Shown piece after piece: positions 1-27,988 of a stretch of DNA of 27,988 nucleotides (within the stretch, counting starts at the first letter, position 1; every line of letters starts with the position of its first letter). The notes below the pieces were generated by a model. The model saw only the letters and a list, made by a program, of their open reading frames with translations, searched no databases and was not told where the DNA came from. Where the stretch lies: positions 1-27,988 of the IMG/VR virus record IMGVR_UViG_3300049846_000112; one strand, given 5' to 3'. The translations under genes and the position numbers were made by a program. Origin of the DNA: a virus.

Positions 1-128
1 ACAAGGGATGAGCAGAGCCGAGCAACTTCTGCGCTGTCTTCACAATGAAGAACCGTTCGCGCTTGGCTTTCAATGCGTAGCTCTTCCTCAACGGAGAACT
101 CAACAACCATCCATTGTCCCCAGGACAT
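1..128 (-). CDS. Partial small hypothetical protein, cut by left window edge
   Basis: The reverse strand is open from an ATG at 128 to the window edge and gives about 42 residues starting MSWGQWMVVEFSVEEELRIE. The reading is rich in acidic and helical residues, looks protein-like, and the opposite frame does not. An in-frame stop lies six codons upstream of the ATG, so this start is the only ATG choice. No Shine-Dalgarno sequence is seen. It lies after the lysis genes on the same strand and is divergent from the small plus-strand gene at 160. I do not recognise a function; it resembles short helical proteins I associate with cyanophages, which is memory and not a search result. Confidence 0.5.
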   Translation of the reverse strand, partial: MSWGQWMVVEFSVEEELRIESQARTVLHCEDSAEVARLCSSL

Positions 129-159
129 TGGTTTGAGGCATATCTAGAAGGGTAACTCG

Positions 160-324
160 ATGGAACCACCAAGGCTTGAAAAGATCGTTACGAAAGGCGC
201 AATTACCTGGCGTGTCTGCTACGTCGGGATGGAACGCAACTTTGCCTGTGATTACGAGGCAATCAGGTTTTATGAACACCTATGCCAGTGCTACGCAAGC
301 GATCTAAAAAAAAGGGCTCAATAA
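160..324 (+). CDS. Small hypothetical protein, 54 aa
   Basis: An ATG at 160 is preceded by the purine-rich sequence AGAAGGG about 8 bases upstream, a fair ribosome binding site. The 54-residue product (MEPPRLEKIV..., ending DLKKRAQ) has four Cys and many aromatic residues (WRVCYVG, FYEHLCQCYA) and looks like a real small protein. It is one of the few plus-strand genes and runs convergently into the endolysin gene, overlapping its stop by 7 bases. Function unknown. It could be a chance ORF, but the start signal and composition argue for a gene. Confidence 0.5.
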   Translation: MEPPRLEKIVTKGAITWRVCYVGMERNFACDYEAIRFYEHLCQCYASDLKKRAQ

Positions 325-1367
325 TCCCAGCGGACTCTAGGTCTGCCAGGGCGAACACCAAGATGCACAAATCCCTTTTGCGCTCCGTAGCCAACTGAAT
401 ACGGCCAGTTTGCATCGACCCAAGTTTGCACTGAGTTGATGTTGGCTCCGCCAACGTAGAAATCAACAGCAGCAGTATCAGGAGCATCCATTAAATGCTC
501 AGAGCGGCTTGCGCCACCAATCCGAGCGTTCACCTTTGGCGGTCTGTGTCCACTGGTAATGATGATCGGTCCCTTGAACTTATCACGGACCTTTTCAAGA
601 AATGGGCAGATCAGTTCAGACATCACATCACATTGGTATTGATGCCGGAAACGCCGCTCCTCCTCGTCATTACAAAGCTCGCCGTAGGTGATATGAGGAG
701 TGACCTTGAAATAAAACGGCTTGTCAGGTGTCAGCTTGGTGTCGTTCGTTAAAGGCTTCGTCCCGACTAAAAAAAGATCAAGTTCATCACGACGACGGCG
801 AACAAGCCCCTCCAGAATCTTGCCATTACCCTTGTTCCATTTAGGCAGCTCTTCCACTGCTACCTTCTGTGGGTTCTCACCATTGTTCAAACGCTTGCGT
901 AACGTACTCTCTAACAAAGCGCCAGTGCCGACGTTAAAAGCAAAGCTGATCAAGGCACAGCGTTGATTGTTGTTCAACGGTACGGTGATCTGCTTGTCAA
1001 CAGCTTTAGCAAAACGCTCAATATCAGATCTCAACAATGCATCAGCATCAGCCTGTGTAATCTTTAATCCGACCGACACGCTAGCGCCAGTGTGCCCATA
1101 GCCAATGGTAGGGACACCGCTAGGGCAAAGGTAGCCAACAAGCCTGCAGCCTTCCCATTTGCGAATGATATTAAAAGCTGGCTGCAGATCCCTCTCTGGT
1201 TGCTTGCCAGACTGACTCCACACCTTGAACCATTCCTGGTCGCGATCTAGTAAAGACCCATCAGCCTTGACAATCGCCTCTTCTAGCAAATACAGGGCAG
1301 CCTGCTGATGGGGCAGGTTCTTGTAATACTTAAAAAGGTCAGTCAGCCGAACGGGAGCCTTCGTCAT
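318..1367 (-). CDS. Two-domain endolysin: GH24 lysozyme plus M15-like peptidase
   Basis: This 349-residue protein probably degrades host peptidoglycan at lysis. Residues about 60-200 are a glycoside hydrolase family 24 (T4-type) lysozyme domain: KWEG, then GVPTIGYGHTG, with the triad spaced as E72, C81, T87. The later helices (ALISFAFNVG, LVRRRRDE) also match the family. Residues about 215-349 resemble a metal-dependent M15 peptidase, with possible zinc ligands in SEH, AAVDFY and FVHLGV, preceded by ITSGHRP. The first 60 residues (LFKYYKNLPHQ) form a third segment, perhaps a targeting or accessory region. No signal peptide is seen, so it would need a holin. The start overlaps the preceding ORF by 29 bases. 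Confidence 0.88.
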   Translation of the reverse strand: MTKAPVRLTDLFKYYKNLPHQQAALYLLEEAIVKADGSLLDRDQEWFKVWSQSGKQPERDLQPAFNIIRKWEGCRLVGYLCPSGVPTIGYGHTGASVSVGLKITQADADALLRSDIERFAKAVDKQITVPLNNNQRCALISFAFNVGTGALLESTLRKRLNNGENPQKVAVEELPKWNKGNGKILEGLVRRRRDELDLFLVGTKPLTNDTKLTPDKPFYFKVTPHITYGELCNDEEERRFRHQYQCDVMSELICPFLEKVRDKFKGPIIITSGHRPPKVNARIGGASRSEHLMDAPDTAAVDFYVGGANINSVQTWVDANWPYSVGYGAQKGFVHLGVRPGRPRVRWDY

Positions 1368-1623
1368 CTGTCCAAGGTGCTCTGATGTGGAGATTGTCTA
1401 GATCAACGATTGGCGGGGGGATGGCTGGTGGCTGGGTTTTGTGCCAATCCTCAATGGCGCGATCAAGACGCGGCTGCAAGGTGGCATCAAACTTGTGATC
1501 TTGTGCTGCTTTACGCAAACGACCACGCCAATCCTTGTTGCCAAATCGTGCCAGCCAAACGGTATCGGCGCCTAACGCTTTGGGAAGATAACCTTCAGGG
1601 CTTTCAGGATCAACTGAATCCAG
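1339..1623 (-). CDS. Lysis-region protein with no ATG/GTG/TTG start (CTG start or -1 frameshift product)
   Basis: A clearly protein-like frame ends with TGA at 1339-1341 and reads YLPKALGADTVWLARFG, then DWRGRLRKAAQ, then RLDRAIEDWH, ending in an acidic tail. It follows the membrane protein 1572-1709 in the -1 frame. There is no in-frame ATG, GTG or TTG before the conserved-looking part. Two explanations fit. A CTG at 1623 has the Shine-Dalgarno sequence AAGGA six bases upstream, giving 94 residues. Alternatively, -1 slippage at CCCAAAG (1578-1584) just before the stop of the preceding gene would give a 123-residue fusion of a membrane segment and this domain. Its 3' end overlaps the endolysin start by 29 bases. 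Function unknown, probably lysis-related by position. Confidence 0.65.
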   Translation of the reverse strand: MDSVDPESPEGYLPKALGADTVWLARFGNKDWRGRLRKAAQDHKFDATLQPRLDRAIEDWHKTQPPAIPPPIVDLDNLHIRAPWTDDEGSRSAD

Positions 1624-1709
1624 CTGTTTTCCTTAATCGGCAGAAGGGTAATGATTTCAGATCCAGCGGCGATCACAATGGCAATCACGGCAGCAGTGGT
1701 GGGATCCAT
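1572..1709 (-). CDS. Small membrane protein, possible holin component, 45 aa
   Basis: An ATG at 1709 opens a 45-residue protein, MDPTTAAVIAIVIAAGSEII and so on, ending VIFPKR. Residues about 5-25 form a hydrophobic transmembrane segment, followed by KENSWIQLILKALKVIF, probably an amphipathic or second membrane-associated helix. Its position directly before the endolysin suggests a holin or other lysis membrane protein, but short single-span phage proteins cannot be assigned with confidence. The codons just before its TAG stop form C CCA AAG, an X XXY YYZ slippery heptamer that would join it to the next frame. Confidence 0.7.
   Translation of the reverse strand: MDPTTAAVIAIVIAAGSEIITLLPIKENSWIQLILKALKVIFPKR
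1578..1584 (-). other. Candidate -1 slippery heptamer CCCAAAG
   Basis: In the zero frame of the 45-residue membrane protein the heptamer reads C CCA AAG, followed by one codon and then TAG. Slippage by -1 places CCC AAA in frame with the downstream ORF ending at 1339. The pattern fits the X XXY YYZ rule but is not among the most efficient known heptamers. No strong downstream stem-loop was identified by eye. Confidence 0.35.
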
Positions 1710-1741
1710 AACGAAATGACGTTTGCTTCAGTGTAAAGCTG

Positions 1742-1993
1742 CTATTTGCTCTTGCCAATCGCCATCTCGATATATCGAACGCGTCCTTCAAGGTCGCTGA
1801 GACGTTCCTTGCTGTCGTTTTTTAGTTCCTGGATGTCGGCGGCAACAGTGCTGACCGATTGATCGAGCTTGGCGACCTGCATAAATAGCCCAGCAAGCCC
1901 AAGCACTGCAGCGGTCAGAAGTGCTGGCACGATTTGCGTGAACGGACTTTCGGGCTGTTTAGCCGTGATCAGCACCTCTTCGTGATGCTCCAT
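1742..1993 (-). CDS. Membrane-anchored coiled-coil protein, putative lysis protein
   Basis: The 83-residue protein has a soluble N-terminus, one strong transmembrane segment at about residues 20-40 (IVPALLTAAVLGLAGLF), and then a charged heptad-like helix (LDQSVSTV, IQELKNDSKERLSDLEGRV). This arrangement resembles small holin-associated proteins, loosely the XhlA type though with the opposite order of anchor and coil. I chose the ATG at 1993; a TTG at 2008 would add five residues but its purine tract is only one base away. It sits in the lysis region before the small membrane protein and endolysin. Holin function is inferred from topology and position only. Confidence 0.72.
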   Translation of the reverse strand: MEHHEEVLITAKQPESPFTQIVPALLTAAVLGLAGLFMQVAKLDQSVSTVAADIQELKNDSKERLSDLEGRVRYIEMAIGKSK

Positions 1994-2026
1994 TGCAGGG
2001 TGCTGCAAGCCTTTTTTGTAGCTTAG

Positions 2027-2161
2027 CTAGCCCTTGCCTTGACCCCTGAGGCGCTTGCGGTTACGCGGGCGTGAGTGCTGACCTTGCCCGATGCTGGTGC
2101 GCTTCGGTTTGCCGGGCTTGTGCTCAACACGCCCCAGCGCGGTTTTGCTCTTTGTTGCCAT
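2027..2161 (-). CDS. Small very basic protein, 44 aa
   Basis: An ATG at 2161 gives MATKSKTALGRVEHK, then KPKRTSIGQGQHSRPRNRK, ending GQGKG. About a third of residues are Lys or Arg. The central motif of Lys-rich sequence, TSIG, and SRPRN is one I associate with short conserved proteins in several cyanophage groups; this is recollection, not a search. It may bind nucleic acid, but no role is known. It lies between the tail-fibre and lysis genes, and its start is close to the divergent HNH gene. A longer 62-codon ORF in another frame over the same bases is a shadow. Confidence 0.65.
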   Translation of the reverse strand: MATKSKTALGRVEHKPGKPKRTSIGQGQHSRPRNRKRLRGQGKG

Positions 2162-2225
2162 GTCGGTGTAAAATTATGTGAGCGGCGTGCGCCAACACCC
2201 GCCCCGACCACTTTGCACGCAAGTG

Positions 2226-2738
2226 ATGATCAAGTTTAATCCGTTGCCTCCTATTGAGGAACTTCGCAACCTGCTGGAACTGTCCATCGAATCGCCTACG
2301 GGGCTCAAGTGGCGGAATAACGGACCGGGAATAAGGCAAAACAGGGTAGCCGGTTGGTGGAAAGAAGGCGAGTGGGGGAAAATACGTATCGCTGGGAAGT
2401 ACTACAAAACTCACAGAATCGTGTGGTTTCTGCACACAGGCGAGGATCCGGGCAATAACCTAATCGACCACATCAATAGAAAACCGCACGACAACAGAGT
2501 CGAAAATTTGCGCTTAGTTAAACATGGCGAAAATCGGTATCACAGCAGTACTGACAAAAATGCAACGGGCTACAGAGGCGTGACAAAGCTGCAGCGATGC
2601 GCCAGATGGTCAGCGCACATTAAAAAAGACGGGAAAAATTATTACTTAGGATGCTTTGACTCTCCTGCAAAGGCACACGAGGCTTATCTGAAAGCGTGCC
2701 AAGAGTTGTATGGGTATAATCCCGGCACGCTGACTTGA
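2226..2738 (+). CDS. HNH endonuclease with AP2-like DNA-binding domain
   Basis: The 170-residue product has an HNH nuclease core (THRIVWFLHTGE, LIDHINRKPHDNRVENLRLV; the IDHIN histidine and DNRVENLR asparagines are family hallmarks). It then has an AP2-like DNA-binding module at about residues 115-165 (GYRGVTK, WSAHIKKDGKNYYLGCFDS, AHEAY). Such genes are selfish homing-type elements in phages. I use the ATG at 2226; a GTG at 2178 would add 16 residues that look unlike protein. It is on the plus strand, against its neighbours, and runs convergently into the gene ending at 2745. That orientation suggests an independent insertion with its own promoter, which I could not identify. Confidence 0.85.
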   Translation: MIKFNPLPPIEELRNLLELSIESPTGLKWRNNGPGIRQNRVAGWWKEGEWGKIRIAGKYYKTHRIVWFLHTGEDPGNNLIDHINRKPHDNRVENLRLVKHGENRYHSSTDKNATGYRGVTKLQRCARWSAHIKKDGKNYYLGCFDSPAKAHEAYLKACQELYGYNPGTLT

Positions 2739-2744
2739 CCGCCA

Positions 2745-2978
2745 TCAGCTCAACCCAAACAATTCTTTAAGCTCCGCCACGGTCAAGCCAGCGGCTTCCA
2801 GCTTCTGCTCAGTGGTGAGCACTGGAGCGGGTTCGGGTTCGGTGGCAGGTTCGGGCGTGTTGCCTTCGGCTAGCCAAGCGAGGTACGCCTGGTAGTCGGT
2901 GTTGGCGGGGTCGAAGGGGATGTAGGCGTTGTCCGCAATGCGGAGGATGCAGTTGCCTTGAGTCAGTTGGTAAGTCAT
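2745..2978 (-). CDS. Small tail-associated protein, last gene of the tail-fibre run
   Basis: The 77-residue protein opens with a compact domain (MTYQLTQGNCILRIADNAYI, then DPANTDYQAYLAWLAEG). A Pro/Glu-rich linker (EPATEPEPAP) follows, then a short helix (LEAAGLTVAELKELFGL). The DYQAYLAWLAEGN motif is common in short proteins encoded beside phage tail fibres. The start ATG has GGAG ten bases upstream and follows the fibre gene by three bases. It is probably a fibre accessory or assembly protein, which is inference from position. Confidence 0.75.
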   Translation of the reverse strand: MTYQLTQGNCILRIADNAYIPFDPANTDYQAYLAWLAEGNTPEPATEPEPAPVLTTEQKLEAAGLTVAELKELFGLS

Positions 2979-2981
2979 GGG

Positions 2982-4013
2982 TTAAAGCTCCGCCGCAAAG
3001 GTTTGAGCAACTGATGAACCAGTAGTCTGATACTGCTGTATTCCATAAGACGTAAGAGCGCTATTTCCATAGCCAGCGTTGCCGGTTCCTGTAACAGTTG
3101 GCGTAGCTCTCATGGTTACCGGAAATGCAAAGTAGCTGCCACCATAGCCAGCGGACACTATGCCAACAGTTGCAGATTGGAAATACCTCTGACACAACGC
3201 CAGCTCCTGCCCGTAAGACCTTCTCTCAAACGGTGTGGCGACGGATCCAGCTTCTAGTTGGACGCCGGTGATGTAGAAGGTCGCGCCGTTGGTGGCGACG
3301 ACGCTGGTGGCTCCAGTGGCGGAAGACAAATAAGAGCCGGTCCAAGCGCCAGCAGTACCGCTGTAAGTTGAGCCAACGCCTAAACCAAGCTCAAGTAGAA
3401 AACCCGTAGTGTTGCCTGTCGCCCAAGTGCCGCTTGTGTCGCCAGCAATCGTGATGGACTTTTGTTCCCAAGTGTTGGCGGCGCTGATCGTGTATGTGAA
3501 TGGGTACGACCTGTTTGAGTTATTGTTTACGCTTCCCCCAAACGTTCCGGTCAGACTTGAGCGAACCCAGAACGACAGTGTTACCGTCCGTGCGCCAGCA
3601 GCGCCCCAACCAAGGTCTGCCACATTGAAGCCTTCAATGTACTGACGCAACGCAAAGATTTCACCAGCGCCGACTGAGTAAGCTGACTGCGATGTAAGTC
3701 CTAGATAATTTGTAAACCCTGCTGGCGGCGTTACAGAACCCGCATTTTGTTGCGCGGCAAGTTTAGAAGCCGCTCCAGACTGCACAGCAAAGCGATCCAC
3801 CGTGTAGACAGTGCCGCTGCCCAAAGTCACACTCGCCCCAGCATTCCTTTGATCAATCCGCATATCACCGTTGATGATGCGGTTACGGGTGCCACTGAGC
3901 GGTCCACCGTTGACGCTACTGAGCGTTGCTGCTGCCGTACCGTCTGATGCCAGCGTGATCGCTGCTGATGCCGCTGAGGCGTGTTGGATGTTGGTTACCT
4001 TAATCGAAGACAC
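2982..4013 (-). CDS. Tail fibre / receptor-binding-type protein
   Basis: This 343-residue protein starts with a short anchoring region (SSIKVTNIQHASAASAAITL) shared in style with other fibre proteins of this phage. It continues with a beta-rich carbohydrate-binding-like body (RIINGDMRIDQRNAG, TVDRFAV, FWVRSS, FYITGVQLE) and ends with FERRSYGQELALCQRYFQ plus a short tail. The motif from VQLEAG to CQRYF is widespread in phage tail and appendage proteins. The start is a GTG directly abutting the TAA of the upstream HNH gene. A perfect AGGAGG lies 8 bases upstream, inside the HNH coding sequence, so initiation can be efficient. It probably contacts the host surface. Confidence 0.8.
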   Translation of the reverse strand: MSSIKVTNIQHASAASAAITLASDGTAAATLSSVNGGPLSGTRNRIINGDMRIDQRNAGASVTLGSGTVYTVDRFAVQSGAASKLAAQQNAGSVTPPAGFTNYLGLTSQSAYSVGAGEIFALRQYIEGFNVADLGWGAAGARTVTLSFWVRSSLTGTFGGSVNNNSNRSYPFTYTISAANTWEQKSITIAGDTSGTWATGNTTGFLLELGLGVGSTYSGTAGAWTGSYLSSATGATSVVATNGATFYITGVQLEAGSVATPFERRSYGQELALCQRYFQSATVGIVSAGYGGSYFAFPVTMRATPTVTGTGNAGYGNSALTSYGIQQYQTTGSSVAQTFAAEL

Positions 4014-4559
4014 TTAGCTCACCTCCTGAGGGGCATAGTAGGAAAATTCTTTGTGCAGAGCAAGCGAAGCCTGCTGGTACGCCTTGGCCGCATCGTCGAC
4101 AGACTTGAAATAACCAAGATATTTCCTTTTGTTGTTGTACCGTATAATTGCAGCATAATTGCCGGTATGAACTTTAATAACGCCTTTTGGCAGATCACGC
4201 GATTTTGTCGGTTTACGGTTCTGCATATTTTGAGTCTTGGTTGCTAGCCGTAAATTGCCAATTTCATTATTGGCGCGGTTGTTGTCGATGTGATCAATTT
4301 GCATTGTCGGCCATTCACCGTGCGTGAAATACCAGACAAGATGATGCGCTTTTAGCATCCGACGTGGCTTGGTGCTGGTACGGCAAATCATGTAGCCATT
4401 GGACTGCAGGCCGCAATAAATAGGATCACCAGCCTGAATACCCTTGGACAAACCATCCCGGATCCAAATCAACACGCCATCGTCGTTCATGCCCCAAGAG
4501 GAGTCGATCCACTCCATGATTTCGGGCGTTGGCTTTTTAGGAGTATCGTGCGTGCTCAT
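4014..4559 (-). CDS. HNH endonuclease with AP2-like domain, embedded in tail operon
   Basis: The 181-residue protein has the HNH core at about residues 60-125 (LKAHHLVWYFTHGEWP, IDHIDNNRANNEIGNLRLAT) and an AP2-like segment near 130-170 (YAAIIRYNNKRKYLGYFKS, DDAAKAY). It is related in plan to the plus-strand HNH gene at 2226-2738. Unlike that copy it is co-oriented with the tail genes. It overlaps the upstream gene by ATGA and abuts the fibre start with no gap, and its last bases supply the fibre ribosome binding site. It is probably a homing endonuclease that settled without disturbing tail expression. Confidence 0.87.
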   Translation of the reverse strand: MSTHDTPKKPTPEIMEWIDSSWGMNDDGVLIWIRDGLSKGIQAGDPIYCGLQSNGYMICRTSTKPRRMLKAHHLVWYFTHGEWPTMQIDHIDNNRANNEIGNLRLATKTQNMQNRKPTKSRDLPKGVIKVHTGNYAAIIRYNNKRKYLGYFKSVDDAAKAYQQASLALHKEFSYYAPQEVS

Positions 4560-4822
4560 GATTCAACTTCCTCGGGATACGGATAAAGGCTGCGGATCTC
4601 AGCAACCTTGAGTTGCCACTCTTCAATGGTGGCTTCACCGCGTTGAGCCTTGAAGAACAGCGGGTCGGCTTCGTTGCGGTAGGCGGTGGCGCGTTGTTGT
4701 TTGGCTTGCTCCAGCAGTTCAGCAGCTGTCGGCTGTGATGCCTGAATTGCTGCAATCTCCTCAGCGGTAAGGGGAACAATCTTTTGCTCGCCGGTTTGTA
4801 CGTCTACAACGATGCGGTGCAT
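4556..4822 (-). CDS. Tail-fibre-associated small protein (assembly-chaperone-like)
   Basis: The 88-residue protein begins MHRIVVDVQTGEQKIVPLT, followed by a Glu/Ala-rich helix (AEEIAAIQASQPT, LLEQAKQQRATAYRNEADPLF) and a C-terminal EEWQLKVAEIRSLYPYP. The VDVQTGE opening, the ADPLFFKAQRGEA block and the closing AEIRSLYPYP recur in small proteins beside phage tail fibres, where they are usually taken as fibre assembly factors. It sits between two fibre-type genes and overlaps the HNH gene by 4 bases. Function is inferred. Confidence 0.72.
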   Translation of the reverse strand: MHRIVVDVQTGEQKIVPLTAEEIAAIQASQPTAAELLEQAKQQRATAYRNEADPLFFKAQRGEATIEEWQLKVAEIRSLYPYPEEVES

Positions 4823-4825
4823 GAT

Positions 4826-5455
4826 TTAACCCTCGTAAAGAATGTTGATCGACCCGGCGTCAAAGGTGTCGGGCGTGACGCTAGTAAAACGCACTATGTT
4901 CAAAACTCCAGAAAGAGAAATAACGCCAGCTACATGTTGAGTTGCACTGGTGCCTGCAGTGCTTGCAGTTACGCCTGACGCCACCCAGGTGTTTCCACTT
5001 ATGTTGATAAGAATAATTACGCCCGTGGTGGCAGTTGTCGCACTTGAGTTTGCGTTTATGTCAAATCCTGCACTTAAAGCCGTGGCAGCGCTGGATGAAG
5101 CCGTCCAAGTTGTCACGCCTGAATAGCCAGATGTGGCTGGAGTGCCACCCGAACCAATTTGTAAGCGATGATTGCTTGTGCCATTCGTACTCACCCCGTT
5201 AAACATCACCGTTACCCGTTTCACCCAACTCGGAATCCCGGTGAAGTCCACGCTGGTGCCACTGGTCGTTGCCTTGGCGGTTTCAAGCACCATCCGCCCA
5301 CGATCAACGAAGCTCAGCGCGCCAGAGCCGTTAGTGCTAAGTACCTGATCAGCACTGCCATTCCCCGTTGGCAGGGTCAGCGTGTTGCTACCAGCAACTG
5401 CCGGTGCATCGATCTCCACATAGCCGGATGTGGAACCGTTAAGGCGTAGGGTCAT
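4826..5455 (-). CDS. Tail fibre-like protein, 209 aa
   Basis: The N-terminus has a widespread phage fibre motif (LRLNGSTSGYVEIDAPA, GSNTLTLPTGNG, DQVLSTNGSGALSFVD). A jelly-roll-like, Ser/Thr/Gly-rich body follows (SVDFTGIPSWVKRVTVMFNG, HRLQIGSGG, FDINANSS), ending INILYEG. The region around GIPSWVKRVTV is typical of C-terminal fibre domains in environmental cyanophages, from memory. It overlaps the preceding gene by ATGA and is followed three bases later by the small assembly-like protein. Probably a structural appendage or receptor-contact component. Confidence 0.77.
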   Translation of the reverse strand: MTLRLNGSTSGYVEIDAPAVAGSNTLTLPTGNGSADQVLSTNGSGALSFVDRGRMVLETAKATTSGTSVDFTGIPSWVKRVTVMFNGVSTNGTSNHRLQIGSGGTPATSGYSGVTTWTASSSAATALSAGFDINANSSATTATTGVIILINISGNTWVASGVTASTAGTSATQHVAGVISLSGVLNIVRFTSVTPDTFDAGSINILYEG

Positions 5456-5865
5456 TTGTTTGCCTCCAGTGCCAGCTTAATTTCTTCAGGGGTAGACGCG
5501 CCATCAATCACGTCTTGAATCAACGCATACTTGAGTCGAATATCAGACCGTGCCGTCTCAGCAGCTGCTGCATCAGCACCAGGGATTTGCTTGGCGATGA
5601 TGTCATCGAAGGGTTTGAATTCTTCAGCACGTTGCTGACGGCGAATGTCATGCCCCAGTGCCTTGCACTTGTCGAGGTCGTGCTCTACGCAGCAGTCGCC
5701 CATCACCCAGGCGTTACGGAAAAAGCGGTCAGAGGGAATGTCAGCTTCGGAGACGATTTCGTAGGCGACACCTTCAGGCACATCCTTCAGTGCCAGTTCG
5801 ACGGATTCGGTAGGGATGATCACCGCTACGCCGCCGGATTCAGTTTGGTAGATGATTCTGTTCAT
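5452..5865 (-). CDS. Hypothetical tail-region protein, 137 aa
   Basis: The protein opens MNRIIYQTESGGVAVIIPTE, continues with a basic-acidic mix (SEADIPSDRFFRNAWVM) and a Cys/His-containing stretch (GDCCVEHDLDKCKALGHD), and ends in an Ala/Glu-rich helical region (RSDIRLKYALIQDVIDGAST). The RIIYxTxxGGVAV...IPSDRxFRNAW pattern recurs in phage proteins near tail fibres. The CC...H...C...H spacing may hint at metal binding, but I cannot call a known finger. It is nested between two fibre genes, overlapping the downstream one by 4 bases. Confidence 0.7.
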   Translation of the reverse strand: MNRIIYQTESGGVAVIIPTESVELALKDVPEGVAYEIVSEADIPSDRFFRNAWVMGDCCVEHDLDKCKALGHDIRRQQRAEEFKPFDDIIAKQIPGADAAAAETARSDIRLKYALIQDVIDGASTPEEIKLALEANK

Positions 5866-5870
5866 GGCGG

Positions 5871-6572
5871 TTAGCGGAAGATGGCGACGTGTGTGCCTTG
5901 ACTATCCCAAGAAGTTGATGCACCACCCAAGCTACTCACGTAAGCAGTTTTTATTGCTGCTGATGTGGTGGTCCTAGAAAAAGCATTGGCGTTTGCCGCA
6001 CCGATAACGGTATAAAACGTTGCCCCAACGGCCGGTACTGTTGATGGCTCTGCAGTTGCTATTGTTGCATAATTTGCATCCACCATCGCCGTCGTGAAGT
6101 TCACCGTATAGTCGCCCGTTCCGTTATCCGTAATGCTGCTTACGTTGTAGCTAGCGCGGATATCAACAGTGCTAGTCCCGTTGAAATTCACCCAAGCGCG
6201 GCAGAGTTGACCGCCAACCAGAGCAGGACTCAGCAGCTTCGTTGCTGAATAAAACGCAACCGGATTGCTACTCAGCGTGGCATTAGCGTTGGCACTAAGC
6301 GTGATGCTGGTAGTACCGCCACCCGATGAAACCGTGGTGCCAGGTGTAATGCCTTCGCCAACGACATAATCACCGTTTGAGATGCCAGTGCCAGAGGCAA
6401 CCGTCAGCGCAGTGGTGCCGCTTGTGATGCTGCCAGTGGTATGCGTCCCATTTTTTTGAGCAAGCGTTGCAAATGCACTACTTGCAATGTCGTCAGATGT
6501 GATGCTTCCATCAGGCAATCCACCAGCGGTCAAGCCGGTGATTGATCCAGTGCCGTTAATAGTGATTGCCAT
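5871..6572 (-). CDS. Tail fibre / appendage protein, 233 aa
   Basis: The N-terminus MAITINGTGSITGLTAGGLP followed by DGSITSDDIASSA is a common phage appendage start. Residues about 38-110 form a beta-rich module (SGTTALTVASGTGISNGDYV, GEGITPGTTV, SITLSANANATLS). The C-terminal part (LCRAWVNFNGTSTVDIRASY, DYTVNFTTAM) is a fibre domain widespread in marine and freshwater phages. It starts two bases after the long fibre protein ends. Likely a distal tail or receptor-interacting component. Confidence 0.8.
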   Translation of the reverse strand: MAITINGTGSITGLTAGGLPDGSITSDDIASSAFATLAQKNGTHTTGSITSGTTALTVASGTGISNGDYVVGEGITPGTTVSSGGGTTSITLSANANATLSSNPVAFYSATKLLSPALVGGQLCRAWVNFNGTSTVDIRASYNVSSITDNGTGDYTVNFTTAMVDANYATIATAEPSTVPAVGATFYTVIGAANANAFSRTTTSAAIKTAYVSSLGGASTSWDSQGTHVAIFR

Positions 6573-6574
6573 GA

Positions 6575-8149
6575 TCAGACGATGACCCAGGATTGACCGG
6601 ATGGAATAGTGACGGTCACGCCGCTATTGATCGTGACAGGTCCAGCACTCATGGCGTTTTTGCCTGTGCTCAAAGTGTAGTTGGTGGTCACAGTCTGACT
6701 GTTTTCGTAGAACACGTCATCAGTGCCGCCGCCCGTTGCACCACCACCTGCTGCAGACCAGCTCAGCGTGCCTGCACCATCGCTAACCAACGCATAACCG
6801 GCAACCGTTGCATCAGTTGCAGGCAATGTCCAAGTGATATTGGTGGCAATGCTTGCCGGACCTTGAAAGGCCACCCAGTTGCTGCCATTAGCGGTTGCCT
6901 CGCCAAACCGCACATCGGTCTGGTTATCCATCAGCAGGTTGCCAGTCAGCGTGCCACCTGTGGTCGGCAGGCCACCGCTCACCGTGGATGCAATCGTGAT
7001 GCTGCCTGATCCGTTGGTGATGCTGATGCCACTGCCAGCTGTCAGCGTCGATTTGGCAAGCGTGTTGCCGGTGCTGTTGCCGATCAGCAGCTGACCATCG
7101 GTGTAGGTGGTTTGGCCGGTGCCGCCATCTGCAACGCCAAGCGTGCCCGTGATGCTGCTAGCGCCCAGGTCAACAGCCAGCTCCGTTGATTCGATCACCA
7201 AGCCGCCATTGGCCTTCAGATCAGCGGAGAAACTGGTGCCGACCAGATCAAGACCATCGCCTGCGGTGTAGGTGGTGTCAGTGCTGGCAATGCTGATGCT
7301 GCCATTGCCGTTCGTGATGCTGACGTTGGTTCCAGCCGTAAGCGTTGCCTTTGCCAGCGTGCCATCGGTCTTGCCGATCAGGAGCTGCCCATCTGTATAG
7401 GTGGTCTGCCCGGTGCCGCCGTAGCCGGTGCCAATGGTGCTGCCCTGCCACACGCCGGTGCCAATAGTTCCGACGCTGGTCAGGCTGCTGCTAACAACCG
7501 CACTGCCAAGGCTGGTGGCGTCCAGCACTTTGGTGCCAGCGATGCGGTATTCCTTGGCGCTTGTGATGTTGACGTGTTCGCTAAACGTCCAAGCGTCAGT
7601 GGCATCTATCCAGCTGATTGTCTTATCGGTGGTGCCTTTGAGCGTGATGCCACCACCGTCAGCTGTTACGTCCGATGGCGTTGCGACCTTGCCGATGACA
7701 ATATTCTTGTCTTCAACATCCAAGGTCTGAGTGTTGATAATCGTCTCGGTGCCATTGACCGTCAGATCGCCTTGAATGATGACGTTGTTGTCAAACGTTG
7801 CAGCACCCGTAACGTCCAGCGTGCCAGGCACATCAATGTTGCTAGTCCACTCAACGCCAGTGCCAGCCGCATCGGTCTGCAGTAGTTGCCGTGCAGTGCC
7901 ATCAGCCAGCTTGCTGACCGCGATCTCAGCTGCTGCAGCAATGTCGGCGTTGACGATCGGATAGGCGCTCAGCTTTGAACCAGGGATATATGCAAGCGAA
8001 GTCCAAGCAGTTGACCCATCGCCAACCTTCCAATACCCCGTATCAGATTCGTAGCCAAGCTCACCAGCCAGCAGTGTTGGATTGGCGGCAGTCCAGTTGG
8101 CAGCAGTATCGCGGCGCTGCTTTTGAAGGGCGGTAAGCGTGACGGTCAT
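6575..8149 (-). CDS. Long tail fibre protein with internal repeats, 524 aa
   Basis: The N-terminus (LTALQKQRRDTAANWTAANP, LLAGELGYESDTGYWKVGDG) matches the hyaluronidase/fibre N-terminal module that describes a parameter-like beta fold in many tail fibres. Residues about 130-200 carry another fibre segment (TLDVEDKNIVIGK). Two copies of a repeat of about 98 residues follow, each with GGTGQTTYTDGQLLIG, then TLAK-TLTAG and SITNG-GSI-IAS. The C-terminus is beta-rich (VTINSGVTVTIPSGQSWVIV), possibly a trimerisation tip. It overlaps the upstream gene by ATGA. Probably the main side or central fibre shaft. Confidence 0.85.
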   Translation of the reverse strand: MTVTLTALQKQRRDTAANWTAANPTLLAGELGYESDTGYWKVGDGSTAWTSLAYIPGSKLSAYPIVNADIAAAAEIAVSKLADGTARQLLQTDAAGTGVEWTSNIDVPGTLDVTGAATFDNNVIIQGDLTVNGTETIINTQTLDVEDKNIVIGKVATPSDVTADGGGITLKGTTDKTISWIDATDAWTFSEHVNITSAKEYRIAGTKVLDATSLGSAVVSSSLTSVGTIGTGVWQGSTIGTGYGGTGQTTYTDGQLLIGKTDGTLAKATLTAGTNVSITNGNGSISIASTDTTYTAGDGLDLVGTSFSADLKANGGLVIESTELAVDLGASSITGTLGVADGGTGQTTYTDGQLLIGNSTGNTLAKSTLTAGSGISITNGSGSITIASTVSGGLPTTGGTLTGNLLMDNQTDVRFGEATANGSNWVAFQGPASIATNITWTLPATDATVAGYALVSDGAGTLSWSAAGGGATGGGTDDVFYENSQTVTTNYTLSTGKNAMSAGPVTINSGVTVTIPSGQSWVIV

Positions 8150-8649
8150 GTCGCTCCTGGCGGGCTAATAATGTTGTCCCGAGCAGGCGTTGCAGCTGCT
8201 CCACCTCCTTCAAGGATATAGGCTCTCGCTGGACTCGCTGGTGCCAGCTCACCGTCAATAATCAGATCACCAGTGTCTATTGCAATCGTCTGAAGTTCAA
8301 CCTCGACCGTAAAACGGTCATAGGAGACATCTGTAATCTTAGGTTCGCTTAAATAGCGCCAAGCAAAATCACTTAACAGAGGAACCGGCGGGTTTGTGTA
8401 ATCACCCCAAATCTCGGCTGACAGAAAGAAAATCTCGTATGTGCCTTTGCGATCAAAATAATGTGCCTTGATTAGATTCATGTCGCTCTCTGTCAAATAC
8501 GAGAACGACAGGCTCAGGCTCTGTCCAAACCTGCGATTGCCACGCCTAAAGCCAACCTGAACACCACTGAGACTCTGCTGCCGCGCAATAGGCAAATCAC
8601 CAGGCGTATAAATCCGGGTCGTTGGTGCCAGCGCAGGAAACGTCGTCAT
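8146..8649 (-). CDS. Minor tail protein, paralogue of the next upstream gene
   Basis: This 167-residue protein begins MTTFPALAPTTRIYTPGDLP and shares its fold pattern with the 123-residue neighbour at 8652-9023. Both have FPAL-P--R at the start, a GQ-LSL segment, a central helix ending in HY, an E(I/V)W-Y segment, a WRY motif and a strand near VELE. It carries an extra C-terminal extension rich in Ala, Gly and Pro (PASPARAYILEGGGAAATPA). Position between hub and fibres suggests a distal tail or fibre adaptor. The specific role is unknown. Confidence 0.78.
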   Translation of the reverse strand: MTTFPALAPTTRIYTPGDLPIARQQSLSGVQVGFRRGNRRFGQSLSLSFSYLTESDMNLIKAHYFDRKGTYEIFFLSAEIWGDYTNPPVPLLSDFAWRYLSEPKITDVSYDRFTVEVELQTIAIDTGDLIIDGELAPASPARAYILEGGGAAATPARDNIISPPGAT

Positions 8650-8651
8650 CG

Positions 8652-9023
8652 TTAAGCCAGCACGCTTTCTAGCTCAATGCTCACGTTAAAGCGCCCTGGG
8701 GTATTTGGTTCAACTGAAAACGACCCGGCATAACGCCAGCTGTAATCAACCGCGCTTATGGGAACAGATGAGTAGCCAGCCCAAACCTCTGAAGGCAGAT
8801 CAAAATCAATCAATGTGCCCTGCTGAGTTTCGTAGTGATCGTAGATCAGCTGCAGACTTGCCTCTGTGATTGCCTGATACGTCAAACTTAAACGCTGCCC
8901 CACACGCTTGGTGTTCTGCAGAAATCGAACACTGACACCGCTGGTTCCTGTGTACTCAAGCTGTGGGTAATTACCCAGAGACAGCGAGCGAGCGTTTGGC
9001 GTAAGTGCTGGGAAGGTCGCCAT
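8652..9023 (-). CDS. Minor tail protein, shorter paralogue
   Basis: The 123-residue protein (MATFPALTPNARSLSLGNYP, VGQRLSLTYQAI, LIYDHYETQQG, EVWAGYSS, SWRYAG, VSIELES) is a shorter version of the product of 8146-8649. The gene overlaps the hub gene by one base (TGATG) and ends two bases before its paralogue. I recall the FPALTPNARSLSLGNYPQ opening from phage tail modules of cyanophages. Probably a distal tail adaptor; no enzyme motif is seen. Confidence 0.78.
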   Translation of the reverse strand: MATFPALTPNARSLSLGNYPQLEYTGTSGVSVRFLQNTKRVGQRLSLTYQAITEASLQLIYDHYETQQGTLIDFDLPSEVWAGYSSVPISAVDYSWRYAGSFSVEPNTPGRFNVSIELESVLA

Positions 9024-10972
9024 CAGATCACCTCAAACGTGCCGTTCACAACCTCATCACTAATTCTGGCGATGCTGCTGCCGTCAACTGGGAAATGCAT
9101 GGCATCAATGCTGCTGGTCCCATCGCTTTCATGCTTGATTGCCGTGATCTGATACCAGTCCGTCTCGGTGCGGTTATCACCACGGCTGCTGATGCGTTGA
9201 CGAGTGACGCGGATAATTTGCGTCGGCAACAACCCAGAAGTCAGCAACGGCGTTTGAAAGCTGATGCTATGAGTCGAGAGCGTCCGCCGTGCCAGTTCAT
9301 ATTTGCCGTAGACCGCGGCATGGGCTGCGCTTGTGCAAATGTCCGTTAGATCAAACTGCTCGGTTGGGGCGTCGTTATCGGTTGCTGGATAGCGCACTGT
9401 AGTAGTCCGCTGCATCCCAATGACGGTTGGCTCAGCCTCACGCCACAGCAATGAGATGTTGACCGCACGGCGCTCATCAGCATCGTTGTAACTCTTGCTG
9501 AAGCTGCCAGGCAAGATCTCATCTTCGGTGAATGTGGCAGCAGGCGTTAGGGCTGTCACGTCAATTTGATTGGCGCCAGTCAACGGCAACAGCGGCTGCA
9601 GACTGTAGCGCCCATTGCTTGAGATAAACGACAGCAGGAAATAGGGCGCCAGCTTGCCGATGTATTCAATGATATTGACGGATTGATCCAAAACACCATT
9701 GCACAGCAACCCTAGATTGGTGCAGAACGTCGCTAACGCTTGCAGGTTTGATGTGTCAATCGGCATTGAGATGCTGGCCGTCGCTGCGCCATCAGCACGC
9801 TTGATCTGCGTGAAGAGATACATCGCAAGATCAACAAACTGATTACTAGCGCCGGTTGCATAGACGCCGCCAACCAGCCCGCCGCTATAGAGATCAACGC
9901 TGATGCCGTTTTCGTAGAAAGTTGAGATCTGCTTGGTGGTTGTCGGATAAGAGCCTTCGCTTGGCGGATCGTAGATATTGCCCTCAATTTCCAAATAAGT
10001 AATGTCTGCAAATACCGTAAAGTCCGCTGATGATGGCGGGCTAGTCGGATCTGAATATGGACTGACGTGGTTTTCAATTTGCACGCCTTCTAGCGTGCCA
10101 GTGCTTGCCGGATTAGAAAGATTGACTTGATTGTTGATTGTTCCCTGCGTCCAACTAATAGCAAGCGGACCTTGAACGCCCAAAGCTGATGTCCAGAAAT
10201 TAGGATCAGGCGCTAAATAGCCGCTAAGCGGAAAATAGACAATTGTGCCAACTGTATGCCCACCGATAAGCGTTGAGCCACTTATCACTCCGTTATAGAC
10301 CAAGCTGGTTGTGGCGGGGGTTGTTATACCCAAATAGCTAAGGACAGCAGCCGTAACGTCAACCCCTGTCTCGGTATTAAACACCGTGATATTTGACCAG
10401 AATATTTGAAGAACTGAGTTTGAAGTGTCTCCGGTTCCTCTTGTAATGTATGCCAGCTTGACGTATTGATCCCGGCCATCTGGCGTGTAATCAACACAAG
10501 CGTCATCGCTTAACAATGGCGACAGGTAAGAATAGGTATCAACACCGCAGAAAACGTTGCCGCTAGTAATTGGGCAGGCATTAGTATTTGCCGCTAGTGC
10601 CGCAGCTGTTGAGTAGTAATGCGTGAGCGTGAAACTTGACGAATTAGGCAGCAGCAAAAGACTACGGTTTCCAGTCCATGTGAAGTTCTTCACCGGGCTG
10701 CCAACCATTTGCCCTTGGGAGATCACATATAAAAAGCTGCCAACAAAATCATTTGAGCCAGTCTTGATCAATGCGGGCTGCACCCATGTCCCGCCGACAC
10801 CGCCGACACGCTTACAAAAAACAACCGGCACCGTATCGCCAGCACTGGCAACGGTTTGCTGCTTATCCAGATCAGGCTGTGGCTTTTTGCTTTTGCCAGG
10901 CGCCGCATCATTGCGAACCGCTGTTGTGCCAATCTGCGCCTTAGGTTGCGGTGTCGCGCCAAAATCAGCCAT
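9023..10972 (-). CDS. Tail tip / hub protein, 649 aa
   Basis: The large protein follows the tape measure and two small tail genes, the usual place for a central tail hub (lambda gpJ-like). The N-terminus is a flexible Lys/Pro-rich region, then VASAGDTVPVVFCKRVGGVG, a pattern typical of tip proteins that bind the tail end. The body is beta-rich with domains around ISTFYENGISVDLYSGGLVG and YIGKLAPYFLLSFISSNGRY. The C-terminal part (RYPATDNDAPTEQFDLTDIC, ARRTLSTHSISFQTPLL, TDWYQITAIKHESDGT) matches the gp27-like hub domain style. Exact family not verified. Confidence 0.78.
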   Translation of the reverse strand: MADFGATPQPKAQIGTTAVRNDAAPGKSKKPQPDLDKQQTVASAGDTVPVVFCKRVGGVGGTWVQPALIKTGSNDFVGSFLYVISQGQMVGSPVKNFTWTGNRSLLLLPNSSSFTLTHYYSTAAALAANTNACPITSGNVFCGVDTYSYLSPLLSDDACVDYTPDGRDQYVKLAYITRGTGDTSNSVLQIFWSNITVFNTETGVDVTAAVLSYLGITTPATTSLVYNGVISGSTLIGGHTVGTIVYFPLSGYLAPDPNFWTSALGVQGPLAISWTQGTINNQVNLSNPASTGTLEGVQIENHVSPYSDPTSPPSSADFTVFADITYLEIEGNIYDPPSEGSYPTTTKQISTFYENGISVDLYSGGLVGGVYATGASNQFVDLAMYLFTQIKRADGAATASISMPIDTSNLQALATFCTNLGLLCNGVLDQSVNIIEYIGKLAPYFLLSFISSNGRYSLQPLLPLTGANQIDVTALTPAATFTEDEILPGSFSKSYNDADERRAVNISLLWREAEPTVIGMQRTTTVRYPATDNDAPTEQFDLTDICTSAAHAAVYGKYELARRTLSTHSISFQTPLLTSGLLPTQIIRVTRQRISSRGDNRTETDWYQITAIKHESDGTSSIDAMHFPVDGSSIARISDEVVNGTFEVI

Positions 10973-11196
10973 CAGCCTTGACTCCTGTATTTGGCAAGCG
11001 CCTGTGCAAAGACCATAGGCGGCACAACAAAGCTGCCACCGTCAAAGGTCACAACGCAACAATCGTCTTTCAGCTGCTTACCATCGGGCGTTTCGCAAAT
11101 CACCATGTCATTCACCACCTTCATCACCACGCCTTCATGCGTGCCATGGTCGGCGCACGTGACCTTAAGGTTGATGCCGATCACTTGCTCGGTCAT
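10972..11196 (-). CDS. Small tail-module protein, 74 aa
   Basis: The protein (MTEQVIGINLKVTCADHGTH, EGVVMKVVNDMVICETPDGK, ending ALAKYRSQG) is predicted beta-rich at its N-terminus, with three Cys and two His among the first 50 residues and a short C-terminal helix. It overlaps the upstream gene by ATGA and the hub gene by one base, so it is translated in a coupled row with minor tail proteins. I do not recognise a family. It could be a small distal-tail or assembly factor. Confidence 0.7.
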   Translation of the reverse strand: MTEQVIGINLKVTCADHGTHEGVVMKVVNDMVICETPDGKQLKDDCCVVTFDGGSFVVPPMVFAQALAKYRSQG

Positions 11197-11696
11197 AGCC
11201 CGACGTTGCGAATCAGCATGTCTGCTGTGATTTTACGGGTTGGCACCTGCGGCTTCAATTTATTGATAGCCGGGTTGACGGTCCAGCTGATCGCATCATC
11301 GTTCACGCTTGCGCCTTCAATGCTGCCGATATAACGACTGATCAGCTGTGCGCTTGCAGCATGAAACGCATCTTCGCCAGCATCTTGGATGTAAAGCGAC
11401 GCAATCACCAAATTGTCCGCTGCCATCGCAGCATCTGTAACGTCTACCAGATCGCCAGTGGCTGCTGCGTTGATGGTCAGATCATTGATGCTGCCACCCA
11501 TGCTTGAGCCAAAGCCGCTCACGTCAAACGCCAAATAGATATAAACACCAGTCGCATTGGCATCAACGCTTAAGGTCTGCGCCACCTGGTAGAAGTTCTG
11601 CCATTGCCGCGTTGGCGTGCGGTTGCCGGAGCCATCAACCACGTTGGTGCGGTCGGCGTAATACTCGAGAAAACACATGATGTCGTATTGAGCCAT
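11193..11696 (-). CDS. Minor tail protein downstream of tape measure, 167 aa
   Basis: The protein (MAQYDIMCFLEYYADRTNVV, WQNFYQVAQTLSVDANATG, YIYLAFDVSGFGSS, LVIASLYIQDAGED) lies directly after the tape measure, overlapping it by one base. In siphoviruses this slot usually holds distal tail or lambda gpM/gpL-like proteins. The central strand pattern is somewhat like DUF1833 tail proteins, a weak resemblance. The C-terminus (PQVPTRKITADMLIRNVGL) looks like an extended linker and helix. Confidence 0.7.
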   Translation of the reverse strand: MAQYDIMCFLEYYADRTNVVDGSGNRTPTRQWQNFYQVAQTLSVDANATGVYIYLAFDVSGFGSSMGGSINDLTINAAATGDLVDVTDAAMAADNLVIASLYIQDAGEDAFHAASAQLISRYIGSIEGASVNDDAISWTVNPAINKLKPQVPTRKITADMLIRNVGL

Positions 11697-13408
11697 CAGA
11701 CCAGTCCCAACTGCGTGCGGACGTTGCCATCACGGCGGATCAAGTCAAGCGTCTGCTGAATGCCAGCCTGAACAGCTTTACCCATATCCTGCGTAGTCAC
11801 ATAATTCGTGCCATTCATCTGTGTTACTGGTCCGGTCTGGATGCTGACGTTTGCGCTACTTGGCGCAACATAACCGCCATCAGCAAAGCCAGGAATTGCA
11901 CCTGCACCACGTTTGCCGGTCAGGTAGTTAGCGGCAAAGCCTGCAGCTTTGCTCTGGGGGATGATGTACTCAGGTTCCCCTCCTTCACCGATCATTGCCA
12001 CAGTTGGTCCAGTGACCATCCCACCTTCGGCAAAGCGTGGCAGCTGAACGCTAGGAATGGTTGGGATCGTTGGCAGTTTCAATCGTGCCAAAGCGGCATT
12101 GGCACCACGAATCATGGAATTAAGTGCATTGATTGCACCATTGATGCCTCGTTCAATTCCGCCGATGATGCCATTCACGATCCCTTTAATCATGCTGGCA
12201 ACAGCTTGGAATGGTGCCTTTAACGCTGCAGCCAACCCAGAGAACAGCGATTTGATTCCATCTACCAACCCCTTCATAGCATTGGCAACTGGATCAATGA
12301 AAACCATTTTGAAGCCAGAAGCTGCCTGTCTGAAATAATTACCAATGGCAGCAAATGCTTGCCCGATCTGATCTCGGAAAGCATAAATTGCTACACCAGC
12401 AGCGATAAGTAAAGCAATCCAGCCAACTGGTCCTGTGAAAACAGCAGCCAATGCAGTCAATAATCCACCACTGCCAGTAAGTGCAGTGACAACACCTGTA
12501 ATAATAGGAACAATAGCGCCAAACAAACTCATGATTGGAGCCAGCAAAGGTGCAATTACCGCTAGTCCACCACTTAGAGCAATAACACCAGCAACGATTG
12601 ACTGCACGGGACCAGGTAGCTGACCAAACGCCAACGCAATTTGCCCTAGCAACTGAACAAGTGGGGTCAATGCAGGAAGAATCTGCGACCCAATCGTGGT
12701 GCCAAGATCCGCTAATGCCTTTTGAAATAACTTGTAAGCATCAGGCGGCGGTGGTTGCTGCTGCGCCAACCCACCGAGAGCCTTGATTATTTCTTCTGTT
12801 GTAATTTTGCCTTGACCACTCAACTCTTTCAGTTGAGCAACGCTAACACCCATAGATTTGGCAATCGCCTGACCAACAGCAGGCAGTCGCTCCATAATGC
12901 TGCGGAACTCATCACCTTGTAGCTTGCCGGAGCCAAGTGCTTGGCTTAATTGCAGCATTACACCTTCTGTGTCAGCCGTTGATAGATTCATCTTTGCGGC
13001 TGCAGTATTGACACCATTGAAAGTTGTCTGAATGTCTTTCAATGAAATGCCCATAGGACGCAAACGCCCATACAAATCGCTTACTGCATTAGCAGCGGCA
13101 GTATTGCCAATGCCATATTTTTGTGCGGCATCTTGAGCAAACTTTGTCAGCTTTGCTGTTTCGCCATATTGAGAAGCGAGCAGATTTAAGCGTTTTGCGG
13201 TTCGGTCCGCTTCAATACCAGCAGAGACAAAGCCTTTCAATAACGCCCCTGCACCAATTCCAGCCAAAGCACCCTGCAAAGTGCTTCCGGCCTGCGACAG
13301 TTTGCCAAATGCCGACTTTGCACTATTACTGGCGTTTTCAAGCCCCTGCAGCTGCTGCTTTGCATCGCGTGCGTCAACGCGGACTTCAACACTGGCTACC
13401 GCTGGCAC
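11696..13408 (-). CDS. Tail tape measure protein, 570 aa
   Basis: This protein sets tail length and occupies the tail lumen before DNA ejection. Residues about 80-220 hold the tape-measure domain (LNLLASQYGE, LKGFVSAGIEADRTAKR, MQLSQALGSGKLQGDEFRSI, MERLPAVGQAIAKSMGVSVA, LKELSGQGKITTEEI). Residues about 240-345 contain several hydrophobic spans (IVAGVIALSGGLAVIAPLL, IVPIITGVVTAL, VGWIALLIAAGVAIY). The C-terminal part includes MIGEGGEPEYIIP, typical of the family. Start is a GTG at 13408. At about 1.5 angstrom per residue, 570 residues suggest a tail near 85 nm; this is a rule-of-thumb inference. Confidence 0.93.
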   Translation of the reverse strand: MPAVASVEVRVDARDAKQQLQGLENASNSAKSAFGKLSQAGSTLQGALAGIGAGALLKGFVSAGIEADRTAKRLNLLASQYGETAKLTKFAQDAAQKYGIGNTAAANAVSDLYGRLRPMGISLKDIQTTFNGVNTAAAKMNLSTADTEGVMLQLSQALGSGKLQGDEFRSIMERLPAVGQAIAKSMGVSVAQLKELSGQGKITTEEIIKALGGLAQQQPPPPDAYKLFQKALADLGTTIGSQILPALTPLVQLLGQIALAFGQLPGPVQSIVAGVIALSGGLAVIAPLLAPIMSLFGAIVPIITGVVTALTGSGGLLTALAAVFTGPVGWIALLIAAGVAIYAFRDQIGQAFAAIGNYFRQAASGFKMVFIDPVANAMKGLVDGIKSLFSGLAAALKAPFQAVASMIKGIVNGIIGGIERGINGAINALNSMIRGANAALARLKLPTIPTIPSVQLPRFAEGGMVTGPTVAMIGEGGEPEYIIPQSKAAGFAANYLTGKRGAGAIPGFADGGYVAPSSANVSIQTGPVTQMNGTNYVTTQDMGKAVQAGIQQTLDLIRRDGNVRTQLGLV

Positions 13409-13436
13409 TTGAGGACTAGCTATTCATGCCTTAATT

Positions 13437-13975
13437 CTATCGACGCTTTGCTTTCCGCATTGCCTCTTGCTGTTCACTATTTTCCACTTCATACAGAAGC
13501 GCCCAAAGCTGAAGCTCTTCTCTGGTCATCCGCTGCGTCAATTCAGAAAGCGTGTAGCCCAGGTCACGAGCTACACGCATCATCAATCTCAATGGATAAT
13601 CATCCTTGACGCATCTGGTTAGTTTTTTGCTTCAGTCTCCGTTACGTTGCCCTCTCCAGTGATTAGCGCAAGCATCAAGGCTTGAAGATCTTCATCGCGT
13701 ACTTCATTCTTGAGTTCAGCAATCTCACCTTGGCTGAACATGCGATTTCCGTTTTCATCTAAAGCCTTGCCAACAAGAAGCTGGAGTGCCAGTACGTTGA
13801 TGTCATCGCTTTTCGCGGCCTTTTGAGCACGCTCGCGTTCAGACATCGTGAGGGGCGTACTCCAAAACTCAAACTCGCTTCCATCAGAAAGCGTTACAAC
13901 TCTCTTGATTGGGACTAGGTTCGCCGCCTTCTTCAAGCGATCAAGGGCTTTCATGCTTGAGCTGGTGAGAGCCAT
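13437..13975 (-). CDS. Tail assembly chaperone GT fusion made by -1 frameshift
   Basis: Slippage at AAAAAAC (13622-13628) lets ribosomes bypass the TAA of the G-like gene and continue in the -1 frame to TAG at 13437. This adds 61 residues: LTRCVKDDYPLRLMMRVARD, LGYTLSELTQRMTREELQLW, ALLYEVENSEQQEAMRKAKR, R. The motif MTREELQLWALLYE is typical of lambda T-like chaperone extensions. The fusion would be 179 residues. Its location between tail tube and tape measure is the conserved one for G/GT chaperones, which wrap the tape measure during tail assembly. Frameshifting is inferred from sequence. Confidence 0.85.
13619..13975 (-). CDS. Tail assembly chaperone, G-like short product
   Basis: The 118-residue protein (MALTSSSMKALDRLKKAANL, VPIKRVVTLSDGSEFEFWST, PLTMSERERAQKAAKSDD, ending NVTETEAKN) has the usual size and plan of lambda G-like chaperones: a short beta-hairpin, then a helical body. 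The zero-frame stop TAA directly follows the slippery AAAAAAC. It follows the tail tube gene across a strong terminator. It should be produced in excess over the GT fusion, as in other siphoviruses. Confidence 0.88.
   Translation of the reverse strand: MALTSSSMKALDRLKKAANLVPIKRVVTLSDGSEFEFWSTPLTMSERERAQKAAKSDDINVLALQLLVGKALDENGNRMFSQGEIAELKNEVRDEDLQALMLALITGEGNVTETEAKN
13622..13628 (-). other. Slippery heptamer AAAAAAC for -1 frameshift
   Basis: On the minus strand the chaperone codons read A AAA AAC immediately followed by TAA. This is a canonical X XXY YYZ heptamer. Shifting back by one opens the frame that encodes the T-like extension ending at 13437. A stop codon directly after the heptamer can itself stimulate slippage. 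I did not identify a convincing downstream pseudoknot by eye. Confidence 0.85.
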
Positions 13976-14006
13976 GAAAATCAGTCGTTTGCTATTACTT
14001 TACGCA

Positions 14007-14038
14007 TAAAAAAGCCCCTGGTGCAACCCAGGGGCTCT
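14007..14038 (-). terminator. Intrinsic terminator after the tail tube gene
   Basis: On the minus strand the sequence AGCCCCTGG, a 6-base loop, CCAGGGGCT is followed by TTTTTT. The nine-pair GC-rich stem plus U-tract is a textbook Rho-independent terminator, directional for minus-strand transcription. It lies between the tail tube gene (ending 14055) and the chaperone gene (starting 13975). No obvious promoter follows, so partial read-through probably lowers expression of the chaperones and tape measure compared with the abundant tube protein. Confidence 0.93.
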
Positions 14039-14054
14039 GTAGCACCAGCTGTGC

Positions 14055-14825
14055 TTATGCAGATTCGCTGAAGTCGAAGGTCGGAGCACTCGAAGGACGG
14101 AAAGCGATTTCCACCATCTGAGCGTCATCCGGGTTAACGGTGAAGCTAGCAGAAGTCAGAACTGCCTCCATGGCAATGGAGCGACTGAGCGATTCGCTTA
14201 CGGATCCACCGCTGCTGACTCGATCAATGTACAACTTGAACCCAGCTCCAACCTGCTGACGCTGCAGCACGTCTTGAATCAAGCGGCTCGCAAGATCGCC
14301 GCTGTCATCAGTAATGTAGATGCTTGCAGAACCTTCACCATCAGCAAAGCCGGTGATGTAGGTCTTAAACGGAGCGTGCTGACCAAGGGTTTGACCGATC
14401 GTGGTTACGTCGATCTCTTCCCGAGTGATTTCAAACGACCACTCACGAACCTGACCGACAGCTGCGTAATCGGCGTAGGCAACTTGGAAAGCGTTTGGGG
14501 TGACAGCAGTACCATCATCAGTGATGGCAACAGTTGAACCACCAGCAGTTGCAGAAACCTGCAGTACACCAGTGGACGCGGTGTAAGCAATCACGTAGTA
14601 GGTGGTTGCAGCTGAAAGACCAGCAGGCAGAGTTCCAGAGCCAGCAGCACCAGTATTGATGTTGACAACGCTGAATTGGACAGGATCACCAACCTTGAAA
14701 TTCAGGTAGGTGTCTACCGTGATTTCGTCATCGGCAACATCAACGGCGGATTCGCCGAAGGTTGCCTTGGTGCCTGCTGGCTTGTAATAGAGGGCGCCGG
14801 ACGTACCGGACAGAACAGTAGCCAT
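14055..14825 (-). CDS. Major tail (tube) protein, 256 aa
   Basis: The protein forms the stacked rings of the tail tube. Evidence is position (after the tail terminator, before chaperone and tape measure), size, and the sequence: an N-terminal arm (LSGTSGALYYKPAG), then after an inserted module VGQVREWSFEITREEIDVTT, FKTYITGFADGEGSASIYIT, LYIDRVSSGG and FTVNPDDAQMVEIAFRPSSA. Residues about 28-110 are an extra module (VGDPVQFS, LPAGLSAATTYYVIAY, GVLQVSATAGGSTVAITDDG) of a kind found decorating several phage tail proteins. A strong terminator follows the gene, consistent with high expression. Confidence 0.88.
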   Translation of the reverse strand: MATVLSGTSGALYYKPAGTKATFGESAVDVADDEITVDTYLNFKVGDPVQFSVVNINTGAAGSGTLPAGLSAATTYYVIAYTASTGVLQVSATAGGSTVAITDDGTAVTPNAFQVAYADYAAVGQVREWSFEITREEIDVTTIGQTLGQHAPFKTYITGFADGEGSASIYITDDSGDLASRLIQDVLQRQQVGAGFKLYIDRVSSGGSVSESLSRSIAMEAVLTSASFTVNPDDAQMVEIAFRPSSAPTFDFSESA

Positions 14826-14855
14826 TGTCGTGAACGGTAGGTGGCTAGATCAATT

Positions 14856-15287
14856 CTAACTTTGCTCAAAAGCCTCGAAACTTATGGTGACCTGCGTCTG
14901 GTAAAACCCTTCTGGCGCAGCGGGTGTCGATGCCCTCGGACCATTTGCAGGGTCAAAAATTATATTTTGCAGCTTCAAACGTTCGAACAGGTCGATGCAG
15001 CGTTCGGCAATGGTCAGCCCTGCGCCTGGTCCCTGCCCTCGTGGGCTAAAGACGTTAAAGGTCAACACGCCATTGCGACGGTTGAACCCGTCCCCTGTCC
15101 CACGGTCTGATTCGGTAAGGATCGTCACGTAGGCGTTATCACCCCAGGTAATAAAGCACTGGACCCAGCTCGCGTTATTCGGCGGAGTGAATGGCACGTT
15201 TTCGTACGCGACCTGCAAAGCAGGAGAGCTCGCAAACTCCGTAGCGATGCGGTTTTCAATCAGGGCGCGGAGACTGTTGAGGCTCAT
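14856..15287 (-). CDS. Tail terminator protein, DUF4128-like
   Basis: The 143-residue protein (MSLNSLRALIENRIATEFA, VQCFITWGDNAYVTILTESD, RRNGVLTFNVFSPRGQGPGA, IAERCIDLFERLKLQNIIF, ending VTISFEAFEQS) has the N-terminal helix, central strands and late helix of tail terminators that cap the tube and join it to the head. It overlaps the HK97 gp10-like gene by 4 bases and precedes the tube gene, the usual order. The family name is from memory. Confidence 0.8.
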   Translation of the reverse strand: MSLNSLRALIENRIATEFASSPALQVAYENVPFTPPNNASWVQCFITWGDNAYVTILTESDRGTGDGFNRRNGVLTFNVFSPRGQGPGAGLTIAERCIDLFERLKLQNIIFDPANGPRASTPAAPEGFYQTQVTISFEAFEQS

Positions 15288-15619
15288 GACTCTCTCCCGA
15301 TCTTGGCGGCTTCAGAAGTTACCCAAGTCTGGATGTCTTTAGCAACGATGTCGAGGAAAGGTGTTGTCCGTTGCTTGCCTTGCCAAGAAGGTGGCAGGTT
15401 AGTCCCAGCAATCACCGGAGCAGCATACTCAACGTTATTAAATACCCTGCCATCAAAATCCTGTACAACTGTCTGCCAGCTTTGACGTAAGCGCCCTGTA
15501 TCAACTGGTGTTTCAGCTTTAAGACGACGATCAGCTTCGAGCGTTGCTACTCGAACTAACTTGACAACCTGCTCTCGCGCATAGTCGTCGATTTGATCTA
15601 GCTTAATTTGCCGCGCCAT
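15284..15619 (-). CDS. HK97 gp10-like head-tail joining protein
   Basis: The 111-residue protein shows the gp10-like signature: a long first helix (AREQVVKLVRVATLEADRRL), then KAETPVDTGRLRQSWQTVV, then VFNNVEYAAPVIAGTNLPPS, and a closing helix (FLDIVAKDIQTWVTSEAAKI). The TPVDTGRLRQSW motif is diagnostic of the family. It lies between the head closure and tail terminator genes and overlaps the latter by 4 bases. Confidence 0.9.
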   Translation of the reverse strand: MARQIKLDQIDDYAREQVVKLVRVATLEADRRLKAETPVDTGRLRQSWQTVVQDFDGRVFNNVEYAAPVIAGTNLPPSWQGKQRTTPFLDIVAKDIQTWVTSEAAKIGRES

Positions 15620-15620
15620 G

Positions 15621-15977
15621 TCACTCCCTCAGGAAGATCTCGAACACAATCGCGGTATTGTCCTGCTCGATCTTATTGACTTGCACAATCTGCATAACCC
15701 TGCTTGAAACCGTAACCTGATCTGATACGGCAGGTTCAAAGCTCACATCTGCAGCGGCAATCGTCAACTTCTTATCAGTGCCCTTTATCAGATCGTTCGC
15801 TTCACGCTCCTGAATACCCTCTAAAACACCCTTGACCGTAGAGGTTGCAACGGAAGGTGTAGCTGTTCCTGTGGCCGGGTCGTATGCACCTGTCGTGACT
15901 CGACGGAATGTCACCTCACCACCAAACTTCAGCATTAGCTTGCTGGCTGTCTTGCGTAGCGAGGTGGAAAGTGCCAT
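15621..15977 (-). CDS. Head-tail closure / stopper-like protein, 118 aa
   Basis: The protein (MALSTSLRKTASKLMLKFGG, EVTFRRVTTGAYDPATGTAT, VKGVLEGIQEREANDLIKGT, DKKLTIAAADVSFEPAVSDQ) matches the plan of SPP1 gp16 / head-closure proteins: a short N-terminal helix, then a small beta barrel. I chose the ATG at 15977, which overlaps the previous stop as TGATG; a start at 15998 would add seven residues inside the upstream gene. Role inferred from fold pattern and position before the gp10-like gene. Confidence 0.8.
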   Translation of the reverse strand: MALSTSLRKTASKLMLKFGGEVTFRRVTTGAYDPATGTATPSVATSTVKGVLEGIQEREANDLIKGTDKKLTIAAADVSFEPAVSDQVTVSSRVMQIVQVNKIEQDNTAIVFEIFLRE

Positions 15978-16231
15978 CAGATTCTGTAGGCAATGCAAGC
16001 GCCGTTCTGTAATTTGATGCTGGTAAAAACACCACGAATCTCGGAACCAGCCGGGAAGCTCTCGCCGTTCAGCGTGTTGCCTGTCAAGTTCGGGCTAACA
16101 ATCGTGTCAATCTGAGTGTTCTCAAAAAAGTCAATGTGATGGAATCGCCCAGTATGCTCAAGCGTGTCAGTAATAACTTCACCACCAACGGTGTAGTCAA
16201 TGCCGTTCCCCTGGTGTCCTTTGAAGCTCAT
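15977..16231 (-). CDS. Small connector-region protein, paralogue B (84 aa)
   Basis: The protein ends GVFTSIKLQNGACIAYRI and contains DTLEHTGRFHHIDFFENTQI and LTGNTLNGESFPAGSEIRG. It is clearly related to the 76-residue product of the preceding gene: both share DT--HTGRF--I---E---I, -L-TGN-L-, GVFTSI-L--G and a C-terminal AYR(L/I). The two genes overlap by ATGA. Compact beta-rich proteins of this type may decorate the capsid or neck; that role is a guess from position. Confidence 0.75.
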   Translation of the reverse strand: MSFKGHQGNGIDYTVGGEVITDTLEHTGRFHHIDFFENTQIDTIVSPNLTGNTLNGESFPAGSEIRGVFTSIKLQNGACIAYRI

Positions 16232-16458
16232 AGCCGGTAAGCAACGACAGAGCCGCTGGCGAGAGTAATGCTAGTAAAGACCCCGCAAAGCTCACAGCTT
16301 GGGTCAAGCACAACAGATGTGAGTGCATTGCCCGTGTAATCCAGAGCGGTCAGGCTTGCGATTACCGTGCCAGCTTCAAGTGAAACGATCTCACCAAAAC
16401 GTCCCGTATGGGCGTTGGTATCGCTGATGTATTCAGCACCTGCGTAGGAATCGCTCAT
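16228..16458 (-). CDS. Small connector-region protein, paralogue A (76 aa)
   Basis: The protein (MSDSYAGAEYISDTNAHTGR, FGEIVSLEAGTVIASLTALD, YTGNALTSVVLDPSCELC, GVFTSITLASGSVVAYRL) is the first of a tandem duplicate pair. It follows the head-tail adaptor after two bases. The conserved GVFTSI-L--G-V-AYR ending suggests a short beta sandwich. No function is known to me; virion component is likely given the neighbours. Confidence 0.75.
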   Translation of the reverse strand: MSDSYAGAEYISDTNAHTGRFGEIVSLEAGTVIASLTALDYTGNALTSVVLDPSCELCGVFTSITLASGSVVAYRL

Positions 16459-16460
16459 GA

Positions 16461-17027
16461 TCAGCTCCGGCGAATTGCAAAGTTGCCTGGTCCACTGATT
16501 CTAAGCCCGGTCAAATACCGTTCAAAGATCGGTGGCACACGATCGGCACCAGTTGCCGTGCTGCTAGCACCTGCAGTCGTAACGCTCAGACTGCCGATGC
16601 TGACAGACTTGTAATCCTCGAGTCCGCTCAGCCCCATGCCATCCTTGTTGTTGTTCAGATAAACAGCAAGAACCGCTTGTGCGTACTTGATCTGAGTCGG
16701 GATCTCAGTATCGGTGAAATAGTCGGTCGTGATCCGGAATGGAAAACCGACGGCGTAAGTGTTGATGTAGGTATCAGGTTTTCTTACGCCTGTCCTTGGC
16801 CACTGCAATGCTTGCGTATCAGTAGCCCTGGCACCCAGGAACCGCTCACGATCAAGCCGCTGAGTGGCGGATACCAGCGCACGGTTCTTTTGATCGGTGG
16901 TAGCACTTGCCCATGCCACCACGTCATCATCTTCAACGAAACCATCAATCAGCGTCTGAGCTGCTGCCAGCGTTTGGTAGCTGTTGGCGTTTGCGCCCCC
17001 TACCGTTGCGTCGATTGTTACTGCCAT
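16461..17027 (-). CDS. Head-tail adaptor (DnaT-like annotated family), 188 aa
   Basis: The protein starts MAVTIDATVGGANANSYQTL and continues AAQTLIDGFVEDDDVVAWAS, DQKNRALVSATQRLDRERF, LGARATDTQALQWPRTGVRK. This N-terminal pattern (GGA(N)ANSY-TLA-A, W, ALV-AT--LD, QALQWPR) marks a family often labelled DnaT-like but found in phages as the first head-tail connector. The C-terminus (PPIFERYLTGLRISGPGNFA) is shared with such adaptors. It is placed right after the capsid genes and overlaps the small preceding ORF by 83 bases. Confidence 0.87.
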   Translation of the reverse strand: MAVTIDATVGGANANSYQTLAAAQTLIDGFVEDDDVVAWASATTDQKNRALVSATQRLDRERFLGARATDTQALQWPRTGVRKPDTYINTYAVGFPFRITTDYFTDTEIPTQIKYAQAVLAVYLNNNKDGMGLSGLEDYKSVSIGSLSVTTAGASSTATGADRVPPIFERYLTGLRISGPGNFAIRRS

Positions 17028-17142
17028 CGGTAGGTGCCGAGGTTAGATCAAGTTTAGGACTGGGCTCCGCAATAGGAAAAGAGGCTGCCTCCTTAGAAGC
17101 AGCCTCACGTTCCTGGCGTCGCCTAAAGGCGAACAATCCCAT
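16945..17142 (-). CDS. Small basic hypothetical protein, 65 aa
   Basis: The frame starts MGLFAFRRRQEREAASKEAA two bases after the decoration protein gene and ends within the adaptor gene, overlapping it by 83 bases. The first 40 residues (Arg/Glu helix, then FPIAEPSPKLDLTSAP) look like a real protein; the last 25 read over the adaptor start in another frame and are Arg/Asn/Ser-rich. A short gene beginning MGLFAFRR is, from memory, common at this position in related phages. Function unknown. Confidence 0.6.
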   Translation of the reverse strand: MGLFAFRRRQEREAASKEAASFPIAEPSPKLDLTSAPTDGSNNRRNGRGRKRQQLPNAGSSSDAD

Positions 17143-17144
17143 GA

Positions 17145-17558
17145 TCAGGCAACTGCAGCAGCAGTGGAACCCAGACCATAAAGGGTGATCGCTTCAGAGC
17201 CAGCAGCAACAGCGGTAACGCGACCAAGGAAAACCTTGGAAGCATTTTGAGCCACGGTTGCAACACCGCTCACGGTCACGTCAGTGCCACCAGCCACCGT
17301 GATGGTGTTAGCACCAGCGGAAGCGTTGAGCACAACCACCGTGAAGGTGGTACCCACAGCACAGTCACCACCGATTGCAGCCACGATGTTTGCAGCGGTA
17401 GCAGTGGTGTAGGTAGCAGCAGCAGTAGGAACGCCACGGATGATGACGTTAAAGCTGTTAGCTGCAGAGAGGGTTGCGGTCGCAGTAGGAGCCGCCAGCT
17501 TCATCTGACCGGGCAGAAGACCGCCGGGGATGTCACCGAGTTCGAAGATCGAAGCCAT
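17145..17558 (-). CDS. Putative capsid decoration / head protein, 137 aa
   Basis: The Ala/Thr/Val-rich protein (MASIFELGDIPGGLLPGQMK, TLSAANSFNVIIRGVPTAAA, TTFTVVVLNASAGANTITVA, GGTDVTVSGVATVAQNASKV) is predicted all-beta and lies directly after the major capsid gene. A strong Shine-Dalgarno GAGGAGG precedes the ATG by nine bases, suggesting high expression. Small beta-rich proteins in this slot are usually decoration or head-stabilising proteins; that assignment is inferred. Confidence 0.72.
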   Translation of the reverse strand: MASIFELGDIPGGLLPGQMKLAAPTATATLSAANSFNVIIRGVPTAAATYTTATAANIVAAIGGDCAVGTTFTVVVLNASAGANTITVAGGTDVTVSGVATVAQNASKVFLGRVTAVAAGSEAITLYGLGSTAAAVA

Positions 17559-17572
17559 CGTTAGGTTCCTCC

Positions 17573-18601
17573 TCAGTCCATGTTGGAGACGTTGGTGGCA
17601 CGCACGATGCCGATATTCTTCAGCTCATAAACCTTCGACCAGTTGGCGACGGTTTCGAGCTGAGCACGGGTCGGGTTCACCGTGGTGACGCCCCACTTAG
17701 CACCAACGGGGTGGTAGCAGTAGTGGAGGTCAATCGACATGGCATCGCTCTTGGCGAGGATGTCACGATCGGTTTCAGTTTGCATTGCAAGCTGTTCGCC
17801 GCTAGCAACTGCACCAGAGGTGAAGAAGAAGGTGCCGTACTCAGTGCTGCCACCGGAACCGGCAGTAGGCACATCGTCAGACACGATCACGCGCAGACCC
17901 ATGTAGGTCGGCACAGAAACTTCACCGCCGTAAGCAGCAACCAGCGAACCACCAGACTGAGTGGTGGATGTGCCACGAGCTTCTGCAGTCGACACGTAGT
18001 CGATTGCCTTGCGCTCAACCAGGTCGTAATAAACCTTGGAGTGCATTGCAACAGCAGTCAGCTTGTCGCCTTGATCGCCAAGGATCGAACGAGCCTCAGC
18101 AACGTGACGAGGGCTGAGAGTGGTGGGGGTGTCAGCAGACTCAGAGTCGATGCAAAGATCGAAGAAGGCAGAGCTGCTGGTGTTGGCGTTCAGGCTGCCG
18201 AAGACACCCTGAAGGCAGGACAGCAGATCCTTTTGACGCTGGTTAGCGACGTAATCAGCGATCTTGGCGCCGATAGCAGCCATCGGGTCAGAACCAGCAG
18301 CCAGAGCTGCAAGGTCACGAGCCTCGAAAGCACGACCACGGTGCAGGATCACGCCGATTTGCTTGTCGGCACTGATCTTGCCAGGGGTCAGCGAGGAGCT
18401 ATCAGTCAGTACCTCGAAGTCGCCAGACAGGTTGGCTTTCCAGAAAGGAACGTTGATGAAATCACCGCCCTCGGTGGCATTCAGCTCTGCCATCGGCTGA
18501 ACCACACCGCTAGCCAAGAAGGCATCACGCTGAGTGGTTTGCTCAATGACGTACGGCGTAAATACCTCGGGGATGATGATGTCAGAGCGAAGAGTCGCCA
18601 T
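17573..18601 (-). CDS. Major capsid protein, 342 aa
   Basis: The protein forms the head shell. It begins MATLRSDIIIPEVFTPYVIE, with QRDAFLASGVVQP and INVPFWKANLSGDFEVLTD, then GVILHRGRAFEARDLAALAA, RQKDLLSCLQGVFGSLN, VAMHSKVYYDLVERKAIDYV and a late ALSIDLHYCYHP-like strand (MSIDLHYCYHPVGAKWG). The IIIPEVFTPYVIE...LNVPF, SGD and HS--YY-L motifs are typical of HK97-fold coat proteins in siphoviruses. GAGGA lies about 7 bases before the ATG. It follows the scaffold gene, the usual arrangement. A 298-codon antisense ORF across it is a shadow. Confidence 0.93.
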   Translation of the reverse strand: MATLRSDIIIPEVFTPYVIEQTTQRDAFLASGVVQPMAELNATEGGDFINVPFWKANLSGDFEVLTDSSSLTPGKISADKQIGVILHRGRAFEARDLAALAAGSDPMAAIGAKIADYVANQRQKDLLSCLQGVFGSLNANTSSSAFFDLCIDSESADTPTTLSPRHVAEARSILGDQGDKLTAVAMHSKVYYDLVERKAIDYVSTAEARGTSTTQSGGSLVAAYGGEVSVPTYMGLRVIVSDDVPTAGSGGSTEYGTFFFTSGAVASGEQLAMQTETDRDILAKSDAMSIDLHYCYHPVGAKWGVTTVNPTRAQLETVANWSKVYELKNIGIVRATNVSNMD

Positions 18602-18673
18602 GACTAATCCTCAAGAATGGTTTTACGGTGTCGGGCACAGCCCATTACCCAGCACAGCCGGTTACGTCGAAGT

Positions 18674-19345
18674 TTAACGTCCAGCTGCAGCTTTTAGCTT
18701 GTCGTAAAGATCACGGTCAGTACGGAACAAGCGAGATTGTTCTGTCAGGTTGAATGATTCAGGCATGAAAGGATTTTTGATGCCAGCCGGGATGTCACCA
18801 GTGCTGCGCCCGATCGGAGCACCACTGCCTTGTGGCTTCGGTTGCTTCTGCATCCAGCTCGGCAGGCTCTTTGCCCATTCCGTTACTGGTGTCCGCTGGT
18901 AGCCATCAACTACAACAACGGTGCCATCAGCTTCTCGCTCGATTTGCTCTGGCGACAGCTTGGTTTTCATGATGAGATCCGGGTCGTGGACGACATCAGC
19001 CAAAGCTGTAACCGCTGGGGTTAGCAGTTCAAGTTCCCGGACTCTGGACTCAAGCTCTGAGATGCGCCTGTCCTTCTCCGCCGTCGCCTCACGGAACTGC
19101 TGCTCCAGAGCTTGCCTAGCCTCGCTGTATTTCCCTTGCTGTTCAAGCTCGGTTTGCTCAGCTTGTCTTTTGAAGCGGATCAGCTCCTCGATGTCAACGC
19201 CGTCGGGCACTGCTTTGGCTTGCTTGACTGCTTTTTTGTACTCGTCGAGCAGTTCGGCATTTTTGCGGCGCATTGCCTCAAGTTCTGCCTGGAGACTTGA
19301 TGTATCAGCAGCTTGCTCCACAGGAGCAGTTTGATCTTCGGACAT
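18674..19345 (-). CDS. Capsid scaffolding protein, 223 aa
   Basis: The acidic N-terminal helix is followed by a long predicted coiled coil at residues about 15-110 (LQAELEAMRRKNAELLDEYK, KRQAEQTELEQQGKYSEARQ, EKDRRISELESRVRELELLT). A less ordered Pro/Gly region follows, ending with ESFNLTEQSRLFRTDRDLYD and a basic helix that could bind coat protein. The position directly before the major capsid gene is the conserved location for scaffolds. No protease motif is seen in the window. Confidence 0.88.
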   Translation of the reverse strand: MSEDQTAPVEQAADTSSLQAELEAMRRKNAELLDEYKKAVKQAKAVPDGVDIEELIRFKRQAEQTELEQQGKYSEARQALEQQFREATAEKDRRISELESRVRELELLTPAVTALADVVHDPDLIMKTKLSPEQIEREADGTVVVVDGYQRTPVTEWAKSLPSWMQKQPKPQGSGAPIGRSTGDIPAGIKNPFMPESFNLTEQSRLFRTDRDLYDKLKAAAGR

Positions 19346-19392
19346 GAATAACCCACAGGGTTTTGCGGTCCTAGATTAGTGGTTGGTATCTG

Positions 19393-19590
19393 ATGATGTC
19401 AAAGCGGGAATGGAACACGCCGCAGCGTGAACCATGGAATCCCTTGATTTATCAATGCTTGAAGGCGATTGACCGCCATACAGCTTTGTATCTTGAAACT
19501 GGCAACGGATGGCACGCAGCGAAGGCGCAAGAGCTGCGGTGGTACGTGGCGGAGGTTAAAGACTGGATCTTCGAGCAGGAAGCCAGCTAA
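19393..19590 (+). CDS. Small plus-strand protein inside the head module, 65 aa
   Basis: The protein (MMSKREWNTPQREPWNPLIY, QCLKAIDRHTALYLETGNGW, HAAKAQELRWYVAEVKDWIF, EQEAS) has a protein-like, Trp-rich helical composition. It lies opposite to the head genes: divergent from the scaffold, whose start is 47 bases away, and abutting the convergent gene that ends at 19591. Double ATG at 19393. I recall similar short proteins in cyanophages but know no function. As a lone plus-strand gene it may be a moron with its own promoter. Confidence 0.6.
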   Translation: MMSKREWNTPQREPWNPLIYQCLKAIDRHTALYLETGNGWHAAKAQELRWYVAEVKDWIFEQEAS

Positions 19591-19863
19591 TCACCACTTT
19601 TCCTTGTCAGCCCAGTACGCCGGTGACATCTTGCCTTTGGCGATGTTCTTTGCGTGCCGCGCTTTAAACGATGCCCTTCTGGCTTTGTCTGCTTCCGATT
19701 CTCCTTTTCGTGCTGGTGAGCCTGACACACCCTGCTGACCAAACCTGATCAGTTTTACCTTGTCGCCTTCTTTGGCAAGGACTGCGTGGGATTTGGTCGG
19801 ATGCTTTGGCGTCCGCTTTGGCTTGTTGTAGCCGTCAAACTCCTCGCCGCGATAGGTGATCAT
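19591..19863 (-). CDS. Conserved-type basic hypothetical protein, 90 aa
   Basis: The protein (MITYRGEEFDGYNKPKRTPK, HPTKSHAVLAKEGDKVKLIR, FGQQGVSGSPARKGESEADK, ARRASFKARHAKNIAKGKMS, PAYWADKEKW) is Lys/Arg-rich. The motifs KSHAVLAKEGDKVKLIRFGQ and SFKARHAKNIAKGKMSPAYW are highly conserved in small proteins that I recall from cyanophages and other aquatic phages. Function is unknown. It overlaps the DUF2945-like gene by ATGA and belongs to a run of basic proteins between the minor head protein and scaffold. Confidence 0.82.
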   Translation of the reverse strand: MITYRGEEFDGYNKPKRTPKHPTKSHAVLAKEGDKVKLIRFGQQGVSGSPARKGESEADKARRASFKARHAKNIAKGKMSPAYWADKEKW

Positions 19864-20084
19864 TTCTTTGGTGCAGCGCGAAGTTCAGAGCGTTTCTTCA
19901 ATACAGGGTTGCCGGTGCTTTCAGATTTGACCGCAACGACAGGATCATCAGCAGTGCCACGACGAGTCACGGTGCCGCCTGTTGGACCCTTGATTGAATG
20001 TGCGCCTTCACCAGGTGTACTGGTGATGATGCCATAAGTGCGAACGCCTTGATACAGCCAGCTAACACGATCACCGCGTTTCAC
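19860..20084 (-). CDS. DUF2945/HVA1-like Tudor-type protein, 74 aa
   Basis: The sequence MKRGDRVSWLYQGVRTYGII, then GPTGGTVTRRGTADDPVVAV, then KKRSELRAAPKK fits the small hypervirulence-associated / DUF2945 family with a Tudor-like barrel: GD-VSW-Y-G (R/K) and GTADDPVV-V near the end. Start is a GTG at 20084 overlapping the preceding stop (GTGA). The family's role is uncertain; proteins of this type are seen in bacteria and phages near DNA- or stress-related small genes. Confidence 0.8.
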   Translation of the reverse strand: MKRGDRVSWLYQGVRTYGIITSTPGEGAHSIKGPTGGTVTRRGTADDPVVAVKSESTGNPVLKKRSELRAAPKK

Positions 20085-20272
20085 TTGCGCTTGCCTCCTT
20101 TCTTTGGTTTAGCCACTCCAGCTTCGCTCAGTGCAATAGCGATCGCCTGCTTACGGCTTTTGACCTTCGGTCCTTTTCCGGGTCCTGGCTTGCCGCTTTT
20201 TAGCGTTCCCGCTTTGTACTCGCTCATTACCTTGCCGATCTTCTTGTCTGCCTTGCTTGGTTTCTTTGGCAT
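20081..20272 (-). CDS. DUF6496-like Lys-rich protein, 63 aa
   Basis: The protein (MPKKPSKADKKIGKVMSEYK, AGTLKSGKPGPGKGPKVKSR, KQAIAIALSEAGVAKPKKGG, KRK) has about 18 Lys in 63 residues. The block IGKVMSEYKAGTLKSG followed by VKSRKQAIAIALSEAG is the DUF6496 signature as I remember it. I chose the ATG at 20272 over a TTG at 20287. The strong positive charge suggests DNA binding or packaging in the virion, which is inference. It overlaps the next gene as GTGA. Confidence 0.83.
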   Translation of the reverse strand: MPKKPSKADKKIGKVMSEYKAGTLKSGKPGPGKGPKVKSRKQAIAIALSEAGVAKPKKGGKRK

Positions 20273-20441
20273 GACGCCACTCTTCAATACCTGACAACAG
20301 TGTAGAGCCGTCAGCTGTTGCCCAACCCTTATCGGTATAAACCGCCTGAATCCAAGCCTCTCCTATTAATGCCTCGACAGGATCAGAGAAGACAAAGAAG
20401 ATGCCTTCATTGCGAAAATGCCTAAGACTCGGCAGCTCCAT
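20151..20441 (-). CDS. Hypothetical protein after the minor head gene, 96 aa
   Basis: The first 58 residues (MELPSLRHFRNEGIFFVFSD, PVEALIGEAWIQAVYTDKGW, ATADGSTLLSGIEEWRHA) look like genuine protein with a SD-like AGGAGA ten bases before the ATG. The remaining 38 residues are read in a different frame over the DUF6496-like gene and are Lys/Arg/Gln-rich, as expected of a shadow extension. The 122-base overlap is unusual for this phage. Either both frames are used, or a base change removed an earlier stop. Function unknown. Confidence 0.6.
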   Translation of the reverse strand: MELPSLRHFRNEGIFFVFSDPVEALIGEAWIQAVYTDKGWATADGSTLLSGIEEWRHAKETKQGRQEDRQGNERVQSGNAKKRQARTRKRTEGQKP

Positions 20442-21615
20442 AACGTCTCCTGAGTTGATCCAAGGTTAGTTCGCTGCCATCATCCCGCACGAGCTTTGCC
20501 ATCGCATCCTTTGGTCCGTATTTTTTTGAGAGCAGATCAAAATAAGCAACCTTCTCCTTGCCAAGGACTGTTGCCTTTGTGGCTTCGCTTTGCCCTGCAA
20601 GCCATTGACCATAAGACGTATCAGCAGGCACTCGACCATCCATGCTGGCTCGCTTGCCTTCCGGTGGTGGATCGAACCCTAGCTTTTTGTAGTCGATGAC
20701 AGGCACGGTGGTTGATCTGCAGTTGAAATGCTGCGGTGGTGTTGGACCTTTGCCGTATTCAAAGATGCGCCCGTCAAGCGAGGCACAGATCGCTGATGTC
20801 CGAGTATCGAGCGTTGCGACGTATTGGTAACGCTTAGTGATGTCCTGATTTGCTTCGTAGACCTGTTGACTTGCGGCATTGGCAACCTGATTAACGCTGG
20901 TGCGAACCAAGGTCATGACTTGACGGTTGCTAGCGATTGTTGCTTCACCACCTTTCTCTGCCATTTGTTTAACACTGCCACTTTCGCCAAGTTGCAATCT
21001 GCCAACCAAGCGTTTGGCTATGTTCTGCGTGCTTTCGCCAGTCAGTAAGCCATTGCGGACTACCTGCGAAAACATCTCAGCCTGTGAATCAACGATGCCA
21101 CGAAATGCCTTTTGCACAACTTGACCATTTGGCAATGTCACGGTTGCACCTTTAGCAGCAGTGAGGGCGTAAGTTTGCGGAGCGCCTTGGACAGCAGCGG
21201 TTAAGTCATCGCTGAGGGTGACAACATTGATTTGTGTCGGATCTGTCATGACAACAGACTGAGCAAACTGTGGGCTGATCTCAACTGTGTTAACAGCACT
21301 GCGAGCGTCAACTGGTAAGACACGACGCAACTGATCAGCAACAAACTCAGACTGCAATACTGCCAGTCCCTGCAGTTCACCAGTCAAGGTATTGACACTG
21401 CCGCCTGACCAAGTATCAAGTGAATCTTTAAGTTGTGCCAAGATTGCGCGAAGCCTTGCAGCTTTAGCTGGTGCTGCTAGCTCATCAATGGCGCGTAGCT
21501 GATTAACACTATCAACGATGATGTCGTTATATGCCAAGACGATCTGCTTGGCAACGCTATTGCTGTAGCGATTCAGGTCAATGGCATTGCGGTACAGGCT
21601 AGAAGGTGCAGCCAT
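20422..21615 (-). CDS. Minor head / head morphogenesis protein, Mu gpF-like
   Basis: The 397-residue protein carries the Mu F / SPP1 gp7 domain near residues 175-305: MFSQVVRNGLLTGESTQNIA, LVRTSVNQVANAASQQVYE, YQYVATLDTRTSAICASLDG, and the Cys/His-containing PPQHFNCRSTTVPV. These proteins sit inside the procapsid near the portal and help assembly or ejection. The long helical N-terminus (NSVAKQIVLAYNDIIVDSVN) fits the family. It lies two genes after the portal, as usual, and overlaps the next gene by 20 bases. Confidence 0.9.
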   Translation of the reverse strand: MAAPSSLYRNAIDLNRYSNSVAKQIVLAYNDIIVDSVNQLRAIDELAAPAKAARLRAILAQLKDSLDTWSGGSVNTLTGELQGLAVLQSEFVADQLRRVLPVDARSAVNTVEISPQFAQSVVMTDPTQINVVTLSDDLTAAVQGAPQTYALTAAKGATVTLPNGQVVQKAFRGIVDSQAEMFSQVVRNGLLTGESTQNIAKRLVGRLQLGESGSVKQMAEKGGEATIASNRQVMTLVRTSVNQVANAASQQVYEANQDITKRYQYVATLDTRTSAICASLDGRIFEYGKGPTPPQHFNCRSTTVPVIDYKKLGFDPPPEGKRASMDGRVPADTSYGQWLAGQSEATKATVLGKEKVAYFDLLSKKYGPKDAMAKLVRDDGSELTLDQLRRRYGAAES

Positions 21616-21887
21616 TATTCAACCCCCAAGGACTCTGCCGTACATTCCGTGATGATGGTGACATCAGCGCCAGCATGTAAGGCACTTTTGATCAGGTGCT
21701 GAAGGACAAGCACCTTTTCGTCAAGGTCATCATCAAGCTGCAGCTCTTCTACCTGATGCTCTCGCCCATCTCGATACCAGGAGACGCGGACAACAGCAAA
21801 GACTGAGTTTGTCAGTTCACGTTGAGTGAAGGTGACAACCTGCTTGCGTGGCTTGCGAGCGCCCATAGCAACCTCCACTGTTTGCAT
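21615..21887 (-). CDS. Small protein between portal and minor head gene, 90 aa
   Basis: The frame from an ATG at 21887 gives MQTVEVAMGARKPRKQVVTF, then RELTNSVFAVVRVSWYRDG, EHQVEELQLDDDLDEKVLVL, QHLIKSALHAGADVTIIT. The ATG lies five bases beyond the portal stop. A longer reading to 22247 runs through the portal gene in another frame and is unlikely. The mixture of beta strand and acidic helix is unlike the neighbours. I do not recognise it; position suggests a head accessory protein. Confidence 0.7.
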   Translation of the reverse strand: MQTVEVAMGARKPRKQVVTFTQRELTNSVFAVVRVSWYRDGREHQVEELQLDDDLDEKVLVLQHLIKSALHAGADVTIITECTAESLGVE

Positions 21888-21891
21888 CCCA

Positions 21892-23337
21892 TCATGCTGG
21901 GATAACGCCTTCATCTTCTGGTTCTGCAGATTGTTCTGGGATTCCAGGAATGGCAGCAGGTTCTGGTGTTGGCATCTCGATGTATCCACCAGCCTGAGTG
22001 GATTCGATCTCTTCCTCCACGTCAAACTCATCACCAAGGACTTCACCTTGATAAAGCTGATCAAGGAGAGTTTTTTGAGTGATCGTGCCAGCGGTGTAGA
22101 GCTGCAGAAGTGACTGAATCTCTTGAGGATCAAGACGAGCCCCCAAGAAGTCACGATTAACGTAGCTGCTACCCACATCAACAATATTGAGATAGCTCGC
22201 GTGATAAGCAAGGCAGTTGTCAATGAGATCCTGCATGTTTTGGGCAATGACCATCATGGTGCTATCACCCTGACTGCGGTCAATGCGTTTGGCTTCTGCG
22301 GTTTCGGCTGAGAGCTTTTGACCAAGAACAGCGGATAGACCAAGTTCATTGATCTGATAGGCGATCTGCTCAAGACGCTTGAATTGCGCTTCAAAGCTCT
22401 TGCCATCAGGCTCGATGTACTCTGCCCTGCCTTCTGCCGGGAAAGCAATAGCTTCGCCAGGACCAGCCGAGACCTCTTCAGCCGAAGAGGGGAAACCAAA
22501 GAACGCCAGCATCGGCACTGCAGAGATGTGCAGTTGATTGTCGAGGTCGCTTTGGATCTGATACGCCTTGAGGTTTAGCTCAGCGATGTCCTCCAATGGC
22601 GGGCGTGATTCCATGAAGTTCACGCGGTTGGAATAGGCGACAGCAAACGGGATTTGATCCAGCGTGGTGATGCCACTGTCATGGATCTCAAGCTGCCCGT
22701 TTTTGCCCATGCGGTGAATCTCGAAAGCACCAGGCGTTAGCACACGCACCTGTTCGACTTCCTTCTCGCCGTAGTCACCATCGGGCACGATGACCTTTTC
22801 AAGGAGGCGAAGCTGACTGAGCTTTTGAGCACCATCGCGCATTTCAGTACGCCAGCCAAGGATCTCGCGTGGGGTATAGCTTGCCCAATAAGGACGACCT
22901 TGCTCTCCGGCTGCAGGGGCATCTACTAGAACGCCGACATGCCCGTAGCGGACCATCTTGCGAGCGGTTTCGTAGGTCCAGACGTTGAGATCGTTGCCCA
23001 TGAGGTCAACGTCAAAGAGCTGTTCGCGCACGATGTCAGATACATCGTTAAGCCTGACTGGCTTACGGGTCAACATGCCAGCGAGCATCCGCTCAAGGCG
23101 CTGGTAATAAGGCGGGCAAACGGAACGAGCAAGCCTGTTGTCGTAGGACTCGTCCAGTTCTCGCGGTTCTTGTGGAAGGTAACGCCGATGGCGACGGCGC
23201 AGCTCGTAGGTGCCACCGATCAGATCTTCAATGAGGACCCAATGCGGTTCTTGATTGAGCCAAGCGGAATTGGGATCATTGACCTGCGCGACGCGACTGG
23301 TCAGCTGACGGTCGTAATGAGCGAAGCCGGAGTACAC
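21892..23337 (-). CDS. Portal protein, DUF4055 type, 481 aa
   Basis: The portal forms the dodecameric DNA gate and binds terminase. The sequence fits the DUF4055 portal family: an early RRRHRRYLPQEPRELDESYD with NRLARSVCPPYYQRLERMLA and GMLTRKPV, a middle YGHVGVLVDAPA and TPREILGWR, and a late RPPLEDIAELNLKAYQIQSD followed by LGQKLSAETAEAKRID. A C-terminal acidic Pro-rich tail ends it. Start is a GTG at 23337, 29 bases after the AbrB-like gene. Length is normal for the family. Confidence 0.92.
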   Translation of the reverse strand: MYSGFAHYDRQLTSRVAQVNDPNSAWLNQEPHWVLIEDLIGGTYELRRRHRRYLPQEPRELDESYDNRLARSVCPPYYQRLERMLAGMLTRKPVRLNDVSDIVREQLFDVDLMGNDLNVWTYETARKMVRYGHVGVLVDAPAAGEQGRPYWASYTPREILGWRTEMRDGAQKLSQLRLLEKVIVPDGDYGEKEVEQVRVLTPGAFEIHRMGKNGQLEIHDSGITTLDQIPFAVAYSNRVNFMESRPPLEDIAELNLKAYQIQSDLDNQLHISAVPMLAFFGFPSSAEEVSAGPGEAIAFPAEGRAEYIEPDGKSFEAQFKRLEQIAYQINELGLSAVLGQKLSAETAEAKRIDRSQGDSTMMVIAQNMQDLIDNCLAYHASYLNIVDVGSSYVNRDFLGARLDPQEIQSLLQLYTAGTITQKTLLDQLYQGEVLGDEFDVEEEIESTQAGGYIEMPTPEPAAIPGIPEQSAEPEDEGVIPA

Positions 23338-23366
23338 CAGATTTATCGCGCAGGCTATGAATCAGT

Positions 23367-23705
23367 TTAAGCTGCGACTGCAGTTTGGTTTGCAGCTTGC
23401 AGGGTGACAGACTTGCGACCAATCTTGATCTCAAACTCATCACCAGGCTTAAAGCCCATCTCTTGAACGTAGCTTTCACCAATTTGCAGTTTGCCGTTGA
23501 ACTGCACTTTGGTTTTATAGGTAAGGCTACGTCCACGCTTAGCGGTGGACTTCATCTCAAAGCCTTTGGCTTCTAGGAGAGCCTCATAAAAAGCGGTGTA
23601 GCAGATGCGGTCATTTTTGACGTAACCACATTCACGAACAAGATCAGACTTGTTATGGTCCTTCAGTTCTTTGACCTTGGCGAGCAGTTCTGAACCCTTG
23701 AGCAT
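23367..23705 (-). CDS. cyAbrB-like transcription regulator
   Basis: The 112-residue protein has the two-part plan of cyanobacterial AbrB proteins. Residues 1-50 (MLKGSELLAKVKELKDHNKS, DLVRECGYV, YTAFYEALLEAKG) are the cyanobacteria-type N-terminal region, and residues about 62-103 (YKTKVQFNGKLQIGESYVQE, MGFKPGDEFEIKIGRKSVTL) are the AbrB-like swapped-hairpin DNA-binding domain. In cyanobacteria cyAbrB proteins act as global regulators of nitrogen, carbon and other genes. The gene lies between terminase and portal, an odd place for a regulator. It may control phage genes or interfere with host cyAbrB regulation; both are inferences. Confidence 0.9.
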   Translation of the reverse strand: MLKGSELLAKVKELKDHNKSDLVRECGYVKNDRICYTAFYEALLEAKGFEMKSTAKRGRSLTYKTKVQFNGKLQIGESYVQEMGFKPGDEFEIKIGRKSVTLQAANQTAVAA

Positions 23706-23892
23706 GAGTAGGGGTAAAACGAACGCTGCTTAGCATACCCTAAAAACAGAGAAACCCCCACCTAGGTGGAGGCTCTCTTGCCCGACGCAGGTGAATCTGA
23801 ACCATCCCTCGGATCGCACGCAGCGGTTGCCCGACTTCAGTTTCAGTTGGCTGAGTTTCGTCAGCACCCAGCAGGGGACTTTACTGGTGGGA
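23706..23892. other. Mostly non-coding gap between terminase and AbrB-like genes
   Basis: This 187-base gap is the largest in the window. It holds a terminator-like hairpin (23742-23772) and a 9-base direct repeat TTGCCCGAC at 23778-23786 and 23827-23835. A 45-codon minus-strand frame from a GTG overlaps the hairpin and has no ribosome binding site, so I do not call it as a gene. No tRNA fold was found. It likely contains the regulatory signals of the AbrB-like gene, but I see no convincing promoter. Confidence 0.5.
23742..23772 (-). terminator. Probable terminator after large terminase gene
   Basis: On the minus strand CCTCCAC, loop CTAG, GTGGGGG (seven pairs, one of them G-U) is followed by a U-rich stretch TTTCTCTGTTTTT. 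The stem is good but the U-tract is interrupted, so strength is uncertain. It would separate packaging transcripts from the AbrB-portal transcript. Confidence 0.5.
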
Positions 23893-25242
23893 TCAATATA
23901 GCCTAATCCCAGTGGACCTACCAGCGCTAGCGTGTAGCGGGTTGAACTCACGCCAGATGAGGTATCCAAGGGCATCATTCATGTGGTCATGCCCAGAGTC
24001 CTTATCAGGGTCACCCTTTTCGGTGTAACACTGAAGCTCCAGGCATTCGATCATGCGCTTGCAGCTTGCATTGATCTGCAGCCTGACTTGTCCCTTGCCG
24101 TTTTCAAGTAGCGCCTGCACGGCTGAAACCCTGTCACGCACTGGCGGGTTAGCGCGTGGCGATTGGTTTGCCATGCCATAGGACTCCAGGATCTGGATGT
24201 CGGTTTGACTGGCGTTTGTGCTGCGGTTGCCGCCGGAGGCGTCAGGGTAGACGTAGATTCTGCGGTCTGGATAACGCGCTTTGATCTGCTGCGCGAGGCT
24301 ATCGGTGTCGTGAGCACCGCTGATCTCGTCGATCACGAACAGCGTGTTGTTCAGCTTGACACCGATGACAGCAGACATGTTGCCAACGTTGAAGTCAACG
24401 CCAACGCGTAGCGGTTCGCGCTCGGTGTCTGGCAGCTTGCTGATGACGTGCTTGGTGCGATCGAAGCGGTCGTAGACGGTGCCGGTGGTGAGGTTAACGA
24501 ACTCGCCGTCTAGGTAAGCCTTCAGCAGTGTTGGGTCGTAGTTCGCTTCAAGACGCTCGATAAAGTCAGGCGGAAGGTGTGGGTTATCGACGGATCGCAT
24601 CTTGATCAGTTTGCGATCCTGTCTCGTTTGAGCGTCCTCGCTGCCGAAGGTAGTCCACATCCAGCGGAAGCCTTCAGGCGTGGAGGCTGCGCCGAATTGA
24701 CGGACGTTGCCGGAGCGTAGACGACCAAGGATTTTGGGAAACGCCTTGTTTGCGATGGCAGGCGTCACGGTATCAATCTCGTCTGCTAGTACCCACGCAA
24801 GGTTCAGACCGATAATGCGTGACCAGTTCTCGAAGCTACGGCACAAGATTTTCGTATCACCGCCTGGGAGGTGGAGCATGTATTCCGGCAATGGTGATGC
24901 ACGGAAGGTGTAGGGGATGGCGTAATACTCCAGGAAATCCTCGAAGTCGTTTTGCCAGATGTCACGGATTAGGGGTCCGGTTGGTTCCATGACGCAACCG
25001 ATGAAGCCTTGGTTAGCAGCAGCGAGGGTGACTGCTTTTGCAGCTAGGGCACGGGTTTTACCTGCGCCGTAACCTGCGCTGATGCCGATGATTTGGGTTT
25101 GGTTATCAGCTACGAAAGCGAGCTGCCCAGGATGGAGGTCAGCATGAATACGCTGCAGCAGTTGGTCGGTATCGATTAGCTCGCCGAAATGGTTGAGCTG
25201 TTGGAGGACATGACCTTCTGGCGCTGCAGTGAGGATGCTCAC
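23893..25242 (-). CDS. terL: Terminase large subunit
   Basis: The 449-residue packaging motor has a Walker A motif SAGYGAGKT ending near residue 63 and a Walker B VLADEID near residues 151-157 with the catalytic Glu. The C-terminal RNase H-like nuclease has acidic residues in VGVDFNVGNM (D283), VIDEIS (D305), YPDAS (D334) and HDHMNDALGY (D423). It translocates DNA into the head and cuts concatemers. The start is a GTG overlapping the small subunit stop (GTGA). Length and motif order are normal for T4/PBSX-type terminases. Confidence 0.95.
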   Translation of the reverse strand: MSILTAAPEGHVLQQLNHFGELIDTDQLLQRIHADLHPGQLAFVADNQTQIIGISAGYGAGKTRALAAKAVTLAAANQGFIGCVMEPTGPLIRDIWQNDFEDFLEYYAIPYTFRASPLPEYMLHLPGGDTKILCRSFENWSRIIGLNLAWVLADEIDTVTPAIANKAFPKILGRLRSGNVRQFGAASTPEGFRWMWTTFGSEDAQTRQDRKLIKMRSVDNPHLPPDFIERLEANYDPTLLKAYLDGEFVNLTTGTVYDRFDRTKHVISKLPDTEREPLRVGVDFNVGNMSAVIGVKLNNTLFVIDEISGAHDTDSLAQQIKARYPDRRIYVYPDASGGNRSTNASQTDIQILESYGMANQSPRANPPVRDRVSAVQALLENGKGQVRLQINASCKRMIECLELQCYTEKGDPDKDSGHDHMNDALGYLIWREFNPLHASAGRSTGIRLY

Positions 25243-25562
25243 GAGCAGAGCTGCGCGAGTTTGGCAGCGGTGTTAATGGCACCGAGGGCGATGTGATATT
25301 GCCCAGCACGGCGTGCCTCCATTTGGAGTGTGGAGCACTGTGAGAGGAGATCAGCGATCATCTGGGGGCGTTCGATGTCCCAGTCAGCCTTGAGTTGTTG
25401 TCTAGCGAGTTCAAGGTATTTATCGCAGGAGCGTTCACCAACCCCCCAGTTTTCAGCAGCGAAACGAACGCAGTCTGAGCGACGCCCACCGTTAGCGATG
25501 ATGCGAGCGAAGCGTTGAGCGCGGAGTTCAGTTTCAGCTTTTGTGCCGCGATGACCTGCCAT
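25239..25562 (-). CDS. terS: Terminase small subunit (putative)
   Basis: The 107-residue protein is helical throughout (GTKAETELRAQRFARIIANG, GRRSDCVRFAAENWGVGERS, CDKYLELARQQLKADWDIER). It has a helix-turn-helix-like N-terminal half with WGVGERSCDKYL as the probable recognition helix and an oligomerisation helix behind it. Its direct coupling to the large subunit by GTGA, its size and its fold pattern support TerS. It would recognise the packaging start on phage DNA. Confidence 0.87.
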   Translation of the reverse strand: MAGHRGTKAETELRAQRFARIIANGGRRSDCVRFAAENWGVGERSCDKYLELARQQLKADWDIERPQMIADLLSQCSTLQMEARRAGQYHIALGAINTAAKLAQLCS

Positions 25563-25608
25563 TTAGGGTACGAATGGCTGAACGGGTAATAGGTTTAGCA
25601 TATCGAGA

Positions 25609-26469
25609 TTATTGACGGCGATATTTTTCGTGAATAATTTTAGGGCAGACTTTATTCCAGTCGTGTGTGTGATGAAGGCGAGGGTTTTTATGTCCCATAA
25701 GTTTGATGTAAGTCGATGACGGAGAGATCATGACGGTGTAGAAGGATTTTACATAAGTTCCATTTTCGCGATAGGCTTCGGTGATGCCGCCTTTATTTTG
25801 CTGAGTCATTGCCTGTGTTAGCTGGATCTGGCAATAGGTAAAGAATAGATGTCCAGTTGCGCCGTGAGCAATGTAGGTGTTTACATCGTCGTTAAATCTG
25901 CCAATGAACTTAAAGGGTCTTTGATTATCACAGAAGAAGGAATTCATTGTTTTACGCAGGACGCTTCTAGCCTTTTCGGAGCTAGTGACGTAATCACCAC
26001 CTTGAGAGAAGGCGATGCTGGAGACGGATGGCGTTTTTTCCATGAACTCAGCCATGCCATCGAAAATGATGTCAAGGCTTTCAATTCGGAAGCAGGAATA
26101 TTTTATGGGTTTATCAGGTTCTTTTCTGCCTATGCGTCTGTAGGCAAAGTAGCTGTAGTCATCATCAAGCTGACAGAAATACCTACAGTTGACCTGTTTA
26201 GATAAATCCCAGCAGGCATTGCGAGCCCAAAGTGGAGTGCGTCTATCTGTGGAAGCATCGCAGGAGTCAGTTGTTTCCGCAATTTTTGATTTAGAGAATA
26301 CTAAGACACGGTCGCCATAGTTTGCTTTGTATTCATCAACTGTTGGATCTTCATCGTCTACGACGATGTAACACTTGCCTGTGTAACCAGATGCCTGCAG
26401 TGTGTCAAATGTCTTGACGTTATTTGGGCGACGGTTTGAAAGGATAAAAACGCAAAAATCTTCACGCAT
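25609..26469 (-). CDS. TET-associated-type glycosyltransferase (TAGT-like), putative DNA hypermodification
   Basis: The 286-residue protein opens REDFCVFILSNRRPNNVKTF, then SGYTGKCYIVVDDEDPTVDE, with a DXD-like metal/nucleotide-sugar motif CQLDDDYSYF near residue 100 and a late RRPFKFIGRFNDDVN-like block (QRPFKFIGRFNDDVNTYIAH). The C-terminal region ends KNPRLHHTHDWNKVCPKIIH. This pattern fits the GT-A-like glycosyltransferases that phages encode beside TET/JBP-type oxygenases and ParB-like proteins, where they add sugars to modified bases. It is coupled to the ParB-like gene by an 8-base overlap. No TET/JBP gene lies in the window, so the acceptor and chemistry are inferred. Confidence 0.85.
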   Translation of the reverse strand: MREDFCVFILSNRRPNNVKTFDTLQASGYTGKCYIVVDDEDPTVDEYKANYGDRVLVFSKSKIAETTDSCDASTDRRTPLWARNACWDLSKQVNCRYFCQLDDDYSYFAYRRIGRKEPDKPIKYSCFRIESLDIIFDGMAEFMEKTPSVSSIAFSQGGDYVTSSEKARSVLRKTMNSFFCDNQRPFKFIGRFNDDVNTYIAHGATGHLFFTYCQIQLTQAMTQQNKGGITEAYRENGTYVKSFYTVMISPSSTYIKLMGHKNPRLHHTHDWNKVCPKIIHEKYRRQ

Positions 26470-27229
26470 GAGGACGGTCCTTTTTGAAGGCTTCTTCTAC
26501 GTGTTTATCAAGACGGACAAAGCCATTTTCGATAGCCTGCTCAAAATCAATGATGACGAGAGCCGACTGTTCAAAAAGTTCCTGGACTTCTTTGGATGCT
26601 GTTGCGTAGAAGTCAGCAATTTTGCTGTAGTTAAACGCTGTGTGGCGATGAGCTGCTGAAGTTAGGAAAGCTCTTACGTCGGAAGGGATGTCAGCAGTTT
26701 CAATATCAGCTAGGAGCTGATTTGTCTTGGTTGCATCGTAAAGGTGCTCGGGTTTGTGCTGTGTGCCGGATGGGTCATAAATGGGGGCAATGGTTTTGTT
26801 TGTATATGGGCTGTTTTCGTCTAGCTCTTCCTCGATTCCGATTAGCTCATTGAGTTCGCTTTTGTCGAACCAGGTACTGACATCATGTTCCTCGCTGAGC
26901 TGATGGAGCATGGCACCATCCCACTCGCTGAGATCGCTGGTGCGGTTATCAGCCAGGGCGAGACCTACTTTTTCGTCTTCTGTAAGTCCGGCTCGTCTGA
27001 CAGCAATGAGTTCATCACCGTCAGCATCGATGATGCGAACATTTTTGATGCCAGCAGCTTTAGCGCCCTCGATGGTTCCGTTGCCAGCAAGGATCCTATT
27101 TTCTTCGTCGATGACGATACTGCGTGCTGCACCGTAACGCTTAAGTGATTCTGCGATTAACATCGCAGAGCGGTCAGTGCGTTTGCGAGCGTTCTTGTGG
27201 TCGTGCTTGAGGTTGTTAATTGACGTCAT
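26462..27229 (-). CDS. ParB/Srx-like protein linked to DNA modification
   Basis: Residues about 1-85 form a ParB/sulfiredoxin-like domain: NNLKHDHKNARKRTDRSAML, SLKRYGAARSIVIDEENRIL, then AGNGTIEGAKAAGIKNVRII and DELIAVRRAGLT, followed by LALADNRTSDLSEWD. The GNGTIEGAKAAG motif replaces the GERR box of plasmid partition ParB proteins and is seen in phage ParB-like proteins near modification genes. A C-terminal domain (PSGTQHKPEHLYDATKTNQL, SAAHRHTAFNYSKIADFY, IDFEQAIENGFVRL) is specific to this phage subfamily. Its role is probably DNA modification or nuclease-like, not partition; the activity is unproven. Confidence 0.87.
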   Translation of the reverse strand: MTSINNLKHDHKNARKRTDRSAMLIAESLKRYGAARSIVIDEENRILAGNGTIEGAKAAGIKNVRIIDADGDELIAVRRAGLTEDEKVGLALADNRTSDLSEWDGAMLHQLSEEHDVSTWFDKSELNELIGIEEELDENSPYTNKTIAPIYDPSGTQHKPEHLYDATKTNQLLADIETADIPSDVRAFLTSAAHRHTAFNYSKIADFYATASKEVQELFEQSALVIIDFEQAIENGFVRLDKHVEEAFKKDRPHA

Positions 27230-27238
27230 AGAAAAGTT

Positions 27239-27451
27239 CTAGACAGGATGCCAGAAAGGGTGAGCTTTGAACTCGTTAGCGAGAACCTTAGCGTGTTCTG
27301 CGGCATCGTCAAAGCTATTGATATGACCAGAGGCGCAAATGATATGCCTGGCGATACCGTCAATGGATGTAACGACAAGGGTCCGTGAGTCTTCGTCGTA
27401 CGAGAAGACGATTTCCTTGCCATCCACGTTGACTGAGAACGCCAGGCTCAT
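27239..27451 (-). CDS. Small hypothetical protein, 70 aa
   Basis: The protein (MSLAFSVNVDGKEIVFSYDE, DSRTLVVTSIDGIARHIICA, SGHINSFDDAAEHAKVLANE, FKAHPFWHPV) appears to have an N-terminal four-strand sheet followed by one helix. It is four bases after the preceding ORF and nine bases before the ParB-like gene, in the same operon. I do not recognise a family. By association it might belong to the modification locus, but nothing in its sequence shows this. Confidence 0.7.
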   Translation of the reverse strand: MSLAFSVNVDGKEIVFSYDEDSRTLVVTSIDGIARHIICASGHINSFDDAAEHAKVLANEFKAHPFWHPV

Positions 27452-27455
27452 TTGA

Positions 27456-27686
27456 TCATTGGTGTGGCTTAAAAGCTAGGGCTTTGAGCTGATTGATCTT
27501 GGGTTCGACCAGATGATGCGAAGAAACTACGCCACAGTTTGCGCCAATGCAAACGCGAACGCAACCATCATCGAGCGTTTCCAAGGTCGGTTGGACAGAG
27601 GAAGCGGCTGATTCGACCAAGTTGTTCAGGCGTTGACGGTGGCTGTGGGTCATTGGCTTGGCGATAAAGGGCGAGGTAGTAGTCAT
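27456..27686 (-). CDS. Small hypothetical protein, up to 76 aa
   Basis: The frame starts at an ATG overlapping the ribbon-helix-helix stop (ATGA). A second ATG at 27653 would give 65 residues (MTHSHRQRLNNLVESAASSV, QPTLETLDDGCVRVCIGANC, GVVSSHHLVEPKINQLKALA). The part after the second ATG looks the more protein-like. It overlaps another small open frame (27568-27735) by about 86-119 bases. Function unknown. Confidence 0.55.
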   Translation of the reverse strand: MTTTSPFIAKPMTHSHRQRLNNLVESAASSVQPTLETLDDGCVRVCIGANCGVVSSHHLVEPKINQLKALAFKPHQ

Positions 27687-27735
27687 CCCACAGTTTGAGG
27701 AGGGTTTGGATGTCTTGATTGGTTGGGACTGGCAT
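27568..27735 (-). CDS. Possible overlapping small protein, 55 aa
   Basis: From an ATG at 27735 the frame reads MPVPTNQDIQTLLKLWDDYY, LALYRQANDPQPPSTPEQLG, ending SRFLCPTDLGNAR. The helical, aromatic-rich first half looks coded, yet the frame overlaps both its neighbours: the end of the ribbon-helix-helix gene and much of the ORF ending at 27456. No Shine-Dalgarno is seen. It may be a real overlapping gene or a shadow. Confidence 0.35.
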   Translation of the reverse strand: MPVPTNQDIQTLLKLWDDYYLALYRQANDPQPPSTPEQLGRISRFLCPTDLGNAR

Positions 27736-27988
27736 AGACGGAGACAAGAACGGAGGCTGTGATGGCTTCAACGACTGGACGTGAGCAAGCACCGGAAGAA
27801 GCCCTGAGAGCGGCTGTAACGGCGTCTTGGTACTGGCGTAGGGAAATGGTCTCAGAAGAGCCTGACGACTCCTGGGAGCCCACAGAGGGGTCGCCTAGCG
27901 CACGGAGGCGTATGAGCTGCGAACGGTTGAGGTTCAGGGCAGCAGCCTGACGGTCGAGGTGCTCGGTCTCCTCAGGGGAGAGGTAGAC
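27683..27988 (-). CDS. Partial ribbon-helix-helix DNA-binding protein, cut by right window edge
   Basis: The frame is open to the window edge; the visible 101 residues begin VYLSPEETEHLDRQAAALNL, NRSQLIRLRALG, a CopG/Arc-type ribbon-helix-helix pattern (a strand, then two helices with NRSQLIR). A Ser/Gly linker follows, then SLRQYQDAVTAALRASSGAC and PVVEAITASVLVSVYA, a conserved-looking C-terminal helix. The N-terminus lies outside the window. It heads the leftward gene row and may be a repressor or a DNA-binding accessory protein; the exact role is unknown. Confidence 0.68.
   Translation of the reverse strand, partial: VYLSPEETEHLDRQAAALNLNRSQLIRLRALGDPSVGSQESSGSSETISLRQYQDAVTAALRASSGACSRPVVEAITASVLVSVYASPNQSRHPNPPQTVG

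Follow-up and report, generated by a model that had tools for sequence, protein, structure and literature searches.

In phages, loci for DNA hypermodification reportedly described by Iyer et al. in 2013 combine TET/JBP and TAGT genes with a gene for a ParB-like protein. In T2 and T6, TAGT (PF20691) acts on glucosylated hmC (PMC13216743). A 2026 survey found TAGT homologues without an alpha- or beta-GT in 288 of 753 phage genomes and referred to them as 'potentially novel transferases' (PMC13216743), and a 2025 study reported that ParB-type (ParBc) proteins adjoin phage DNA-modifying enzymes, for a reason left unexplained (PMC12783734). In the literature consulted, mostly as titles and abstracts, none of the papers connected ParB with TAGT and terminase; subscription papers, for example Iyer et al. 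2013, may describe part of this arrangement.

The window analysed here is the whole of an IMG/VR virus record (IMGVR_UViG_3300049846_000112), a linear fragment of 27,988 nucleotides; genes further right lie outside the record. Its major capsid protein is 93 per cent identical to that of Synechococcus phage KBS-S-2A, and its portal protein (DUF4055; 21892–23337, minus strand; phrog_145, 4e-111) is 78 per cent identical. An earlier note on this DNA had called the virus a cyanophage, which these similarities bear out; it is a Synechococcus-type siphovirus. Four genes follow one another on the minus strand: a ParB-like ORF of 255 amino acids (26462–27229), which includes AGNGTIEGAKAAG; the TAGT gene (25609–26469; 286 amino acids, pI 8.7); a putative TerS of 107 amino acids (25239–25562), assigned by position and matching phrog_34910 (unknown function); and TerL (23893–25242; Terminase_6N/6C, phrog_2). 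The ParB-like protein consists of an N-terminal ParB/Srx-like domain (aa 1–132; 26834–27229, minus strand) and a C-terminal domain, the CTD (aa 139–255; 26465–26815, minus strand), recognized by alignments, linkage and co-variation.

The position of the pair directly upstream of terminase agrees with the earlier note, and direct reading bore out its further description of a ParB/Srx-like ORF overlapping by 8 nt (26462–26469) a glycosyltransferase with the motifs VVDDEDP and QLDDDY. This overlap of the ParB-CTD stop and the TAGT start is the commonest spacing among the loci compared (−7 in the measure used; 143 loci) and probably couples translation of the two genes. Chance does not explain the pair: purifying selection acts on each of its ORFs (dN/dS 0.02–0.10), and it is present in hundreds of contigs. 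A scan for promoters and terminators gave no signal exceeding chance. At the right window edge, a ribbon-helix-helix/NikA-like ORF (27683–27988, minus strand) is truncated. Two HNH/AP2-like homing endonuclease ORFs (2178–2738, plus strand; 4014–4559, minus strand) were recognized by eye amid the tail genes. We read the two overlapping genes as a self-contained phage DNA-glycosylation module, in which no TET/JBP oxygenase or hydroxymethylase is involved, and estimate the probability of this reading at about 0.7.

The TAGT protein matches PF20691 with an E value of 3e-31 (Pfam; 109.4 bits, curated cut-off 27.5) and phrog_842 with 6e-68. Its AF2 model is of high confidence (pLDDT 91.6), and the best fold matches in the PDB (Foldseek) are the GT2/GT-A enzymes SpsA, SunS and GnT-I. 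The motif QLDDDY (aa 100–105; 26155–26172, minus strand) contains the predicted DxD motif for binding of metal and nucleotide-sugar; residues D41, D103, D104, H266 and H267 are invariant in an alignment of 79 sequences. By family and by predicted fold the protein is a GT-A glycosyltransferase; metal-dependent transfer of sugar onto phage DNA, with a nucleotide-sugar as donor, would be its expected activity. The TAGT of T6 is remote: a profile of the window subfamily gives no match to it at E ≤ 10. Matches of TAGT and CTD profiles to PDB sequences were all spurious (flagellin, Spindlin, armadillo designs) and were discarded.

The association of TAGT with the CTD was followed in 290 loci (213 with distinct TAGTs) from viral TAGT scans, an independent CTD scan, at least eight bacterial contigs and some phage records. 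The CTD gene stands directly before TAGT in 273 of the 285 loci with both; in the remaining 12, they are separated by one or a few genes. The intervening genes include those for a histidine phosphatase–cytidylyltransferase fusion, an epimerase-like protein and a radical-SAM-like protein. Among the 290 loci there is no case of a CTD without TAGT, and TAGT occurs without a CTD only in L045, L046 and L256, which are contig ends, and in L206, the frameshifted TAGT of phage LL-Ku. A natural CTD–TAGT fusion was not found among the collected loci. In 24 CTD proteins there is almost no sequence N-terminal to the CTD, so of the two domains only the ParB domain can be dispensed with; in the pv27-like Vibrio phages the gene before TAGT encodes the CTD alone.

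Sequence distances in 109 loci point the same way. The CTD/TAGT correlation is 0.49 (0.48 given TerL), a value reached in none of 200 permutations, compared with 0.18 for the ParB N-domain and TAGT and about 0.10 for TerL and TAGT, neither of which tracks TAGT. Median identity across these loci is 0.46 for the CTD and 0.48 for TAGT, 0.28 for the ParB domain and 0.16 for TerL. The obligate partner of this TAGT subfamily is the CTD, not the ParB domain; the earlier note overlooked that this is the part of the 'ParB' protein linked to the glycosyltransferase. Frameshifted TAGT genes are present in lytic Lactobacillus delbrueckii phages (L206, 90–938; NC_022762.1, 848–1713). No CTD gene was found beside the frameshifted gene of LL-Ku, which suggests that CTD and TAGT decay together as a module.

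The CTD, of about 115 residues, has no accepted match in the family libraries searched and none to known folds (Foldseek). A weak, recurrent match to Phage_Gene47 (Pfam; L5 gp47), with E values of 0.05–0.17, was under the cut-off and was not accepted. The domain is acidic, with a median pI of 4.6 versus 8.8 for the basic TAGT. Residues Y142, P149, Y151, R195, H196, A205, Y208, E220, D228 and G236 are invariant in a set of 16 sequences. In the predicted structure, the lowest pLDDT values fall in the blocks containing the most conserved segments (57–59 at 131–150; 50–65 at 221–240). Because folding confidence is lowest there, these segments are better regarded as a binding surface than as a preformed active site, and they may be surfaces that fold on a partner. 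The CTD would probably complete its own fold on TAGT, forming a physical complex with it and acting as an obligate acidic subunit or cofactor.

The N-terminal half of the protein is more familiar. As a single sequence, the ParB-like protein had no match in a Pfam search; it matches phrog_620 ('ParB-like') at 1e-32, and a profile of its 108-member family matches structures of Noc, ParB and sulfiredoxin (best 1.3e-12, 7nfu). ParB-CDP structures rank top in Foldseek, weakly (E > 0.001). These matches place the domain in the ParB/Srx superfamily, as had been proposed. Its motif in the window is AGNGT, in which Thr replaces the active-site Arg (GHxR) found in the superfamily. The form GNGT is common to the window, its lineage, and the ParB-methyltransferase and ParB/Mom loci of sister phages; most other members of the family have GHxR or GNxR. 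The role of the active-site Arg in the ParB superfamily has been described, and ParB-like domains can act as nucleases (PMC5512222). Since the Arg of the GxxR motif is absent from GNGT, docking is favoured over cutting, and the ParB domain of the window probably recruits rather than cuts. An apparently unrelated N-domain in L025–L041 was dropped as a category, the sequence on reading resembling a diverged ParB-like domain.

The slot upstream of TerS–TerL was read in comparison loci with a TerL 82–97 per cent identical to that of the window. Sister phages have the same ParB domain (71–81% identical over aa 1–130), with a break at about aa 126–136. The slot carries the ParB domain fused to N6_N4_Mtase (about 16 loci, assigned by similarity, with Pfam confirming the fusion in four), the ParB domain with Mom (three loci of cyanophage relatives: L327, 1684–2577; L368, 3655–4407; L387, 1830–2582; two of the three match PF25680, at 8e-52 and 3e-46), or ParB-CTD with TAGT. 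A single slot thus accommodates exchangeable DNA-modifying enzymes, each accompanied by a ParB domain. As Mom and the N6/N4 methyltransferases work on unmodified polymer DNA, direct action of CTD and TAGT on such DNA is plausible. The ParB/Srx-like domain would then be an interchangeable DNA-docking part, and DNA the likely target of TAGT.

In about 30 loci with another TerS type, the slot holds a sliding-clamp-like gene and ParB is absent. A gene resembling the DNA polymerase III beta-clamp lies in or beside the pre-terminase slot of many relatives (for example L341, 2699–3739; L335, 1373–2413; L321, 3188–4237). The slot of a more distant phage, Prochlorococcus phage MED4-184, contains ParB_N, an FkbM methyltransferase and a Tet_JBP-like protein. 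The last of these is named 'queuine tRNA-ribosyltransferase' (L322, 5130–5915; NC_020847.1, 17129–17914), a label shared by phrog_6059. It has an HxD...H motif and matches Tet_JBP at 3e-8, with 26.8–27.7 bits where the curated cut-off is 34.9. Its name may be wrong and the protein a 2OG-Fe oxygenase from a cassette of ParB, methyltransferase and TET/JBP.

The pair is present in the Lactobacillus phages c5, phiLdb and jlb1, Rac-like phages of E. coli and Salmonella, Nocardia phage NTR1, the archaeal virus HHTV-2, Porphyromonas prophages and T4-like Vibrio phages. Most carriers have the gene order ParB–TAGT–(TerS)–TerL, and in relatives of the window the TerS-like ORF keeps its place after TAGT and before TerL; HHTV-2 has eight genes separating these two. 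A literature search on DNA modification in HHTV-2 brought up nothing on ParB or a glycosyltransferase. Terminase is beside the module in 137 of 213 loci, and other neighbours are DNA polymerase A, SSB and the sliding clamp. From its place in the packaging operon or near replication genes, the module would probably decorate new phage DNA before packaging, most likely to counter host restriction. The family matches, these neighbours and the exchange with methyltransferase and Mom genes behind the same ParB domain all favour the DNA-modification locus proposed in the earlier note.

Sugar-nucleotide genes near the module encode an epimerase (16 loci), a phosphatase–cytidylyltransferase (11 loci), a UDP-Galp mutase and a UDP-sugar dehydrogenase, and some phages have two to five TAGT copies in tandem. 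Both features fit elaborate glycans. In about 11 loci (for example L271, 1419–2387; L246, 5019–6002; L253, 5007–6002) the fusion of histidine phosphatase and cytidylyltransferase lies between CTD and TAGT and may serve the latter by activating some unusual sugar or polyol. A 115-kb phage contig has five tandem TAGT paralogues after a single CTD gene (L276, 3392–8361), an array that may build a multi-sugar chain.

The homologue of the ParB-like gene in E. coli is the Rac prophage gene ynaK. A match to it is present in 1,575 of 5,426 complete genomes of the species, and at least 80 per cent of the ynaK–TAGT locus is covered in at least 887. In K-12, only an 87-aa N-terminal piece of ynaK is left, and after it come ydaY and the remnant of a tape-measure gene in place of TAGT and terminase. 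RefSeq annotates another copy (L298, 5001–5792; NZ_CP033378.1) as incomplete at the C-terminus, where a 263-aa frame is intact, an annotation apparently led astray by the K-12 fragment.

The earlier note linked the pair to loci for TET/JBP oxidation of the base followed by decoration, and membership of such a pathway is not supported. Among 50 records with the pair, some of them IMG/VR records that are perhaps incomplete and some complete relatives as small as 31.8 kb, the profile search found Tet_JBP in none, a C5-methyltransferase (PF00145) in one and a thymidylate-synthase-like gene (PF00303) in one. Controls were positive for PF00145 and PF00303, and the Tet_JBP search was positive in MED4-184, below the curated Pfam cut-off. 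Tet_JBP was also not found within the window, a fragment, and a TET/JBP or hydroxymethylase route could still make 5hmC or 5hmU for TAGT to decorate if the oxygenase or methylase lay outside the fragment or came from the host. The TAGT family is named after that very association, MED4-184 has its ParB, methyltransferase and Tet_JBP-like set in the same slot, and T6 combines TAGT with a hydroxymethylase. Against such a route, the gene lists of complete relatives of 31.8–65 kb show no candidate for TET/JBP, methylase or hydroxymethylase, that of c5 (complete, 31.8 kb) has no methylase or nucleotide enzyme, and no precursor gene was found in the L020 record, whose TAGT is 81 per cent identical to that of the window. 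Supply of 5hmC by hosts as diverse as Lactobacillus, E. coli and Haloarcula is also unlikely, and we consider the route quite improbable. In T6, TAGT adjoins a second gene of the thymidylate-synthase fold (dCMP hydroxymethylase by position) and the CTD is absent; the T4-like Vibrio phage pv27, which does have the CTD, carries a single thymidylate-synthase-like gene. That the CTD replaces a base precursor is not universal, because the Aeh1-type TAGTs (Aeh1, Vibrio 1.076 and 1.124) lack the CTD and Tet_JBP was not found with them.

The CTD probably lets TAGT act on polymer DNA without a 5-hydroxymethyl handle. We give about even odds to a two-gene system with a ParB-docked CTD subunit that glycosylates canonical bases, directly or via a handle installed by the CTD, without TET/JBP, methylase or nucleotide-level hydroxymethylase, and that makes longer sugar chains where TAGTs are in tandem. 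Since canonical bases lack a hydroxyl fit for this, attaching a sugar to them directly would amount to new chemistry. The CTD could itself be the enzyme that installs an acceptor such as a hydroxyl on the canonical base, which TAGT then glycosylates in a new two-step route. It is present where there is no precursor route and absent where a hydroxymethylase exists, is never without TAGT, matches no known fold and has invariant R195, H196, Y208, E220 and D228; however, it is small, acidic and helical, with no recognized metal-binding signature, and its most conserved segments (aa 142–151 and 218–237) have the lowest folding confidence in the monomer. This enzymatic role is unlikely in our judgement, though a serious candidate. 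A non-DNA target (tRNA, a surface polymer, or a protein of the capsid or terminase), with the ParB-like protein unrelated or a chaperone, is suggested by fold relatives that include the peptide S-/O-glycosyltransferases SunS and ColGalT1. It appears improbable given the DNA methyltransferase or Mom carried by the same ParB domain and slot, the basic pI of TAGT, the DNA polymerase, SSB and sliding clamp of other contexts, and the action of the TAGT family on phage DNA in T2/T6 (PMC13216743). Finally, the match to ParB/Noc and the nuclease activity possible in ParB-like domains (PMC5512222) would suit a role in maintaining a prophage, as partition factor or as nicking nuclease, with a glycosyltransferase adjacent by chance. 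We find this highly improbable: the active-site Arg is replaced, the linkage to TAGT spans bacterial and archaeal viruses, and it is the ParB domain that is dispensable and not the CTD.

A ParB domain as swappable docking module, with a CTD partner for such TAGTs, is a likely common answer to both survey puzzles, the transferases without alpha- or beta-GT and the ParBc neighbours. If the self-contained module is confirmed, it offers a route to sugar-modified DNA without a hydroxymethyl precursor, useful for biotechnology and for understanding restriction evasion.

Among the known systems, the T2/T6 beta-glucosyl-HMC-alpha-glucosyltransferase shares PF20691, the GT-A fold and the phage DNA context with the window TAGT; it differs in acting on hmC that already bears a first glucose (PMC13216743), and the T6 gene in adjoining a hydroxymethylase gene and lacking the CTD. 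With the TET/JBP–TAGT loci the window has TAGT and a ParB-like protein in common, whereas its module has the CTD, and TET/JBP, C5-methylase and hydroxymethylase were not found. The CmoX/CmoY carboxymethylcytosine cassettes are similar in the repeated presence of a ParBc protein beside a phage DNA-modification pathway; their chemistry is different, and TAGT or CTD is not reported for them (PMC12783734). The ParB–DNA methyltransferase fusions (phrog_498) and ParB + Mom cassettes have the same ParB domain, slot and type of DNA-modifying cargo, and the window module differs from them in its glycosyltransferase cargo and extra dedicated domain. YnaK, from the Rac prophage of E. coli, is a direct homologue: in contrast to the K-12 remnant, intact copies in other E. 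coli overlap a TAGT gene that in turn precedes terminase, and these ynaK–TAGT loci provide a test bed for the module.
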